This document shows positions 1-64,000 of a stretch of DNA of 64,000 nt, one piece after another; position 1 is the stretch's first letter, and the number at the start of each line of letters is the position of its first letter. The notes beneath the pieces were generated by a model, which had not been told where the DNA came from, ran no database searches, and was given only the letters and a program-made list of their open reading frames with translations. This DNA comes from Puteibacter caeruleilacunae (GTDB lineage Bacteria; Bacteroidota; Bacteroidia; Bacteroidales; Prolixibacteraceae): NCBI GenBank assembly GCA_005217565.1, contig SJCO01000006.1, positions 294,388 through 358,387 on the forward strand, written 5' to 3'. Position numbers and translations under genes: made by a program.

Positions 1-255
1 AACCATCCTGTTCGTTATTACAGGTCGTGAATAGATCCACCACCATAGTATTGCCCATGCAAGGAAACAACCTATTGATGTATATATAGAGAGTTGTGGT
101 CTACTGATACCTTGAACCGTAACGATGGTATCAACATTAAAAAATATCACTGCAGCAAGCCATAGTCCTGGCCTGCTATATTTCCGATTATCTGGTGCAG
201 GCAATAATCCTGCGAGCTTGTAGAATCTGTAGAGTATGTAGTAAAGTGGTTTCAT
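1..255 (-). CDS. Small membrane protein, partial (3' end outside window)
   Basis: Reading the minus strand from an ATG at 255 gives 85 codons with no stop before the window edge, so the C-terminus is missing. The N-terminus is basic and aromatic (MKPLYYILYRFYKL). Two hydrophobic stretches follow, at about residues 31-50 and 59-78, the second very rich in tryptophan (AILWWWIYS). I do not recognise the family. The start lies 11 nt after the stop of the upstream HNH nuclease gene and on the same strand, so it is probably the third gene of that operon. A membrane partner beside nucleases would fit a defence cassette, but that is inference. Confidence 0.65.
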   Translation of the reverse strand, partial: MKPLYYILYRFYKLAGLLPAPDNRKYSRPGLWLAAVIFFNVDTIVTVQGISRPQLSIYTSIGCFLAWAILWWWIYSRPVITNRMV

Positions 256-266
256 TGTAATAAGAA

Positions 267-1226
267 TTAAAAGCCAAAGCTTGTTCGATGATGTTTTAGT
301 TTTTCCAATGAAGGATAAAATCGATCATCAGAAGGTAATAATATTTGTTTGTTCGAATATTGCTCAATACCTACATCTGGATTGTAGTCTTTCATTCGTT
401 TGCTTATAACTACTCGATAGTTGTCATCAATAGCAATAAGTCCTCTGTCAAAAGCTCTATGAAGAGTTGGCGAAAGTGCAATACCATTGGTGATTGAACA
501 GTCATAAGTTTCTGCATAAGGAATGATATGGCAAGCATCTATTATAGAAGTATTATTGAATTCCACTTTCATTTTGCTTATTGTACAGGTATTTTTGTAT
601 TGTTCCAAGACTGCCTTACGAAAGATATGGCCTCGAACGAACTGTTCTTCTATCCATGTGTTGTCTTTTTTATTTCTTGGATTATGCTTTGCTGTGCGTA
701 CGTAGTTTTCGTTAGGCTCATATAGAATTGATTGCCTAATTTGCTCAGAGTAAGGTGTTGAGATTGTTAATAACTTAGTTGAGGCTTCTGGGAAATATTT
801 TTCTAAGATGGCTGATTTTAATTGCTCTCTAGAGTCGCGTGATAGCAATGAATAGAAAAGATCATCTGACAAATGAGCGGCAAAAACAGACTCCTTAAGG
901 GCTTTAAAACTTTTAATGGAATTACTCTTTGTTTGCGGAATGATTTGCCCGAATTTGGGTTGTAATTGCCAAATTTCAGACCTTTCATTTCTCAAATGAA
1001 AGAATGGCAACGCAAAATTAGGATCATGTCCTGTATGAACCAGTAGTCTCCAATGATCGTGAAAACTTGTAACCAATTCCTCAGTAATAGTAATGGAGTT
1101 TCGAAAGAAATATCCTTTCTCAAAACAATCAATTACAGCAAGCAAAAGTATAGGCTTATGTGGAGCCTTACCATACTTTGTAGTTCCTTGCCGGAGTGAT
1201 GTTATATGATCTACAATTTGTTGCAA
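267..1226 (-). CDS. HNH endonuclease with N-terminal sulfur-binding-like (ScoMcrA-type) domain
   Basis: A 319-residue protein in two parts. The N-terminal ~100 residues carry APHKPILLL (about 21-29) and later LPFFHLRN...IWQL (73-88). This spacing and wording resemble the sulfur-binding domain of ScoMcrA-type restriction enzymes that read phosphorothioate DNA (family knowledge; not tested here). The C-terminal part is an HNH_2-type nuclease: Cys214, then ACHIIPYA with His233, Asn247 in NGIALSP, and His256 in LHRAFDRG. It starts 11 nt after the preceding HNH gene and is followed after 11 nt by a membrane-protein gene, so the three probably form an operon. No Dnd or Ssp modification genes are in the window, so a role in restricting modified foreign DNA is an inference. 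Confidence 0.85.
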   Translation of the reverse strand: MQQIVDHITSLRQGTTKYGKAPHKPILLLAVIDCFEKGYFFRNSITITEELVTSFHDHWRLLVHTGHDPNFALPFFHLRNERSEIWQLQPKFGQIIPQTKSNSIKSFKALKESVFAAHLSDDLFYSLLSRDSREQLKSAILEKYFPEASTKLLTISTPYSEQIRQSILYEPNENYVRTAKHNPRNKKDNTWIEEQFVRGHIFRKAVLEQYKNTCTISKMKVEFNNTSIIDACHIIPYAETYDCSITNGIALSPTLHRAFDRGLIAIDDNYRVVISKRMKDYNPDVGIEQYSNKQILLPSDDRFYPSLEKLKHHRTSFGF

Positions 1227-1237
1227 GTTGGATTAAA

Positions 1238-2026
1238 TTATGCTTGTATTAACTCTGCTCTATGGCATTTAAGAAACTCCTGTCCTGGCAGATATTTATT
1301 GGGTGTTGATAACTGTTTACCTTCGAATTGGACAAACCATTGGTTGTAATATTCTTTGGTTTCGTTTTCTTTTAACTGAGGCGAAAGAATTAGTCGGTAG
1401 TCTTCATCAAATGAAATTAGATATTTGTCGAATGCAGTATCAAAATGAGTAGACAGACAAATACCATTTTCTGGATTTAGACGATGCTCTTGCGACTTGC
1501 TCCAGGGAATGATGTGACTTGCTACCAAAAGTTGAGAAACATCGATACCACTAATAGCGCATTTACTGTCATAGTTCGCCAATATCATTTTGCGAAAGAA
1601 ATTTTGATTGACACGAGTTTTAACGTATCTCTGACGCTCTTCACCCACCATATTGTTTAGTTCTGGCAGGATTGTTGAAAACTTATCTTCAATGGAAACC
1701 TCTTGTTGCTGTGCAATGCAGGTTTCACTTTGAAACGCTAGTGTTTCACGATCCTCATAAAACCTTTCAAATATCTCCTTATCCGCCTTAGAGGCATTTT
1801 TTAGTCCTTTGATACCCCGGGCTTTTAATTCTGGATCAAAACTTGCGAAGTTTGAAAGTTTCAGTGCAACTGCATTGGGAGATCTATTGATTAAAGTTGC
1901 AAGTGTTATAATATCAGGATTTCGATGGTGTATCTTACCAAATGGGATTTTACAATACAAGTTGAATGCGATGATCAGTTCATCATCACTCCAGTTGCGT
2001 CTTTTGACAGTTGTTCGTTCACTCAT
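1238..2026 (-). CDS. HNH endonuclease
   Basis: A 262-residue protein starting at MSERTTVKRRNW. An open frame runs 28 codons further upstream, but those residues look non-coding and this start matches the usual family N-terminus. Residues 10-75 are a conserved N-terminal module (NWSDDELIIAFNLYCKIPFG, then RSPNAVALKLSNF) that looks like a helix-turn-helix-type DNA contact region. The C-terminal HNH_2 domain has Cys156, SHIIPWS with His171, NGICLS with Asn187, and His194 in HFDTAFDK, so all catalytic positions are present. Such proteins are common in defence islands and mobile regions of Bacteroidota. It is the first gene of the minus-strand operon with the second HNH nuclease. Its real target is unknown. 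Confidence 0.85.
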   Translation of the reverse strand: MSERTTVKRRNWSDDELIIAFNLYCKIPFGKIHHRNPDIITLATLINRSPNAVALKLSNFASFDPELKARGIKGLKNASKADKEIFERFYEDRETLAFQSETCIAQQQEVSIEDKFSTILPELNNMVGEERQRYVKTRVNQNFFRKMILANYDSKCAISGIDVSQLLVASHIIPWSKSQEHRLNPENGICLSTHFDTAFDKYLISFDEDYRLILSPQLKENETKEYYNQWFVQFEGKQLSTPNKYLPGQEFLKCHRAELIQA

Positions 2027-2207
2027 TGGGGGCAAATGTTTACAGTAGCCTAAAAGTATCCAATTTATATTCAATTTCCAAGTCTTCAGCGTGAGAATAT
2101 TCGCATTCATAGGGGATTGCAGGAGTTCAGTCTCTTGAAATTATGTTGTTTTTTGAACAAGAATGATACGTAATTCATGTCCTAATCTAACGATCTCTTG
2201 CCCTCCT

Positions 2208-2414
2208 TGATGTATGACCACTTACGCCACTCCTACGGCGCTCTTACGGCCCAACTACGGCATTATGGCGTAAAAGCCCCGTATTTATTGTGTAAGAGTA
2301 GCGTAAAGGCGTAAGAAAAGAGACCCCTAAAGGGTTCTATTGGGATGTAAACTGTTATGAAATTGTGGAAATGAATGGAATGATGGATTGTTATAAGGTT
2401 TAAATGTAGTCAAT
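2208..2414. repeat. Non-coding dyad element, copy 1
   Basis: This stretch of about 207 bp has a diverged relative at 2505-2710. Both begin TGA(T/G)GTATGACC, share the core GTAAAAGCCC(C/T)GTATTT (here 2270-2286), continue with CTATGAAAT/TTATGAAAT and end near (G)TAGTCAAT/(G)TAATCAAT. The left half of copy 1 forms an imperfect hairpin: CTTACGCC at 2221-2228 pairs with GGCGTAAG at 2308-2315, with further pairing of CTCTTAC with GTAAGAG inside. No reading frame is convincing. It may be a decayed miniature mobile element or a structured repeat. Confidence 0.5.
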
Positions 2415-2504
2415 ATTCATGAGGTTTGACATAACTGTATGAGTGTATTTTGCAGGCTATTTTGCTTTAGTTGAAGTACTATTTCAGTAACCTCTGGCTA
2501 ACCC

Positions 2505-2710
2505 TGAGGTATGACCTCTTTCTGCCCTTTTACTGGACACTTACTAGACACTTACTACATTAGGTGGTAAAAGCCCTGTATTTGTAGGGTAGTTGTAGTG
2601 TAGAGTAGTAAAAAAAGGGGTGGATCGTGGATTACTTTGGGCATATAATAGCTATGAAATGGTGGGGTGGATGGTATGGTGGATTGTTGTTATGTCTAAA
2701 GGTAATCAAT
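2505..2710. repeat. Non-coding dyad element, copy 2
   Basis: Diverged second copy of the element at 2208-2414. The shared core GTAAAAGCCCTGTATTT lies at 2567-2583. The flanking arms differ in sequence from copy 1 yet can still pair: TTTTACT at 2528-2534 with AGTAAAA at 2607-2613. Keeping the dyad while changing the bases suggests that the fold matters, but two copies alone cannot prove it. No gene lies within it. Confidence 0.5.
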
Positions 2711-2833
2711 AATTGTTAGGATTGCAATGTGGTCGCTGATTCTGATGTTAGCTCTCTTTTAAACTCAGTAGATTATAAAACAGAAATGATGAAGTATGGT
2801 CACTGTAGAGCACTTTACGTTGGAATTAGGCAT

Positions 2834-2862
2834 AAAAAAAGAGGTTGGCGAGTACCAACCTC
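2834..2862 (-). terminator. Rho-independent terminator, probably for valS
   Basis: A perfect 8-bp stem (GAGGTTGG at 2841-2848, CCAACCTC at 2855-2862) with a 6-nt loop is followed on the minus strand by seven T residues (A run at 2834-2840). It lies 255 bp beyond the valS stop codon, so it ends either a long valS 3' region or a separate small RNA. Confidence 0.75.
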
Positions 2863-2880
2863 CGATCATTCCTTTGAGTG

Positions 2881-3031
2881 AAAAAAAAACGGGTGACTTC
2901 CCTTCCACTAAGCTTCAAATACTAAACCACAAACCATAAATTAACCAATCTATGAAATAATTACCGCATTATTGTATTAACCAGATCTAAAAAAAAAACG
3001 CTTAGCTTTCAACTTCACAATCTGTCACCCG
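2881..3031 (-). ncRNA. Candidate structured RNA downstream of valS
   Basis: On the minus strand CGGGTGAC (complement of 3024-3031) can pair with GTCACCCG (complement of 2890-2897), which is followed by nine T residues, like the closing stem and tail of a small RNA of about 140 nt. A second nested pair joins CTAAGC and GCTTAG (3000-3005 with 2908-2913), and a small hairpin (AATAAT/ATTATT) lies near the middle. This rod-like layout recalls 6S-type RNAs, but I recognise no conserved 6S sequence. A run of ten T residues inside the molecule argues against it. It could also be only the 3' region of the valS transcript. Confidence 0.25.
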
Positions 3032-3116
3032 CCGGTATTTTCAATATCTTAAGATAGTAATTCTATCTAACTTTCAGGCGGTAAAGTTAATTAAAATTTT
3101 TCCGCCACAAAATTTA

Positions 3117-5750
3117 TTAGCCTTTTAAACTGTTAATTCTTTCTTCCAACATTTTGATTTTCAACTCAGCATCGGCTTGTTTGTTACGTTCTATGGTAAC
3201 AACCTTCTCTGGAGCATTCTGTACAAAACGTTCGTTACTTAGCTTCTTCATTACGCTATTCAAGAATCCTTGAGTGTATTTTAACTCCTCTTCAAGCTTT
3301 TTTAGCTCTTCTTCAGGATCAATTAAATCATTCAATGGTACGTAGAATTCTGAAGCCTTAACACGGAATGAAATAGCACCCTTAACTTCTTCATTTACAA
3401 GAGAAATAGAAGAAAGGTTACCCATTTTCTTTAACACTTCGTTAAATTCTTCAAAATAAGAACCTTCTGCCGCGTGAATCATTAGTTCAATTTGATCACG
3501 GTTAGGAATATTCTTGTCTTTACGAATCTTACGAAGTCCAGAGATGGTCTCTTTTAAAGATTCAAAGTTATTAACAAGTGCTGTGTTAGCATCGTTAGCA
3601 GCTGGCCATTCAGCAACCATGATACTTTCGCCATCTTTACGTTCTTCAAGCATTTGCCACAACTCTTCAGTAATAAATGGCATGAATGGGTGAAGAAGTC
3701 TCAATACCTGATCGAATAGGTTAATTACTTCATCGTAGGTCTTTTTGTCGATAGGCTTCTGGTACTCAGGCTTAACAATTTCAAGTAACCATGATGAGAA
3801 TTCATCGCGAACAGCAGTATAAACTGTCATCAATGCATCTGAAATACGGAATTTATCGAAGTGATCGTTCATGGTAGCTGTAATTTCTTTCAGCTTCTCA
3901 GTGAACCACTCAATACCGATGCGTGCATGCTCAGGTTGAGGTATGTTTGCATCAACTTCCCAGTTTTTAACCAATCGGAAGGCATTCCATATCTTAGCCG
4001 AGAAGTTACGTCCTTGCTCAGGTAAACTCTCATCAAATAATAAGTCTCCTCCTGCAGGCGAGCAGAATAGCATACCAATACGAACGCCATCAGCACCGTA
4101 AATCTTCATCAAATCGATTGGGTCTGGTGAGTTACCAAGCTGCTTCGACATCTTGCGTCCTTGCTTGTCGCGCACCATTCCGGTGAAGTAAACATTCTTA
4201 AATGGGAACTGCTGGCGGTACTCATATCCAGTGATAATCATACGTGCAATCCAGAAGAAGATAATATCGTGACCAGTAATAAGGTCGTTTGTTGGGTAGT
4301 AATATTCTACCTCTTTGTTATCAGGATTACGAACTCCGTCGAATACTGAGATAGGCCACAACCATGAAGAGAACCAAGTATCTAATACGTCCTCGTCTTG
4401 GCGTAATGCATCCATTGTAAGATTTGCATCTCCTGTAAGCTTGCGAGCTTCTTCTAATGCAGCAGCATCGTTCTCAGCAACAACAAATTTTCCGTTGTCA
4501 AGGTAGTATACCGGAATACGGTGTCCCCACCAAAGCTGACGTGAAATACACCAGTCTTTAATGTTACCCATCCAGTGGCGGTATACATTCTTGAATTTCG
4601 CAGGGTGGAATTGGATATTATCGTTCATTACATTTTCCAATGCTGGCTTCACCAACTCTTCCATCTTCAGGAACCACTGTGTTGAAAGCTTAGGCTCAAT
4701 AACAACATCAGTTCTTTCTGAATATCCTACTTTATTTGTATAGTCTTCAATCTTCGCTACGTTACCTGCTTTGTCTAAGTCGGCAACAATTACGTCACGT
4801 ACCTCGAAACGATCTTGTCCTACGTAAAGCTGAGCTTTTTCGTTTAGTGTACCTTCATCAGTAAAGATGTCGATGCTTTCAAGGTTATGAGTAATACCGA
4901 TTTCGTAGTCATGAATATCGTGAGCCGGAGTAATTTTCAAACAACCGGTACCAAATTCCATATCTACATATTCGTCCTCGATAATAGGGATAGAACGGTT
5001 GATCAATGGTACTAACACGCGCTTTCCTTTCAGGTGTTGGAAACGCTCGTCGTTAGGATTGATACAAACGGCAGTATCACCTAAGATAGTTTCAGGACGA
5101 GTTGTTGCGATAGTAACAAATTCATTGTCGCTACCTTCGATCATGTACTTCAGGTAGTATAATTTCGACTGTACTTCTTTATAGATTACCTCTTCGTCAG
5201 ATACAGCTGTCTTTGCACTAGGATCCCAGTTTACCATACGTACACCGCGGTAAATTAGTCCTTTGTTATGCAGGTCGACAAATGTTTTGATAACCGACTC
5301 AGAACGGGCTTCGTCCATGGTGAAACAAGTACGATCCCAGTCGCACGAAGCACCAAGCTTTTTCAGCTGCTCAAGGATAATACCTCCGTGCTTGTGTGTC
5401 CATTCCCATGCGTGGTTAAGGAACTCGTCGCGAGAAAGGTCATATTTGTCGATTCCTTCGTTCTTAAGTTTATTAACAACTTTAGCCTCAGTAGCAATGG
5501 AAGCATGGTCGGTACCTGGCACCCAGCAAGCGTTCATGCCTAACATACGTGCACGTCTGACCAGAATATCCTGAATAGTATTGTTCAACATGTGTCCCAT
5601 GTGTAACACTCCGGTTACGTTTGGTGGTGGGATTACAATTGTATAAGGAGTTCTTTCATCTGGCTCAGAGTGAAAAAAACCTTTGTCCATCCAATACTTA
5701 TACCATTTGTCTTCGACTAACTCAGGATTATATTTGCTTGGTATATCCAT
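3117..5750 (-). CDS. valS: Valine--tRNA ligase
   Basis: Cytoplasmic class I aminoacyl-tRNA synthetase of 877 residues that charges tRNA-Val with valine and edits misactivated threonine. The N-terminus has the ATP-binding signature [13 protein letters not shown] (HIGH variant HMGH, residues 50-53). The second signature, [14 protein letters not shown] (KMSKS variant KMSKQ), is at about residue 530. The editing domain lies between, with [12 protein letters not shown]. The C-terminal ~65 residues are rich in Glu and Lys, as expected for the ValS coiled-coil arm. Length is normal. It stands alone on the minus strand, with a possible -7 element about 45 bp upstream and a terminator 255 bp downstream. 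Confidence 0.98.
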
Positions 5751-5792
5751 TTTTAAATCAACTTTTTAGATTACTCAGATTTTAAGAAGCTA

Positions 5793-5800
5793 CAAAATTA
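5793..5800 (-). promoter_or_regulatory. valS: Possible valS promoter (-7 element)
   Basis: Read on the minus strand this is TAATTTTG, a match to the Bacteroidota -7 consensus TAnnTTTG, 42 bp upstream of the valS ATG. No good TTTG -33 box is visible at the expected distance, so the call is weak. Confidence 0.35.
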
Positions 5801-5801
5801 G

Positions 5802-5984
5802 AAAATAATTTTTACCATTTATCTAAGGTCCTTACTTTTCAATGAAAAACACACGTTTGAGTTCCGACTTAAAATGAATAATGGTCAGATTGATCAAAAT
5901 ATGGCAACCAAGTTCCGCGAAGTCAATTCAAAGATCTCATCAGGAGATAATCCGGTTGTTCTGTTTTTTAATTATAAAGACTAA
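5802..5984 (+). pseudogene. Possible 3' remnant of an unidentified gene
   Basis: A frame open for 60 codons ends with residues that look protein-like: HTFEFRLKMNNGQIDQ, then NPVVLFFNYKD before TAA. An ATG at 5874 would give a 36-residue peptide, but no upstream gene or ribosome-binding site supports it, and the frame begins just inside the valS upstream region. I see no known family. It may be the end of a lost gene or chance. The rest of 5751-6268 shows only a 14-bp palindrome (TGAATTTAAATTCA, 6099-6112) and the inverted repeat at 6226-6264. Confidence 0.2.
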
Positions 5985-6225
5985 TAAGAAAGGATGTTGT
6001 GTTCTTATGGGGCTCTGTTAAAACATGTTAAAAATTGATAATATGTAAAAAGTGAGTCGTATTTATTGGTAAATTTATTGTGGACAAAGTGAGAGCAATG
6101 AATTTAAATTCAGCATTCTACCACTAAGAAATCTCCAGTTCATTGTGTTTGCAGGTAATCAATGTCCAATGTTAATCTTGTTTAGGTATGCATGTATAGA
6201 TTAGTATGTGCCGAGTGCTTCGCAA

Positions 6226-6264
6226 CTAAAATTTAGAGTGAATTTATGAGTAATTAAATTTTAG
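6226..6264 (+). promoter_or_regulatory. Inverted repeat just upstream of a start codon
   Basis: CTAAAATTTA (6226-6235) and TAAATTTTAG (6255-6264) are perfect 10-bp inverted repeats separated by 19 nt, ending 4 nt before the ATG of the propeller gene. It could be a protein-binding dyad or a 5' UTR hairpin near the start codon. There is no proof of function. Confidence 0.35.
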
Positions 6265-6268
6265 AACT

Positions 6269-7402
6269 ATGAAGAGATTAATTGTATTTCTTATTGGGGC
6301 TATGGGCCTAACCAGTTTATGTAACGCACAGCAGACAAGTATCCCTGTAATTGATAAGGAGAAAAAGTATCCAGAGAAGGAGTTTTTAGTAGATACAGAA
6401 AAGAAGTTTGTTCAACTTGAAACAAGAGACGATGTTCTGATTGATCGGGATGCTCATGTATATTATGTTTCGGATGAGCGGATATTGATTGCAAACAAAA
6501 TTAAAGGCGATGTCTTCATCTTTGATATGAATGGTAAATGCTTATCTAATTTTAATCAAAAAGGAGGCTATGGGTACAAGTATCTTGGGCATGCAATGTA
6601 TGATGAGAAGCAGAAAGAGATCTATATACTGGATGCAATAAATAGTAATATCCTGGTATTTGAGGAGGATGGAACGCTTAAGCGAACGTTGCGTAAACCT
6701 AAGGGTTTATCGCTTAAAGAGATTTATAATTTCGATGAGAATACTTTATTGGGTTTTCATGAGTATGGATATGGAGAGCTAAAGGTGAAACAACCATATT
6801 TCTTTATTTCTAAAAAATCTGGAGAGTTGCTTTCACATGTGGATTATACAATGAATAAGGCTAATCCACGAATTATTCAGAATGGAGAATCTGTTGTTGT
6901 GGTCGTGAATAATTATTCGGGTAGCTGCAAATTTGGTGATCAGTTTGTTCTGTCTAATTTATCGAGTGATACCATTTATGTTTTGAATAAGGATAAATCG
7001 TTGAAACCATTATTAATTCAAAAGCCAACAGTCTTTAATGATCCTCCGGTGATTACTTCCATTGGAATGCTTACTGATGAATTTATTTGCCTTTGCACTT
7101 ATCCTTTTAATCTAAAAGCTGCAAGAAAGAGAGTGAATGATGGCGACGGACCAAATCTTCAGACGGGTGCTAAATTCTTTATTTACGAGTTTAAGACAGG
7201 TGAAATTTATGAACAGAAAAATAGAGAGTATTGGGCTGAAAAGATTGATATTCATCAAAATATGTATGTTGAGAAAATGGATTGCTGGCTCTTGAAGCAT
7301 AGGTTGGAGCAAGGGCGGTTGGAAGGTGAGTTGAAGAAAATTGCGGAGAAAATCGATATTAATAACAACCCGGTAATTATTGTTGGTAAGATCAAAAAAT
7401 AG
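6269..7402 (+). CDS. 6-bladed beta-propeller protein, exported
   Basis: A 377-residue protein with a signal peptide (MKRLIVFLIGAMGLTSLCNA, cleavage about residue 20). The body reads as repeated propeller blades: VFIFDMNGKCL, KEIYILDAINSNILVFEEDG, then FFISKKSGELLSHVDY. This matches the 6-bladed beta-propeller family common in Bacteroidota envelopes. There are no catalytic motifs, and such proteins are usually of unknown role in the periplasm or on the outer surface. It stands alone, with a 10-bp inverted repeat directly before the start and a strong hairpin 10 bp after the stop. Confidence 0.75.
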   Translation: MKRLIVFLIGAMGLTSLCNAQQTSIPVIDKEKKYPEKEFLVDTEKKFVQLETRDDVLIDRDAHVYYVSDERILIANKIKGDVFIFDMNGKCLSNFNQKGGYGYKYLGHAMYDEKQKEIYILDAINSNILVFEEDGTLKRTLRKPKGLSLKEIYNFDENTLLGFHEYGYGELKVKQPYFFISKKSGELLSHVDYTMNKANPRIIQNGESVVVVVNNYSGSCKFGDQFVLSNLSSDTIYVLNKDKSLKPLLIQKPTVFNDPPVITSIGMLTDEFICLCTYPFNLKAARKRVNDGDGPNLQTGAKFFIYEFKTGEIYEQKNREYWAEKIDIHQNMYVEKMDCWLLKHRLEQGRLEGELKKIAEKIDINNNPVIIVGKIKK

Positions 7403-7411
7403 GAAATAAAA

Positions 7412-7438
7412 AAGGTGCTTCTGCTGTTGAAGCACCTT
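7412..7438. terminator. Terminator between convergent genes
   Basis: Perfect 10-bp stem AAGGTGCTTC/GAAGCACCTT with a 7-nt loop. There is an A run before it and a T-rich stretch after it, so it can serve the propeller gene and the convergent lipoprotein gene. Confidence 0.7.
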
Positions 7439-7486
7439 ATTTGGTTTCTGCCTTTTAGCAGAATGGTCAAAAATGTATAGGTTGTA

Positions 7487-8218
7487 CTACTGCTCAGGGT
7501 TCCAAACAACTTCCTGAGTCGTAATTGAGATACACTGAATGTTATACGACCAGTTTGCGTTTGTAGCCTCATCGTCAAATAAGTAAGCTCTTAAATGGAT
7601 AGTGTAAGTTTTTCCATTTTCAGCTTTGGTTGGTTTTGTCCAGCCTGATGAGGTTAAACCAAATGCGTAGTCTTCTGCCTTGTCGTTCAATGCAGGTCCG
7701 TTGAATACAATGTCACCATCTTCATCAACCATTTTGATGTTGTAGGCATCAGCATCAGCTACTTTGTCCCACTCTAATTCCATCATGCTTGATGTTCCAT
7801 CATATTCTGCTCTTGTAATTACTGGAAGATCAATTTCATCATCAGTAAGCTCGTCAACACTTGTTAGTTGCTCTTGGCCTACGTTTGTTCCTTTGAATGT
7901 GTAGTTTCCAACAGCAGGAATATCCTCTACGTATTGTTCTGCTTTTGTTTTGTTCCAGAATGCAGTTGTGTTCTCGTAGAATTTTTCCAAAGTTTCTTCT
8001 CCTGTTGGAGTAGTAACTGTTGCTGCTGACATTGTTTCGTTTGCATAAATGATGTTTACAGCTGCATACTTAGTTGTTCCTTCAACGTCCATTTTTTTCA
8101 TGTACGCATCACCAATAACCTCGAATGGATAATCGTCATCATCATCACATGATGTAAACATTGTACCACATAAACCAAATGCCAATAGTGCTAATGAGAA
8201 TAATTTACTTCGCTTCAT
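7487..8218 (-). CDS. Lipoprotein of unknown function
   Basis: A 243-residue protein with a lipoprotein signal: a basic start, a hydrophobic core and the lipobox FTSC at about residues 21-24. The lipid-anchored Cys is followed by a run of aspartates (CDDDDD), which in Bacteroidota often accompanies export to the outer membrane or cell surface. The mature part is acidic and mixed. A stretch from about residue 130 (VITRAEYDGTSSMMELEW) looks like a fibronectin-type strand pattern. I recognise no enzyme motif. It stands alone between two convergent terminators. Confidence 0.7.
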   Translation of the reverse strand: MKRSKLFSLALLAFGLCGTMFTSCDDDDDYPFEVIGDAYMKKMDVEGTTKYAAVNIIYANETMSAATVTTPTGEETLEKFYENTTAFWNKTKAEQYVEDIPAVGNYTFKGTNVGQEQLTSVDELTDDEIDLPVITRAEYDGTSSMMELEWDKVADADAYNIKMVDEDGDIVFNGPALNDKAEDYAFGLTSSGWTKPTKAENGKTYTIHLRAYLFDDEATNANWSYNIQCISITTQEVVWNPEQ

Positions 8219-8340
8219 CTTAATAAGTATTTCTATCGTTTTAATATTTTTTTATTGTCTCTTTTTTTGCGGTCAACCGGAGGTATGATGAAGAAAAGTT
8301 GAAAAGGTTGCTTCGGAAATGAAAAAAAAGTGAAAAAAAT

Positions 8341-8368
8341 AAAAAAGCCACTTCGGAATGAAGTGGCT
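8341..8368 (-). terminator. ald: Terminator of ald
   Basis: Stem AGCCACTTC/GAAGTGGCT with a 5-nt loop is followed on the minus strand by T6, A and a further T run. It lies 30 bp beyond the ald stop codon. Confidence 0.8.
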
Positions 8369-8398
8369 AGCTGATCTTTTAAGGTAGTATAAAATAGT

Positions 8399-9511
8399 CT
8401 ATAAAATTTCTTCTACAGGTGTATATTCAAGATCGAATGCTTCGGCAACGCCTTTGTAAACAACTTTTCCGTCTACAACATTTAATCCTAATTTCAATGC
8501 CTCATCATCCTGACAAGCTTGTTTCCATCCTTTTCCTGCAAGGTCAATTGCATAACGCAATGTTGCGTTTGTTAGCGCAATTGTTGAAGTCTGAGGTACG
8601 GCTCCTGGCATGTTTGCAACAGAATAATGAATTACTTCATCGATCTCAAAGATAGGATCATCATGAGTAGTTGGTCTTGTAGTCTCAATACATCCACCCT
8701 GATCGATTGCTACGTCTACCAATACTGTTCCTGGCTTCATTGTTTTCAACATGTCGCGAGTAATCAATGCTGGTGCTTTTGCTCCAGGAATTAATACTGC
8801 TCCGATGATCAAATCGTGTGTTTGAACCATCTCACGAATATTGTACTCGTTCGACATCATCGTCTTAACGTTTGCAGGCATTACATCATCCAGGTAACGT
8901 AGACGTGGTAAGCTTAGATCCATGATTGTAACATCAGCTCCTAATCCGGCTGCCATCTTAGCTGCTTCGGTTCCAACGATACCTCCACCAATGATTAGTA
9001 CTTTTGCAGGAGGTACTCCAGGTACTCCACCTAACAATACTCCGCGTCCACCAAATGTTCTTTCCAAGTATTTAGCTCCTTCAAGTGCCGACATACGACC
9101 TGCTACCTCTGACATAGGAATCAACAATGGTAAGCTGCGGTCTTTCAACTCTACAGTCTCGTATGCTAAACAGATCGCTTTGCTGTCGATCATTGCCTTT
9201 GTTAATGGCTCATGTGAAGCAAAATGGAAATAAGTGTATAGGATCTGACCTTCGCGAATAAGCTTGTATTCTGGCTCAATAGGTTCTTTTACTTTGATGA
9301 TCATTTCTGCAGTTGCATAAGTATCTTCTATGGTAGGAAGAATCTTTGCTCCAGCCTCTACATACATCTCATCAGGAAATCCACTACCTACTCCGGCAGT
9401 TGCCTGCACGTATACATCGTGTCCTCTCTTTACAAGTTCGGCTGCTCCTGCAGGAGTTAGCGCAACTCGGTTCTCGTTGTTTTTTATTTCTTTGGGTACA
9501 CCAATAATCAT
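8399..9511 (-). CDS. ald: Alanine dehydrogenase
   Basis: NAD-dependent oxidative deamination of L-alanine to pyruvate and ammonium, or the reverse. At 370 residues it has normal family length. The N-terminus MIIGVPKEIKNNENRVALTP is the typical alanine dehydrogenase/PNT start and holds the pyruvate-contacting Arg15. The Rossmann motif GGGIVGTEAAKMAAGLGADV lies at about 175-195, and the C-terminal part contains the conserved SVANMPGAVPQTSTIALTNA. It is cytoplasmic and monocistronic: a clear phylum-type promoter lies about 30 bp upstream and a terminator follows. Confidence 0.97.
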   Translation of the reverse strand: MIIGVPKEIKNNENRVALTPAGAAELVKRGHDVYVQATAGVGSGFPDEMYVEAGAKILPTIEDTYATAEMIIKVKEPIEPEYKLIREGQILYTYFHFASHEPLTKAMIDSKAICLAYETVELKDRSLPLLIPMSEVAGRMSALEGAKYLERTFGGRGVLLGGVPGVPPAKVLIIGGGIVGTEAAKMAAGLGADVTIMDLSLPRLRYLDDVMPANVKTMMSNEYNIREMVQTHDLIIGAVLIPGAKAPALITRDMLKTMKPGTVLVDVAIDQGGCIETTRPTTHDDPIFEIDEVIHYSVANMPGAVPQTSTIALTNATLRYAIDLAGKGWKQACQDDEALKLGLNVVDGKVVYKGVAEAFDLEYTPVEEIL

Positions 9512-9540
9512 GACGCTAATTTTTAAATTTAGTTATGGTC

Positions 9541-9569
9541 CAAATATATCGCAAAAGCGGAAGTGCAAA
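9541..9569 (-). promoter_or_regulatory. ald: Promoter of ald
   Basis: On the minus strand TTTG (complement of 9566-9569) and TATATTTG (complement of 9541-9548) are 17 nt apart. This matches the Bacteroidota -33/-7 pattern with a slightly short spacer. Transcription would start about 20-25 nt before the ATG at 9511. Confidence 0.6.
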
Positions 9570-9759
9570 ACATGATAAAAGGCATGAATTATAGGTGGTA
9601 CAGTATGTTGTAGAGCATCCCTAATCCTGCTTTTTATCAGCATCTTTCGATTTCTTCTTTTAAGATAATAAGAAATTTAAAACTGTTTTTTATTTGGCAG
9701 TAAAAATTTAAATCTGATATTACTATATTTACCAGCTTTAGATAAAAAATTAAGAAATT

Positions 9760-10959
9760 ATGCCATCAGTATCGAAACGTGGGGAGATTATGCCGGAATC
9801 ACCAATCCGGAAACTTGTTCCGTTTGCAAATCAAGCAAAGGAGCAAGGTAAGACAGTTTATCATCTGAACATTGGCCAGCCTGACTTGCCAACTCCTGAT
9901 GAAGCACTCGCCGCCATTCGTAACATTGATCGTAAGATTCTTGAATATAGCCCGAGTGAAGGAAATCGTAGTTTCAGAGAGAAACTGGCAAAGTATTACC
10001 ATAAGTTCAAGATTGATGTCGACGTTGAAGATATCATCGTAACAACAGGTGGTAGTGAGGCTATTACTTTTGCGATGTTGGCTTGCCTTGATCCAGGTGA
10101 TGAAATTATTGTTCCAGAACCTGCTTATGCTAACTATACTGCATTTGCAATTATTGCTGGAGCTGTTGTTAAGTCTATTCCATCAAGAATTGAGGATGGA
10201 TTTGCTTTACCTCCGGTTGAGGAGTTCGAAAAGCTGATCACTGAAAAGACCAAGGGGATTTTGATTTGTAATCCAAATAATCCTACAGGATATCTTTATA
10301 CAAGATCGGAAATGAAGAAGATTAGAGATTTGGTGAAGAAATATGATCTTTACTTGTTCTCAGATGAGGTGTATCGTGAGTTTTGTTACTCAGGAGCTCC
10401 TTATATTTCAGCATTTCACCTGAAAGGGATTGAGAATAATGTAGTACTTGTTGATTCTGTTTCGAAGCGTTATAGCGAATGTGGAATTCGTATTGGAGCT
10501 TTGGTGATTAAGAACAAGCAGGTGCGTGAGAATGTATTGAAGCTTTGTCAGGCTCGTTTGAGTCCGCCTTTAATCGGACAGCTGGCTGCAGAAGCATCTC
10601 TTGATACTAGTCAGGATTACCTGTTGAACGTATATGATGAATACCTTGAGCGCCGTAAATTTTTGGTTGACGGTTTGAATCGTATAGAGGGGGTTTATTC
10701 TCCAATTCCAATGGGAGCGTTTTATACAGTAGCGAAATTGCCTGTCGATAATGCCGATGATTTCTGTAAATGGTTGTTGTCAGATTTCGATTATGAAGGA
10801 CAGACAATCTTTATGGCTCCTGCTTCTGGTTTCTACACTACTCCAGGGTTGGGGAAAAATGAGGTGCGTATTGCCTATGTGTTGAAGAAGGAGCATTTGG
10901 CTATCTCATTGAAAATTCTTGAAAAAGCATTAGAGGTTTATCCTGGAAGAACGGTTTAA
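9760..10959 (+). CDS. Pyridoxal phosphate-dependent aminotransferase, class I/II
   Basis: A 399-residue fold-type I aminotransferase of the aspartate/aromatic AspC-like group. Visible signatures: NIGQPDLPTP near the N-terminus (substrate loop), TTGGSEAI (cofactor phosphate), CNPNNPTGYLYT at about 171-182 with the conserved Asn, SDEVYREF (Asp and Tyr contacting the cofactor), DSVSKRYSECGIRIG at about 231-245 with the Schiff-base lysine, and a C-terminal Arg region (NEVRIAY). The substrate cannot be told from sequence alone; aspartate/2-oxoglutarate is the common assignment. It stands alone, and the gene ends before a strong bidirectional terminator shared with recQ. Confidence 0.9.
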   Translation: MPSVSKRGEIMPESPIRKLVPFANQAKEQGKTVYHLNIGQPDLPTPDEALAAIRNIDRKILEYSPSEGNRSFREKLAKYYHKFKIDVDVEDIIVTTGGSEAITFAMLACLDPGDEIIVPEPAYANYTAFAIIAGAVVKSIPSRIEDGFALPPVEEFEKLITEKTKGILICNPNNPTGYLYTRSEMKKIRDLVKKYDLYLFSDEVYREFCYSGAPYISAFHLKGIENNVVLVDSVSKRYSECGIRIGALVIKNKQVRENVLKLCQARLSPPLIGQLAAEASLDTSQDYLLNVYDEYLERRKFLVDGLNRIEGVYSPIPMGAFYTVAKLPVDNADDFCKWLLSDFDYEGQTIFMAPASGFYTTPGLGKNEVRIAYVLKKEHLAISLKILEKALEVYPGRTV

Positions 10960-11031
10960 AATATTAAAAGGCACTTCTTTGATGTTTGTCTAATAATATA
11001 AAGGTTAGGAAATCTGAATATCATATAAAAT

Positions 11032-11065
11032 AAAAGCCTCTCTGAATTAACTCAGAGAGGCTTTT
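11032..11065. terminator. Bidirectional terminator between aminotransferase gene and recQ
   Basis: Perfect 14-bp stem AAAAGCCTCTCTGA/TCAGAGAGGCTTTT with a 6-nt loop. The A and T flanks suit both converging transcripts. Confidence 0.85.
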
Positions 11066-11087
11066 ATTTTATATATAAGGATGTCTG

Positions 11088-13271
11088 TTAGTTTCCTAAT
11101 TCTGATAAGAACTTCACACGCATCAAGCGAATATCCTCTTCTGAATATTCATCTTCGCCTAATTCTTCAAGCGCTTCTGTGATTGATTCAGTCTTGGCAT
11201 CTTCCCGGAAGTAATCAAATACTTCATCCTGATGATCCTGATCAAGTACCGAGTCGATATAGTAGTCGATATTTAACTTGGTTCCTGAGTTTACAATTGC
11301 TTCTACTTCTGTCAGTAGATCTGGCATTTCCATGCCTTTTGCTTCAGCAATGTCTTCGAAAGGCATTTTGCGATCGATACTCTGAATGATGTAAACCTTG
11401 TTCTTCGACTTGTTGGCTACTGAGCGAACAACCATGTCCTGTGGACGATCAATTTCCTTCTCATCAACATATTTCTTGATCAATGCTACAAAATCTTTTC
11501 CATAGCGTCGAGCCTTACCTGCTCCTACTCCTTGAATATTTTGTAGTTCTTCAACGTTGATTGGATATTGAATAGCCATATCCTCAAGAGATGGGTCCTG
11601 GAAGATTACAAATGGAGGTAGACTTAGTTTCTTGGCTACTTTCTTTCGTAGATCTTTCAACATTGAGAATAGTTCCGGATCGCCTCCGCCATTCCCAGCT
11701 GCTGATGCTGCTTCTTTCTTCTCAATGATGTCATAGTCGTGATTGGTGACTAGCATGAATGAGGTTGGATTGGCAAGGTATTCATGACCTTTCTCTGTTA
11801 TCTTGATAAGCCCATAGTTCTCAATGTCTTTACGGAATAATCCAGCAATTAGTGATTGTCTGAAAATAGAATTCCAGTAGCGAGTATCATTGGCTTTACC
11901 TTTGGCAAAATTCTGTAGTTCGTTGTGCTTGAATGATTTGATTGCTGCAGTGGTGTTGCCTTCAAGGATGTTAATAACATGTTCTGCCTTGTATTTCTCC
12001 TTGACTTCCTTTACGGTATTGATTGCCAATAATACATTGTCTTTGGCTTCTTTCTTTTCTTTTGGATGTAGGCAGTTGTCACATGATCCGCAACTGTCTT
12101 TACTATATGGCTCACCAAAATAGTGGAGTAATAAGGTTCTTCTACATACAGCTGATTCTGCAAATGCTGCAGTTTCAAATAATAGCTGATGACCAATCTC
12201 TTGTTCTGCCACAGGTTTGCCATGCATGAATTTCTCAAGCTTCTGGATGTCTTTGTAGCTGTAGAAGGTGATGCATTTTCCTTCTCCTCCATCACGTCCT
12301 GCTCTACCGGTTTCCTGATAGTAGCCTTCCAAACTCTTAGGAATGTCGTAATGGATTACAAAACGTACATCAGGTTTGTCGATTCCCATTCCAAAGGCAA
12401 TGGTTGCTACAATAACATCTACCTCTTCCATCAGAAACTTGTCCTGATTGCCTGAGCGAGTAGCTGAATCCATACCTGCATGATATGGTAATGCCGAGAT
12501 TCCATTTACCTGTAAGGTTTCGGCTAGCTCCTCTACTTTTTTGCGACTTAAGCAGTAGATTACTCCAGATTTACCAGAGTTATTCTTTATAAACTTGATA
12601 ATCTCGGTGGTGGCGTTGGCCTTAGGTCTTACTTCATAGTACAGATTTGGTCTGTTAAATGAAGACTTGAATACTATGGCATCCAACATGCCGAGATTCT
12701 TTTGAATATCGTGTTGTACTTTTGGGGTTGCTGTTGCCGTTAACGCAATAATAGGTGCAGAACCAATTTCGTTTACAATTGGTCGTATACGACGGTACTC
12801 TGGACGGAAATCGTGTCCCCACTCAGATATACAGTGTGCTTCATCAATTGCGTAAAACGATATTTTTACTGATTTTAGAAAATCAATATTTTCTTCTTTA
12901 GTTAGTGACTCAGGAGCAACATACAATAGCTTGGTCTTGCCAGCCGTTACATCATCCTTTACTTTTTGTGTCGCTGTCTTATTTAGCGATGAATTTAAGA
13001 AGTGCGCAACTCCATCTTCAGCGCTAAAGCTTCTGATAGCATCAACCTGATTTTTCATTAAAGCTATGAGCGGCGATATAACTATAGCTGTACCCTCCTG
13101 CAATAATGCAGGTAATTGGTAACATAACGATTTACCACCACCGGTAGGCATTAACACAAATGTGTCATGGCCACTAAGCACGCTTTCTATAACCTCTTTC
13201 TGGCTTCCCTTAAATGCAGAGAATCCAAAGTGCTTCCTCAAGTGCTCAGTCAAAGGAACGTTTTTGTTCAT
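11088..13271 (-). CDS. recQ: ATP-dependent DNA helicase RecQ
   Basis: 3'-5' DNA helicase of recombination and repair. I start it at the ATG at 13271 (MNKNVPLTEHLRKHFGF). An in-frame TTG 24 nt upstream is a weaker choice. Domains in order: RecA-like core with Walker A MPTGGGKS and DEAH box AIDEAHCISEWGHDFRPEY; second lobe with IAFGMGIDKPDVRFVIH and YYQETGRAGRDG; RecQ zinc site with CRR...CGSCDNC; winged helix; and an HRDC domain (about 510-600) with LQNIQGVGAGKARRYG. An acidic tail follows. A possible -7 element (AATCTTTG, complement of 13304-13311) lies about 33 bp upstream of the ATG. The 329-bp gap to tatC holds only this and the tatC promoter. Confidence 0.97.
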   Translation of the reverse strand: MNKNVPLTEHLRKHFGFSAFKGSQKEVIESVLSGHDTFVLMPTGGGKSLCYQLPALLQEGTAIVISPLIALMKNQVDAIRSFSAEDGVAHFLNSSLNKTATQKVKDDVTAGKTKLLYVAPESLTKEENIDFLKSVKISFYAIDEAHCISEWGHDFRPEYRRIRPIVNEIGSAPIIALTATATPKVQHDIQKNLGMLDAIVFKSSFNRPNLYYEVRPKANATTEIIKFIKNNSGKSGVIYCLSRKKVEELAETLQVNGISALPYHAGMDSATRSGNQDKFLMEEVDVIVATIAFGMGIDKPDVRFVIHYDIPKSLEGYYQETGRAGRDGGEGKCITFYSYKDIQKLEKFMHGKPVAEQEIGHQLLFETAAFAESAVCRRTLLLHYFGEPYSKDSCGSCDNCLHPKEKKEAKDNVLLAINTVKEVKEKYKAEHVINILEGNTTAAIKSFKHNELQNFAKGKANDTRYWNSIFRQSLIAGLFRKDIENYGLIKITEKGHEYLANPTSFMLVTNHDYDIIEKKEAASAAGNGGGDPELFSMLKDLRKKVAKKLSLPPFVIFQDPSLEDMAIQYPINVEELQNIQGVGAGKARRYGKDFVALIKKYVDEKEIDRPQDMVVRSVANKSKNKVYIIQSIDRKMPFEDIAEAKGMEMPDLLTEVEAIVNSGTKLNIDYYIDSVLDQDHQDEVFDYFREDAKTESITEALEELGEDEYSEEDIRLMRVKFLSELGN

Positions 13272-13538
13272 TTTATTCTCAATTAACCTCTTCAATCAAC
13301 TGGCAAAGATTAATTTATTTACCCCTCTTTGCCTTCTACGTATCAAACTCTATCAGTGCGTTGATTTGCTTCTACTGTTTTTCCCGATAAACAGTTCACA
13401 AGTCAAATGGATCTTTATTCCTCAATATAACACTTTCTTTTAAATTTAAGTTGAGAAAAGTCCTATTATCTATTGCAGATGTTGACTTCATTTTGTCAAA
13501 ACACCTGAGAAACAAATCAAATTATCGATCAAGTATTT

Positions 13539-13546
13539 TATCTTTG
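13539..13546 (+). promoter_or_regulatory. tatC: Possible tatC promoter (-7 element)
   Basis: TATCTTTG is an exact TAnnTTTG match, 78 bp upstream of the tatC ATG. No convincing TTTG box lies 19-21 nt before it. Confidence 0.45.
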
Positions 13547-13624
13547 TCGAAAATTAGATCAGCTTTGCTGTCTGATTTCAAAAAATAAAGGTATAAAAAT
13601 TTTCAGGTTAATAAAGAATAATAA

Positions 13625-14515
13625 ATGTCGGAAAATTATAAAAGCGCAGAAGAGGGTTATGAATATGAGGATTCATTAGGACCAACGGAAGATATGGATG
13701 AACCACAGGAGCCACAGAAGGAAATGTCCTTTCTTGATCACCTGGAAGTGTTACGTTGGCATATTGTAAGAGCCGTAGCTTCAATATTTATTTTTGCTAT
13801 ACTGGCTTTTATTAATAAGAATCTGATTTTTGATAAAATTATCCTGGCACCACGTACGCCGGACTTTTGGACTAACCGTAAATTAGCCTGGTTGGCCGAT
13901 CTTTTGGGTACAGATGCTTTGAAAATTAATCAAACTCCATTAGAGATAATTAATACGGAGCTGGCCGGACAGTTTATGGCACACTTAAAAATCTCGTTTG
14001 TTGCGGGTGTTATTGTTGCCTGTCCGTATGTGATTTTTGAAATCTGGCGATTTATTAAGCCTGCATTATACGATAATGAACGAAAGCATGCAACTGGAGC
14101 TGTATTCTACATCTCTTTCTTATTTATACTAGGGGTGTTGTTCGGGTATTATTTGATTGTACCACTTACAGTGCATTTCCTTGGATCGTATTTCACAAGT
14201 GCTGACGTAAGTAATACAATTAAACTTGGATCGTATCTGTCGACTCTAACTTCGGTGCCTTTGGCAACTGGTGTGGTCTTTCAGTTACCAATGTTCTCAT
14301 TGTTCTTAAGTAAGGTTGGTTTATTAACACCCGACTTTATGAAGAAATACCGAAAGCATGCATTTATTGTTCTGTTATTGTTGTCTGCAATTATTACTCC
14401 TCCTGATATTATTAGTCAGGTGATGGTGTGTTTGCCGTTGATGGTATTATATGAAGTAGGTATTGTTGTATCGAAACGTATTAATAAGAAACGACAAGCG
14501 GAGGAAAACGAATAG
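13625..14515 (+). CDS. tatC: Sec-independent protein translocase TatC
   Basis: Multi-pass inner-membrane receptor of the twin-arginine pathway, which exports folded proteins. It has 296 residues: a hydrophilic acidic N-terminal extension of about 32 residues, then the conserved SFLDHLEVLRWHIVRA (TatC signature with the Glu that recognises signal peptides). Six membrane segments follow, with FEIWRFIKPALYDNERK in the middle and FIVLLLLSAIITPPDIISQ near the end. Genes for TatA/B are not adjacent. One tatA-like gene lies at 54861, 40 kb away, which is common in this phylum. At least one likely client, the DUF362 protein at 39054, is in the window. Confidence 0.96.
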   Translation: MSENYKSAEEGYEYEDSLGPTEDMDEPQEPQKEMSFLDHLEVLRWHIVRAVASIFIFAILAFINKNLIFDKIILAPRTPDFWTNRKLAWLADLLGTDALKINQTPLEIINTELAGQFMAHLKISFVAGVIVACPYVIFEIWRFIKPALYDNERKHATGAVFYISFLFILGVLFGYYLIVPLTVHFLGSYFTSADVSNTIKLGSYLSTLTSVPLATGVVFQLPMFSLFLSKVGLLTPDFMKKYRKHAFIVLLLLSAIITPPDIISQVMVCLPLMVLYEVGIVVSKRINKKRQAEENE

Positions 14516-14533
14516 TTGGAGACCAGTGATGGC

Positions 14534-14558
14534 CTGTCAGCGTTATTTGACCTGACAG
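14534..14558 (+). other. Small inverted repeat between tatC and lptB
   Basis: CTGTCAG (14534-14540) and CTGACAG (14552-14558) can form a 7-bp hairpin with an 11-nt loop. It lacks a T run, so it is a weak terminator or an mRNA processing or stability structure. Confidence 0.3.
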
Positions 14559-14614
14559 TGTCTATATAATATAACCTGATATCCTTTAGTTGAATTTTAA
14601 AAAAAGGAAAGCCC

Positions 14615-15370
14615 ATGAAACTAAGAGCTGATAATATTATAAAGAAGTATAAAAAGCGAACTGTTGTTAAAGGTGTGTCTATCGAAGTAGAGCAAGGTGA
14701 AATTGTTGGACTGTTAGGGCCAAATGGTGCTGGTAAAACAACGTCCTTTTATATGATTGTAGGTTTGATTACTCCTAACGGAGGTAAAATCTATCTCGAT
14801 CAGGAGGAGATAACCGAATTGCCTGTTTATAAAAGAGCACAACTTGGAGTGGGATACCTGGCTCAGGAAGCATCAGTATTCCGTCAGCTTAGTGTAGAGG
14901 ATAATATTCGCTCGGTTTTAGAGATGACTGATTTCTCAAAAGAATATCAGGCCGACAAGCTGGAGTCACTACTGGATGAATTCGGCTTGCAAAAGATTCG
15001 AAAAAGTAAAGGGATACAGCTTTCGGGTGGAGAACGTCGTAGAACGGAGATTGCCCGTGCACTGGCAATTAATCCTAAATTTATATTACTGGATGAGCCT
15101 TTTGCTGGTGTCGATCCGATCGCAGTGGAGGATATTCAGCAAATTGTTTACGCTTTAAAGGATAAAAATATCGGAATTTTGATCACCGACCATAACGTTC
15201 ATGAGACTTTGGCGATCACCGATCGATCATATTTATTGTTCGAAGGAAACATTCTGAAGTCGGGTACGGCCGAAGAATTGGCAGCCGACGAAACTGTACG
15301 TCGAGTTTACCTTGGACAAAACTTCGAATTGCGTAAAAATAGAGAGCGCTTGCAACGTTCTAAAGATTAA
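14615..15370 (+). CDS. lptB: LPS export ABC transporter ATPase LptB
   Basis: Cytoplasmic ATPase that powers lipopolysaccharide transport from inner to outer membrane with LptF/G. It has 251 residues. Visible motifs: Walker [11 protein letters not shown] (about 35-44), Q-loop [12 protein letters not shown], the signature [15 protein letters not shown], Walker [16 protein letters not shown] and the His switch [19 protein letters not shown] and the C-terminal YLGQNFEL are typical of LptB rather than of general importers. It is 99 bp downstream of tatC on the same strand and may be co-transcribed. The lptF/G/A/C genes are not in this window. Confidence 0.95.
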
Positions 15371-15430
15371 TGACTTCGATAAAAGCGATGAAAAAAAGTG
15401 AAAAAAAAGTGCAAAAAAGTGCTTTGAAAA

Positions 15431-15462
15431 TTTGGTGCGACACCAAAAAGCTCATATATTTG
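15431..15462 (+). promoter_or_regulatory. Promoter of tRNA-Leu
   Basis: TTTG (15431-15434), a 20-nt spacer and TATATTTG (15455-15462) match the phylum promoter. It lies 20 bp before the tRNA. TTTGGTG/CACCAAA (15431-15437, 15441-15447) is a perfect inverted repeat covering the -33 box, so it may also be a binding site or a hairpin at the end of lptB transcripts. Confidence 0.75.
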
Positions 15463-15482
15463 CATCGCTTTTAAAGAAAAAC

Positions 15483-15564
15483 GCGGACGTGGCGTAATTG
15501 GTAGCCGCGCTAGACTTAGGATCTAGTGCCGAAAGGCGTGGGGGTTCGAGTCCCTTCGTCCGCA
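15483..15564 (+). tRNA. tRNA-Leu (anticodon UAG)
   Basis: Cloverleaf with acceptor GCGGACG/CGTCCGC, D-arm with AATTGGTAG, anticodon arm CTAGA-CTTAGGA-TCTAG with TAG at 15517-15519, a long class II variable arm (TGCCGAAAGGCGT) as in leucine tRNAs, and T-arm GGGTTCGAGTCCC. The 3' CCA is not encoded. It decodes CUN leucine codons. A promoter precedes it and a terminator follows. Confidence 0.97.
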
Positions 15565-15574
15565 CCGAGAGATT

Positions 15575-15619
15575 AACCGCTTTGCTATCCAACGATTGGA
15601 AAGCAGGCGGTTTTTTTTT
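15575..15619 (+). terminator. Terminator after tRNA-Leu
   Basis: AACCGC (15575-15580) pairs with GCGGTT (15607-15612), with inner TCCAA/TTGGA, followed by nine T residues. It separates the tRNA transcript from tig. Confidence 0.75.
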
Positions 15620-15695
15620 AACTATTAGGGGGTGTGTAAAATGTGTGCATATTCTCAGGCAAGAAAACATTTTTAAATTTTATAAGCTGGATATT

Positions 15696-17054
15696 ATGAA
15701 TGTTACCAGAGAGAACATTGATGAATTGAATGGCGTAATCAAGGTAAATATTGAGAAAGCAGATTACGAAGCAACTGTGAACGACATTCTGAGAGACTAT
15801 CGTAAGAAAGCTAGTTTGCCCGGATTCCGTCCTGGAAAAGTTCCTGCCGGCCTGGTAAAAAAAATGTATGGTAAGGCTGTTCTTGCAGAAGAGGTAAATA
15901 AAATCCTCTCTAAAGAGCTTACTAAATTTATTGTTGATGAAAAAATCAACGTACTAGGTGAGCCCCTACCAAATGAAGAGCAACAATCAGCTATCGATTG
16001 GGATAAGGATGTAGATTTTGAGTTTGTGTTTGATGTTGCTTATGCTCCTGAATTCAAACTTTCTCTTGATAAAAGAAGCAAGTATCCTTACTATAAGCTA
16101 GAGGTTGACGAGAAAATGATCGACAGCCAGGTTGAAGCTTATGCTGGACGTTTCGGTGATAACGAAGAGGCTGAGGAAGTTGCTGAAAAGGAAACTTTCC
16201 GTGCTGACCTTGCTCAGGTGGATGCTGAAGGTAATGTTGTGGAAGAAGGTATCAGTGCAAACGATGTTTTGATCGCTGTTGATGTTATCAAAGACGAAGA
16301 ATTCCAAAAAGAAGTTGTTGGTAAGAAGAAAGACGACGTATTGGTATTCGACCTTAAGAAAGCGTTCCCAAGCGACCAGGAAGTTGCTCATATGCTAAAT
16401 ATCTCTAAAGAAGAGGCTGAAGCTATTGAAGGTAACTTTAAGATGACTGTTAAGTCAATCAATAAGTTCGTTGCAGCTGAGGTGAATGAAGAGCTTTTCA
16501 AAAAGGCTTTCGGAGAAGAAACTGAAGTGAAGACTGTTGAGGATTTCCGCGCAACACTTAAGACTGAGATCGAAGAAGGTACAGTTCAGTCAAGCGACTA
16601 CAAATTCTTACTAGATAGTAAAGATATCCTTGTGAAGAAGGCTAAATTTGATCTTCCTGTTGAATTCTTGAAGAGATGGTTGGTTGCAACTAACAAAGAG
16701 TTGACTTCTGAGCAAATCGAGAACGACTGGGCTAACTTTGAGGATGACTTGAAGTGGCAGTTGATCAAAGATAAGATCATTAAGGATAATGAAATTAAAG
16801 TTACTGATGAGGAAGTAAGAGCTGCTGCAATTGAAATGGCTGCTATGCAATTCCGTCAGTATGGAATGGCTAATGTTCCTGAAGAGTATTTGAATAACTA
16901 CGCTGATCAGATGATGCAAAAAGAGGAAGATCGCAGTAGAATGTTCCAGAAAAAATACGAGGACAAAGTAGTAGAATTTATCAAAGATAAGGTTAACGTA
17001 GACGAAAAAACTGTTAACCAGGAAGAGTTCGAAAAGCTATTCGAAAAAAAATAG
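15696..17054 (+). CDS. tig: Trigger factor
   Basis: Ribosome-bound chaperone that meets nascent chains at the exit tunnel. I start it at the ATG at 15696 (MNVTRENIDELNGVIKVNIE). The same frame is open upstream, but only through the tRNA gene, so that extension is not real. The protein has 452 residues. The ribosome-binding signature is at about 41-50 in LPGFRPGKVPAGLVKK. The middle region shows a weak PPIase-type domain (about 150-235), and the C-terminal half is helical and rich in Glu and Lys. It is the first gene of a tig-clpP-clpX cluster, the common arrangement linking chaperone and protease. Confidence 0.95.
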   Translation: MNVTRENIDELNGVIKVNIEKADYEATVNDILRDYRKKASLPGFRPGKVPAGLVKKMYGKAVLAEEVNKILSKELTKFIVDEKINVLGEPLPNEEQQSAIDWDKDVDFEFVFDVAYAPEFKLSLDKRSKYPYYKLEVDEKMIDSQVEAYAGRFGDNEEAEEVAEKETFRADLAQVDAEGNVVEEGISANDVLIAVDVIKDEEFQKEVVGKKKDDVLVFDLKKAFPSDQEVAHMLNISKEEAEAIEGNFKMTVKSINKFVAAEVNEELFKKAFGEETEVKTVEDFRATLKTEIEEGTVQSSDYKFLLDSKDILVKKAKFDLPVEFLKRWLVATNKELTSEQIENDWANFEDDLKWQLIKDKIIKDNEIKVTDEEVRAAAIEMAAMQFRQYGMANVPEEYLNNYADQMMQKEEDRSRMFQKKYEDKVVEFIKDKVNVDEKTVNQEEFEKLFEKK

Positions 17055-17085
17055 TGACACTAAGTATTTAGGAGATTATATTTTA

Positions 17086-17093
17086 TAACTTTG
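17086..17093 (+). promoter_or_regulatory. clpP: Possible clpP promoter (-7 element)
   Basis: TAACTTTG fits TAnnTTTG and lies 80 bp before the clpP ATG. The -33 box is poor, so clpP may also be read from tig. Confidence 0.35.
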
Positions 17094-17172
17094 TAGGAAT
17101 GACAAAAATCAAGGTGCTTGAGCCGTGGTTTTTATCAGGACTACAAAGTTTTTTTATTTTCAGACATTGACT

Positions 17173-17856
17173 ATGGATCAGAAAAACGAATTCAAAAAAT
17201 TTGCCCGTGGGCATATGGGTATCAGTAGCCTGACACTAGATCGCTACGAGTCGGCTTATGCCAGTTATATTTCTCCTACAATTATAGAAGAGCGTCAATT
17301 GAACATCGCTACAATGGATGTGTTCTCCCGATTGATGATGGATCGTATCATCTTTTTGGGTGTTCCTATTGATGACTATGTTGCTAACATTATTCAGGCT
17401 CAGTTGCTGTTCCTTGAATCAACTGATCCTACTAAGGATATTCAAATATATTTCAATACTCCTGGTGGTTCTGTACATGCAGGTTTAGGTATCTATGATA
17501 CGATGCAGTATATTAACCCTGATATCGCAACTATTTGTACTGGAATGGCAGCATCAATGGGTGCTGTATTGTTAACTGCAGGAACAAAAGGTAAACGCTC
17601 GGCTTTGAAGCACTCTAGAGTGATGATTCATCAGCCAATGGGTGGAGCACAAGGTCAGGCGTCGGATATTGAAATTACTGCGCGTGAGATCTTGAAATTG
17701 AAGCGTGAATTGTACGACATAATTGCTAGTCACTCTGGTAAAACGTACGAGGAAGTGGAGAGAGATGCAGATCGTGATTACTGGATGACTTCAGAAGAAG
17801 CTAAAGCGTACGGTATGATCGACGAGATTTTGTTTAGAAATAATAAAGAGGAGTAG
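17173..17856 (+). CDS. clpP: ATP-dependent Clp protease proteolytic subunit ClpP
   Basis: Serine protease that forms a double heptameric chamber and degrades substrates fed by ClpX or ClpA. The start is the ATG at 17173 (MDQKNEFKKFARGHMGISS). An earlier GTG in frame would add 16 unlikely residues. It has 227 residues, with Ser128 in GMAASMGAV, His153 in MIHQPMGG and Asp202 in ADRDYWM. Their spacings of 25 and 49 equal those in E. coli ClpP. The ~40-residue N-terminal part is longer than the mature enzyme and may be a propeptide. clpX begins 4 nt after its stop codon, so translation is probably coupled. Confidence 0.97.
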   Translation: MDQKNEFKKFARGHMGISSLTLDRYESAYASYISPTIIEERQLNIATMDVFSRLMMDRIIFLGVPIDDYVANIIQAQLLFLESTDPTKDIQIYFNTPGGSVHAGLGIYDTMQYINPDIATICTGMAASMGAVLLTAGTKGKRSALKHSRVMIHQPMGGAQGQASDIEITAREILKLKRELYDIIASHSGKTYEEVERDADRDYWMTSEEAKAYGMIDEILFRNNKEE

Positions 17857-17860
17857 TTTA

Positions 17861-19075
17861 ATGGATAAATGCTCATTTTGCGGCCGGGAGAAGTCAGACG
17901 TGGATCTGCTGATAGCAGGTATGGAAGGGCATATTTGTGACCGTTGTATCGAACAGGCTTACACTATCGTTGAAGAGGAATTCAAACAAAAGAATACCTT
18001 CGATATGAGTGGTGTAACACTTCATAAGCCGGTTGAGATAAAAGCATTCCTGGATCAGTATGTGATTGGACAGGAGCAGGCTAAGAAAATTTTGTCTGTG
18101 GCCGTTTATAACCACTATAAGCGTTTGAACCAAAAGGTAACCGATGATGATACTGAGATTGAAAAGTCGAATATCATTATGGTAGGGGAGACTGGTACGG
18201 GAAAAACATTGTTGGCTAAAACTATTGCCAAAATGTTACATGTTCCGTTTACTATTGTCGATGCTACCGTGCTAACTGAAGCCGGTTATGTAGGTGAGGA
18301 CATTGAAAGCTTGTTAACTCGTTTATTGCAAGCAGCTGATTACAATGTTGAGGCAGCAGAAAGGGGTATCGTGATGATCGATGAGTTGGATAAAATTGCC
18401 CGTAAAGGTGATAATCCTTCAATTACTCGCGATGTTTCTGGGGAAGGTGTTCAGCAGGGTATGTTGAAATTGCTCGAAGGTTCGGTTGTTAATGTACCAC
18501 CTCAAGGTGGACGTAAGCACCCAGAGCAAAAAATGATTCCTGTAAATACAAAGAATATTCTTTTCATTTGTGCAGGTGCTTTCGATGGTATCGAGCGTAA
18601 AATTGCCCAACGATTGAATACAAAAGTGATTGGTTATGGTGCAGCAAAAGATGCTGAGCAGATCGATCGCGATAACATGTTGCAATATGTGTCACCTCAG
18701 GATTTGAAATCATTTGGTTTGATTCCTGAAATTATTGGTCGTTTACCAGTATTGACTCATCTTGATCCTCTTGATAGAACTGCATTGCGTCAGATTCTTA
18801 CAGAGCCTAAAAACTCAATTATCAATCAGTACATTAAGTTGTTTGATTTGGATGATATTGAATTGACTTTCAAAGAGGATGCGCTTGAGTTTATTGTTGA
18901 TAAAGCAGTTGAATTTAAGCTTGGTGCGCGTGGATTGAGATCAATTTGCGAAAACATCATGACCGATGCTATGTTTGAAATGCCTTCGAATGATGCTAGT
19001 AAGATGGTGATCACGAAGGATTATATCGAAAACAAATTAGATTCAAGAAGTGCACAGCGTTTAAAAGCTAGCTAA
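17861..19075 (+). CDS. clpX: ATP-dependent Clp protease ATP-binding subunit ClpX
   Basis: AAA+ unfoldase that recognises tagged substrates and feeds ClpP. It has 404 residues. The N-terminal zinc-binding domain has CSFCGREKSD and HICDRC (four cysteines within residues 4-30). Walker A is GETGTGKTLLAK (about 109-120), Walker B is VMIDELDKIAR, the pore loop GYVGED is present, and sensor 2 is in LGARGLRSICE. Length and order are normal. It is last in the tig-clpP-clpX cluster, with a strong terminator 27 bp downstream. Confidence 0.98.
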   Translation: MDKCSFCGREKSDVDLLIAGMEGHICDRCIEQAYTIVEEEFKQKNTFDMSGVTLHKPVEIKAFLDQYVIGQEQAKKILSVAVYNHYKRLNQKVTDDDTEIEKSNIIMVGETGTGKTLLAKTIAKMLHVPFTIVDATVLTEAGYVGEDIESLLTRLLQAADYNVEAAERGIVMIDELDKIARKGDNPSITRDVSGEGVQQGMLKLLEGSVVNVPPQGGRKHPEQKMIPVNTKNILFICAGAFDGIERKIAQRLNTKVIGYGAAKDAEQIDRDNMLQYVSPQDLKSFGLIPEIIGRLPVLTHLDPLDRTALRQILTEPKNSIINQYIKLFDLDDIELTFKEDALEFIVDKAVEFKLGARGLRSICENIMTDAMFEMPSNDASKMVITKDYIENKLDSRSAQRLKAS

Positions 19076-19101
19076 GAAAGGGTCTTAAAGATATTGTAGA
19101 G

Positions 19102-19132
19102 AGCGGTGCCAGAAATGACACCGCTTTTTTTT
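19102..19132 (+). terminator. clpX: Terminator of clpX
   Basis: AGCGGTG (19102-19108) pairs with CACCGCT (19119-19125), followed by eight T residues that run to the stop codon of the convergent gene. Confidence 0.8.
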
Positions 19133-19373
19133 ATGCTTTTTGGAAAAAGTATATTGCAAATAGTATCGCAATGATTGCGATAAAACTAATCTTGATTACA
19201 TTCCTCCAAGGTTGTCTGATTGTAGATTCATAACCTCTGAATACTAAATAAGCCCCTAGGAAAAGGGCTGCTATACCGTATAATAACGGCATATTCTCTT
19301 TTATTAGGTATGAATAAGCCCCATAACCCATTACACCTATTCCCATAACGGTATAAACTATTCTGTTCATCAT
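19131..19373 (-). CDS. Small membrane protein of unknown function
   Basis: An 80-residue protein with three hydrophobic segments: YTVMGIGVMGYGAYSYLI, MPLLYGIAALFLGAYLVF and a C-terminal FIAIIAILFAIYFF. A short basic loop lies between the second and third. The start has two adjacent ATG codons. It lies 30 bp downstream of rmuC on the same strand and is probably co-transcribed. I recognise no family, and no charged motif hints at transport or signalling. Confidence 0.65.
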   Translation of the reverse strand: MMNRIVYTVMGIGVMGYGAYSYLIKENMPLLYGIAALFLGAYLVFRGYESTIRQPWRNVIKISFIAIIAILFAIYFFQKA

Positions 19374-19403
19374 ATGCTTGAAATTTTGAATTTCTTGTGT
19401 TAT

Positions 19404-20756
19404 TTATTCATCCAATGCATCCATAAATTTAGCTGGGATTTCTTTGGATGTTTTTGCTCCCAGTGTCTTCAATTTTTCTGCACTGCGCATTAAGTTTCCT
19501 CGCCCTGAACTTAACTTATTGATGGCTCCATCATAGTTTTTGCGCAATACATCCAGATTTCTTCCAATACCTTCAAGGTCTTTAAGAAAATTGACAAATT
19601 TATCGTAAAGTGCTCCTCCTTGTCTTGCAATCTCCAGTGCATTACTGGTTTGATTCTCCTGTTTCCAAATGGAGGCTATAGTACGTAATGTGGCCAGTAA
19701 GGTTGACGGACTCACTATCACAATCTGATTGTCCCAAGCGTAATTGAATAGCTCCTGATCTTGGTTAATCGCAAGACTAAAGGATGATTCTATCGGTATA
19801 AACAGCAAAACAAAATCTGGTGTATTTAATGCCTCTGCGGTTTGATAATGCTTTTGGTTTAATCCTTTTATATGTGCTTTTAGTGAGGTCAAATGCTCTT
19901 TTACGAACTGCTCTTTTTCGGTGTTATCTTCCGTATTTACCCAGCGATCGTATGCAACTAACGAGACTTTCGAATCTACAATGATATGTTTCTTGTCTGG
20001 TAGATGGATAATAACATCAGGGCGAATCAGTTTTCCTTCCTGGTTGTAGACTACTTCTTCACGCATATATTCTGACCCTTTGCGTAAACCTGATCTTTCA
20101 AGAATCCGTTCAAGTATTACTTCTCCCCAGTTACCTTGTTTTTTTACATCGCCTTTTAAGGCTTTAGTCAGGTTGTTTGCTTCATCGCTGATTCTGGTAT
20201 TGAGATCATGTAGCTTTTTTAATTCGGCCTTAAGATCGGTTTGATCTTTTAGTCCCTTTTCGTAGGTATCTTCTACTTTCTTCTCGAAGAGTTGTATTTT
20301 CTCTTTTAATGGGGAGAGAATTTCATTGATGTTCTTTTGGTTTGATTGCGAGAAATCTTCTGTGTTTTTACGCAATATTTTATGGGCTATATTCTCAAAT
20401 TCGGTTGTGAATTTTTGCTGTAATTGTTCTAACTCCTCTTTTTGGGTGTTGAGTTTTTCTCTTAGGTTGTTATTCTCAACTTCCTGACGAGTTAGGTTAG
20501 TTGATAACTCAACGAAGCGTTCCTTTTCATGATTAACCTGCTGATGAAGCGTAAGCTTTTGTTCTTCCAGTATCTCGTTGCGCTGATTTAGAAGGCTGTT
20601 TTGTTTGTCAAATTCGTTGATCTGTTCTTGTTGAGTTGTTGATAAGGCCTTTTGTTTTGTATTTAACTGCCTCACTTTTTTCGCTGTCCGTATTTGCATG
20701 ATAATGGCTGATATGGCAATACCTGCAATAAAGGCTATAATTGTGTAAAGATCCAT
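19404..20756 (-). CDS. rmuC: DNA recombination protein RmuC family
   Basis: A 450-residue protein. An N-terminal membrane anchor (IIAFIAGIAISAIIMQI) is followed by a long coiled coil (about 30-190, rich in Gln, Glu and Leu). The RmuC domain then begins with GNWGEVILERILERSGL and contains RPDVIIHLPDKKHIIVDSKV, the nuclease-like core (Asp and DSK) of the restriction-endonuclease-like fold. Family members limit inversions at short repeats; the mechanism is not settled. Its terminal overlap with the small membrane protein gene suggests a two-gene unit. A KAS III operon ends just upstream, with its own terminator. Confidence 0.92.
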   Translation of the reverse strand: MDLYTIIAFIAGIAISAIIMQIRTAKKVRQLNTKQKALSTTQQEQINEFDKQNSLLNQRNEILEEQKLTLHQQVNHEKERFVELSTNLTRQEVENNNLREKLNTQKEELEQLQQKFTTEFENIAHKILRKNTEDFSQSNQKNINEILSPLKEKIQLFEKKVEDTYEKGLKDQTDLKAELKKLHDLNTRISDEANNLTKALKGDVKKQGNWGEVILERILERSGLRKGSEYMREEVVYNQEGKLIRPDVIIHLPDKKHIIVDSKVSLVAYDRWVNTEDNTEKEQFVKEHLTSLKAHIKGLNQKHYQTAEALNTPDFVLLFIPIESSFSLAINQDQELFNYAWDNQIVIVSPSTLLATLRTIASIWKQENQTSNALEIARQGGALYDKFVNFLKDLEGIGRNLDVLRKNYDGAINKLSSGRGNLMRSAEKLKTLGAKTSKEIPAKFMDALDE

Positions 20757-20795
20757 GGTTGCATATTATGTTGAGAGATAAAGATAATAATAAGC

Positions 20796-20832
20796 AAAAA
20801 AAAACTCCTGAAAAAAGTTCAGGAGTTTTTTT
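20796..20832. terminator. Terminator after the KAS III gene
   Basis: A 12-bp stem AAAACTCCTGAA/TTCAGGAGTTTT with a 5-nt loop, with A and T runs on both sides. It separates the minus-strand KAS III operon from rmuC. Confidence 0.85.
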
Positions 20833-20852
20833 GATCTCTTATGTAGTATCTC

Positions 20853-21938
20853 TTATTGTACGCGATAAACAATTGAGTTTACATTCATACTTCCACCTAC
20901 AGAGCAAAGTACAACATTGTCGCCACTTTTAATTTCGTGACCTTCATGATTTTGCTTCACTACCATATCCCATAGGGTAGGTACTGTTGCTGCAGACGTG
21001 TTTCCAAGTTTGTTGATACTCATAGGCATCACAGCTTTTACATCGCCTTTGGTTTTGTAAAGTTTGAAGAGACGGTTTAGAATTGCTTCGTCCATCTTCT
21101 CATTAGCCTGGTGAATCAATACCTTGTTCACATCCTCAATTCCTAATCCAGCTTTATCGATGCTGTTTTTAACAACTCCTGGAACGATGGTTAGACCATA
21201 AACATAGATTTTATGTCCCAACATATCAATATAGCAATTTTCATCTCCCAGTTCTTTGTTATCAGAAGGAGCCATTTTCAAGTACTCTAATTCATTACCT
21301 GTATCAGATCTTGATGAGAATGAAAGAATTCCAACTGGTTCTTCGCTTTCAACACCTTCAACAACAACAGCACCTGCACCATCTGCAAAAATCATTTTGT
21401 CACGATCGTGCGGATCACTAATGCGTGAAAGTACATCAGCACCTATAACCAATCCTTTTTTCATTTCTCCGGTACGAATGTATGCATCAGCAACAATCAT
21501 AGCCTGTACCCAACTTGGGCAACCATTAATTACGTCATGCGTATGTACCCATGCGTTTTTGATTCCAAGTGCTCCTTTTACCTTATTGGCCAAACATGGA
21601 AGTGTTTGTGTTTGAATGCTACCATGTGCGATATCTCCAAAATTATGGGCTACAATGATGAAGTCCAGTGTTTCAGGATCAATGCCTGCAGTTTCAATTG
21701 CATCTTTACCTGCAAGTGCAGCTAAATCTGATGTTAATTGATCTTCTCTTGCAAAACGGCGCTCTTCAATATTGGTAATTTCCTGGAATTTTTGAATGAT
21801 CTCTGCGTTCTCTTTATCGAACGGTTCTCCAGTAGCTGGATCATAAAATTTATGATTCAGGAAGTCTTCATTCTTAACCTGTACATCTGGAATATAACTT
21901 CCTGTACCAGTTACAACGGTGTAAATTCTTTTACTCAT
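20853..21938 (-). CDS. 3-oxoacyl-ACP synthase III family protein
   Basis: Thiolase-fold condensing enzyme of the FabH group, 361 residues from the ATG at 21938 (an upstream TTG would add five residues). The catalytic triad is visible: Cys140 in VINGCPSW, His in LIHQANEKM and Asn in NKLGNTSAATVP. The N-terminus YTVVTGTGSYIPD and the glycine-rich C-terminus VVLCSVGGSMNVNSIVY are typical. An insertion around 30-50 (DPATGEPFDKENAEI) differs from housekeeping FabH and places it in a Bacteroidota side branch whose acyl substrate is unknown. It lies 23 bp downstream of lpxH, which suggests a link to envelope lipids. Confidence 0.85.
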   Translation of the reverse strand: MSKRIYTVVTGTGSYIPDVQVKNEDFLNHKFYDPATGEPFDKENAEIIQKFQEITNIEERRFAREDQLTSDLAALAGKDAIETAGIDPETLDFIIVAHNFGDIAHGSIQTQTLPCLANKVKGALGIKNAWVHTHDVINGCPSWVQAMIVADAYIRTGEMKKGLVIGADVLSRISDPHDRDKMIFADGAGAVVVEGVESEEPVGILSFSSRSDTGNELEYLKMAPSDNKELGDENCYIDMLGHKIYVYGLTIVPGVVKNSIDKAGLGIEDVNKVLIHQANEKMDEAILNRLFKLYKTKGDVKAVMPMSINKLGNTSAATVPTLWDMVVKQNHEGHEIKSGDNVVLCSVGGSMNVNSIVYRVQ

Positions 21939-21961
21939 AACTTTCCTATTCAACTCGTCGG

Positions 21962-22726
21962 TTAGGACGTATGTGTTGTATTATATTTTTTTAGCTCAAG
22001 CCTTTCTCCATCAAACACAGCATAGGAGAAATAATTAATCCAATCGCCGGTATTGATGAATCGGGAATTTTTCTCCAATTCAATGTCCAGAACTAAGTGT
22101 CTGTGACCAGTTACAAAGAAATCGATATGCTCACTCTGTAAATAGTCTCTTGCAAAGTCTACCATCCCTTCGTTTTCTGCTCCTTTGTAATCCTCTCCAT
22201 CTTCGAGATGAGATAAACGGCTTTTCTTTGACCATTCATGTCCTACCCAAAAGGCGAAATTAGGATGAATACGTGCAAACAGCCACTGCAGCGTGGTGCT
22301 TGTGAATATTCTTTTTAAAAACAGATAACCTTTGTCGGTTTTATCCAATCCATCTCCGTGAGCCAGGAAGAACTTTTTTCCACAAAGTGTTGTTACGAGT
22401 GGTTCTCTGTGTAGCGTTAATCCTATCTCATTGGGGAGATAATCGAAAACCCAAACATCGTGGTTGCCAGTGAAGAAGTGTATTTCTATTCCAGAATCCG
22501 CTAGTTCAGCAAGCTTCCCAAGTGTGCGGGTAAAACCGCGGGGGATAACCTTTTTGTATTCAAACCAGAAATCAAAGATATCACCGAGTAAGAAAACGTG
22601 GGAGGCATCATGTTTTATTTCATTCAACCAAGCAACAAATAATCTCTCCCTTTCGTCGTTATTACGAAGTGCCGGTGCTCCTAAATGAACATCGGATGCG
22701 AAATATATCTTCTTTGTGTCTGCCAA
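21962..22726 (-). CDS. lpxH: UDP-2,3-diacylglucosamine diphosphatase (LpxH-type)
   Basis: Calcineurin-like metallophosphoesterase of 254 residues that would hydrolyse UDP-2,3-diacylglucosamine to lipid X and UMP in lipid A synthesis. Metal-binding motifs in order: ASDVHLGA (about 9-16), LGDIFDFW (about 47-54), TGNHD, LAHGDGLD and TGHRH. The long helical insert (about 125-175) between the HGD and GHRH motifs matches LpxH rather than general phosphatases. It is the first gene of a two-gene unit with the KAS III gene. The protein is expected to be soluble or peripherally attached to the inner membrane. Confidence 0.88.
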   Translation of the reverse strand: MADTKKIYFASDVHLGAPALRNNDERERLFVAWLNEIKHDASHVFLLGDIFDFWFEYKKVIPRGFTRTLGKLAELADSGIEIHFFTGNHDVWVFDYLPNEIGLTLHREPLVTTLCGKKFFLAHGDGLDKTDKGYLFLKRIFTSTTLQWLFARIHPNFAFWVGHEWSKKSRLSHLEDGEDYKGAENEGMVDFARDYLQSEHIDFFVTGHRHLVLDIELEKNSRFINTGDWINYFSYAVFDGERLELKKYNTTHTS

Positions 22727-22817
22727 TTATCTCTGATTCAAATACACTCAACAAATTCAGGGAACAAATATATTAGTAATTCTTAACATGACAAGTGAGT
22801 GCAATTATTTTCTGATC

Positions 22818-22849
22818 AAAAAAATAGCCCGATTAGAAAACCGGGCTAT
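22818..22849 (-). terminator. Terminator of the thioredoxin-fold lipoprotein gene
   Basis: ATAGCCCG (22824-22831) pairs with CGGGCTAT (22842-22849) and is followed on the minus strand by seven T residues. Confidence 0.8.
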
Positions 22850-22872
22850 CTCTGTAATGTATTCTGTTCTTA

Positions 22873-24051
22873 TTACTTAAATATCTCTTTCAATGTTGAA
22901 GCCAGTGCTGGTCCTTTTAGGTCTCTGGCAACAATGTTCCCTTCAGGATCAAGAAGATAGTTTAAAGGTAGCTTTTGTACATTGTATTTTATCAATGCAT
23001 CTTTACTTCCTTTTAGGTCGGCAACATTTATCCAGGTTAGTTTGTCCTTGTCAATTGCATCAACCCATTCGAAACGGTTTTCATCGATACTTACCTGGTA
23101 AATTTCGAATCCTTTACGCTTATATCTTTTGTAGTTCTCAACCAATACTGGATTCACAATGCGTGATGCACGGTTCTGCGCTGCCCAGAAATGGAGTAGT
23201 ACATATTTGCCTCTTAATGAAGATAGAGCAACATCTTTACCATTCTGATCAGGAAGAACGATGTCTGGGCTAGCTGATCCTGCTTGCTCAATGAGTTTGT
23301 TTAGATTAACATTGCGTTGTTTGCGCATTAAATCTAATGTATTCTCATATAATGCTCTTACGTGATCTGAATTTGGATATATACTATGTAGTGCAGATGC
23401 TGCAACTTTCAATGCTTGTAGGTCTTGAATCACATAGTTTTGATCATCAAATTTTTGGTATAATGCTAACACGCTTGCCATTGAGAATGGGTGCTTGTTA
23501 ACAAAATCAATAGAATATTTACGCTGTGCCTCTACGATCTCTTTATATGTTTCTTCCCATTCTTTAATTTCGTTCTCTTTTCCTGTAGCATCGATATGCG
23601 AAACTTTGATTGAGTACAGTGAGTCAAGTTTGTGGTTGGTTTTCTGAAGATGAAGTGTTAGTTCTCTAACCAAGTCAGAACCTTCAGAACCAGATACGAT
23701 ATAGTCGCGTGAGAAATTAACTGCATCACCTGCTACCAATACATGCTCGGTTGAGTCGAGTAGTAAAGTGACAAAGTTTTTCTCTGATAATTTTAATAAG
23801 AAGAACTGTGGAGAGGAAACGTTTCCAGTAATGGTGAATCTTCCATCGCTATCTATCTTTGCAGAATCAACTGGTGTTGATTTGTTTACTCCAAGTTTTT
23901 CTAAATAGATCATATTAGTCTCGGCATTGGAAATTTTTCCAGTAATCGAGAAATTGCCTTTTTCTTTACAAGAGGCCAATGCAAGAATAAATGTTAGCAA
24001 AAACAAAATCCCTTTTGCATTAGATTTCTTTAGTAGGTTTTTATGATTCAT
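22873..24051 (-). CDS. Thioredoxin-fold lipoprotein (DUF4369 plus TlpA-like) lacking the CxxC cysteines
   Basis: A 392-residue lipoprotein with lipobox LASC (about residues 25-28). Residues 30-130 read as a DUF4369-type beta domain (FSITGKISNAETNMIYLEKL). A helical linker follows. From about 260 a TlpA/AhpC-like thioredoxin fold begins (DIVLPDQNGKDVALSSLRGK, then YVLLHFWA) and later has the cis-proline region QKLPLNYLLDPEGNIV. At the active site, where WxxWCxxCR is usual, it reads WAAQNRASR (289-297). Both cysteines are replaced, by Asn293 and Ser296, so it cannot act as a disulfide reductase. It may bind partners or serve another periplasmic role. Monocistronic, with its own terminator. Confidence 0.85.
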   Translation of the reverse strand: MNHKNLLKKSNAKGILFLLTFILALASCKEKGNFSITGKISNAETNMIYLEKLGVNKSTPVDSAKIDSDGRFTITGNVSSPQFFLLKLSEKNFVTLLLDSTEHVLVAGDAVNFSRDYIVSGSEGSDLVRELTLHLQKTNHKLDSLYSIKVSHIDATGKENEIKEWEETYKEIVEAQRKYSIDFVNKHPFSMASVLALYQKFDDQNYVIQDLQALKVAASALHSIYPNSDHVRALYENTLDLMRKQRNVNLNKLIEQAGSASPDIVLPDQNGKDVALSSLRGKYVLLHFWAAQNRASRIVNPVLVENYKRYKRKGFEIYQVSIDENRFEWVDAIDKDKLTWINVADLKGSKDALIKYNVQKLPLNYLLDPEGNIVARDLKGPALASTLKEIFK

Positions 24052-24189
24052 TGCTGTTTAAGATTTTCTAAAAATTCCGAATGGCTAATATAGAAAGTTT
24101 TTTTCTTCATCCGAGAAGAGAAGGTAATGTTTTTATTAGCATGTGAACGAATCATTGAAAATGATGAGGGCTGAACTATATAATTTACC

Positions 24190-24197
24190 TACTTTTG
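24190..24197 (+). promoter_or_regulatory. ribF: Possible ribF promoter (-7 element)
   Basis: TACTTTTG matches TAnnTTTG and lies 24 bp before the ribF GTG start. The -33 region is unclear. Confidence 0.5.
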
Positions 24198-24221
24198 AGG
24201 CTAAAGAAAAATTGATGTGAC

Positions 24222-25163
24222 GTGAAGATTTATCATAGCATAGAAAATTTCAAGGCAAAGAATCCTGTGGTTACTATTGGTACTTTCGATGGTGTGCATC
24301 GTGGTCATCAACAGGTGATTAAGGAGCTTATAAGAATTGCTAAAGAGAACAACGGTGAATCGGTAGTATTCACTTTCTATCCTCATCCCCGATTGGTTGT
24401 GAATCCTGATGATAATAGTCTTCGGTTATTAAATACCCTTGAGGAGAAAAAGAAATTATTTGCAAAAATAGGTTTGGATCATTTGGTTGTATTTCCTTTT
24501 ACCAAGGAATTTAGCAAGATGGACTACAGCGATTTTGTGAAGAATATTCTTGTTGGGCAGATGAATATGGCTCATTTGGTGGTTGGATATGATCATAAGT
24601 TTGGGCATAAACGCAAAGGTGGTTTCGATTTTCTTGAACAATGTGCTCAAAAGTTGGGTTTCGGGATCAGTAAGCTGGAAGTGCTTGAATCGGATGCTAC
24701 CAATATTAGTTCAACCAAAGTAAGGGAGGCTTTATTAGAGGGTAACCTGGTTCGTGCAAATAAATTTTTGGGCTATCAGTATGCACTGGATGGACATGTT
24801 GTTAAGGGGAATCAAATAGGTAGAACCCTTGATTTTCCAACAGCAAACATTGAAGTGTTTGATGTACATAAGTTGATCCCTGCTGAAGGTGTTTATGTTG
24901 TTCGTGTTTCAGTTGGTGACCGTAATGAATATCAGGGAATGTTGAATATTGGTACGCGACCAACAATACAATCGAATGAGGATCACAAGAGTATTGAGGT
25001 GAATATCTTCGACTTAAATGAGGATATTTATGAAGAACCAATCACCGTTTTGTTTGAAACGCGAATAAGAAGTGAGAAAAAATTTAATTCATTAGATGCA
25101 TTGAAGGATCAGCTTTATAAGGATCGCGAGTATGCACTTAATTATTTTAAAATAAGAGAGTAA
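24222..25163 (+). CDS. ribF: Bifunctional riboflavin kinase/FAD synthetase
   Basis: Phosphorylates riboflavin to FMN and adenylates FMN to FAD. It has 313 residues, starting at GTG 24222; no nearer ATG keeps the conserved start. The N-terminal adenylyltransferase domain has GTFDGVHRGHQ (20-30, HxGH motif) and a C-proximal SSTKVREALLEGN (the ISSTxIR-type motif). The C-terminal kinase domain has GHVVKGNQIGRTLDFPTANI, with the PTAN motif, and YQGMLNIGTRPT. It is cytoplasmic. A possible promoter lies close upstream, and ahcY follows with a promoter of its own. Confidence 0.96.
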   Translation: MKIYHSIENFKAKNPVVTIGTFDGVHRGHQQVIKELIRIAKENNGESVVFTFYPHPRLVVNPDDNSLRLLNTLEEKKKLFAKIGLDHLVVFPFTKEFSKMDYSDFVKNILVGQMNMAHLVVGYDHKFGHKRKGGFDFLEQCAQKLGFGISKLEVLESDATNISSTKVREALLEGNLVRANKFLGYQYALDGHVVKGNQIGRTLDFPTANIEVFDVHKLIPAEGVYVVRVSVGDRNEYQGMLNIGTRPTIQSNEDHKSIEVNIFDLNEDIYEEPITVLFETRIRSEKKFNSLDALKDQLYKDREYALNYFKIRE

Positions 25164-25172
25164 GTAGTTGTT

Positions 25173-25204
25173 ATTGTTGCTTCTGGAGATAAATATTATC
25201 TTTG
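25173..25204 (+). promoter_or_regulatory. ahcY: Promoter of ahcY
   Basis: ATTG (25173-25176) and TATCTTTG (25197-25204) are separated by 20 nt. The -7 element is a perfect match, and the start codon is 27 bp downstream. Confidence 0.65.
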
Positions 25205-25230
25205 TCGCACATTTTTAGAAATTTAGGTTT

Positions 25231-26649
25231 ATGAGTACGATGACTGAAACTAAAATCGATTATAAAGTGGCAGATATCTCTTTAGCCGATTTTGGACGTA
25301 AAGAGATTGAAATTGCAGAGAAAGAGATGCCAGGTTTGATGTCTATTCGCAAGAAGTATGGACAGGAAAAACCTTTGAAAGGTGCAAGAATCATGGGATC
25401 TTTGCATATGACTATCCAGACAGCTGTGTTGATTGAGACATTGACTGCGCTTGGTGCTGAAGTTAGATGGTGTAGTTGTAACATCTTCTCTACTCAGGAT
25501 CATGCTGCTGCTGCAATTGCTGCATCAGGAGTTCCTGTATTTGCATGGAAAGGTGAAACACTAGAAGAATACTGGTGGTGTACTGAACGTGCATTGGACT
25601 TTGGTGAAGGTAAAGGACCTACAGTAATTGTTGATGATGGTGGTGATGCTACTTTGTTAATCCATATGGGTTACCAGGCTGAGGACGATGCTTCTGTATT
25701 GGATGTTAATCCTGAAGCTGAAGACGAAATTCAGTTGATCGCTTGCTTGAAGCGTGTTCTTGCAGATGATAATCAGCGTTGGCACAATGTTGTAAAAGAA
25801 ATTAAAGGTGTTTCTGAAGAGACTACTACTGGTGTTCATCGTTTGTACCAAATGATGGAAGAAGGTAAGTTGTTATTCCCTGCCTTTAACGTTAATGATT
25901 CTGTTACTAAGTCGAAATTCGATAACCTTTACGGATGTCGTGAGTCATTGGCTGACGGTATTAAGCGTGCAACTGACGTGATGGTAGCTGGTAAAGTTGT
26001 TGTTGTTGCTGGTTATGGTGATGTTGGTAAAGGATGTGCTCGCTCAATGGCTGGTTACGGTGCTCGTGTAATTGTTACTGAGATCGATCCTATCTGTGCA
26101 CTTCAGGCTGCAATGGAAGGTTTCGAGGTTACTACAATGGAAGAGGCATTGAAAGTTGGTAATATCTTCGTTACTACTACTGGTAATAAAGATGTTATTA
26201 CTCTTGAGCATATGTTGGCGATGAAAGATCAGGCAATTGTATGTAACATTGGTCACTTCGATAACGAGATTCAGGTGATGGCATTGGAGAATCATGCTGG
26301 TGTTGAGAAGGTAAATATCAAGCCTCAGGTTGATAAATACATCATCAACGAAGATAAAGCTATCTTCATGTTAGCTGAAGGTCGTTTGGTGAACCTTGGT
26401 TGTGCGACTGGTCACCCATCATTCGTGATGAGTAACTCATTTACTAACCAGACTTTGGCACAGATCGAATTGTGGAACAAAGATTATGCTATTGATGTAT
26501 ATCGTTTGCCTAAGCAATTAGATGAAGAGGTAGCAAGACTGCATCTTGAGCAATTGGGAGTTAAATTAACTACCTTGAAGCCAGAGCAAGCTGACTATAT
26601 TGGGGTTGCTGTTGACGGTCCTTATAAGCCAGAGCACTATAGATACTAA
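25231..26649 (+). CDS. ahcY: Adenosylhomocysteinase
   Basis: NAD-dependent hydrolysis of S-adenosylhomocysteine to adenosine and homocysteine, which clears the by-product of SAM-dependent methylation. It has 472 residues. The substrate domain includes [16 protein letters not shown] and [14 protein letters not shown]. The Rossmann motif [14 protein letters not shown] lies at about 250-263. The C-terminus KPEHYRY carries the conserved Lys and Tyr that reach the neighbouring subunit's NAD site. Monocistronic: a strong promoter precedes it and a terminator follows. No SAH riboswitch is visible in the short leader. Confidence 0.98.
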
Positions 26650-26675
26650 TAGTAATATTATCTCTATATAGATTG

Positions 26676-26706
26676 AAAAGCCGGGTGTTAATAACTCGGC
26701 TTTTTT
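26676..26706 (+). terminator. ahcY: Terminator of ahcY
   Basis: AAAAGCCG (26676-26683) pairs with CGGCTTTT (26697-26704), with an inner GT/AC pair, and T residues continue to 26706. Confidence 0.75.
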
Positions 26707-26740
26707 ATTGTTTGTTATCTTTATTCAAATTTCAAAGAGC

Positions 26741-27187
26741 ATGGTAAAACAGCAATTATTTGATAAGATCATTAGGATGCTAAATGAGCGAATAGCATCT
26801 ATTCAGGGAGTTATTAAAGCGGCAATTGAGTCACGTGATAATGAAACAAAGAGTAGTGTTGGTGATAAATATGAGACCGGCCGTACATTAATGCAACAGG
26901 AGATAGAAAAGAACAGGGCACTTTTGAATAAGACTGAACGACTTATCAATGAGCTTAACCAGATCAACCTGAACACTAAATTTGAAGAAGTGAAATTCGG
27001 AAGCTTCGTTGAAACTAACCAGGGGAACTATTTTATTTCGTCTGCATTGGGAAAAATAGACGTAGAGGGTGAATCTTGTTTCTGTATCTCGTTGATGTCT
27101 CCAATAGGCAATGTGTTGAGTAATAAGAAGGCTGGAGAAACGGTTTCTTTCCAGAATAGAGAGATCAAGATCATTCAAGTTTATTGA
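26741..27187 (+). CDS. GreA/GreB-like protein
   Basis: A 148-residue protein from the ATG at 26741; the upstream in-frame extension overlaps promoter-like sequence (TATCTTTA at 26716-26723). The N-terminal half is a helical hairpin with DNETKSSVGDKYETGRTLMQ, a motif typical of a Bacteroidota group related to transcript-cleavage factors of the Gre type. The C-terminal half is a small beta domain ending SNKKAGETVSFQNREIKII, like the FKBP-like Gre domain (KxxGD..). The usual acidic tip residues of GreA are not obvious, so cleavage activity is uncertain. It stands alone. Confidence 0.7.
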   Translation: MVKQQLFDKIIRMLNERIASIQGVIKAAIESRDNETKSSVGDKYETGRTLMQQEIEKNRALLNKTERLINELNQINLNTKFEEVKFGSFVETNQGNYFISSALGKIDVEGESCFCISLMSPIGNVLSNKKAGETVSFQNREIKIIQVY

Positions 27188-27216
27188 TCGATATTAAAAT
27201 GTGTAGATTGACCTAA

Positions 27217-27249
27217 GGAACAATTTAAATCATTTGTTGCTATTGTTCC
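27217..27249. other. Inverted repeat between convergent genes
   Basis: GGAACAAT (27217-27224) and ATTGTTCC (27242-27249) form a perfect 8-bp dyad that overlaps the end of the brkB-like gene. It is probably a weak terminator; there is no clear T run. Confidence 0.35.
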
Positions 27250-28166
27250 TGTCGGTCGATATGTGCTTGCTGTATACTTGCATTCAATTCAAATCCAATA
27301 AGCAGGATAATTGCATTAAAATACAACCACACCAGTACTACCAAAATGGCACCAATAGAACCGTACAGTTTATTGTATTGACCAAAATTATTGATGTATA
27401 ATGAGAAACCTATAGATGTGATAATCGTGAGAATGCTAGCTAAAGAAGAACCTGCCGATATGAATCTCCATTTTGATTTTTTTGCCGGAGCAAAGTAGTA
27501 AAGGAATGAAATACCAAAGAAAATCATTGCCAGTATTATTAACCATTTTGATATCAGTAGGAGATAATAGGTAATATTAATCTCAAGAAGCTCTTTTTCT
27601 ACTAAATAGTTTAATACCCACTCTCCAATAGTCATCAAGGATATACTTACAGTAACAAGAACTGAAAGTATTAGAACCAATACCAATGATACTCCGCGCT
27701 GGGCTAGCCAGTTGCGACTGTGAAATGAATGCACTGTAGCATCAAAAGCACTCATTAATGATGCAATTCCATTGGTTGAAAATATTAGGGCCATAAAGAA
27801 ACCTAATGATAACAATTCTACGCGAGGCTTGGCAAAAATATCATCAACAGTACCTTTGATAATATCAAAAGCACTGGTTGGCATCATATTGTGTAACAAA
27901 CCCAGGAGTTCTTCCTGGAAGTTGTCAATTGGGATGTGGGGAATTAATGTTAAAGCAAAGATAATTGCAGGGAACAATGCAAGAAAAAAACTAAAAGCAA
28001 TTGCAGAGGCACGTGTTGTTATGGCTCCATCTACAATTGATTTCCAGAAAAACAATGCTACATCGTAAACAGGGACTCCATCAAATCCTGGTAATGAGAT
28101 TTTACGGGCCCTAATGGCTAAGCGTAATCCCTTTCTACGTAATTTTTCAGTGATTATTTTCTTCAT
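27240..28166 (-). CDS. YihY/BrkB family inner-membrane protein
   Basis: A 308-residue membrane protein with six hydrophobic segments. Conserved family words: ITTRASAIAFSFFLALFPAIIFAL (first segment, with the Arg-Ala-xx-Ala-Phe pattern), then FSTNGIASLMSAFD, FLYYFAPAKKSKWRF and AILVVLVWLYFNAIILLIGFELN. The family was once called ribonuclease BN, but that activity belongs elsewhere. Some members are proposed transporters or envelope factors, and the function here is unknown. Its start is 8 nt after the DUF4783 gene, so the two are co-transcribed. Confidence 0.88.
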   Translation of the reverse strand: MKKIITEKLRRKGLRLAIRARKISLPGFDGVPVYDVALFFWKSIVDGAITTRASAIAFSFFLALFPAIIFALTLIPHIPIDNFQEELLGLLHNMMPTSAFDIIKGTVDDIFAKPRVELLSLGFFMALIFSTNGIASLMSAFDATVHSFHSRNWLAQRGVSLVLVLILSVLVTVSISLMTIGEWVLNYLVEKELLEINITYYLLLISKWLIILAMIFFGISFLYYFAPAKKSKWRFISAGSSLASILTIITSIGFSLYINNFGQYNKLYGSIGAILVVLVWLYFNAIILLIGFELNASIQQAHIDRQEQ

Positions 28167-28174
28167 TTATACAA

Positions 28175-28582
28175 TTAAGATCCTTGTTTTTCAATACGTA
28201 ACTGATGAATGTAGGATTTTCCTCCCATCTTTTTCAACAGTGCATACACCCTAAAGGTTTTTCCTCCAGCAGTAAGATTTCCAATAATATACATTGATGA
28301 CTCTTTGCCACCCTTGTGGATCATTTTGAATCCCGAAGGTTTGTTGCTAGAGAAAAAATTTCGAATAATCTGCTCTGCTTGTGATTTACTGTAAATATTT
28401 TCATTGTCGAGTACAACAAGTTCAACATTAGTGTTAAAGTATTTTGCTAATGTCTTTGAATTCCCTGTCTTGAGACTCAACGGAATTTCATCAGGCACTT
28501 GTGCTACTGATGATAATGAAGTGAAGATTAATCCAATTATCATTGGAATCATCATGCGGTATATACTCTTTCCTGGTTTCAT
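28175..28582 (-). CDS. DUF4783 domain-containing exported protein
   Basis: A 135-residue protein from the ATG at 28582 (MKPGKSIYRMMIPMIIGLIF). An in-frame TTG upstream would add ten residues and spoil the signal peptide. The signal sequence ends near SSVAQ (about residue 28). The mature part matches the NTF2-like DUF4783 family of Bacteroidota: KTLAKYFNTNVELVVLD, SKSQAEQIIRNFF and the C-terminal KMGGKSYIHQLRIEKQ. The function is unknown. It heads an operon with the BrkB-like gene. Confidence 0.8.
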   Translation of the reverse strand: MKPGKSIYRMMIPMIIGLIFTSLSSVAQVPDEIPLSLKTGNSKTLAKYFNTNVELVVLDNENIYSKSQAEQIIRNFFSSNKPSGFKMIHKGGKESSMYIIGNLTAGGKTFRVYALLKKMGGKSYIHQLRIEKQGS

Positions 28583-28808
28583 GTCGTTTGTTTTTGTACT
28601 ACGATACTCCAAAAATATGTTAGTTTTTTGGTTATGTCAGTAATTACATCTCTTTATTTATTCGTAACTCTAATTTGGTCTGTTTTTTGTTAACAATAAT
28701 TGAGCTTTTTAAGTTAGATATCAAAAATCAAGCCCAAGTATTCAAAGATTGCATAGATTTCATGTAAATTTATAAAAAAAGAGTCATTCACCTTGTGAAA
28801 AATTAATA

Positions 28809-29282
28809 ATGAAGGTAATTTTAATAGTCGTAGGTAAAACGGATCAAAAGTATCTGGAGGAAGGAATTGGGAAGTATGTGAAACGTATACCTCACTATAT
28901 CCCTTTTGAAATGAGGATAATACCTGATATAAAGAATACAAAGAATCTTAGTGTAAATGAGCAGAAAGATAGGGAAGGCAAGACTATTTTAAATGGAATA
29001 AATAATTCAGATCACTTGATTCTGCTAGATGAAAAGGGTAAAGATTTTAAATCAACCGAATTTGCTGCTTTTATGCAGAAGAAAATGAATGCTGGATTAA
29101 AAAATCTTGTGTTCTTAATTGGTGGACCTTATGGGTTCTCGCCAGATGTTTATGCGAGGGCAAATGGAAAGATATCTTTATCGAAGATGACTTTCTCTCA
29201 TCAATTGGTGCGTATACTTTTTGTAGAACAACTTTATCGGGCTATGACCATTATTAAAGGGGAGCCATATCATCATGAATAA
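28809..29282 (+). CDS. rlmH: 23S rRNA (pseudouridine(1915)-N(3))-methyltransferase RlmH
   Basis: SPOUT-class methyltransferase that methylates pseudouridine 1915 in helix 69 of 23S rRNA on assembled 70S ribosomes, using SAM. It has 157 residues, the usual size. Signatures: the N-terminus MKVILIVVGKT, LLDEKGKDFKSTEFA, the SAM knot FLIGGPYGFSPDVY and the C-terminal SKMTFSHQLVRILFVEQLYRA ending YHHE. A large histidine kinase gene begins 6 nt after its stop and is probably co-transcribed. Confidence 0.97.
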   Translation: MKVILIVVGKTDQKYLEEGIGKYVKRIPHYIPFEMRIIPDIKNTKNLSVNEQKDREGKTILNGINNSDHLILLDEKGKDFKSTEFAAFMQKKMNAGLKNLVFLIGGPYGFSPDVYARANGKISLSKMTFSHQLVRILFVEQLYRAMTIIKGEPYHHE

Positions 29283-29288
29283 TTAATT

Positions 29289-32200
29289 ATGAATAAATCA
29301 CTCTTTCAGAAATATCGATTTTTGTTGATTGCCATTGTATGTCTGGTTGCCGGATTTATAATGGAATCGAGAACATTTAGCAATTTAACGTTCCGCTCAA
29401 ATATAAAATCGTTTAACACGGTTTTCTTCGAAAAAGAGGTAGAACTTCAGCAGCGCATGGACGATATTGCTGAAAAACTTAAAGCAGGAAAGAGTGATAA
29501 TTACTTTGAATTACTTGAAGCCCATAATGATATTTTAGGTAAGAGAGGGCTTGGAATTCTTGTCTACAATAGGGATACATTAAAATATTGGTCGGATAAC
29601 GAAATAAGTTTTCTTCGTCATCGCAGGGGGATGCTTCGACGGAAAGGATTGGTGCAGCTTCCAAATGGATTTTACTGGAAACAGTATATGGTGCAGGATG
29701 ATTATCGTATTGTTGGTTACGTGCAATTAAAACAACAATTCTCGTATCAGAATAAATACTTAAAGAATCGTTTCCGTCATGAGTATCATCTGCCCAACAA
29801 TTTTAATCTCTTGCGGGCACCTCAAACAGGAGCTTTTGACATCGAGAATAAAAATGGAGATTATATGTTCTCCCTGGAACCACCGGATGGAGAACCTTCG
29901 GTGGTGCATTACGTTTATTTTCCAGCATTCTTGTTTATTATTGCCTTATTGTTGATCGTATTGGGAGTGAAGAAGCTTGTGTGTGATCGTAAGGGGAAGA
30001 CTTTCTTTCTTGATATGTTTGTTGTATTTGTTATTTACGCAATCATTTATTTGATCATCACGCTATTAAGGATTCCTGATTGTTTCTATCGGCATGAACT
30101 ATTCGGTCCTCAGATGTTTGCATATTCTCCTTTGTTGCCATCTTTGGGGAACTATCTAATTCTTAGTATTCTAATCGTTGAATGGATTCATTTGTTGTTT
30201 GTTAGAGCTAACCAGACCGAGTTTAGTGAGAGAACACGACTTTCGTTGCGTCGCATTATGATGATTGTGAATCCTTTGTACCTGATTGCAGCGTGTTGGG
30301 TGATTCAAATACTATTTGAGAATTCAAGTGTCTCTTTTGAATTCTATAAGATTATCGACTTGACGGTTTATAGTTTTATGGGAATTCTGTCGGTATTGTT
30401 TTTACTCGCTGGATTTTTCTTCCTGGCGATGATATATGCCAACGTATTGGCTAAACAGATACACAAAAGAAGCTTCCTTATTGAAGTAGGTATTGGTGGT
30501 GCTATCGTGGTTGGCTTATGTTTGGCTTTAAAACTGGAATATTCTCTAGGTTGGACAGGGCTATATTTATTGTTGCATTGGTTGATTCGAAATACAAAAA
30601 AGGATTGGTTTAAGCATTATCGACTGTCGTATTTGGTTATTTTGACCTTGATCTTTTCAATTCCATCTCTTGTGTTTATGCAGGAGAACCTGGAAAAAAG
30701 AGAACGTGAAATACAGAAGTTGCTGGCTACCAACCTTGCTTCAGAGCGCGATCCTGCGGCTGATTTGTTCCTTCAGGAAATTGATGTAAAGTTGAAGCAG
30801 GATACTGTAATTTCAGAATTACTGGAATCGAAACAGAATCTAGTAGATGGTTACCTGCTGAATAATTACTTTGATGGCTACTGGCGAAAATATGAACTAC
30901 AGTTGACGATCTGTACCGGTGAAGATTCTGTTGAAGTACAACCTGATAATGAAATGCATCCGTGTTATCCATTCTTTGAAGAGTTGATTAGAGGAAAAGG
31001 TCTTCAGATTCCTTTAACTAACTTCTATTTCATGGATCAGCTTAACGGTAGAATCTCGTACCTCGGTCGCTATTCTTTTGTTAGTGAAATGAATCCGGAA
31101 GGAGTATCGTTGTTTATTCAATTAAGTTCTAGAACGATGCCGGAAGGTATTGGATTTCCTGAGTTGCTCCTGGATGATAAAGTGCATCATGCTGCAATTG
31201 CCGACAAATATTCATATGCGAAATACTATGATGGCAGTTTGGTTGATCGAAAAGGGAAGTATGTATATAGCTATTCCAACAAATTCCTGGAGGAGAAACT
31301 TAAAGAGGGTAGTCATTTCGTTCATAATGGTTATGAGCATTATGTGTATCAGTTTGGAGAGGGGAATCAGATTATTGTAAGTAAGATCCATCTTAGAATA
31401 TCCGAATACCTGATTGCATTCCCATACATCTTTGTGATCTATTTCATTTTTGTGGTGATGCTTTCTTACCTTAATAAGAATGCCTGGCGACAAAGATATA
31501 AGCAGGCTGATTTGAAAGCACGAATTCAGACTGCGATTATTTCTATTGTGTTTATTTCCTTGCTCGTTGTGGGGGGAGGTTCAATTTATTATAACCTTGA
31601 GGCTTTTAAAATCAGACATGAAAATGAACTGAGTGAACGTATTCAATCGGTATTGAGAGAGTTGGAAACGCAACTTAGTATTGAGGATGAGTTGGGTGTT
31701 GAGTACCGTACATTTCTGAATTTTGAATTGTCACGTTTGTCTGAAGTGTTCTGGACTGATATCAATTTGTATGATATGAATGGAACCTTACTGGCAACCT
31801 CTCGTCCGGAGATATTTCAGAAAGGACTAACTACCCGAAAGATGAACGCTCGTGCATTCCAGGAGTTGGCGTATAATAGGAAGATGAAGTTTATTCATCC
31901 TGAACAGATTGGTGATTTGTCTTATCTTTCGGCCTATGTGCCATTGGTGAATGATCAGGATAAGTATCTTGGATATATCAACTTACCTTATTTTATCCGT
32001 CAGGACACCTTAAAGCAGGAAGTGTCGACCTTTATTGTGGCCTATTTTAATATCTATGTCTTCCTGATTTTGGCAAGTATCCTTGTGGCAGTGTTTATTG
32101 CCAATCAGATTACGAGACCATTGGGATTGCTTAGGGATAAATTAAAATCAATACAGCTGGATAAGAAGAATGAGCCAATTCCATATGTTGGAGACGATGA

Positions 32201-32963
32201 GATTGGTAGTCTGGTGAGAGAATACAATAAAAAAGTAGAAGAGCTGGCCGAGAGTGCATCCTTACTGGCAAAGTCGGAGCGTGAATCGGCCTGGCGTGAA
32301 ATGGCTAAGCAGGTGGCTCATGAGATTAAAAATCCACTGACACCAATGAAGCTGAATATTCAGTTGCTGCAAAGGGCAAAAGAGGATAATCATCCAAATT
32401 ATGATAGAAATTTCGATAGGGTGACTAAATTGCTGATCGAACAGATTGATAATCTATCGGCGATTGCAACAGCGTTTTCAAATTTTGCTAAAATTCCTAA
32501 ATCGAACCTTGCAGATGTGAAGTTAATAGGTTTGCTAAAGGACACAGTTGCGCTCTTCGCGGGTAGTCGTAATTTTTCAATAGAGTTGCACGCAAAGGGA
32601 TTAGATCATTTGGAAATCGTTGCTGATCAGGAACAGTTGTCGAGAGTATTTATCAACATTGTTAAGAATGCAATTCAATCTATTCCTTTTGAGGAGGAAG
32701 GACATCTGGATGTTACAGTAATACAAAAAGGTGATATCGTGAGGTTGTCCTTCTCTGATAATGGAGCAGGTATTCCCCCGGAGGTAAAGGATAAATTGTT
32801 TGTTCCAAACTTTACAACCAAATCGAGTGGTATGGGATTGGGATTAGCGATTTCTAAAAATATCATTGAAAGTTTGAATGGTACCATTGGCTGCAGAAAT
32901 AAGGATGAAGGAGGTGCCGAATTCATTATTGAATTACCAATTACCCAACAGTCAAAGAAATAG
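29289..32963 (+). CDS. Large multi-pass sensor histidine kinase (NtrY-like core)
   Basis: A 1224-residue membrane kinase. Order from hydropathy: one N-terminal membrane helix (10-26), an extracytoplasmic stretch to about 205, a block of about eight helices (about 207-460), a second extracytoplasmic region, two helices around 705-760, a Cache-like domain and a last helix (about 905-930). A HAMP domain follows (ITRPLGLLRDKL), then HisKA with the phospho-His in MAKQVAHEIKNPLTPMKLN and an ATPase domain (NIVKNAIQSI, DNGAGIP, GMGLGLAISKNI). The HEIKNPLTP wording is of NtrY type. No response regulator is adjacent. Coupling to rlmH is by position only. Ligand unknown. Confidence 0.92.
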   Translation: MNKSLFQKYRFLLIAIVCLVAGFIMESRTFSNLTFRSNIKSFNTVFFEKEVELQQRMDDIAEKLKAGKSDNYFELLEAHNDILGKRGLGILVYNRDTLKYWSDNEISFLRHRRGMLRRKGLVQLPNGFYWKQYMVQDDYRIVGYVQLKQQFSYQNKYLKNRFRHEYHLPNNFNLLRAPQTGAFDIENKNGDYMFSLEPPDGEPSVVHYVYFPAFLFIIALLLIVLGVKKLVCDRKGKTFFLDMFVVFVIYAIIYLIITLLRIPDCFYRHELFGPQMFAYSPLLPSLGNYLILSILIVEWIHLLFVRANQTEFSERTRLSLRRIMMIVNPLYLIAACWVIQILFENSSVSFEFYKIIDLTVYSFMGILSVLFLLAGFFFLAMIYANVLAKQIHKRSFLIEVGIGGAIVVGLCLALKLEYSLGWTGLYLLLHWLIRNTKKDWFKHYRLSYLVILTLIFSIPSLVFMQENLEKREREIQKLLATNLASERDPAADLFLQEIDVKLKQDTVISELLESKQNLVDGYLLNNYFDGYWRKYELQLTICTGEDSVEVQPDNEMHPCYPFFEELIRGKGLQIPLTNFYFMDQLNGRISYLGRYSFVSEMNPEGVSLFIQLSSRTMPEGIGFPELLLDDKVHHAAIADKYSYAKYYDGSLVDRKGKYVYSYSNKFLEEKLKEGSHFVHNGYEHYVYQFGEGNQIIVSKIHLRISEYLIAFPYIFVIYFIFVVMLSYLNKNAWRQRYKQADLKARIQTAIISIVFISLLVVGGGSIYYNLEAFKIRHENELSERIQSVLRELETQLSIEDELGVEYRTFLNFELSRLSEVFWTDINLYDMNGTLLATSRPEIFQKGLTTRKMNARAFQELAYNRKMKFIHPEQIGDLSYLSAYVPLVNDQDKYLGYINLPYFIRQDTLKQEVSTFIVAYFNIYVFLILASILVAVFIANQITRPLGLLRDKLKSIQLDKKNEPIPYVGDDEIGSLVREYNKKVEELAESASLLAKSERESAWREMAKQVAHEIKNPLTPMKLNIQLLQRAKEDNHPNYDRNFDRVTKLLIEQIDNLSAIATAFSNFAKIPKSNLADVKLIGLLKDTVALFAGSRNFSIELHAKGLDHLEIVADQEQLSRVFINIVKNAIQSIPFEEEGHLDVTVIQKGDIVRLSFSDNGAGIPPEVKDKLFVPNFTTKSSGMGLGLAISKNIIESLNGTIGCRNKDEGGAEFIIELPITQQSKK

Positions 32964-33019
32964 TTGATTGTCAGGTATTGGAAACCAAGTACGCAGAAAA
33001 AAATTAAATCTTTTAACAA

Positions 33020-33796
33020 ATGAGGTTAGTTGTTTTGGCCGATAATGTGGCCGGTCGCAGATGCATAGCCGAGCATGGCTTGTCGTTTTATATTGAAGCA
33101 GATAAGAAGATATTATTGGATACAGGTTCGTCAGATCTTTTCATGCAAAATGCTCAGCGATTGAATATTGATGTGGAAAATGTTGATGCTGTAGTGTTAA
33201 GTCATGGTCATGATGATCATACAGGAGGATTAACGTATTTGAATGGTCTTGATGTAGTGGCTCATTCAGAGGTGTTTATGAAAAGATATAGGAAAAGAAA
33301 TAAGACTCCCCTGCATTTGCCAATGTCGAAGGAGGAATGTTCAAGCCGATTTAATTTAACGTTGTCGGATAAGCCTTTGTGGTTATCCGAAGAGATTGTT
33401 TTTTTAGGAGAGATACCTCGGTTGAATGATTTTGAAGCGAAAGAGACAGCGTTTCTTGATAAGGAAGGGAACGATGATTTTGTAATTGATGATTCTGGAA
33501 TTGCTGTTAAAACCAAGAAAGGATTAGTGGTTGTTTCGGGATGTGCTCATGCAGGTATATGTAACATGACTGAGTATGCGAAAGAAGTGACCGGGATGGA
33601 TGATGTTTATGCTGTTGTCGGAGGATTTCATTTAATGGGTAATGATGAACTTACATCGAAAACGGTTGACTACTTCAAGCAAATAGGTGTCGAAAAGGTT
33701 ATCCCAGGGCATTGTACCTCATTCATCGCGCAGCAGGAAATTTATCAGTCCTTCCCATTTCAACAGGTTAAGACTGGTAATACCATCGTTTTTTAA
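33020..33796 (+). CDS. Metallo-beta-lactamase-fold hydrolase
   Basis: A 258-residue protein. The metal motif HGHDDHTGGL (about 61-70) is the HxHxDH signature, with further ligands in SGCAHAGICN (His about 176), GGFHLMG and the C-terminal PGHCTS. The N-terminus VVLADNVAGRRCIAEHGLSFYI and the overall layout match the group near the 7,8-dihydropterin/beta-RFAP-synthase-like MBL proteins found in many anaerobes. The substrate is unknown. It lies 56 bp after the kinase gene on the same strand and could be part of that transcript. Confidence 0.85.
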   Translation: MRLVVLADNVAGRRCIAEHGLSFYIEADKKILLDTGSSDLFMQNAQRLNIDVENVDAVVLSHGHDDHTGGLTYLNGLDVVAHSEVFMKRYRKRNKTPLHLPMSKEECSSRFNLTLSDKPLWLSEEIVFLGEIPRLNDFEAKETAFLDKEGNDDFVIDDSGIAVKTKKGLVVVSGCAHAGICNMTEYAKEVTGMDDVYAVVGGFHLMGNDELTSKTVDYFKQIGVEKVIPGHCTSFIAQQEIYQSFPFQQVKTGNTIVF

Positions 33797-33885
33797 GAAT
33801 TTGAATAATTCCATACGAATTCCTGATGATAACGTACGAATATCAATTGGGCGAAATTTTCAAAATTATTATCTGTAGTTTTGAA

Positions 33886-33930
33886 ATTGTAATCAGGACG
33901 GTAAATGTGTTTCATCGAATTGATTACAAT
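33886..33930. terminator. Possible terminator or dyad after the MBL gene
   Basis: ATTGTAATCA (33886-33895) and TGATTACAAT (33921-33930) are perfect inverted repeats with a 25-nt spacer, followed by CTTTTT. The stem is AT-rich and the loop long, so it is a weak terminator or a protein-binding dyad. Nothing else is seen in 33797-34040. Confidence 0.35.
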
Positions 33931-34040
33931 CTTTTTCCCCAAGATTAAGAATGAAAGACCCTGGTAAACTACCTAAATTCAGATCCCTAAAGACAACCCA
34001 ATAATTGAAAAAAGGTGGTTTACCATTAGTGTGAAATTGA

Positions 34041-34553
34041 ATGACAAGTTTAAAAGAAATATTGCTCCTCATTGTGTTAGCTTCTTTGATGGCCCTTACA
34101 GGCTGTCATCAGGAGGCGAAGCACGATATTTATGATGTTAGGATTCCTAAAAACCTTGCCCAAGATGTTTCGGTTTGTGAGTATTGTCATAATTCTTGTG
34201 AAATTATCGACGAACTCACACTCTCGATACAACATTTACAGAAAAGGTTGGAAGCTTATTGTATACATCAGGAGGGAGATGATTTATCCCCGATGGATAA
34301 ATTAAAACTCTTAAACTTACATCGTAATTATAGTGCCAGGTTCAATGACCTGTTTGAAAGACATGCCGAACAGGTACACCGTTCTGTTATTATCAAAGAT
34401 GACTTAGCGATGGATAAGATTTCTGATTTTTTGAATCTAAAGAAGCAGATTAATGAACATTGGTTTCTACTGGAGAAAAAACAGAAAGCTTTACTTAGTA
34501 AATTGAATATTCTTTTGACTCCTGAAGAATCTCCTATTTCAGATAAATTATAA
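34041..34553 (+). CDS. Lipoprotein of unknown function with a cysteine cluster
   Basis: A 170-residue protein with a lipoprotein signal (hydrophobic ILLLIVLASLMAL, then lipobox LTGC at about 19-22). Just after the anchor it has CEYCHNSC (about 47-54), a compact cysteine/histidine group that could bind metal or heme, or form disulfides; CEYCH fits the CxxCH heme pattern. The rest is predicted helical. No family is recognised. It precedes the TPR kinase by 116 bp on the same strand and might act with it. Confidence 0.65.
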   Translation: MTSLKEILLLIVLASLMALTGCHQEAKHDIYDVRIPKNLAQDVSVCEYCHNSCEIIDELTLSIQHLQKRLEAYCIHQEGDDLSPMDKLKLLNLHRNYSARFNDLFERHAEQVHRSVIIKDDLAMDKISDFLNLKKQINEHWFLLEKKQKALLSKLNILLTPEESPISDKL

Positions 34554-34669
34554 TTTCTGTAAAAATAACTTGTTAAATTTGCTACCTTTAGATGCCCTTC
34601 ATCATTCCATAATGTTTGGGTTACTCAAAAAATGTATGTGATTAGCTGATTTTTTAAGGTTGCAATTGA

Positions 34670-36631
34670 ATGGAAAGCATTCTGAAAAGACTAAAGACTG
34701 GATTTGTTAAATTAATAACTGTGTGGATTGCAGTTGTTAGCCTTTGTAGTAATGTTGCCGGACAAGATGAAAGTGCTGTTAAGTATGAAGCATTTTATCA
34801 AAAGGAAGCTGACTTTATCCATGAGCACATGGAGAATTTTAAATACGAGAATTTCCTTAAAAAACACCGTACTGATACTACTTTGATTTACTCTCTCTTG
34901 CAAAAAGGAATTAGGGTGAATGATGGAACAACAATTATTCGATGTAACAATCTGCTGGGTGTTATTATGCGCGATAAATCTCGCTACAAACAGGCTATCG
35001 ATTATCATAAAACGGCACTGGAGTATGCGGCTTTGTCGAAAGATACTTTGGAGAAGATTGTCAGTTTAAATAATCTTGGGGTTGTTTATCGTAGACTAGA
35101 TAAACTTGAAAGTGCCACGGAATATCATATGCAGGCTTTGAATCTTTCTGAAAAGGTGAGTCTGAATAACGATATTGTGAAGCAAAGCGTTGGTGTTGCT
35201 TTAAATAGTATCGGAAATATTAATTTGGCTCAGGATGATTACCTGAAAGCAATTGACTTTTTTAATTTGGCCTTGGAGCACGGTAGTAAGAACGACAATA
35301 AGCTTGGATTAGCAATCAATTTGAATAATATTGGTGTTGCTTATGAAAAGATGAACAAGCTGGATACTGCCTTAACCTATTACAACCAATCGCTTAACTA
35401 TAATCTTGAAGTAGAGTCTATATTAGGTGAAGCAATTTGCTACAATTGCATGGGGAGTGTCTACCTTAAAAAGGGAGAGAATGACAAAGCAATTGAATAT
35501 TTTAATAAAACCAGGGATTTAAGCGAGGAGGTTGGTGATAGGTATTATGTTACAGAGAGTTATGTGAATCTTGGTAAGGCTTATTTGAAGATTGGTCAGC
35601 CCAAGGTCGCAAGAGGGTATTTGGAAAAAGCTTTGGTGCTGGCAAGGGAAATTGGTGCCAGGGTTAAGGTTGAAGCTTCGCTAAGATTATTGTCTGAGGT
35701 TTATGGACAGCTTTATCAATATAAAAAAGCATTGAAGTATTATAAGGATGCGTCCTTATTCCACGATAGTATAATGAACGCTCGAAATCGTCAGCATATA
35801 AATGATTTGATGTCGAAGTATGAGGCCGAGCGAAAGGAGTTGCAAATCGACCAGTTAAATCAGGAGAAGATTATTCAGAATGAAGAGTTTCGTCAGAAGA
35901 AAATGTTTTTTTATGGTTTCCTGGGATTGTTAGGGGCGGCTATTATTATCATTATAATGACTGGTTATCAGCGGAAATTGAAGGATTTACATCGACAGAT
36001 TCAGTTGGAGCAGCGATTGCTTAGATCACAAATGAATCCTCATTTTATTTTCAACTGTTTGATTACTATTCAGAATTTCATGATAAAAGAGGAGAGTGAA
36101 AATGCTACTTTCTTCCTTGGCGAATTTTCTTCGCTTACACGATCGGTTCTGGAATATTCAAGACAAGAATTTATTTCATTGACTGAAGAGGTGAAGATGC
36201 TTGAGCATTACCTGAAGTTGCAGCAAATGAGGTTCGATTTTGATTACCATATTTCTGTTGATGAGGAGGTAAATGCAGAAGGACTTCAAATGCCTCCGAT
36301 GTTAATTCAGCCATTTATTGAAAATGCAATTAATCATGGTATTCGTAATATAGACTATAAAGGAAATGTTGAGGTTGATATTAAAAAAATGAAGTCTAGT
36401 TTGCTGATTAATGTTTGCGATAATGGCATTGGTATTGAGCGTGGTAAGGAGCTTAGCAACTCTGCCCATACGTCTCATGCGATGAATATTTTTAATGAAC
36501 GAATACAGAACTATCGTAAAATATACAAAAACAATATTAACTTTGAGGTTAAAGACCTGAAGAGGATAGATGCAGAAAGAACAGGTACTTTAATCACTTT
36601 TAATGTTCCACTTAACTGGGAAAGGAAATGA
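34670..36631 (+). CDS. TPR-containing LytS-type sensor histidine kinase
   Basis: A 653-residue protein. A signal peptide (to about residue 31, NVAGQ) exports the N-terminal sensor, which holds about seven tetratricopeptide repeats (about 60-380), for example AIDYHKTALEYAALSKD and AIDFFNLALEHG. A coiled stretch and one membrane helix follow (about 415-437, FYGFLGLLGAAIIIIIMTG). The cytoplasmic His_kinase domain has RSQMNPHFIFNCL, with the phospho-acceptor His, and an ATPase part with MLIQPFIENAINHGI and DNGIGIE. Its last 4 nt overlap the LytTR regulator gene, so the two form a two-component system, probably reading a periplasmic protein contact. Confidence 0.93.
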   Translation: MESILKRLKTGFVKLITVWIAVVSLCSNVAGQDESAVKYEAFYQKEADFIHEHMENFKYENFLKKHRTDTTLIYSLLQKGIRVNDGTTIIRCNNLLGVIMRDKSRYKQAIDYHKTALEYAALSKDTLEKIVSLNNLGVVYRRLDKLESATEYHMQALNLSEKVSLNNDIVKQSVGVALNSIGNINLAQDDYLKAIDFFNLALEHGSKNDNKLGLAINLNNIGVAYEKMNKLDTALTYYNQSLNYNLEVESILGEAICYNCMGSVYLKKGENDKAIEYFNKTRDLSEEVGDRYYVTESYVNLGKAYLKIGQPKVARGYLEKALVLAREIGARVKVEASLRLLSEVYGQLYQYKKALKYYKDASLFHDSIMNARNRQHINDLMSKYEAERKELQIDQLNQEKIIQNEEFRQKKMFFYGFLGLLGAAIIIIIMTGYQRKLKDLHRQIQLEQRLLRSQMNPHFIFNCLITIQNFMIKEESENATFFLGEFSSLTRSVLEYSRQEFISLTEEVKMLEHYLKLQQMRFDFDYHISVDEEVNAEGLQMPPMLIQPFIENAINHGIRNIDYKGNVEVDIKKMKSSLLINVCDNGIGIERGKELSNSAHTSHAMNIFNERIQNYRKIYKNNINFEVKDLKRIDAERTGTLITFNVPLNWERK

Positions 36632-37368
36632 TCAAGGTTGTAATAATTGATGATGAAGCTTCTTGTAGGGAGATATTGGAAACTTTCATAAAAAAGTTTT
36701 TCCCTGAGATTGAAATTGCTGGAATGGCAGATAGTGTTACCAGTGGCTATGAGTGTATTAAAAAGTGTTCACCTGATTTAGTATTCCTGGATATTAACCT
36801 GAAAGATGGAACTGGATTTAACTTGGTTGAGAAGTTCAGTACTGTTGATTTCAAGATCATCTTTGTTACTGCCTATAACGAATATGCTATTAAAGCAATC
36901 AAGTTTAATGCAATCGATTATCTGCTTAAGCCGTTGAACGTCTCTGAATTTAAAGAAGGTGTTGAGCGTGCAGTTAAAGAGATCGGCCAAAATGGAGAAA
37001 CAGTCGAAGGACTTGATAATCCTATGGAGGAGCTTGAGAGAGATAAGAAAATTGTTTTGAAAACAGCCGAGAGTATCTACCTTGTGAGTATTAAGAATAT
37101 TATTCGATGTGAGTCGGAGTCAAGTTATACCTTCTTTTATCTTCTAAATGGTTCAAAGATTATGATATCGAAGACATTAAGAGAGTTTGAGGAGATATTG
37201 AATCGCTACAATTTTATGCGTGTTCACCAATCGCATTTGATTAACCTGTCTTTTGTTGATCGCTTTGACAAGAAAGAAGGAGGAACTGTTGTAATGGTTG
37301 ATGATACCAAGATTCCTGTTTCTTATCGTAGACGACAAAAATTAATGGATTACTTCGAGACGTTTTAA
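36628..37368 (+). CDS. LytTR-family response regulator
   Basis: A 246-residue DNA-binding regulator. The receiver domain has IIDDEASCRE (Asp pair at 8-9), the phospho-acceptor Asp in LVFLDINLKDGTG (about residue 54) and the conserved Lys in YLLKPLN. The C-terminal LytTR domain (about 140-245) has IIRCESESSYTFFYL and FMRVHQSHLINLSFVD, typical of beta-strand DNA binders. The start codon overlaps the kinase stop (ATGA). Its targets are unknown; the convergent ferredoxin/DUF362 operon is the nearest candidate but no binding site is evident. Confidence 0.93.
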   Translation: MIKVVIIDDEASCREILETFIKKFFPEIEIAGMADSVTSGYECIKKCSPDLVFLDINLKDGTGFNLVEKFSTVDFKIIFVTAYNEYAIKAIKFNAIDYLLKPLNVSEFKEGVERAVKEIGQNGETVEGLDNPMEELERDKKIVLKTAESIYLVSIKNIIRCESESSYTFFYLLNGSKIMISKTLREFEEILNRYNFMRVHQSHLINLSFVDRFDKKEGGTVVMVDDTKIPVSYRRRQKLMDYFETF

Positions 37369-37373
37369 GAGAA

Positions 37374-37394
37374 TTCCCTTTTCTAGAAAGGGAA
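37374..37394. terminator. Short hairpin between convergent genes
   Basis: TTCCCTTT/AAAGGGAA form a perfect 8-bp stem with a 5-nt loop that includes the stop codon of the minus-strand ferredoxin gene. Without a clear T run it is a modest terminator. Confidence 0.4.
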
Positions 37395-38954
37395 ATCATC
37401 TGGTTGAGCAACTTGCTCTTCAGTTTCTTTAGGTTGTTCAGCCTCTTGATGAACGGCATTTCCATCGACATATATTGCTCTGTATGGATCTACCGGACAA
37501 GCATGTTCGCAGGCTCCACAACCTACGCATATCTCTTCTGTTACTTTAGGTAGAAGTACATCTCCATAAGGAACCATATTAACTGCTTTAGTGGGACAGT
37601 GCTCGCTACATGCTCCACAATCAGTTCCTTCTGTTTCTACAATACAATTTTCCTTGATGAACTTTGCTACACCTATCTGTACTTTATGCTTTTCTTCTAT
37701 CGACTGTATTGGAAGTATTGCTCCATTCGGACATACCTCACTACATTTTACACAATCATAGTTACATAGTCCTGATCTAAAATCCATGTATGGTTGCATC
37801 ATGCCATCCCAACCATTTTCTAAAAATGAGGGTTGTATAACATTGGTAGGGCATGCAGTAACACATAATGAACAGGCTGTACATGTATCTTTGAAATGCT
37901 CAATGCTCAATGAACCTGGTGGTGTTGCATGATGGGTACGATCAAACGCAGTTAGGCCTTTCAGACTCTTTACGGTTTCAGCTTTAACTCTTCGTCCTAC
38001 AAAGGTTAATGCAGCTGCACCGGTAATACTCCTTATAAGAAATGATCTCTTACTTTGGTCGGTTGTTGAATCTTCTTTTTTATTTGTTGGCTTTTGTTGA
38101 ATGTATGAAAACTTGTACTTCATGGCATCTTCAGGACAGACATCAATACAATTAAAACAATCTACACAGCGGTCGGTATCAATACTAATTGATTTTATAT
38201 CGATACACTCCGATTTACAGGCTTTAACACATTTACCGCATTGCGTACACTGCGATTTATTGATGGCTACCTTGAAGATTGAAATCTTGGATATAATTCC
38301 AAGTAAAGTTCCAACAGGACAAATGCCATTGCAGAATAATCTTCCTCTTCGTGCTGCCATCCATCCTATTGCGATGAGAAAAACAAGAACCAGACTGATC
38401 ACTTGCCAATGTATTGCAGGTACTTTTACCGCATATAGTGTGTAATTATTGAAGTGATTTAAAATGTAGGCTAAACCATTATTTGCCCATACTACAACGG
38501 GCTGTAAGAGATAGGAGAATATTCGACCAAAATTACTGTAAGGATCAAGTAGTGATAGTACCAGTAAGTTGCCAAAAACAGCAAGTAATACTGTGATTGA
38601 AATGATTGAATATCGAATATATGTCCATGGCTTTTTGTATCTAAGCTTATATTTCCCTTGTATCTTCCTGGAGATGCGAATAATGAAGTCCTGGAATATT
38701 CCCAAGGGACAAATAAAGCTGCAATACATACGGCCAAATAGCACTGTTAGTATTAGTAGAACTATGAGAAACATGCTAATACCTGTTGCAGCCTTGATTG
38801 AGTTCAATACCGACGGGGTAAATTGAAATGATGCAAAAAGCTTCATCCATGAAGATGGAACCAATTCCCGATAGTCGAGAAATATTGCTGACGCCGAGAT
38901 GATAAAAAATAACGCGATTACCTGGCGAACTGTTTTCAACCAATGTTGCTTCAT
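37383..38954 (-). CDS. Membrane polyferredoxin (NapH-like plus multi-4Fe-4S)
   Basis: A 523-residue protein from the ATG at 38954. The N-terminal half is a NapH/CcoG-like membrane domain with about five helices and the paired motifs CSFICPLG and CNGICPVG. Two ferredoxin clusters follow (CTQCGKCVKAC, CVDCFNCIDVCP). A second hydrophobic stretch sits after KRSFLIRSITGAAALTF, which resembles a twin-arginine signal placed inside the chain. At least four more Cys clusters follow (CTACSLCVTACP, CNYDCVKCSEVCP, CGACSEHCP, CVGCGACEHACP). This looks like a fusion of a membrane electron carrier and an exported NapG/MauM-like ferredoxin. It follows the DUF362 gene in one operon. The electron donor and acceptor are unknown. 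Confidence 0.88.
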   Translation of the reverse strand: MKQHWLKTVRQVIALFFIISASAIFLDYRELVPSSWMKLFASFQFTPSVLNSIKAATGISMFLIVLLILTVLFGRMYCSFICPLGIFQDFIIRISRKIQGKYKLRYKKPWTYIRYSIISITVLLAVFGNLLVLSLLDPYSNFGRIFSYLLQPVVVWANNGLAYILNHFNNYTLYAVKVPAIHWQVISLVLVFLIAIGWMAARRGRLFCNGICPVGTLLGIISKISIFKVAINKSQCTQCGKCVKACKSECIDIKSISIDTDRCVDCFNCIDVCPEDAMKYKFSYIQQKPTNKKEDSTTDQSKRSFLIRSITGAAALTFVGRRVKAETVKSLKGLTAFDRTHHATPPGSLSIEHFKDTCTACSLCVTACPTNVIQPSFLENGWDGMMQPYMDFRSGLCNYDCVKCSEVCPNGAILPIQSIEEKHKVQIGVAKFIKENCIVETEGTDCGACSEHCPTKAVNMVPYGDVLLPKVTEEICVGCGACEHACPVDPYRAIYVDGNAVHQEAEQPKETEEQVAQPDDFPF

Positions 38955-39053
38955 GTTCCTCAATAGTTGATATGATCACATGACTATAAACTCATTGAGT
39001 AGTCAACGAGATCAAGTAATTAGAATTGATAATTTATAGAATCTATAAGATGA

Positions 39054-39968
39054 TTATATCTTAATTCTCTTGATGTTTAACTCATTCAGATTCTTGTTCC
39101 CAAAACCTAAATCATGAGCGATCTGGATGTGTCCAATGTCTTCAGGATTTCTATTTAGGAACTTAACAGCAGCTGCATCGGCCGCAACAATATCCGGAGA
39201 TATGATCTGTGCTTTCATGTTCGAAACATCATTGGTTGATACTCCCATTGGACCATTCTTGGTCATCACATAATATGCATCAATGATATTAAGATCAGGT
39301 TTCCTGTAGTAAAGGAAATCTGCGATACATTGGTGTAGATCGTTTTTATGATAATATCCTCTGTCCCAAACAACCCCCATAAGGTTCTTCATCGCTAGAG
39401 ATACTTTTGTTGAACTATGGTGCTTAAGAACAGGAACATTGATAAATACATCAGTCTCTAATAATAACTCATGTACCTTTGTAGAGGTTAATTTCTTGCC
39501 TCCTTTTACTTCAACCTGATGATAATATGATTCATTGTTACCAGGAACAATCTTACCATTCGCTTCTTTTACTTTAGCTTCAATTCCACTGTTCTTGTAA
39601 CACTTTGTCCACTCATGACAGGTATGATCAAAAACGTATACTTCACTTGCACCGGCGTCAAGACAATGCTTAATGACTTGTTTTACCAAAAGAGGATTAG
39701 TATTAGCACCTCGTTCAGGAACTCTGTCCCAACCAATATTAGGTTTTACTAATACTTTCTGCCCTTTCTTTACAAATTTACCCATGCCTCCCATGGCTGC
39801 AATTCCCTGATCAAACATTGTGTCGGGCATGCCACCCATAGTTGCAACTAAATCATAAGGATCCTGGTTGTTTTGAGCCATCAAATTTGAGTAAGGCATC
39901 ATCGACATAGCTGTGCCGGCAACAATACCTGCTCCTACGCCTTTATGGATAAATTCTCTGCGCTTCAT
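39054..39968 (-). CDS. DUF362 domain protein with Tat signal
   Basis: A 304-residue protein beginning MKRREFIHKGVGAGIVAG, a clear twin-arginine signal (RR, then FI and a hydrophobic core), so it should be exported folded. The DUF362 body has VLVKPNIGWDRVPERGANTN, VFDHTCHEW, INVPVLKHHSSTKVSLAMKNLMG and a C-terminal IVAADAAAVKFLN. DUF362 proteins often sit with iron-sulfur proteins, though this one has no cluster of its own. The 99-bp gap and shared strand tie it to the membrane polyferredoxin downstream. Its biochemical role is not known. Confidence 0.88.
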   Translation of the reverse strand: MKRREFIHKGVGAGIVAGTAMSMMPYSNLMAQNNQDPYDLVATMGGMPDTMFDQGIAAMGGMGKFVKKGQKVLVKPNIGWDRVPERGANTNPLLVKQVIKHCLDAGASEVYVFDHTCHEWTKCYKNSGIEAKVKEANGKIVPGNNESYYHQVEVKGGKKLTSTKVHELLLETDVFINVPVLKHHSSTKVSLAMKNLMGVVWDRGYYHKNDLHQCIADFLYYRKPDLNIIDAYYVMTKNGPMGVSTNDVSNMKAQIISPDIVAADAAAVKFLNRNPEDIGHIQIAHDLGFGNKNLNELNIKRIKI

Positions 39969-40221
39969 CTCGACAAGATTTATTAATAAATGTGTTTAGT
40001 ATTAGGATGCTAAAAATGCATCTTTTCAAAGCTATAAAAAATAGCGATACAATCCGAATGAATGCAGGATATAGCTTATTGATTAATATTAGTTTAGAAA
40101 GTATTTTAATAAAATGAATATTTACTTTGTCTTTGACTATACTGCCGAACTTTTGTGTTTTGGGATCAAGTCACTGCATTTTAGAAAATGATATATCAGC
40201 ATGAAACAGTGTTGTTTCTTA

Positions 40222-40252
40222 AAAGCCAAAAGTGAGAAGCCAATTTGGCTTT
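40222..40252 (-). terminator. prmC: Possible terminator of prmC
   Basis: AAAGCCAAA/TTTGGCTTT give a perfect 9-bp stem with a 13-nt loop, followed on the minus strand by a short T stretch. Nothing else is seen in the 288-bp gap 39969-40256. Confidence 0.5.
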
Positions 40253-40256
40253 AGTA

Positions 40257-41108
40257 CTAATCTTTAATTACTTTCTCACAACTACACATGCGTTGTTTCC
40301 CGTACAGGTCTTCAAGTATTTGAATGTTCTTAAATCCTAATTGAGATAGAGTTTCAGCTAATTCATCGCCATGAGCTTCATTGATTTCAAAGTATAGTTT
40401 ACCATTTGGATTAAGTACTTTTAGTGCCATCTCTGCAATTCTACGGTAGAAGATTAGTGGATCACTGTCCGCCACAAAGAGTGCCAGGTGAGGTTCAAAT
40501 TTGAGCACATTTTCTCTCATGAGGGCCTTTTCTGATTCCTTCACATAAGGAGGATTGCTAACGATGATATCGTATTGCTCCCAGTTAAACTTCTCCCATG
40601 ATAAAATGTCGCGATTATAAAATGTTACATCAACCTGGTTGTCGAGTGCATTTTGTTTGGCTGTGGCAATAGCGTCTGTTGAAATATCTGTTGTATGAAC
40701 TGTAGCCAATGGTAGATGCTTTGCTAGCGTAATAGGAATGCAACCACTGCCAGTTCCGATATCCAGGATATTAACTGGTATGTTTTTATGCTTATTCAGG
40801 ATCATTTGGATCAATTCCTCGGTTTCAGGTCTTGGTATTAATACGTTTTCATTAACCCGAAATGTAAGATCGAAGAATTCAGTGTACCCTAAGATATATT
40901 GAATCGGTTTGCCTTGCTTGAGAAGGTGTGTAATGTTAATAATCTCATCTTTTGTTTCCTTATCCAGCTTGGTCGACTGGTTTAGCATGAAAGCAGTCAT
41001 GTCCCAATCTTTCAGGTGTTTGAGAATTATTTTGGCAAATGATTGAATCTCTCTAGGATCATATTGATCCTTAAGTTGTGATTGAAGGTACGCTATGGTT
41101 TCTTGCAT
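40257..41108 (-). CDS. prmC: Peptide chain release factor N(5)-glutamine methyltransferase
   Basis: SAM-dependent methylation of the GGQ glutamine in RF1 and RF2, needed for efficient termination. It has 283 residues from the ATG at 41108 (MQETIAYLQSQLKDQYDP); an open frame of 24 further codons runs into the ribD start region and is rejected. The N-terminal helical domain contains QYILGYTEFFDLTFRV and IPRPETEEL. The SAM motif is ILDIGTGSGCIPITLA and the catalytic motif is VSNPPYVKE (about 184-192). The gene diverges from ribD with only 49 bp between start codons. Confidence 0.96.
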   Translation of the reverse strand: MQETIAYLQSQLKDQYDPREIQSFAKIILKHLKDWDMTAFMLNQSTKLDKETKDEIINITHLLKQGKPIQYILGYTEFFDLTFRVNENVLIPRPETEELIQMILNKHKNIPVNILDIGTGSGCIPITLAKHLPLATVHTTDISTDAIATAKQNALDNQVDVTFYNRDILSWEKFNWEQYDIIVSNPPYVKESEKALMRENVLKFEPHLALFVADSDPLIFYRRIAEMALKVLNPNGKLYFEINEAHGDELAETLSQLGFKNIQILEDLYGKQRMCSCEKVIKD

Positions 41109-41109
41109 T

Positions 41110-41131
41110 TTTGCTATTTTTAGCAAATATA
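41110..41131 (-). promoter_or_regulatory. prmC: prmC promoter and dyad in the divergent prmC-ribD region
   Basis: On the minus strand TATATTTG (complement of 41124-41131) matches the -7 consensus just upstream of prmC. TTTGCTA/TAGCAAA (41110-41116, 41121-41127) is a perfect dyad with a TTTT centre that overlaps this box and the likely prmC start site. It may be an operator, or only a consequence of the promoter words. Confidence 0.45.
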
Positions 41132-41157
41132 TAAGGAAATTCTTATTTGCAGAGCAT

Positions 41158-42201
41158 ATGAGTCCAGAGGAAAAATACATGCAACGTTGTTTAGAACTTG
41201 CCCGATTGGGAAGAGGAAATGTAGCTCCGAATCCAATGGTGGGAAGTGTTATTGTTCATAACGGTCGAATTATCGGAGAAGGGTATCATCGTAAATGTGG
41301 TGAAGCTCACGCCGAAGTAAATGCGGTGAACGCAGTAAAGGAGACTGAGTTGTTAGCAGAGTCGACATTGTATGTAAATCTTGAGCCGTGTGCTCATTAT
41401 GGAAAAACTCCTCCATGCTCAAAACTTATTATTGATAAAAAAATTCCCAAAGTGGTTATTGGAACTGTGGATCCTTTCGCGAAAGTTGCAGGTAAAGGGA
41501 TTGCAATGATGGAAGCTGCAGGTGTTGAGGTGAAAGTCGGAGTATTTGAGAAAGAATCACAGGATTTGAATCGCCGCTTTTTTACATTCCATAAGCATAA
41601 GCGACCTTATGTGGTGTTGAAATGGGCACAAACACCAGATGGTTTTATCGATATTGATAGGGACCCAGCTGACTTTGGTCAGCCTACCTGGATTACTGCT
41701 GAGTTGTCACGAATTTCTGTTCACCGACTGCGTGCAGAGGAAGAGGCTATTCTTGTGGGAACGGCTACAGCACAAAAGGACAATCCTTCGCTAACAGTAA
41801 GAGATTGGGAAGGGAAAAGTCCGTTGAGAATTGTTATCGACCGAGAATTAAAATTAAATCCTCAATTGCACCTGTTCGATCAGACTGTTCCTACGATTGT
41901 TTTTACGGGAAAGGAAATGGTATCGAAGAAAAATCTTGAATATGTAAAAGTTGATTTTTCAGAGCCTGTGATGAAACAAATTCTTGATGAATTATATCAG
42001 AGAGATGTTCAATCAATTATTATCGAAGGAGGAAAACAAACATTAGAAAATTGCATCGATCAGAATCTATGGGATGAAGCCCGTGTGTATGTTGGTGATC
42101 GCTTTTTTCATGCAGGAATAAAGGCTCCTCATTTTAAAGGTAAACTTTATTTTGAAGAGGTGTTTAATGAAAGTCGCTTGTTGGTTTATCGAAATATTTA
42201 A
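41158..42201 (+). CDS. ribD: Bifunctional riboflavin deaminase/reductase RibD
   Basis: Catalyses steps two and three of riboflavin synthesis: deamination of the pyrimidine, then reduction of its ribose with NADPH. It has 348 residues from the ATG at 41158 (MSPEEKYMQRCLELARLGRG). The deaminase domain has the zinc site HAEVNAV and PCAHYGKTPPCS. The reductase domain starts after KRPYVVLKWAQTPDGFI and contains HRLRAEEEAILVGTATAQKDNP and IIIEGGKQTLE. It is divergent from prmC. ribF is elsewhere in the window; no FMN riboswitch is visible in the very short leader. Confidence 0.97.
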   Translation: MSPEEKYMQRCLELARLGRGNVAPNPMVGSVIVHNGRIIGEGYHRKCGEAHAEVNAVNAVKETELLAESTLYVNLEPCAHYGKTPPCSKLIIDKKIPKVVIGTVDPFAKVAGKGIAMMEAAGVEVKVGVFEKESQDLNRRFFTFHKHKRPYVVLKWAQTPDGFIDIDRDPADFGQPTWITAELSRISVHRLRAEEEAILVGTATAQKDNPSLTVRDWEGKSPLRIVIDRELKLNPQLHLFDQTVPTIVFTGKEMVSKKNLEYVKVDFSEPVMKQILDELYQRDVQSIIIEGGKQTLENCIDQNLWDEARVYVGDRFFHAGIKAPHFKGKLYFEEVFNESRLLVYRNI

Positions 42202-42255
42202 GGATGCCTGCCCGTGAATAAAATGCACGAGCAGACAATCCCTGTCAATATACAG

Positions 42256-42663
42256 TTAGATACGATGTCGATATCGGTAATCGAGAATTGGGATTCTTAA
42301 TTCTTCTTCAACAAAGCGGAAGTAATAATAGAGTTTCCGATTAACCTCGATCCCATAATCAATCGTTGGATCATAATTGACTATTTCACTGTCGATCCCA
42401 TAATGACCACTCGTATATTTGTAGTTCCACTCTATCACATAACGATTGTTCCAACTTCTGTAATATTCATTACTTCGGTCTTGTGATGGAGAATAGTTCA
42501 ACATAAACCAGGTGTCAAAACCAATGTCGGTTATCCAGATTTCATACTCTAAGCTGTCCTGACTCATTTCTGGAGCACTGGCGTTGACATCCGTAAATTG
42601 CCTTGTACTGGTACATCCAATGGCCAGTAGAGCAAATACTGTTATAATCATTAGTCTTTTCAT
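42256..42663 (-). CDS. Small lipoprotein, DUF6146-like
   Basis: A 135-residue protein with a lipoprotein signal (MKRLMIITVFALLAIGC; lipobox AIGC at 14-17). The mature region EYEIWITDIGFDTWFMLNY and RSWNNRYVIEWNYKY resembles the DUF6146 family of Bacteroidota, small lipoproteins of unknown role (from memory; not checked). It is rich in Tyr and Trp. It stands alone, convergent to ribD. A short GC-containing dyad (CTGC..CACGAGCAG) lies between the two genes. Confidence 0.7.
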   Translation of the reverse strand: MKRLMIITVFALLAIGCTSTRQFTDVNASAPEMSQDSLEYEIWITDIGFDTWFMLNYSPSQDRSNEYYRSWNNRYVIEWNYKYTSGHYGIDSEIVNYDPTIDYGIEVNRKLYYYFRFVEEELRIPILDYRYRHRI

Positions 42664-42769
42664 AACGTCAACGTATTTATGCCTTTTATAAATACTACGA
42701 AAAATGTGCCAGACTTGTTTTTCAAAGGTTAATTTCAGAAATTAGGGATGAAAATATTCTAGACTTAGC

Positions 42770-44248
42770 ATGCATCACTTGGGGATAATATATTGGACAA
42801 AATTGTGGGATCAGTTTTACGTGTATATAACAGTAGCGTTTTTGCTAAGTGCTATTGTGATTGCAGGTATTGTAATTCTTGAGAACAGGAGCCCGTTTAA
42901 GACTATATCGTGGATTCTGATCATTTTATTTCTGCCTATAGCTGGGATTATTATATATCTCTTCTTCGGCCAAAATTATCGGAAACAAAAGATCTTTTCC
43001 CGCAAAGGATTACAGATGTTTGAATTTATTAAAGAAAGTGCTGCGCTTCAGGATATTGAGATGAAAGAGTTTCCGTTTAAAAGAAATAAACGGATTTGGC
43101 GTAAGAAAAACATATTACGTTTGTTATTGAGAAATAGTTATGCCTTAATCACCAGCAATAATCAGGTAAAGATTTTAAATGATGGTCGCGAAACATTTGG
43201 TGCCATGCTCCCAGCTTTACGAAAAGCGAAGCACCATATCCATATGGAGTTTTATATTATTGATGATGATAAAATAGGCAATGAGGTTCGGGAGATTCTT
43301 ATTAGTAAAGCAAAGGCTGGAGTTAAGGTGAGGCTTATTTATGATGATGTAGGTAGCTGGGCTCTGGGGAAAAAATTTATTCGCTCTTTAAAGGATGCAG
43401 GAGTGGAAGTGCATTGTTTCATGAGGGTTCGTTTTCCACTGTTGACATCGAAGGTTAATTTCCGTAATCATCGCAAAATAACAGTTGTTGATGGTAAGGT
43501 TGGTTATATCGGAGGATTGAATATTGCCGATCGATATATTGAGGGAGTACCCGGAATCGGCCCTTGGCGTGATACTCATCTTGAATTGCGAGGCAGTGCT
43601 GTAAATTGTTTGCAGATGGTTTTTTTGGCCGATTGGTTCTTTGTGGGTAAAGAACGCTTGAATATTGAAGATTTTTCTTTTAAGTTGGATGAGGGAGAAG
43701 GAAAGGTTGTACAGATTGTTGTGAGTGGTCCCGACTCTGATTGGGAAAGCATCGGACAGGCATACTTCTCTGCGATTGCTTCTGCTCGAAAGCAGGTATA
43801 TATTGCAACACCATATTTTATGCCTACTCCGGATATTTTGACGGCCATAAAAACAAGTGCATTGTCGGGTATTGATGTTCGTTTGTTGATTCCTCAAAAG
43901 TCTGATACAGTAATTCCAAAACTCTGTACCGAATCGTATATCGAAGAACTGCTGGAGGCTGGTGTTCGGGTTTACCTGTTTAAAAATGGATTTTACCACA
44001 GTAAGTTGGTAATGGTTGACGGTGTTTGGTCCTCTGTAGGTAGTGCTAATATGGATTTTAGAAGTCTGGAGACGAACTTTGAAAGTAACGCTATAGTTTA
44101 TGATGAGCAGATTAATCAACAACTTGTTGATAAGTTTAAGAGTGATTTGAAACAGGCGGTAGAAGTTGACCTTGAAGAATGGAGAAGACGTCCGGGATTA
44201 AAGAAATTAAAATCTTCTGTTGCACGTTTGGCCAGTCCGTTGATGTAG
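42770..44248 (+). CDS. cls: Cardiolipin synthase
   Basis: Phospholipase D superfamily enzyme that joins two phosphatidylglycerol molecules to give cardiolipin. It has 492 residues. Two N-terminal membrane helices (about 18-38 and 47-66) are followed by a charged loop. The two HKD motifs are FRNHRKITVVDGKVGYIGG (about 231-249) and FYHSKLVMVDGVWSSVGSAN (about 404-423), each followed by the conserved GG or GSAN and R. HIHMEFYIIDDDKIG precedes the first. All catalytic residues are present. The membrane-protein start at the ATG at 42770 fits. It stands alone. Confidence 0.95.
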   Translation: MHHLGIIYWTKLWDQFYVYITVAFLLSAIVIAGIVILENRSPFKTISWILIILFLPIAGIIIYLFFGQNYRKQKIFSRKGLQMFEFIKESAALQDIEMKEFPFKRNKRIWRKKNILRLLLRNSYALITSNNQVKILNDGRETFGAMLPALRKAKHHIHMEFYIIDDDKIGNEVREILISKAKAGVKVRLIYDDVGSWALGKKFIRSLKDAGVEVHCFMRVRFPLLTSKVNFRNHRKITVVDGKVGYIGGLNIADRYIEGVPGIGPWRDTHLELRGSAVNCLQMVFLADWFFVGKERLNIEDFSFKLDEGEGKVVQIVVSGPDSDWESIGQAYFSAIASARKQVYIATPYFMPTPDILTAIKTSALSGIDVRLLIPQKSDTVIPKLCTESYIEELLEAGVRVYLFKNGFYHSKLVMVDGVWSSVGSANMDFRSLETNFESNAIVYDEQINQQLVDKFKSDLKQAVEVDLEEWRRRPGLKKLKSSVARLASPLM

Positions 44249-44262
44249 ACTTTTAGATATTC

Positions 44263-44293
44263 TTTGTTGAGACGAAGGAACAAGTTATCTTTG
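44263..44293 (+). promoter_or_regulatory. Promoter of the XRE/S24 repressor gene
   Basis: TTTG (44263-44266), a 19-nt spacer and TATCTTTG (44286-44293) form a textbook Bacteroidota promoter, 25 bp before the ATG. Confidence 0.8.
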
Positions 44294-44318
44294 CTACCCT
44301 CAAAAAACAAGAAACGGA

Positions 44319-45011
44319 ATGTTACCAAAGAATCTAAGATATCTAAGACTAAGTAAGCGATTGACTCAACAAAAGATGGGGGCTCGCTTACGAATAAATC
44401 CTTCCTCAATTGGGAGTTACGAAAACGGTCGTTCATTGCCTCGAGTAAATACGCTACAGCGATTGTCCGATTTTTTTAATCGCCCTATCGATGATATGCT
44501 TAAAGAAGACATTGAGAATAATGAGCGAGTGATGAATGAGGAGGCCAAGGGAGATAAGCTTCGAGTATTGCCTATTGTTGTAGACCAGGATAATCAGGAG
44601 CAGGTTTCATTGGTGCCAATTAAAGCAGCAGCAGGTTATACGCAAGGATATTCCGATGCTGAATTTATTGGAGAGCTGCCTCGATTCAATTTGCCTTTTA
44701 TGGAATTAAGTCCTGAGCGTACTTATCGTGTTTTCCAAATCGAAGGAGATAGTATGTTGCCTATTCCTCCTAAGTCATATGTGATTTGTGAATATATTCA
44801 AGATTGGAATGCGGTTCAGGATAATGAAAAGCACATTGTGGTCACTTTGGATGACGGCGTTGTATTTAAACGATTGACGTTGAATGGAAAAGAAGGAGTC
44901 GTTAATTTAAAGTCGGATAATCCAGAGTATACTGATTTTGATATTCCTGTAGGACAAGTATGTGAAGTGTGGAAAGCGCTCGGACATGTTGAGTTTTACG
45001 GCGAAAACTAA
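44319..45011 (+). CDS. XRE-family regulator with S24 (LexA-like) peptidase domain
   Basis: A 230-residue regulator. The N-terminal helix-turn-helix (about 5-60) has LSKRLTQQKMGARLRINPSSIGSYENGRSLP. The C-terminal S24 domain has Ser145 in IEGDSMLPIP and Lys184 in GVVFKRLTL, the usual Ser-Lys pair, and an Ala-Gly bond in IKAAAGYTQGY (105-106) that could be the self-cleavage site. It is built like phage CI/LexA-type repressors, so it may respond to DNA damage through RecA, but no nearby lysogeny genes exist. Monocistronic. The gene remnant that follows lies between it and the glutamine synthetase family gene. Confidence 0.85.
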   Translation: MLPKNLRYLRLSKRLTQQKMGARLRINPSSIGSYENGRSLPRVNTLQRLSDFFNRPIDDMLKEDIENNERVMNEEAKGDKLRVLPIVVDQDNQEQVSLVPIKAAAGYTQGYSDAEFIGELPRFNLPFMELSPERTYRVFQIEGDSMLPIPPKSYVICEYIQDWNAVQDNEKHIVVTLDDGVVFKRLTLNGKEGVVNLKSDNPEYTDFDIPVGQVCEVWKALGHVEFYGEN

Positions 45012-45412
45012 AAATCTACGAAGCAAAAGAAAATACCAATGTATCAGGATGCATCTCAAGAAAGAAATTGGGTATTGCATCCGAGCTACTTGGTGTAGAT
45101 GTGGTATAATAAATCAGGCGAAGCTGGATGTATAATTCCATCAATGGGGCTAGATACTAGTGCGGATGGGGTACTAACATCATTAATGACAATAAATTTT
45201 AAGATAAAGATAATGATGTTGTTACCGTTGGTGAAGAGGATATTGTTGAGACCATGCGATGTATTAGGGAATGCATGAAGATTATCATAGAACCTTTGTC
45301 TGCTGTGCCTCTTGCGACTATTCTTGAGAATAATGTCGAGGTGAAAGGACCTAAAGTTGACATCATTCTTTCTGGTTGAAATGTTGTTTTGGCAAAATTA
45401 CCATTTAAATAA
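45012..45412 (+). pseudogene. Decayed threonine/serine dehydratase-like gene
   Basis: Pieces of a pyridoxal-phosphate dehydratase (IlvA/serine racemase type) survive in different frames. In frame from about 45012: KIYEAKENT (like the N-terminal helix) and LGIASELLGVDVV, then a stop. In another frame from about 45111: SGEAGCIIPSMGLDTSADGV, then LLTSL-like LTSLMTINFK. From 45203: VVTVGEEDIVETM, IIIEPLSAVPLATILENNVE and KVDIILSG, a TGA at 45377-45379 (one base from GGA), then NVVLAKLPFK and TAA. Frameshifts, a large internal deletion and a nonsense codon show decay. No function is likely. Confidence 0.6.
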
Positions 45413-45466
45413 TCTGTAGTTCTGTACGGTTTGACTGTGAAATTGTTATTAAGAAGCGAAAGACTA

Positions 45467-45497
45467 TTTATTTTAATACGAACTTTCACTACTTTTG
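45467..45497 (+). promoter_or_regulatory. Promoter of the glutamine synthetase family gene
   Basis: TTTA (45467-45470), a 19-nt spacer and TACTTTTG (45490-45497) fit the phylum consensus. The ATG is 19 bp downstream. Confidence 0.65.
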
Positions 45498-45516
45498 CTA
45501 TTTCAATCAAATTGGT

Positions 45517-46989
45517 ATGGCTGAAATTCATTTTAATCCTAACTCAATTGAGAGGTATTTACAAAAGAAATCTTCTGATTTTACGTGTGATGATATTGTT
45601 CGTTATATCGAAGAAAAGGAGATTGAGCTTGTTAATTTCAGATATGTTGCTGAAGATGGTAAGCTCAAAACAATCAATTTTGTTGTAACAGGTCACGATG
45701 AATTATTAAAATTACTTACACAGGGAACACGAGTTGATGGTTCTCTTGTATTTTCTTATATCGAACCTCATGAGAGCGATATATTTCTGATTCCTCGATA
45801 TAAAACAGCATTTCAGAATCCTTTTTCAGATATTCCCGCAATCGATATTTTGTGTTCCTTCCATAATGCCAAAGGCAGACCAATGGAGTCGGCACCAGAG
45901 AATATTCTGCGTAAAGCGATGGGATTGTTTAAATCGGAATGGGGATGCGATTTAAAAGCAAGCTGGGAATTGGAGTATTACGTGGCTACACACAGGTCAA
46001 AAAAGTATCCAACACCTAAAAATGGATATCATAGTGGAGAACCTTTTACAGGTTCTGAGCGCTTGCGTAATGAGGCTTTACAAATTATCGCCCGATGTGG
46101 TGGAATGATTCGTATGGGTCATTCAGAAATGGGGAGTTTCAAGAAAAATAAAATGAGCTATGAGCAGCATGAGATTCGTTTCTCATCAGTAGATGCTGAT
46201 GTTGCTGCCGACCAGTTGATTATTGCAAAATGGATTTTAAGAATGTTAGGTAAGAAGTATAATCTTGAACTAACATTTATTCCTAAAATAGCGCTTGGTG
46301 AAGCGGGAAATGGACTACATGTTCATTTTCATATCGAGAAAGACGGTGTAAATCTGCTGTCGCAAGAAGGAAAGCTTAATGATGTTACCCGTAAAATGGT
46401 ATACGGCTTATTAAAGCTAGCTCCTTCGGTGACTGCCTTTGCGAATACAGTACCGGTATCTTATCTACGACTTAGACAAGGTGAAGAGGTCCCTCTTCAT
46501 GCGTGCTGGGGAAAGGGTAACCGGTCGGCACTTGTGCGTATTCCAATGGGATGGCGACAGCGGACAGAGGAGTTGGAGGATGAAACCACTGAGATAAACT
46601 ACGAAGCAGTATTCTCGAGTATCGAATACCGTGGAGGAGATGCTTCAGCACAACCCTACCTTTTCCTGGCAGCAATTATTATGGCTGCCCATTATGGATT
46701 AAAAGAGGAAGAATCGCTGGAGAAAGCTCCATTATTACATACTACTGAGAATATGTTTGACGATGCGAATGCAGAAGAGCGTTCGAGATTCGAAAGGCTA
46801 CCTACTTGCTGTAGGGATGCTGCTCAGCGATTAGATGAACAACGAGTGTATTTTGAGGATACCAATGTGTTTCCCGATTGGTACATTACTCATGTTGTGA
46901 AAACGCTGAGTGAGTTTAATTCAGAAAGAGAGGAAGGAAATGATCAGTATATTGAAGAACTGATCAACGAGTATTTGCACCTAATGTAA
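45517..46989 (+). CDS. Glutamine synthetase family protein
   Basis: A 490-residue ATP-grasp-like ligase of the GSI family. Type I landmarks are present but altered: NGLHVHFHIEKDGVN (usually GSGMHVHQS), HSEMGSFKKNKMSYEQHEIRF (His/Glu metal region), and NRSALVRIPMGWR followed by SSIEYRGGDASAQPYLFLAA (the ATP and Arg/Asp region, RxPDxSxNPYL). This suggests a real ligase of glutamate/ammonia type, or a relative with another amine substrate. A promoter of its own precedes it. Its role in ammonium assimilation is likely but unproven. glmM follows after 33 bp, so they may be co-transcribed. Confidence 0.8.
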   Translation: MAEIHFNPNSIERYLQKKSSDFTCDDIVRYIEEKEIELVNFRYVAEDGKLKTINFVVTGHDELLKLLTQGTRVDGSLVFSYIEPHESDIFLIPRYKTAFQNPFSDIPAIDILCSFHNAKGRPMESAPENILRKAMGLFKSEWGCDLKASWELEYYVATHRSKKYPTPKNGYHSGEPFTGSERLRNEALQIIARCGGMIRMGHSEMGSFKKNKMSYEQHEIRFSSVDADVAADQLIIAKWILRMLGKKYNLELTFIPKIALGEAGNGLHVHFHIEKDGVNLLSQEGKLNDVTRKMVYGLLKLAPSVTAFANTVPVSYLRLRQGEEVPLHACWGKGNRSALVRIPMGWRQRTEELEDETTEINYEAVFSSIEYRGGDASAQPYLFLAAIIMAAHYGLKEEESLEKAPLLHTTENMFDDANAEERSRFERLPTCCRDAAQRLDEQRVYFEDTNVFPDWYITHVVKTLSEFNSEREEGNDQYIEELINEYLHLM

Positions 46990-47022
46990 AATGGAATAAT
47001 TATCTATCAAAAATTTTAAAAA

Positions 47023-48405
47023 ATGACATTAATTAAATCGATCTCCGGAATTCGAGGAACAATCGGAGGAAAACCTGGAGAAGGGTTGTCGCCACTAGAT
47101 GTGGTGAAGTTTAGTGCGTCGTACGCGACTTGGGCTAAAGCTGAGAGTAAAAAAGACAAGATCAAGGTTGTTGTTGGTCGCGATGCACGTATCTCTGGTG
47201 AGATGGTATCATCATTGGTGATTGGTACACTTACCGGAATGGGATGTGACGTAGTGAATATTGGTTTGGCTACGACTCCAACTACAGAGATTGCTGTTGT
47301 TGAGGAAGGGGCTGATGGAGGTATTATCCTTACTGCTAGTCACAATCCAAAGCAGTGGAATGCATTGAAGCTTTTGAATAACGAAGGTGAATTCTTGAAT
47401 GCTGCACAAGGTGAGAAAATCCTAGAAGTAGCAGAAAAAGAGGATTTCGTTTTTGCTGAAGTTGATGATTTAGGAAATATTACTGAGAAAGATTACACTG
47501 ACATTCATGTTCAGCAGGTATTGGATCTTGAATTAGTCGACGCTGAAGCTGTTGCTAAAGCTGGATTTAAGGTTGCAATCGATGCTGTTAACTCTGTTGG
47601 TGGTGTTGCAATTCCTGCATTGTTAAAGGCAATGGGTGTTAAGGATGTTGTAGAAATCAACTGTGATGCTACTGGAGAGTTTGCTCACGTTCCTGAACCA
47701 CTTCCTGAGAACCTTGTTGAGACATCTGAAATCATCCGCAAAGAGGGTGTTGATGTTGGTTTTGTTGTTGATCCAGACGTAGATCGTTTGGCATTGATCA
47801 ACGAAGATGGTACCATGTTCAATGAAGAGTATACGTTGGTAGCTGTTGCTGACTATGTATTGTCCCATACTCCTGGTAACACTGTATCTAACCTATCTTC
47901 TTCACGTGCATTGCGTGATGTAACCGAGAAGCATGGACAAAGTTATGCTGCAGGTGCTGTTGGTGAGGTGAATGTTGTTGCTAAAATGAAAGAGACTAAC
48001 GCTGTTATCGGTGGTGAAGGAAACGGAGGAGTTATCTATCCTGCTGCTCACAGTGGTCGCGATGCTCTTGTTGGCGTTGCTCTTTTCTTAACTCACCTGG
48101 CAAATAAAGGTGTTAAGTGTTCTGAATTGAGAGCTGAGTACCCTAACTACTACATCTCAAAAAATAAGATTGAGTTGACTCCAGATATCGACGTTGATGG
48201 TATCTTGGTTAAAATGAAAGAGAAGTATTCAAACGAAGATGTGAATGATATCGACGGTGTGAAGATTGACTTTGCTGATTCATGGGTTCATTTGCGTAAG
48301 TCGAATACTGAGCCTATTATTCGTATCTATTCTGAAGCTGGTTCGATGGAACAGGCTGATGAGTTAGCGAATAAGATTATTGAAGATATCAAGAGCTTTA
48401 TCTAA
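47023..48405 (+). CDS. glmM: Phosphoglucosamine mutase
   Basis: Converts glucosamine-6-phosphate to glucosamine-1-phosphate for peptidoglycan and LPS precursors. It has 460 residues. N-terminal SISGIRGTIGGKPGEGL is typical. The phosphoserine loop TASHNPK (Ser about 106), metal loop DPDVDRLAL (about 244-252), sugar loop GGEGNGG (about 324-330) and phosphate-binding loop RKSNTEPIIRIYSEA (near 425) are in order. The variant after the serine loop (KQWNALK) belongs to the Bacteroidota GlmM group. Phosphomannomutase activity cannot be excluded. It is followed by an unusually long perfect hairpin. Confidence 0.93.
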   Translation: MTLIKSISGIRGTIGGKPGEGLSPLDVVKFSASYATWAKAESKKDKIKVVVGRDARISGEMVSSLVIGTLTGMGCDVVNIGLATTPTTEIAVVEEGADGGIILTASHNPKQWNALKLLNNEGEFLNAAQGEKILEVAEKEDFVFAEVDDLGNITEKDYTDIHVQQVLDLELVDAEAVAKAGFKVAIDAVNSVGGVAIPALLKAMGVKDVVEINCDATGEFAHVPEPLPENLVETSEIIRKEGVDVGFVVDPDVDRLALINEDGTMFNEEYTLVAVADYVLSHTPGNTVSNLSSSRALRDVTEKHGQSYAAGAVGEVNVVAKMKETNAVIGGEGNGGVIYPAAHSGRDALVGVALFLTHLANKGVKCSELRAEYPNYYISKNKIELTPDIDVDGILVKMKEKYSNEDVNDIDGVKIDFADSWVHLRKSNTEPIIRIYSEAGSMEQADELANKIIEDIKSFI

Positions 48406-48414
48406 CAAATAGAT

Positions 48415-48477
48415 AATACTATAATACTAAAAGCCTCCGGTGATTGAATCATCGGAGGCTTTTAGTATTATAGTATT
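48415..48477. terminator. Very long perfect hairpin terminator
   Basis: Arms of 25 bp (48415-48439 and 48453-48477) pair perfectly, with the inner loop itself nearly palindromic (TGATTGAATCA). It lies between convergent glmM and a lipoprotein gene. The arms contain AAAAGCCTCCG and its complement, so T runs exist on both strands and both genes can end here. The stem is about twice the usual length for an intrinsic terminator in this window. Confidence 0.85.
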
Positions 48478-48482
48478 TATCT

Positions 48483-49307
48483 TTAATACTCTTCAGGAAG
48501 GTAATTGTAATGCGGTAGTCCCATTTCGTCATAATAGATCGGGAAATACCTTGTGGTTTGCTGAGAGGACCCGTAATTATCATGCCAAACGAATGTGTAT
48601 TCCCGGTAATTATTTCTTGATAAGGAACGGAAAAATAAATTTTCAACACAATCCATTTGGTAAAATAAGTTTTCAGCATTATCATAATCACTAAATAGAT
48701 GATAACCAGAGCTAGGAGCTATCCTAATATCATGAGGATATATTGTGAAATCCACACGCTCCAGGTTGTCGTAAATATCCCATACGAAAGTATTTTCAAT
48801 TACTTCATATGCATTATAAACTGTAGCACTAATAACTTTGCTTCCTGCATATTCGAATACTGTCGTATCATTATCTAATTGAGTGCTAATGTCATTCTCA
48901 TTAATACGCTCAATTAATTTGTCATAGCGATAGGTTAGTTTACTGTTCCCCGTTTCTTTTGTTGAGATATAAGGCAGATCGCCATAGGTATTTACTGTGG
49001 TCGTATTTCTGTATCGCCTCATATTGATTTCAATCATATCGATATCCTCAGCATCAAATCCTCCGTATGGTCCACGAGCATGACGATACCCAACCAATGA
49101 GGTTACCTCTCCATGACTATATGTTGGATGGATTGCTCCAGACCATAAAATGTCAGCATTCTGGTTTTGGGTTATTGGTACTTCAGACATATATAACGGA
49201 TGGAATTCCATGAGTAATGGAAATTCTGGAATGTCATCTTCTTCTTCACAACTCCAAAAAGCAGTAACAAAAACCAAAAGAATTAATAGTCTTAAAATAT
49301 TTTTCAT
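48483..49307 (-). CDS. Lipoprotein of unknown function
   Basis: A 274-residue protein with a lipoprotein signal (hydrophobic LLILLVFVTAF, lipobox FWSC at about 17-20). The anchored Cys is followed by acidic CEEEDD, as in surface-directed Bacteroidota lipoproteins. The mature part is rich in Tyr, Asp and Asn and has a central dense region (YRHARGPYGGFDAEDIDMIE). The C-terminus has many aromatic strands and likely folds as a beta domain. I recognise no catalytic motif. It probably has its own promoter upstream, where TATGTTTG is found on the minus strand at 49339-49346. Confidence 0.7.
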   Translation of the reverse strand: MKNILRLLILLVFVTAFWSCEEEDDIPEFPLLMEFHPLYMSEVPITQNQNADILWSGAIHPTYSHGEVTSLVGYRHARGPYGGFDAEDIDMIEINMRRYRNTTTVNTYGDLPYISTKETGNSKLTYRYDKLIERINENDISTQLDNDTTVFEYAGSKVISATVYNAYEVIENTFVWDIYDNLERVDFTIYPHDIRIAPSSGYHLFSDYDNAENLFYQMDCVENLFFRSLSRNNYREYTFVWHDNYGSSQQTTRYFPIYYDEMGLPHYNYLPEEY

Positions 49308-49338
49308 AGCTAAAGTATTAGGGTTAATTAAAGTTGCG

Positions 49339-49346
49339 CAAACATA
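49339..49346 (-). promoter_or_regulatory. Possible promoter of the lipoprotein gene
   Basis: On the minus strand this is TATGTTTG, a TAnnTTTG match, about 32 bp upstream of the ATG at 49307. The -33 box is weak. Confidence 0.45.
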
Positions 49347-49363
49347 TTAAAAGATAATTATCG

Positions 49364-49389
49364 ATATTGAAACTCGTTTCTATCAATAT
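49364..49389. other. Dyad-symmetric region between lipoprotein gene and mdh
   Basis: ATATTGAAAC...GTTTC...TCAATAT (49364-49389) can fold with GAAAC/GTTTC in the centre and ATATT/AATAT outside. TATCAATATT recurs 37 bp later at 49418-49427. It lies upstream of the lipoprotein promoter and could be a regulator site. The rest of 49308-49717 shows only the mdh promoter. Confidence 0.35.
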
Positions 49390-49628
49390 TACTGCCTGCA
49401 ATACATTCAGCAGTGTTTATCAATATTTGCATGTAAAATTGGTTCTTTCAAGTATCGTGCCATTAGTGAACTACTTTTCAATAAAAATAATCTTGCACCT
49501 GGTGGTGAGATACTGTTTTAGATGCTGTAAAATAAAGAGTTAAACTTTTTTTAGATTCTTGCAAACCAAGGAGGAAAATTATTGTTGTTAACACAGAGTC
49601 AATTTTATTTGAATTTAAAACCTTTTTT

Positions 49629-49658
49629 TTTGGGTTCTTAAATTATCATTTATATTTG
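49629..49658 (+). promoter_or_regulatory. mdh: Promoter of mdh
   Basis: TTTG (49629-49632), an 18-nt spacer and TATATTTG (49651-49658). The leader is about 55 nt to the ATG at 49718. Confidence 0.75.
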
Positions 49659-49717
49659 CGACTGACTATAGCAATTAGTTGAGAATTTCTATTTATTAAA
49701 TTTAAATCGTTGAGATT

Positions 49718-50653
49718 ATGAAGGTAACTGTTGTCGGAGCCGGAAATGTAGGAGCTACATGCGCTCAAGCTGTAGCTGAGAAAGGCATCGTTCAGGAAGT
49801 AGTATTGGTTGACATTAAGGAAGGTTTGTCGGAAGGTAAAGCTTTAGATTTGTGGCAAACTGCTCCTATTAATTACTATGACACTAGATTAACTGGTGCA
49901 ACTAACGATTACTCAAAAACTGCTGATTCAGAAGTTGTAGTTATTACTTCTGGTCTTCCTCGTAAACCAGGAATGAGCCGTGATGATTTGATTTCAATCA
50001 ACGCGGGTATCGTAAAGTCAGTGACTGAGAACGTAATCAAATATTCTCCAAACGCAAAAATCATCGTTGTTTCAAATCCATTGGATGTGATGACTTACGC
50101 TGCTTACTTAACTGCTAAGAAAGCTAAGAACGAAGTTATGGGTATGGCTGGTATCCTTGATACTGCTCGTTACCGTGCATTCCTTGCTGAGGCATTAGAT
50201 GTAAATCCAAAAGATATTCAGGCATTGTTGATGGGTGGTCATGGTGATACTATGGTTCCACTTCCACGTTACACTACTGTATCTGGAATTCCTGTAACTG
50301 AGTTGATCGAGGAGGATAAATTAAATGCAATTATCGATAGAACTAAAAAAGGTGGTGGTGAGTTAGTAAACCTTATGGGAACTTCTGCATGGTACGCTCC
50401 AGGTACAGCAGCTGCTCAGATGGTTGAAGCTATCATCCTTGACCAAAAACGTATCTTCCCTTGTTGTGTGAAGCTTGAAGGTGAGTACGGATTGAACGAC
50501 ATCTTCGTAGGTGTACCTGTAAAATTAGGTAAGAACGGAGTTGAAGAGATTCTTGAAGTTCAATTGAACGAAGAAGAAAAAGCATTGTTAGACTCTTCTG
50601 CTGCTGCAGTAAAAGATGTAATGAACGTATTTGACGGAATGAATCTTGTTTAA
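49718..50653 (+). CDS. mdh: Malate dehydrogenase
   Basis: NAD-dependent interconversion of malate and oxaloacetate (TCA cycle and reductive branch). It has 311 residues. N-terminal Rossmann motif VVGAGNVGATCAQ, then LPRKPGMSRDDL carrying the substrate-binding Arg residues that mark malate rather than lactate use, VVSNPLDVMTY, and the catalytic His in MGGHGDTMVP (about 174). The layout is the LDH-like MDH type common in Bacteroidota. Monocistronic with promoter and terminator. Confidence 0.97.
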   Translation: MKVTVVGAGNVGATCAQAVAEKGIVQEVVLVDIKEGLSEGKALDLWQTAPINYYDTRLTGATNDYSKTADSEVVVITSGLPRKPGMSRDDLISINAGIVKSVTENVIKYSPNAKIIVVSNPLDVMTYAAYLTAKKAKNEVMGMAGILDTARYRAFLAEALDVNPKDIQALLMGGHGDTMVPLPRYTTVSGIPVTELIEEDKLNAIIDRTKKGGGELVNLMGTSAWYAPGTAAAQMVEAIILDQKRIFPCCVKLEGEYGLNDIFVGVPVKLGKNGVEEILEVQLNEEEKALLDSSAAAVKDVMNVFDGMNLV

Positions 50654-50688
50654 TGAGCTTATTCTTTTAAAGATAATCTATACATTTG

Positions 50689-50724
50689 CTATCCCGGCCT
50701 AAATCAGGTCGGGATAGTTTTTTT
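50689..50724 (+). terminator. mdh: Terminator of mdh
   Basis: CTATCCCGGCCT pairs with AGGTCGGGATAG around loop AAATC, followed by seven T residues. Confidence 0.85.
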
Positions 50725-50739
50725 ATAAACCATACTATT

Positions 50740-51183
50740 ATGACCAGTTTTATTATTCCGCTGAATTTTGTTGAATTGGAGTCAGAAAATTACCATGTAC
50801 TGATTGATGTGCTTTTATCTGATGGAACTTCCACTAAATGGGTTGTCGATACAGGTGCCTCAAAGTCGGTATTTGATGGAAATCTTTCTGATTATTTTCG
50901 TGCTGAATTAACTTCGGATGATGACGAAGAGATTCAGTCGGCAGGAATAAATGGCGATCCATTAAGTACAAGTATTGGTGTAATCCCAGAATTGAATATT
51001 GCTGGTATGCCTTTAAAAAATGTAAAATTGGCTATCATTAATCTGGATAATATTAACGCCCTTTACGAAAAATATACCGATACACGAATCGCCGGATTGA
51101 TAGGCAGTGACTTGCTTAAGGAGTACAATGCTGTCATCGATTTTGGAAAAATGCAAATGATATTTCATCGTGAAGAAGTGTGA
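50740..51183 (+). CDS. Retropepsin-like aspartic protease
   Basis: A 147-residue protein from the ATG at 50740; an in-frame upstream extension overlaps the mdh terminator. The catalytic word is VVDTGASKSVFD (Asp37), and the second signature is GLIGSDLLKEYNAVIDF. This matches single-domain retropepsin-like (gag-polyprotein/DDI1-type) aspartyl proteases that act as dimers. No signal peptide is seen, so it is probably cytoplasmic. The partner substrate is unknown. It is followed by a small membrane protein gene on the same strand after about 30 bp. Confidence 0.82.
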   Translation: MTSFIIPLNFVELESENYHVLIDVLLSDGTSTKWVVDTGASKSVFDGNLSDYFRAELTSDDDEEIQSAGINGDPLSTSIGVIPELNIAGMPLKNVKLAIINLDNINALYEKYTDTRIAGLIGSDLLKEYNAVIDFGKMQMIFHREEV

Positions 51184-51214
51184 GACTCAAAAAAAATAAA
51201 TATATTTGGGGCTG

Positions 51215-51640
51215 TTGAAAAAAAAGAGTTTGATTAAAGGAAGCTACATATCGAGAAAATTTATTTTGCGCACGGTACTGTTTATCGCAGTAATCGGTGC
51301 TGCATTTGTATTTGATATGTGTCGTTCAGAGCAATTCACCAGTGAAGATCAGGAACAAGCTCAAATTCCAATGTCGAATAGTGCCGACACTGATGCTTTT
51401 ATGATCTACAGCTCGGTAAATACACTGAACCTGAAGTATTCCTCATCAAAAACTTCTATTCGAAAGCTTTATTTAAGAACACAGGATCGCTTTCTTCAGC
51501 AGCATCATAACATCAAAATCTATGATGTATTGAAGGCAAAAATGAAGATCAAGCAAATGCCTGTAATTCTTTCATTTCATTTTCTCGATACTATCAGGTA
51601 TCATTTTAGTAGTCCCGACGATCCCGAATCGTTGGCTTAA
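51215..51640 (+). CDS. Small single-pass membrane protein of unknown function
   Basis: About 141 residues with one hydrophobic segment (FILRTVLFIAVIGAAFVF, about 17-34) after a basic N-terminus. The start codon is uncertain: no ATG lies before the membrane segment. I chose the TTG at 51215 (LKKKSLIKGSYI), but another TTG at 51206 or 51230 is possible. The C-terminal part is mixed and has no known motif (AMIYSSVNTL-like, FLDTIRYHFSSPDD at the end). It lies between the retropepsin gene and secDF. Confidence 0.55.
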   Translation: MKKKSLIKGSYISRKFILRTVLFIAVIGAAFVFDMCRSEQFTSEDQEQAQIPMSNSADTDAFMIYSSVNTLNLKYSSSKTSIRKLYLRTQDRFLQQHHNIKIYDVLKAKMKIKQMPVILSFHFLDTIRYHFSSPDDPESLA

Positions 51641-51747
51641 TTCTGCATTTTAGGGTATCAATTAGTTGATGCCACCATAGGGATGTATTATCCCGTTATA
51701 GTAAAATTTCAAAAAATCATAATAAGTAATTCTAAAACCTAAAGAAC

Positions 51748-54741
51748 ATGCAAAACAAAGGAGCTATTAGGCTATTTGCCATTGCACTTGCCCTAGTTTG
51801 TGTGTACCAGTTGACTTTTAGTTACTTCGCTCGTGAAGTAAGAAAAGATGCTGTTGACTACGCACAGGGTGATCCTGTTAAAGAAAAATTCTATCTAGAC
51901 TCAATTGAAGGACAACCTGTTTACAATTTCCTTTTCGGATTGAGAAAGTATACCTACAAAGAGGTAAAAGAACTTGAGATGAACTTAGGTCTTGACCTTC
52001 AGGGAGGTATGAACGTAACTCTTGAAGTATCTGTTGTTGACGTTGTTCGCGCTTTGTCAAACTACAGCAAAGACGAAACTTTCAATGCAGCAATTAAGCG
52101 TGCTGCAGAATTACAGACCGATAGTCAGGAAGACTTTGTAACCTTGTTTGCTCGTGCTTTCGAGGAGATTGATCCTAATGCACAGCTTGCTTCTATTTTC
52201 GGAACATTGGAATTGAAGGAGCGCGTTCAGTTTAACTCAACTAATGCTGATGTTATCAAGGTGATCCGTGAAGAAACTAACGCAGCTATTGATAACTCGT
52301 TTAATATTCTTCGTGCAAGGATCGACCGTTTTGGTGTTGCACAACCTAATATTCAGCGTTTGCAAACTAACGGACGTATCTTGGTTGAACTTCCAGGTGT
52401 TAAAGAACCAGAACGTGTTCGTAAGCTGTTACAAGGAACTGCACAATTAGAGTTCTGGGAAACTTACGATAACCAAGAGATTTATGGATTGTTAGCTCAG
52501 GCTGATGCAAAAGTTAAAGAAGTTAACGATGCATTGAATCCAACAGAAGAAACTCCAGCTGAAGCAGCTACTGAAGAGAAGGCTGAAGAGAAGAAAGATG
52601 ACTCATTGGAGAGCATGGTTCAAGAAGCAGCAGGTGATACTGCAGCAGTGAACGCTAATCTTGAGAACTTCAAGAAAAACTATCCATTATTCGCAATTCT
52701 TTCTCCTAACGCTCGTGGAAACCAGTTAGGTGGTGGTCCAGTTGTGGGATATGCTCACATGAAAGATACTGCTCAGATCAACAAATATCTTGCATTGCCT
52801 CAGGTGAAGAATATCTTCCCTCGCTCTGTAAAATTTGCATGGACAGCAAACGCTATTGATGAAGGCGAAAGCATGTATCAATTGATTGCACTTCGTGTAA
52901 GCAGTCGTGATGGTCGTCCTCCTTTGACTGGTGACGTTATCACTGATGCACGTCAGGAGTTTGGTACTACTCAAGCAACTTCAGAAGTTAACATGAAGAT
53001 GAATGCAGAGGGTGCTAAAACATGGGCGCGTCTAACTAAAGAAAATGTTGGTAAAAGTATCGCTATCGTATTGGATGGTTTGGTGCAATCTTTCCCAACA
53101 GTTAACCAGGAGATCACTGGTGGAAGCTCTAGTATCTCTGGTAACTTTACTGTAAATGAGGCGAAAGACCTTGCAAACATCTTGAAGTCAGGTAAAATGC
53201 CTGCACCAGCTCGTATTATTCAGGAAGACCTTGTTGGTCCTTCATTGGGTAAAGAAGCTATTTCTTCAGGTATGTACTCTTTCATCATTGCATTTGCATT
53301 GGTATTGATTTATATGATCTTCTTCTACAGTGGTGCTGGTTACGTTGCTAACTTAGCATTGTTGGCGAATATGTTCTTTATCATTGGAGTATTAGCGTCA
53401 TTAGGTGCTGTATTAACATTACCTGGTATTGCTGGTATCGTATTGACTATCGGTATGTCGGTTGATGCGAACGTACTTATCTATGAGCGTATCCAGGAAG
53501 AGCTTCGTGCAGGAAAAGGATTGAAACTTGCAATTAATGATGGTTATAAGAATGCATATTCTGCAATTATCGATGGTCAGGTGACTACATTGTTGACAGG
53601 TATCGTACTTTACATGTTTGGTTCAGGTCCTATTAAAGGTTTCGCGACCACTCTTGTTATTGGTATCTTAACTTCACTTTTCTGTGCGATCTTCATTACT
53701 CGTTTGGTAATTGACCGTCGTTTGAGCCAAAACAAGACTGTTTCATTTACTTCTAAGGCAACTGAAAACTTAATGCGTTTTGCTAACATTAAGTTCTTGT
53801 CTAAGCGTAAGACAATGTATATTATCTCTGGTATTGCAATCCTAATTTCTATCGGTTCATTAGCAACTCGTGGATTAGATTACGGTATCGACTTCAAAGG
53901 AGGTAGAACTTATGTTGTTCGTTTCGATGACGAAGTGAAAGTTGATGATGTACGTTCAGCATTAGCTAAAGTATATGAAAGTGCTCCTGAAGTAAAAACT
54001 TTCGGTGGTGCTAACCAGGTGCGTATTACAACTGATTACCGTATCGACGATCTAAGTGCAGATGTTGATAACGAAGTTGAAGCATTATTATACAAAGGCT
54101 TGAAGCCAATGATCAAAAAAGAAGTTTCTCAGTCAGAGTTCCTTGAAACTTATCGATTGAGTTTACAGAAGGTAGGTCCTACAATTTCTGATGATATCAA
54201 GAAGGATGCAGCGATCTCTATCTTATTCGCGTTGATTATTATCTTCCTTTATATCTTAGTTCGTTTCCGCGACTGGCAGTATGGTTTGGGTGCGATTGCA
54301 GCACTTGCCCACGATACAATGATCGTATTAGGAATCTTCTCATTGTTCCATGGAGTGCTACCATTCTCACTAGAGATGGACCAGGCATTTATTGCAGCTA
54401 TCCTGACAGTATTAGGTTACTCTATTAACGATACCGTGGTTGTATTTGACCGTATTCGTGAGTACATTGGATTACATCCAAAACGTGACCGTGAAGAGAT
54501 TGTAACTTCAGCATTGAATAGTACACTTCGTCGTACATTTAGTACTTCGTTAAGTACATTTGTTGTATTGTTAGCGATCTTTATCTTCGGAGGTACTTCG
54601 ATTAAAGGATTTACTTTTGCATTGTTAATTGGTGTGGTTGTGGGTACTTACTCATCTCTATTTATCGCATCTCCAATTGCATACGATACAAGATTAAGAG
54701 CGAGCAAAGTTGTTGCAAAGCGTGCAGCTAAGAAGAAATAA
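51748..54741 (+). CDS. secDF: Protein translocase subunit SecDF (fused)
   Basis: A 997-residue inner-membrane protein, SecD joined to SecF, which uses the proton gradient to help SecYEG-exported chains leave the membrane. SecD half: N-terminal helix, DLQGGMNVTLEV (D1 motif), periplasmic P1 domain with an acidic insert around 265-300 (EEKAEEKKDDS), then the six-helix region with VLTIGMSVDANVLIYERI. SecF half begins near 690 with RGLDYGIDFKGGRTYV and ends with AAILTVLGYSINDTVVVFDRIRE. The fusion is common in Bacteroidota. It stands alone with a strong terminator. No YajC gene is adjacent. Confidence 0.97.
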   Translation: MQNKGAIRLFAIALALVCVYQLTFSYFAREVRKDAVDYAQGDPVKEKFYLDSIEGQPVYNFLFGLRKYTYKEVKELEMNLGLDLQGGMNVTLEVSVVDVVRALSNYSKDETFNAAIKRAAELQTDSQEDFVTLFARAFEEIDPNAQLASIFGTLELKERVQFNSTNADVIKVIREETNAAIDNSFNILRARIDRFGVAQPNIQRLQTNGRILVELPGVKEPERVRKLLQGTAQLEFWETYDNQEIYGLLAQADAKVKEVNDALNPTEETPAEAATEEKAEEKKDDSLESMVQEAAGDTAAVNANLENFKKNYPLFAILSPNARGNQLGGGPVVGYAHMKDTAQINKYLALPQVKNIFPRSVKFAWTANAIDEGESMYQLIALRVSSRDGRPPLTGDVITDARQEFGTTQATSEVNMKMNAEGAKTWARLTKENVGKSIAIVLDGLVQSFPTVNQEITGGSSSISGNFTVNEAKDLANILKSGKMPAPARIIQEDLVGPSLGKEAISSGMYSFIIAFALVLIYMIFFYSGAGYVANLALLANMFFIIGVLASLGAVLTLPGIAGIVLTIGMSVDANVLIYERIQEELRAGKGLKLAINDGYKNAYSAIIDGQVTTLLTGIVLYMFGSGPIKGFATTLVIGILTSLFCAIFITRLVIDRRLSQNKTVSFTSKATENLMRFANIKFLSKRKTMYIISGIAILISIGSLATRGLDYGIDFKGGRTYVVRFDDEVKVDDVRSALAKVYESAPEVKTFGGANQVRITTDYRIDDLSADVDNEVEALLYKGLKPMIKKEVSQSEFLETYRLSLQKVGPTISDDIKKDAAISILFALIIIFLYILVRFRDWQYGLGAIAALAHDTMIVLGIFSLFHGVLPFSLEMDQAFIAAILTVLGYSINDTVVVFDRIREYIGLHPKRDREEIVTSALNSTLRRTFSTSLSTFVVLLAIFIFGGTSIKGFTFALLIGVVVGTYSSLFIASPIAYDTRLRASKVVAKRAAKKK

Positions 54742-54761
54742 GCTTGTTTGACTACGATATT

Positions 54762-54794
54762 AACCCCTGATCTTTTAAAGGTCAGGGGTTTTTT
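54762..54794 (+). terminator. secDF: Terminator of secDF
   Basis: AACCCCTGA (54762-54770) pairs with TCAGGGGTT (54782-54790), followed by T residues to 54794. Confidence 0.8.
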
Positions 54795-54860
54795 GTAATT
54801 TCAGCCCTTGAAAATTACCGTGTAAATAATTGTAATTCAAAAAACAAAAGAAAATTTAGA

Positions 54861-55130
54861 ATGATTGATAATCTGTTATTTATAAGTGGAGGAGAAATCT
54901 TCTTTGTTTTTGCGATAGCGCTTCTTTTATTTGGGTCTAAAGCTATTCCTGATATTGCTCGTGTTTTAGGAAAAGGAGTAAGGGAGTTTAAAAAGGCTAC
55001 AAACGAAATCAAGAGAGAGTTAGAGGATAATTCAGGTGGCTTGAAAAAGGACATCGATAATATTACCCGCTCTGTGAAAGATGAAGCAAAAGAGCTGAAA
55101 GATAATATTACTAAAGACTTTGAAGATTAA
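54861..55130 (+). CDS. tatA: Sec-independent translocase TatA/E family protein
   Basis: An 89-residue protein with one N-terminal membrane helix (FFVFAIALLLFG), the hinge FGSKAIPDIARVLGKGVREF and an amphipathic then charged helix (EIKRELEDNSGG...). This is the TatA/B pattern. TatA and TatB cannot be told apart here; FGSKAIPDIAR is typical of TatA-like proteins in this phylum. The partner tatC lies at 13625. The decayed exchanger gene and lolD follow on the same strand. Confidence 0.9.
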   Translation: MIDNLLFISGGEIFFVFAIALLLFGSKAIPDIARVLGKGVREFKKATNEIKRELEDNSGGLKKDIDNITRSVKDEAKELKDNITKDFED

Positions 55131-55139
55131 TCCGGGACT

Positions 55140-55465
55140 ATGCTGATAATTGTATTGCTTGTAGTTGCCATGTTGGCTAGCTTTTTATTGCTGGCTCGGA
55201 TATGTGATATCTTTTTTGTTAGTTCGCTTGATAAGATATCAAGTGATCTAAAATTACCATCCGATGCGGCAGGAGCCACATTAATGGAGGTATTATAAGT
55301 ACTGGAGAAGGAAACTTAATCTGGTCATCGGTTCTACTATTTGTGTCGGCGATTGCTGTACTGGTTATTTTTGTCGCTGGAAAATGGAAGATTGGAATTA
55401 AGGTTGGAATCTTTTTGATTTTACTATATTTGGCTTACTTGATCAGTGAAATATTAAAGCTGTAA
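55140..55465 (+). pseudogene. Decayed CaCA-family cation exchanger gene (internal deletion)
   Basis: Frame one, 55140-55298: MLIIVLLVVAMLASFLLLAR, then SLDKISSDLKLPSDAAGATLM, then a stop. This equals the N-terminal region of K+-dependent Na+/Ca2+ exchangers, including the DAAGATLM part of the first alpha repeat. Another frame, to 55465, reads STGEGNLIWSSVLLFVSAI, VIFVAGKWKIGIKVGIFLI and [13 protein letters not shown], the family C-terminus. Around 200 codons between the two ends seem to be missing and the frames are shifted. The gene is broken. The first frame could still yield a 52-residue membrane peptide. Confidence 0.6.
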
Positions 55466-55470
55466 ACGAT

Positions 55471-56127
55471 ATGATAATTGCAGAAAACATTACCAAAGAG
55501 TTTGGAGACCTTAAAGTACTAAAGGGTATCAATCTTCATATCCAAAAAGGAGAAGTTGTTTCTATTGTTGGTGCTAGTGGAGCAGGGAAAACGACCTTGT
55601 TGCAGATTATTGGTTCTCTAAGTAAGCCAGATGGAGGTAGTATTAAGGTTAATGGTGTTGAAATCAGTAATCTTAGTGAGCGTCAATTGGCAAATTTCCG
55701 AAATCAGGAAATTGGTTTTGTTTTCCAGTTTCATCATCTATTACCCGAATTTACTGCATTAGAAAATGTTTGTTTACCTGCCTTCTTAGCTGGTAAATCA
55801 AAAAAAGAAGCTGAGAAGCGAGCCAGGGAACTTATGGATTTATTAGGCTTATCAGAGCGTTTAGAGCATAAGCCTGCAGCATTATCTGGAGGAGAGAAGC
55901 AAAGGGTTGCAGTTGCCAGGGCACTTATTAACAATCCATCTGTTGTATTTGCTGATGAACCATCAGGTAATCTTGACTCGAAAAACAGGGAGGAACTTCA
56001 CGATTTATTATTTCAATTAAGAGATCGTTTCAATCTTACCGTTGTAATTGTGACTCATGAGGAGTCGTTTGCGAATATGTCTGATCGAATTTTAACCATC
56101 AAAGATGGTGTAATCATAACTGACTAG
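55471..56127 (+). CDS. lolD: Lipoprotein-releasing ABC transporter ATPase LolD
   Basis: ATPase of the LolCDE complex that frees lipoproteins from the inner membrane. It has 218 residues. Walker [12 protein letters not shown] (about 34-44), Q-loop with [18 protein letters not shown] (the LolD wording), signature [15 protein letters not shown], Walker [13 protein letters not shown] and switch His in VIVTHEE. LolC/E-type permease genes are not adjacent. It lies 5 bp after the exchanger remnant, and the next gene starts 4 bp after its stop. Confidence 0.92.
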
Positions 56128-56131
56128 TTCA

Positions 56132-56899
56132 ATGCTCAAGGAAGAAATTAAATCATTTCTTGAGGAGAAGGTTGATCAATATAACCGACCAGAGTTTACG
56201 ACTACTGATCCGGTGCAAATACCTCATGCTTTTACAAAAAAAGAGGATATTGAAATTGCCGGTTTTCTTGCTGCTACAATTGCCTGGGGAAAGCGTCCAA
56301 TGATTATTCGTAATGCCGAACGAATGATGGAGGCGATGGGACAAAGACCATTCGATTTTGTTATGAATGCTTCAGAAAAAGATATGGAGGCATTTAAGGC
56401 TGTTAAGCATCGCACATTTAATGGTATTGATGGAGCCTTCTTTATTGAATCCTTACGCAATATATATACGCATCACAACGGATTGGAAAGTGTATTTCAA
56501 GATGGTTTTGAACAGACAGGTAGCATAAAGGGAGCACTGGCTTGGTTTAGGGATATTTTCTTTTCGATAGACTATCCCGATCGGACAACCAAGCATATCG
56601 CTAATGTGAATAAAGGAGCTTCAGGTAAGCGATTAAATATGTTTTTACGATGGATGGTGAGAAATGATCAGAGAGGCGTCGATTTTGGTATGTGGAAAGG
56701 GATTTCAGCTGCTGAATTGATGTTACCTTTGGATGTCCATACAGGTAATGTCGCTCGCAAATTAAGTATTCTTGAAAGGAAATCGAGTGATTGGAAAGCT
56801 GTTGAAGAGGTAACAGCAGTATTACGTGAATTTGATCCTGCAGATCCTGTAAAATATGACTTCGCATTATTCGGATTGGGTATTTTTGAGCAGTTTTAA
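56132..56899 (+). CDS. TIGR02757 family protein
   Basis: A 255-residue cytoplasmic protein that matches the TIGR02757/DUF2400 family: FTTTDPVQIPHAFTKKEDIE at the N-terminus, AFLAATIAWGKRPMIIRNAER-like sequence, KHRTFNGIDGAFF, GKRLNMFLRWMVR (the family's hallmark), LMLPLDVHTGNVARKL and the C-terminal PADPVKYDFALFGLGIFE. This resembles a DNA-glycosylase-like helical fold, but no activity is established. It starts 4 bp after lolD and is probably translated from the same mRNA. Confidence 0.9.
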   Translation: MLKEEIKSFLEEKVDQYNRPEFTTTDPVQIPHAFTKKEDIEIAGFLAATIAWGKRPMIIRNAERMMEAMGQRPFDFVMNASEKDMEAFKAVKHRTFNGIDGAFFIESLRNIYTHHNGLESVFQDGFEQTGSIKGALAWFRDIFFSIDYPDRTTKHIANVNKGASGKRLNMFLRWMVRNDQRGVDFGMWKGISAAELMLPLDVHTGNVARKLSILERKSSDWKAVEEVTAVLREFDPADPVKYDFALFGLGIFEQF

Positions 56900-56902
56900 A
56901 TC

Positions 56903-57448
56903 TTATCGCTTCATACTAAGCTTAATCTGAACTTCAATTACTTTTGCAATATTATCCCTGAGAAGTGCTGGTATGTTGATATTATAATCTTCAGGTTTAA
57001 CTTTAAGCTCCGACGACAGTAGAACAGAGTCTTTGGTTACCTTGGCAGTACCTCTACCTGCGATTGCTTGTTCTATCCCATGGATGGTAAGGAAGCCAGT
57101 AACCTGAGCTTGATAAGTCCCCGGAGTATTATACTGCATCAAAGTCAGATTTTTAATTGTACCATAGAAGGTAGCTTCAGGAAAGCGATCTGACTCCATA
57201 TAGTTCTGATTGAAGTGCTTTTGCATCAGAGCATTCTTAAATTGAAAAGATTGAATTGTTACATATACTTCTATAGCCCCACTATTTTTATTGATTGATC
57301 CTATTACCTGATTGCTACTGGCACTAATCTTTTCAATTGGAGTATAAGAATTAAATGTAATAATACCTGTCTGTGTTGTTAATTTGACTTGTCCAAAGGA
57401 GGAAATAACCAAGGTAAGGCAACATATAAGCGGGATTGCGAATTTCAT
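56903..57448 (-). CDS. YceI family periplasmic protein
   Basis: A 181-residue protein with a signal peptide (MKFAIPLICCLTLVISSFGQ). The body is the YceI lipocalin-like barrel: GIITFNSYTPIEKISASSNQ, KNALMQKHFNQNYMESDRFPEATFYGTI and QAQVTGFLTIHGIEQAIA. YceI proteins bind isoprenoid or fatty-acid-like ligands; the ligand here is unknown. The stop is 3 bp from that of the convergent TIGR02757 gene. The methyltransferase gene is divergent upstream. Confidence 0.88.
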   Translation of the reverse strand: MKFAIPLICCLTLVISSFGQVKLTTQTGIITFNSYTPIEKISASSNQVIGSINKNSGAIEVYVTIQSFQFKNALMQKHFNQNYMESDRFPEATFYGTIKNLTLMQYNTPGTYQAQVTGFLTIHGIEQAIAGRGTAKVTKDSVLLSSELKVKPEDYNINIPALLRDNIAKVIEVQIKLSMKR

Positions 57449-57627
57449 AATGCCAATGTTTTAAATTTACAGATTTGTACAATATCATGTTGTATTTAAA
57501 TGTACAAAAGGTACTTTCTTCTGTTGCTCAGCAAAATGAATGATATTCATTGGGTTTAATTGTAACGGTTTTTCTTGAATATTGTTTATCGAAGTGTTTC
57601 AATTATTTTTACAGACAAATAATTAGA

Positions 57628-58350
57628 ATGGTGGTCAGGAATAAGAATAAGTTCAGTTTTAAACAGTTTTCAATTGTGCAGGAAAAAAGTGCAATGAAAG
57701 TCGGCATTGATAGCGTATTGTTTGGAGCATGGATCAATGTTAATAACGCAAATCGCATACTGGACATTGGAACTGGAACCGGATTGCTTTCATTGATGCT
57801 GGCTCAGCGAAGTGATGCTATTATTGATGCTGTAGAAATTGATGAAGGGGCTGCTTCAGAAGCATCAGTGAATGTTGCTGCTTCTCCGTGGTCTGAACAG
57901 ATTGAGGTTTATCAGACTGATTTTGTGCAGTATACTCTGTTGTGTGAGCATCAGTATGATTTGATTATTTCCAATCCACCTTATTTTGAGAATTCATTAG
58001 AGGCAGCAACAGAAGAACGAACACGTGCCCGCCATAGCTCTAGTCTATCTTTCGAGGATCTTATTTGTTGCGTGGAAAAGTTATTAACAATCGACGGGCG
58101 ATTGGCACTTATTCTTCCTGTAAATGAGGCTGAAAGAATTATTGCAATTGCTAAAAAGTATCAGCTGCATCTTAATCAACTTGTTAAAGTAAAACCCAAC
58201 TCAAGAAAGGCAGTAAATCGATATTTAATGGAGTTCTCAAGAACAGATATCGACATTAAAGAAGAGGAGATTACTATCTATGGAGATCAAAAGAGTGGAT
58301 ATTCAGCTTTTTTTGAACAGCTTACTAAATCATATTATCTCTTTCTTTAA
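57628..58350 (+). CDS. tRNA1(Val) (adenine(37)-N6)-methyltransferase-like protein
   Basis: A 240-residue SAM-dependent methyltransferase from the ATG at 57628 (MVVRNKNKFSFKQFSIVQEK); the open frame upstream has unlikely residues. FKQFSIVQEKSAMKVGIDSVLFGAW is the TrmN6/YfiC signature. The SAM motif is ILDIGTGTGLLSLML (about 46-60), and the N6-adenine motif is ISNPPYFENSL (about 116-126), followed by RARHSSSLSFEDL. The likely role is to methylate A37 of tRNA-Val. It stands alone; 58351-58575 shows nothing more than possible nrfH promoter sequence. Confidence 0.88.
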   Translation: MVVRNKNKFSFKQFSIVQEKSAMKVGIDSVLFGAWINVNNANRILDIGTGTGLLSLMLAQRSDAIIDAVEIDEGAASEASVNVAASPWSEQIEVYQTDFVQYTLLCEHQYDLIISNPPYFENSLEAATEERTRARHSSSLSFEDLICCVEKLLTIDGRLALILPVNEAERIIAIAKKYQLHLNQLVKVKPNSRKAVNRYLMEFSRTDIDIKEEEITIYGDQKSGYSAFFEQLTKSYYLFL

Positions 58351-58575
58351 GTAGCTAATTCGATGATTTTTATGAAAGACATGTTTCTGTTTCCCTTGTC
58401 TGTAAAGGCAAATAGGTAAAAAGGATATTAAAGTCGTTATTTCCCTTTATTTGGACTGACTATTAATAAGACAAAGAGGTCTAAAATTCCTACTTGTAAC
58501 CTTGTTGTGTGAATAAAAGTATATAACTTAGTCTTATTCAACGGTTAGAGAAAGCTATAACTAAAACCATTACCT

Positions 58576-59154
58576 ATGCCTATATTTCGAATTTTTAGAC
58601 CACCAGAAGGCTGGAGATTCACAGTAGCTGTTCTTACTGGAATCTTTGCAGGACTTTTTGTCTATGTTATTTATCTGTCGAAGGCGCATTCATACTTATC
58701 TGATAAGCCCGAGACTTGTGTGAACTGTCACGTTATGGCACCACAGTATGCGACATGGAATCATAGCTCGCATCGTGAGGTTGCTACCTGTAACGATTGT
58801 CATGTTCCACACGACAGTGAGTTTAATAAGTATTACTTCAAAGCAAAAGATGGTCTTTACCATGCTTCCATGTTTACGCTGCGTTTAGAACCACAGGTCA
58901 TCTTTATTAAGGATGCGGGAAAGAAGGTCGTGCATGATAACTGTGTTCGTTGTCATACACAGCAGGTTACCGATCCTAAGCTTATGGTTGGAGTAAAGGA
59001 CCATCAAGCACACATGGAAGACCGCGTTTGCTGGGAGTGTCATCGGGAAGTACCTCATGGAAGGGTAAATAGTTTATCGAGTGTTCCAAATGCTCGAATC
59101 CCATTACCAGAGAGTCCTGTACCTGATTGGCTCGACGAACTTATGAATGAATAA
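58576..59154 (+). CDS. nrfH: Cytochrome c nitrite reductase small subunit NrfH
   Basis: Membrane-anchored tetraheme cytochrome c that takes electrons from menaquinol and passes them to NrfA. It has 192 residues. One N-terminal membrane helix (about 15-34) leads to four CxxCH motifs: CVNCH (48-52), CNDCH (72-76), CVRCH (123-127) and CWECH (152-156). MAPQYATW after the first heme fits the quinol-site region of NrfH/NapC proteins. nrfA follows after 35 bp, so the two form an operon. TATAACTTAG upstream (58521-58530) might be part of a promoter but is imperfect. Confidence 0.96.
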   Translation: MPIFRIFRPPEGWRFTVAVLTGIFAGLFVYVIYLSKAHSYLSDKPETCVNCHVMAPQYATWNHSSHREVATCNDCHVPHDSEFNKYYFKAKDGLYHASMFTLRLEPQVIFIKDAGKKVVHDNCVRCHTQQVTDPKLMVGVKDHQAHMEDRVCWECHREVPHGRVNSLSSVPNARIPLPESPVPDWLDELMNE

Positions 59155-59189
59155 AATAAATAAAACTTACCAATATTAAATCTATTAAT

Positions 59190-60707
59190 ATGAAGGCATT
59201 AACAGATCTTATCGCTAAACGACCATGGATGGCATGGCTTGTTTTTTTCGTAACCCTAATAATTGTTTTTGTTCTTGGATTAATTGCAGCTTCAATTACT
59301 GAAAGAAGAGCTGAGGCTGTTTTTGTAAATACACCAACAAAAGAAATCTCCAATTTCGAACCTCGCAATGAAGTTTGGGGAGAGAATTATCCACGTGAAT
59401 TCCAATCATACTATGAGACAGCCGATACTACATTTGCAAGTAAGTATAATGGTGGTGCTATGATTGATATGCTTGAAGTAGATCCTCGTCTTGTGGTACT
59501 TTGGGCAGGTTATGGTTTTGCTAAGGATTATAATCAGGGACGTGGACATTATTTTGCTGTTACTGATCTTGTAAATTCTTTAAGAACAGGAGCACCAACC
59601 AATGATAAGGATGGCCCAATGCCATCGACATGCTGGACCTGTAAAAGTCCTGATGTTCCTCGTATGATGGCTGAGGAAGGTGTTGGTGAATTCTATAAAG
59701 GAAAATGGTCTAGATTAGGTGCAGAAGTGGTAAATCCTATTGGATGTGCCGACTGTCATGATCCTAAGACCATGAATTTGAGAATTACTCGTCCTGCCTT
59801 GGTGGAGGCATTCGAACGTATGGGAAAAGATATTAAAAAAGCATCTCATCAGGAGATGAGATCATTAGTTTGTGCTCAGTGTCACGTTGAATACTATTTC
59901 AATAAGAAGACTGTAGAGGGGGCAAATTACCTTACATTCCCATGGGATAACGGTATGTCGGTTGAGGCAATGGAAGAATACTACGATAATATGAATTTCA
60001 AAGATTGGACCCATGCATTGAGTAAGGCTCCAATGTTAAAAGCTCAGCACCCAGGTTATGAAGTATACCTAACAGGTGTTCATGCTGATCGTGGTGTATC
60101 ATGTGCCGATTGTCATATGCCTTATAAGAGTGAAGGAGGACAGAAATTTACCGATCATAAAATTCAGAGTCCTTTGAATAATGTTGCTAACTCATGCCAG
60201 GTTTGTCACCGCGAGGAAACGAAAAAACTTGTGCAGAATGTTTATGAACGTCAGGATCAAATTATTGAAAACAGAGATAAGTTGGAAGAGCTGATTGTTC
60301 GTGCGCATGTTGAAGCAAAGAAGGCTTGGGATCTTGGTGCTACAGAAGAACAGATGAAAGATATTCTGATGGGTATTCGTCATGCACAATGGCGTTGGGA
60401 TTATGCAGCTGCCAGTCATGGTGGTTCTTTCCACTCTCCAGTAGAAACGAGTCGCGTTATCTCAACAGGTATAACAAAAGCACAGGATACAAGAATATTG
60501 TTAGCACGACTACTTGCTGATCTAGGATTTAACAAGGAAGTTCCTTATCCTGATATCGCAACGAAAGCAAAAGCTCAGAAATTTATTGGATTGGATGTTG
60601 ATAAAATGAAGGCCGATAAAGAAAGCTTCAAGAAGAATCTGCTTCCTAAATGGATAGATGAAGCTGATGCAAGAGAAGAAGGTTACGATAAAAAAGAGCA
60701 GATATAA
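59190..60707 (+). CDS. nrfA: Ammonia-forming cytochrome c nitrite reductase NrfA
   Basis: Periplasmic pentaheme enzyme that reduces nitrite to ammonium with six electrons. It has 505 residues. An uncleaved-looking N-terminal anchor (WMAWLVFFVTLIIVFVLGLI) precedes the heme sites. The active-site heme is the Lys-ligated CWTCK (148-152). The others are CADCH (186-190), CAQCH (228-232), CADCH (304-308) and CQVCH (335-339). The catalytic Tyr/His and Gln/Lys pocket regions (EYYFNKK, LTGVHADRGVSC, KFTDHKIQSPL) are in place. It is co-transcribed with nrfH. Assembly of the CWTCK heme may need a dedicated lyase, which is not in the window. Confidence 0.97.
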   Translation: MKALTDLIAKRPWMAWLVFFVTLIIVFVLGLIAASITERRAEAVFVNTPTKEISNFEPRNEVWGENYPREFQSYYETADTTFASKYNGGAMIDMLEVDPRLVVLWAGYGFAKDYNQGRGHYFAVTDLVNSLRTGAPTNDKDGPMPSTCWTCKSPDVPRMMAEEGVGEFYKGKWSRLGAEVVNPIGCADCHDPKTMNLRITRPALVEAFERMGKDIKKASHQEMRSLVCAQCHVEYYFNKKTVEGANYLTFPWDNGMSVEAMEEYYDNMNFKDWTHALSKAPMLKAQHPGYEVYLTGVHADRGVSCADCHMPYKSEGGQKFTDHKIQSPLNNVANSCQVCHREETKKLVQNVYERQDQIIENRDKLEELIVRAHVEAKKAWDLGATEEQMKDILMGIRHAQWRWDYAAASHGGSFHSPVETSRVISTGITKAQDTRILLARLLADLGFNKEVPYPDIATKAKAQKFIGLDVDKMKADKESFKKNLLPKWIDEADAREEGYDKKEQI

Positions 60708-60732
60708 ACCTAATTTACTGATAATAAATTAC

Positions 60733-60762
60733 ATGTTCCTCCATCTATTGATGGGGGAGCAT
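60733..60762 (+). terminator. nrfA: Hairpin after nrfA
   Basis: ATGTTCCTCCATC pairs with GATGGGGGAGCAT (two G-U pairs) around TATT, followed by TCTTT. It may end or attenuate the nrfHA transcript before the porin gene. Confidence 0.5.
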
Positions 60763-60818
60763 TCTTTACAGCAACCATCAAAAAAACTTATAGTCAACTA
60801 ATCTAAAAATCTTTTCAT

Positions 60819-62048
60819 ATGAAATGTATATATGGTCTTATTGCCGCACTATTCATAGGGATTGGAGCTGCTTATGCACAAATTGATTTGAATGGAGAAT
60901 TCAGACCTCGCTCTGAGTTGAGTAATGGCTATGGAACGCTAGCTGCTGACGGGCAGGACGCTTCATTTTTTACATCTCAACGTACTAGATTGAATTTTGG
61001 TTTTAAAGCGGATAAGTATAAAACGTATCTATCGCTTCAAGATGTAAGATTATGGGGTAATCAGCGTCAATTGGTAGGGAATGAAGATAATTCAATATCG
61101 GTTCATCAGGCTTGGTTTGAGGTTTTCTTGTCTGAAGATTTTTCATTGAAGGCCGGACGAATGGAGCTTGTATATGATGATTCCCGAATTTTTGGTAATG
61201 TAGGTTGGGCTCAGCAAGCACGTAGTCATGATCTTTTCTTGTTTAAGTATGAAAAGGATATAAAACTACACTTTGGTATTGCGCATCATGAAAGTGGAAT
61301 GCGAAATAGTAATAAGTATTTTGGACCGGATGCTTATAAGGATTTACAGTTTTTATGGTTCCATGATCAGTCTGATAAAGTAGGTGTTAGTTTGTTATTC
61401 CTGAATAATGGTGTCCCATTTACAGATACCGATGGAGAACAGGAGAATAAGTATTCTCAAACAATCGGAGGTAGAGTTACGCTCAAGGCTGGAAAATTGA
61501 ATCTAAGCTCAAATCTTTATTATCAAGGCGGTGAGCATGTTTCTGATCGGGACATAAGTGCACTGAATTTTGCATTAGAAGGTGTATTGAAAGTTTCTGA
61601 TCAGGTTTCTTTGGTCGGTGGTTTCGAGCATCTTTCAGGTACAGACTATAACGAAACTGAAGACATTAAATCATTTACTCCTTTCTATGGGACAAATCAT
61701 AAATTCAATGGTTTTATGGATTACTTCTATGTGGGAAATCATGGTTTGAATGTTGGTTTGAATGATATTTATTTCAAGTTGAAGCATAAAAAAGATCGTT
61801 TCTCTTTATCTGTTGATGTGCATGCGTTCTCAGCTGCTGCAGATATTGCTGCCGATACAGATAAAAACCTTGGTATTGAATTAGATATTACTGCAGGTTA
61901 CAAATTGAATAAAGATGTTACCTTTAGCGCTGGATTATCTAGTATGTTTGCTTCTGATAATATGGAGGTATTAAAAGGTGTTAGTGATGCAGAAGGGAAT
62001 TATTGGGGGTATATCATGATTGCTGTAACTCCAAAATTCCTGAAATAA
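60819..62048 (+). CDS. Outer-membrane porin, alginate_exp-like
   Basis: A 409-residue protein with a signal peptide (MKCIYGLIAALFIGIGAAYA) and then beta strands: IDLNGEFRPRSELSNGYGT, FFTSQRTRLNFGFKADKYKT, FSLKAGRMELVYDDSRIFGN and a C-terminus ending ITVTPKFLK-like (MIAVTPKFLK). This fits the alginate-export-like/OprB-type outer-membrane barrel family seen beside respiratory genes in Bacteroidota. The substrate is unknown; entry of nitrite or another anion for NrfA is an inference from position only. It lies 111 bp after nrfA, with a terminator after it. Confidence 0.8.
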   Translation: MKCIYGLIAALFIGIGAAYAQIDLNGEFRPRSELSNGYGTLAADGQDASFFTSQRTRLNFGFKADKYKTYLSLQDVRLWGNQRQLVGNEDNSISVHQAWFEVFLSEDFSLKAGRMELVYDDSRIFGNVGWAQQARSHDLFLFKYEKDIKLHFGIAHHESGMRNSNKYFGPDAYKDLQFLWFHDQSDKVGVSLLFLNNGVPFTDTDGEQENKYSQTIGGRVTLKAGKLNLSSNLYYQGGEHVSDRDISALNFALEGVLKVSDQVSLVGGFEHLSGTDYNETEDIKSFTPFYGTNHKFNGFMDYFYVGNHGLNVGLNDIYFKLKHKKDRFSLSVDVHAFSAAADIAADTDKNLGIELDITAGYKLNKDVTFSAGLSSMFASDNMEVLKGVSDAEGNYWGYIMIAVTPKFLK

Positions 62049-62074
62049 TATTTGGTATAGTTTCTATCAGAATG

Positions 62075-62114
62075 ACACCTGTCAGCGTCGGGCTACACCT
62101 ACGCTAACAGGTGT
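62075..62114 (+). terminator. Terminator after the porin gene
   Basis: ACACCTGT (62075-62082) and AGCGT (62084-62088) pair with ACGCT (62101-62105) and ACAGGTGT (62107-62114); the mismatch is one base. TTT follows. Confidence 0.6.
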
Positions 62115-62219
62115 TTATTCTTGAGGATGATAAAATAAGTACTACAATAACGACAAGTAGAAACAAAACAGAGAGAAATTGGTTATTAATTAACCAATAA
62201 GAGGAAATGAGAGAGGATA

Positions 62220-63743
62220 ATGAGTAAGGGAAAGAGGATTAATAAGTTTCGAAAGTTTCATAAATGGCCCGGAATAATCATCACATTGTTGGTGATTTTG
62301 TTTTGTATATCAGGGGTTATCATGAATCATCGCGAGTTGTTTTCAAGAGTAGATGTTAATCGCGAATTATTGCCTCCAGGCTATCAATACAACAATTGGA
62401 ATCTTGCATCAGTAAAATCAGCCGTTGCTTACGACAATCACTTGCTGGTTTATGGAAATATTGGAGTGTGGCAAACCGATTCTCTTTATTCAACCTTCAA
62501 AGATTTTAATGCAGGTTTTCCTAAAGGCGTTGATCATCGAAAAGTGGAGTGTTTGTTGAAAACATCTGATGAACATTTAATCGCAGGAACGATAATGGGA
62601 TTATATTCCCTGGGTAAAGATAATGATGAGTGGAAGCCTGTAGATATACCCGTTGAAGAGGAAAGAATTACCGATCTCATGGAACATGATGGGAAAATTT
62701 ATGTACAAACCCGTTCTCATCTTCTAAAAACTGAAAACTTACAAGATTTTACGATTGTTGATATCCCGATACCTGCAGGTTATACCAATGAGGTATCTTT
62801 ATTTCGAACATTATGGATGCTTCATAGTGGAGAGATTTGGGGAACCGCAGGGAAGATTCTTGTCGACTTGTTAGCGATATTGTTGATCTTCCTGTCCATC
62901 TCCGGTATTCTTCATTGGATATTTCCTGGTTGGCTGCGACGAAGAAAGAAGCGCTCGAAAGATATTAACAATTTAAAAGGTTGGCGTAGCTGGAATTTAA
63001 GATGGCACAATAAGATAGGATATTGGAGCGTGGCGTTTCTAATTTTTGTAACGATAACAGGGATGTTCTTACGCCCACCTTTATTAATAGCAATCGCGTC
63101 ATCAACTGTAGGAAAGATTCCATATACCGAACTTGACAGTCCTAATCCTTGGAGCGATAAGTTGCGTCGTATCACTTATGACCATAGTACTCAACGCTTT
63201 TTGCTATACACTTATGATGGTTTTTATACAATGGATGAGGATTGCTCCGAGTTGAAAGTTGTTGATAATCAACCTCCAGTTAGTGTAATGGGGTGTACAG
63301 TGCTCGAAGAGGTTAAATCAGGAGGATATTTAGTAGGATCGTTTAATGGACTTTTCTATTGGCGACCACAAGATGGTATAATCATAAATGCTTTTACAGG
63401 GAAACCATGGGTGCGTCCAACTCGCCTAGGACCTCCTATATCTGATCATTTGGTCTCTGGTTTTATCTCCTATGGTGATGAAGGAGGAATTGTTTTTGAC
63501 TATTCACAAGGGGCCCAGAAAGTAGGAAACGGGCATATGATTCCTGCTGTAATGCCCAAAGAGATTGTTAATAACTCTCCGATGTCACTCTGGAATGTTT
63601 CCTTAGAAGTGCATACCGGGAGAATATTCGAACACCTGCTGGGGAAATTATACATTTTGTATGTCCCATTAATGGGCTTACTAATACTGACAGTGTTGAT
63701 AAGTGGTTTCTTTATTTGGTGGCTGGGATATCGAAAATCATAA
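62220..63743 (+). CDS. PepSY-associated membrane protein
   Basis: A 507-residue membrane protein of the PepSY-TM family. The first helix follows RKFHKWPGIIITLLVILFCISGV; later helices are at about 220-245 (ILVDLLAILLIFLSISGILHWIFP), about 265-290 (HNKIGYWSVAFLIFVTITGMFL) and near the end (LYVPLMGLLILTVLISGFFIWWLG). Between them lie large periplasmic regions with propeller-like words (LLVYGNIGVWQTDSL, VECLLKTSDEHLIAGTIMGLYSLG, GGYLVGSFNGLFYWRPQDG). The family is linked to iron or siderophore reduction and to electron flow, but the role here is unproven. It may share electron-transfer duties with the nearby nrf genes. Its last codons overlap the convergent gene by 6 bp. Confidence 0.85.
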   Translation: MSKGKRINKFRKFHKWPGIIITLLVILFCISGVIMNHRELFSRVDVNRELLPPGYQYNNWNLASVKSAVAYDNHLLVYGNIGVWQTDSLYSTFKDFNAGFPKGVDHRKVECLLKTSDEHLIAGTIMGLYSLGKDNDEWKPVDIPVEEERITDLMEHDGKIYVQTRSHLLKTENLQDFTIVDIPIPAGYTNEVSLFRTLWMLHSGEIWGTAGKILVDLLAILLIFLSISGILHWIFPGWLRRRKKRSKDINNLKGWRSWNLRWHNKIGYWSVAFLIFVTITGMFLRPPLLIAIASSTVGKIPYTELDSPNPWSDKLRRITYDHSTQRFLLYTYDGFYTMDEDCSELKVVDNQPPVSVMGCTVLEEVKSGGYLVGSFNGLFYWRPQDGIIINAFTGKPWVRPTRLGPPISDHLVSGFISYGDEGGIVFDYSQGAQKVGNGHMIPAVMPKEIVNNSPMSLWNVSLEVHTGRIFEHLLGKLYILYVPLMGLLILTVLISGFFIWWLGYRKS

Positions 63744-64000
63744 CTCAGCCGTCTCTTTGCGTTTAATTTCCAAGAGATCTTTACAACTTAGTTTGTACAA
63801 TTGGCGGGTCTCGTTGGTTATTATCAAGTCATTATTGTTGACAAAGCAAATTGCTTCACACTGACCAGCACGAATTGGGAGCCATGATATTTTGCCTTCG
63901 AAGAATTTATCATCTTTGAAGTCCTCGAATACCCAGACTGACGTATAAGTTAATACTACCAGTTTTTTCCCATTTGGCGATATGTCTGCTCCTGTCACCA
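63738..64000 (-). CDS. C-terminal end of a beta-propeller-like protein, partial
   Basis: The minus-strand frame is open from the window edge to a TGA at 63738, giving about 87 residues of a longer protein whose start is outside. It reads TGADISPNGKKLVVLTYTSV, WVFEDFKDDKFF, then CEAICFVNNNDLIITNETRQL and a charged tail. The repeat of the form DISPNGKKLVVLTY is typical of beta-propeller blades. A GTG at 63998 could be read as a start, but it is probably internal. Its end overlaps the PepSY gene tail to tail by 6 bp. Confidence 0.6.
   Translation of the reverse strand, partial: VTGADISPNGKKLVVLTYTSVWVFEDFKDDKFFEGKISWLPIRAGQCEAICFVNNNDLIITNETRQLYKLSCKDLLEIKRKETAEL

What the first reader, a model, noticed from the sequence alone, without database searches (positions are those of the whole stretch)
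1..2026. HNH/HNH/membrane-protein operon with a phosphorothioate-reader-like nuclease
Three minus-strand genes lie 11 nt apart: two complete HNH nucleases and a membrane protein that leaves the window. The second nuclease has an N-terminal module (APHKPILLL and LPFFHLRN...IWQL) that looks like the sulfur-binding domain of ScoMcrA-type restriction enzymes, and its HNH catalytic residues are intact. The two nucleases share a C-terminal architecture (FRK..., CHIIP/SHIIPW, FDKG/AFD) but have different readers. A two-reader cassette plus a membrane partner could be a defence unit. The sequence shows the genes; the target and the defence role are inference.
Basis: partly seen in the sequence, partly recalled or inferred. 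Interest (0 to 1): 0.6.

Follow-up and report, generated by a model that had tools for sequence, protein, structure and literature searches.

The report
Sulfur-reading DNA-cutting enzyme beside another
The window edge holds a well-supported member of a known class of bacterial enzymes that bind sulfur-tagged DNA and probably cut it, next to a second DNA cutter with a different reader part; the neighbouring genes are not a conserved set, so the proposed joint defence unit is not shown.

Summary
The genes are real. Gene 267-1226(-) is an SBD-HNH protein: residues 1-148 fold like the sulfur-binding domain SBDHga (Z 18.4, rmsd 1.9, 142 residues), the sulfur-pocket residues His, Lys and Pro are invariant in 81 of 81 aligned family members, and the catalytic H-N-H is present. 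No DndC or SspD-like writer was found in the host genome. The sulfur-reader guess is supported; PT-dependent cleavage is inferred. Gene 1238-2026(-) is a separate HNH_2 nuclease; at least 4 of 18 examined relatives stand near a C5 methylase, but this genome has none. The three-gene order is not conserved: of 295 genomes of the order 7 have the SBD-HNH and 23 the companion, and only the window's own has both. The membrane gene has no relative in that sample. Still, another HNH nuclease is the immediate downstream neighbour of SBD-HNH in 6 of 80 loci (4 of one genus) and was found nowhere else in about 1 Mb of flank; partner and orientation change. In passing: a related SBD-HNH lineage sits tightly behind dndC, where dndD is cut or missing. 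Verdict: new member of a known kind.

The parts
267..1226 (-). SBD-HNH nuclease, 319 aa (TTG start): predicted phosphorothioate-dependent type IV restriction endonuclease
783..1226 (-). sulfur-binding domain, residues 1-148
   Evidence: VIA-align Z 18.4 to 8h0l_B, 12.2 to ScoMcrA SBD 5zmo
1152..1163 (-). sulfur-pocket stretch P22 H23 K24 P25 (H23 and K24 equivalent to H116 and R117 of ScoMcrA)
   Evidence: P22, H23, K24 in 81 of 81, P25 in 76 of 81; ScoMcrA pocket from passages of PMC6224610
1005..1007 (-). pocket-floor proline P74 (equivalent to ScoMcrA P165)
   Evidence: 81 of 81
426..635 (-). HNH catalytic core, about residues 198-267, with H233, N247, H256
   Evidence: HNH_2 214-267; Z 15.1 to TagI 6ghs over 194-319; conservation
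1238..2026 (-). companion HNH_2 nuclease, 262 aa, with an N-terminal helical (HTH-like, my reading) module instead of an SBD
   Evidence: (PADLOC PDLC04132 8.6e-95)
1..255 (-). first 85 of 118 codons of a small membrane protein; the rest lies left of the window (L002:9899-10255). Probably not part of a conserved unit

Best explanation
The 267-1226 gene encodes an SBD-HNH type IV restriction endonuclease: the N-terminal sulfur-binding domain takes up the sulfur of Rp-phosphorothioated DNA in a His/Lys/Pro pocket and the C-terminal HNH domain, joined by a helical linker, cuts nearby. It protects a host that has no phosphorothioate writer against incoming PT-marked DNA (dnd-carrying plasmids or elements, phage grown in dnd hosts). 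The 1238-2026 gene is a second, independent HNH nuclease with another DNA reader; the two lie together by local stacking of nuclease genes, not as an obligate complex, and the membrane genes are incidental. Shown: domains, fold, pocket, catalytic residues, no DndC and no SspD-like gene found in the host, gene order not conserved in the samples. Inferred: PT binding and cutting, target sequence, defence role, co-transcription, function of the companion.
For: SBD by sequence (8h0l 1.4e-8; NF045808 residues 4-315, 4.4e-26) and by fold (model pLDDT 93.8; 8h0l_B Z 18.4, rmsd 1.9, 142 aligned; 5zmo_A Z 12.2, rmsd 3.3, 145 aligned; TagI HNH Z 15.1, rmsd 2.0, 111 aligned). Pocket H, K, P in 81 of 81; changes at the ScoMcrA equivalents abolish or reduce PT-DNA binding (PMC6224610, passages). 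H-N-H in place. No DndC match in the own genome; the only SspD-model match (23.6 bits) is a gene that I read by eye as CysD, beside CysH. The closest relative L060 follows a Gabija pair (GajB 586 bits); other relatives adjoin defence genes. The two nuclease families are distributed separately in the order.
Against: The NF045808 score is half its curated cut-off. Two pocket positions differ from ScoMcrA (Y164 to Leu, A168 to His; 8h0l also has Leu and His there, alignment), so sequence preference cannot be read off. No CxxC zinc finger as described for EcoWI relatives. Family members also stand directly behind dndC (10 of 80 named loci and G537), which a pure anti-PT enzyme should avoid, though dndD is missing or cut there. 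One genome, G080, has dndC, a full-length dndD and an unbroken SBD-HNH. BrxP of BREX type 4 was not searched for separately in the own genome. The defence-neighbour counts have no control set.
Confidence: 0.72

Rival explanations
1. The two HNH proteins are one unit: two readers, one for phosphorothioate and one for another mark or sequence, whose HNH domains pair into a heterodimer that cuts only when both are engaged.
For: 11-nt spacing on one strand; homologous C-terminal domains; in 80 SBD-HNH loci every other HNH_2-like gene that my profile found (6) is the immediate downstream neighbour, abutting or overlapping it (about -11 to +15 nt between gene ends), and none was found elsewhere in about 1 Mb of flank; companion-type partner in 4 Rufibacter loci, and a companion fragment at the contig end near SBD-HNH in Cesiribacter L068, with transposase-like genes between; other HNH neighbours in L014, L015, L016, L034.
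Against: Partner family and orientation change (5 of the 6 convergent); 4 of the 6 are one genus; the closest relatives L060 and L061 have no HNH partner; only the own genome of 295 has both families (chance overlap of the others would be about 0.5 genome, so this shows non-conservation, not avoidance).
Confidence: 0.12
2. The SBD-like domain has lost sulfur specificity and the enzyme cuts unmodified or otherwise modified DNA.
For: Y164 and A168 equivalents are Leu and His; NF045808 below cut-off; relatives behind dndC.
Against: H, K and P of the pocket in 81 of 81; the same Leu-Pro...His pattern in 8h0l, solved with PT-DNA. No methylase gene seen in the flanking ORFs.
Confidence: 0.12
3. Three- or four-gene operon with a membrane partner that senses infection and triggers the nucleases.
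For: Spacing 11, 11 and 7 nt to two small hydrophobic proteins; a relative of the fourth gene stands behind what reads as an HNH gene and an adenine methylase in G575 (by eye, L318).
Against: The membrane gene has no relative in 294 other genomes of the order, no Pfam or PADLOC match and no match in the 80 named loci; the fourth gene has relatives in 2 of 294, neither with an SBD-HNH or companion gene in the stretch held around it.
Confidence: 0.04

Closest known systems
EcoWI, SprMcrA, Bsp305I and other SBD-HNH PT-dependent endonucleases (PMC7461809, passages read)
   Same: N-terminal SBD with a KPzzLL...PF..L...W motif, C-terminal HNH, no SRA; no dnd writer found in the host
   Different: NF045808 below cut-off; no CxxC zinc finger; specificity unknown; beside a second HNH gene
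SBDHga, PDB 8h0l
   Same: Best sequence and fold match; Leu-Pro in the pocket floor and His after it (LPYYHL vs LPFFHL)
   Different: 25-26% identity; only the domain is in the PDB entry
ScoMcrA (PMC6224610, passages read)
   Same: SBD fold and H/K(R)/P pocket
   Different: ScoMcrA has a head and an SRA domain; Y164 and A168 are replaced here
TagI and VcaM4I HNH domains (6ghs, 6yex)
   Same: HNH fold (Z 15.1 and 12.0); 6yex is the best PDB sequence match of the companion (8.1e-15)
   Different: Other reader domains (SRA in TagI, passage of PMC10853773; that of VcaM4I recalled)
HNH_2 genes of C5-methylase / GHKL / Response_reg_2 restriction operons (PMC8011034, passages read)
   Same: Companion-family genes stand in such operons: methylase, HATPase and response-regulator-like genes by Pfam in L164 (the regulator just under its cut-off); L170 and L172 by eye
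   Different: No such genes seen beside the window copy, and no PF00145 match in its genome

Membership tests
SBD-HNH type IV (PT-dependent) endonucleases | Sulfur-binding-domain fold at the N terminus | tested here: met
   8h0l_B Z 18.4, 5zmo_A Z 12.2, 7cc9_B Z 11.6, against 7.0 for the first row that is not an SBD or HNH entry
SBD-HNH type IV (PT-dependent) endonucleases | Sulfur-pocket residues His, Arg/Lys, Pro | tested here: met
   H23, K24, P74; 81 of 81
SBD-HNH type IV (PT-dependent) endonucleases | HNH domain with catalytic His, Asn and third His | tested here: met
   H233, N247, H256; N247 and H256 lie in the pattern by which L060-L139 were found, so their conservation there is partly by selection
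SBD-HNH type IV (PT-dependent) endonucleases | Cleaves PT-DNA, not unmodified DNA | not testable with these tools
   needs biochemistry
SBD-HNH type IV (PT-dependent) endonucleases | No PT writer of the same specificity in the host | tested here: met
   No DndC match; SspD model hits only a CysD-like gene; BrxP not searched separately
NCBIfam NF045808 PT-DNA_restrict | Score over the curated cut-off of 180 bits | tested here: not met
   91.7 bits; relatives L060, L061, L078 score 82.5-90.9
EcoWI subgroup | CxxC and CxxH potential zinc finger in the HNH domain (PMC7461809) | tested here: not met
   no CxxC in residues 198-319 (sequence)
Conserved HNH/SBD-HNH/membrane defence cassette | Gene order kept in relatives | tested here: not met
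Type II restriction enzyme with C5 methylase (companion) | Cognate C5 methylase beside it or in the genome | tested here: not met
   none seen in the flanking ORFs; no PF00145 match in the own genome; other methylase types were not searched genome-wide

The most novel reading that the evidence does not exclude
SBD-HNH nucleases of Bacteroidota are modular readers that dock on a changing second component: another HNH nuclease with a different reader (the window, Rufibacter, L014/L015 and others), or DndC in place of the writer's motor DndD. In the window the two HNH proteins would then act together, sensing two different DNA marks.
Probability: 0.12. Interest if true: 0.6.

Novelty: new member of a known kind. 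Interest (0 to 1): 0.32.

Why it matters
It adds a divergent Bacteroidota branch, below the NCBI cut-off, to the phosphorothioate readers, with a testable pocket; the annotation threshold may be too strict for this phylum. The recurrent HNH-HNH adjacency and the dndC-linked branch raise a question that can be tested at once: how a phosphorothioate reader nuclease and phosphorothioate writer genes share a locus.

Tried and rejected
The companion's structure model (7 sequences) was too weak in its HNH part (block means of pLDDT 41-58 in residues 151-200) for a useful fold search: 18 rows, none at E 0.001 or better, the only sensible one TagI at prob 0.54. Phage or plasmid origin: in phage records 6 match, all over the HNH part only; on plasmids 32 records match, 15 over at least 80% of the query; in viral contigs 20 loci, the best at 38%. 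So the family is sometimes mobile, but nothing ties the window copy to an element. Empty-site idea: none of 19 relatives' valS loci (1.5 kb flanks) holds any of the four genes or the two left neighbours, which only says that the site is not shared. Papers: searches with dnd, HNH and SBD words listed no title on SBD-HNH inside dnd operons; of the listed papers I read passages only: PMC7461809, PMC10853773, PMC6224610, PMC7470945, PMC12707154 and, for the companion, PMC8011034. PMC10853773 tells of a three-domain wHTH(SBD)-SAD-HNH protein near Dnd genes. Searches for the SBDHga paper did not find it. The viral scan with the companion alignment gave mostly HNH-only matches; only L191 and L192 were used.

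Rows dropped: L029 (companion family, not SBD), L026/L030 (one broken gene in two rows) and L028 (64-residue remnant) are not counted as intact SBD-HNH loci. For the companion's neighbours 18 of the 22 non-own loci of the order were fetched with larger flanks; L044, L045, L051 and L052 were not. The neighbour scan took 132 of 145 nearest ORFs (13 left out for length over 700 aa or distance over 1.5 kb). The SBD-HNH queries used E 1e-15, the companion query E 1e-30.

Full report
What is there. The window lies in contig C184 of a genome of 8.0 Mb in 220 contigs. On the minus strand lie 1238-2026 (262 aa; an upstream ATG would give 290), 267-1226 (319 aa, TTG) and 1-255, which continues to 118 aa outside. 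A fourth minus-strand gene of 138 aa, also hydrophobic, follows after 7 nt. A plus-strand gene (L002:7755-9305) stands on the left and the valS gene about 1 kb to the right (valS named by eye).

The 267-1226 protein. Pfam sees HNH_2 (residues 214-267). NCBIfam's phosphorothioated-DNA-binding endonuclease model aligns to residues 4-315 with 91.7 bits (cut-off 180). PDB 8h0l, the sulfur-binding domain of Hga with PT-DNA, matches residues 19-149 (1.4e-8), and residues 19-94 when only the first 109 residues are used (2.6e-5). AlphaFold gives mean pLDDT 93.8 with 45 sequences. VIA-align puts 8h0l_B at Z 18.4 (rmsd 1.9, 142 residues), the ScoMcrA SBD at 12.2 and the SprMcrA SBD at 11.6, against 7.0 for the first other fold, a winged-helix part of ORC; TagI's HNH domain aligns to 194-319 at Z 15.1. 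By the published ScoMcrA pocket (PMC6224610, passages) the equivalents of H116, R117 and P165 are H23, K24 and P74; each is found in 81 of 81 sequences. The Y164 position is Leu in 66 of 81 and the A168 position His in 70 of 81, as in the window. The paper says that R117 is Lys in most homologs and that Y164 is kept in only a subset.

Writer. The own genome has no DndC match. The SspD model gives 23.6 bits to a gene that reads as CysD beside CysH. Of 31 genomes searched (the own and 30 matched by the SBD-HNH query) 4 have DndC. In two of these four the SBD-HNH is a 64-residue remnant (G099) or carries a stop (G549); in G537 it adjoins dndC; in G080 both are unbroken and apart. Four genomes are too few for a statistic.

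The 1238-2026 protein. It is HNH_2 (1.1e-13) and a strong match of the PADLOC model PDLC04132 (8.6e-95). Its best PDB match is VcaM4I (6yex, 8.1e-15). Residues 14-63 are modelled as three helices with block pLDDT 85-93, the HNH part poorly; 'HTH-like' is my reading. Of 18 order relatives with larger flanks, C5 methylases (PF00145) were confirmed by Pfam within three genes in L161, L164, L171 (fragment) and L175, and a D12 methylase in L173; L170 was read by eye as a C5 methylase. In the others no methylase was noticed among the three nearest ORFs on each side, but they were not scanned. L164 also has HATPase and response-regulator-like genes, like the operons of PMC8011034 (passages). The window's genome has no PF00145 match, so this copy is an orphan; whether it is modification-dependent is open.

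Is it a unit? In 295 genomes of the order, SBD-HNH was found in 7 and the companion in 23; only the own genome has both. In the phylum draw 25 of 395 genomes matched (one of these, L029, is companion-type), and no locus but the own has the companion beside SBD-HNH within 1.5 kb. Of the best 80 named loci, the companion type adjoins SBD-HNH in 4, all Rufibacter and convergent; a fragment at the contig end lies in Cesiribacter L068, with transposase-like genes between. A home-made HNH profile found other HNH_2-like genes in 6 of 80 loci, always the next gene downstream (gene ends about -11 to +15 nt apart), five convergent and one on the same strand, and none elsewhere in about 1 Mb of flank. 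Four more SBD-HNH loci of the order and phylum draws have an HNH neighbour (L014, L015, L016, L034); in L014 and L015 it is by eye a second SBD-like HNH protein (HNH_2 confirmed in L014 and L034). So the adjacency is not random, but partner and orientation change. I read it as stacking of nucleases in defence islands; a functional pair is not excluded.

Membrane genes. The first has no relative in 294 other genomes of the order and no Pfam or PADLOC match. The second has relatives in 2; one stands behind what reads as an HNH gene and an adenine methylase. This is thin.

Defence context in relatives. The nearest relative (L060, 53-54%) follows an OLD-like gene and GajB (586 bits) with two small genes between. 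L062 adjoins PDC-S36. Of 132 nearest neighbours (of 145), scanned as one set, 10 match DndC, 5 HNH_2, 5 Phage_integrase, 3 GmrSD_N, and single ones HamA, Cap4 and DpnI. Only the 25 commonest families were shown and no control set was run.

A dndC-linked branch, seen in passing. Eleven of the 80 loci hold dndC: ten directly before SBD-HNH, while in L118 dndC is cut by the contig end and other genes lie between. G537 makes twelve. In the eleven direct cases the junction is tight, -26 to +26 nt by the first possible start codon (and, for G537; L066's dndC carries a stop; those of L086, L091 and L123 are shortened). On a quick tree (SH-aLRT only) all 11 named ones lie within one set of 21 rows (support 93), 11 of 21 inside and 0 of 60 outside, though the label needs 7 changes; the window lies apart with L060 and L061 (99). 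Full-length dndD stands at 0 of the 12 loci: no trace at 8 (of which L065, L074 and L118 hold only 1.3, 0.4 and 0.4 kb behind SBD-HNH), a C-terminal piece directly behind SBD-HNH at 4. Of the 12 genomes 11 were held (not L086's). Their best DndD matches are 149, 145, 106 and 103 bits for the C-terminal pieces and 63 bits for an N-terminal piece on another contig of G693, the rest about 30 or less or none; G080 (full length) has 189 bits, G099 (656 codons open, with a stop in the tail) 240, and the own genome's background is 25; none reaches the curated cut-off of 246. DndE-like ATPase genes follow in L070, L078 and L095 (36-45 bits, under cut-off). PMC7461809 reports dnd clusters beside less than 3.6% of its SBD-HNH homologs (passage); here it is 10 of 80 of a non-random set. 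The tight junction argues for a kept dndC/SBD-HNH pair, the cut dndD for a dead writer; both need a census.

Score. The window finding is a solid, slightly divergent member of a known kind, with an unproven partner.

Noticed in passing
L065, L066, L070, L074, L076, L078, L086, L091, L095, L123 (named genomes), L178 (G537); L118 less directly: SBD-HNH genes directly behind dndC, with dndD untraced or reduced to a C-terminal piece right behind SBD-HNH (L070, L076, L078, L091); the named ones fall in one 21-row set of the tree.
   Followed up: partly
L277 (G099), about 6665-10263: Reverse picture: dndC and a nearly full-length dndD with an SBD-HNH remnant of 64 residues just upstream.
   Followed up: partly
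L014 and L015: Two different SBD-HNH-like genes in tandem; by eye the second has NKP (L014) or HKP (L015) and YPFWHL pocket motifs.
   Followed up: no
L060:3521-8963: OLD-like (GajA-like) and GajB genes, two small genes and SBD-HNH in one tight run in the nearest relative.
   Followed up: partly
L164, L170, L172: Companion-type HNH genes at the end of operons with a GHKL ATPase and a response-regulator-like gene; Pfam-tested in L164 with a C5 methylase, by eye in L170 and L172.
   Followed up: partly
window 2110-3117: About 1 kb without a clear gene between the companion and valS, with two stretches of similar wording near 2216-2340 and 2510-2620 (by eye).
   Followed up: no
L002:9475-9891: Fourth minus-strand gene, 138 aa, hydrophobic; relative in G575 behind HNH- and methylase-like genes.
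   Followed up: partly
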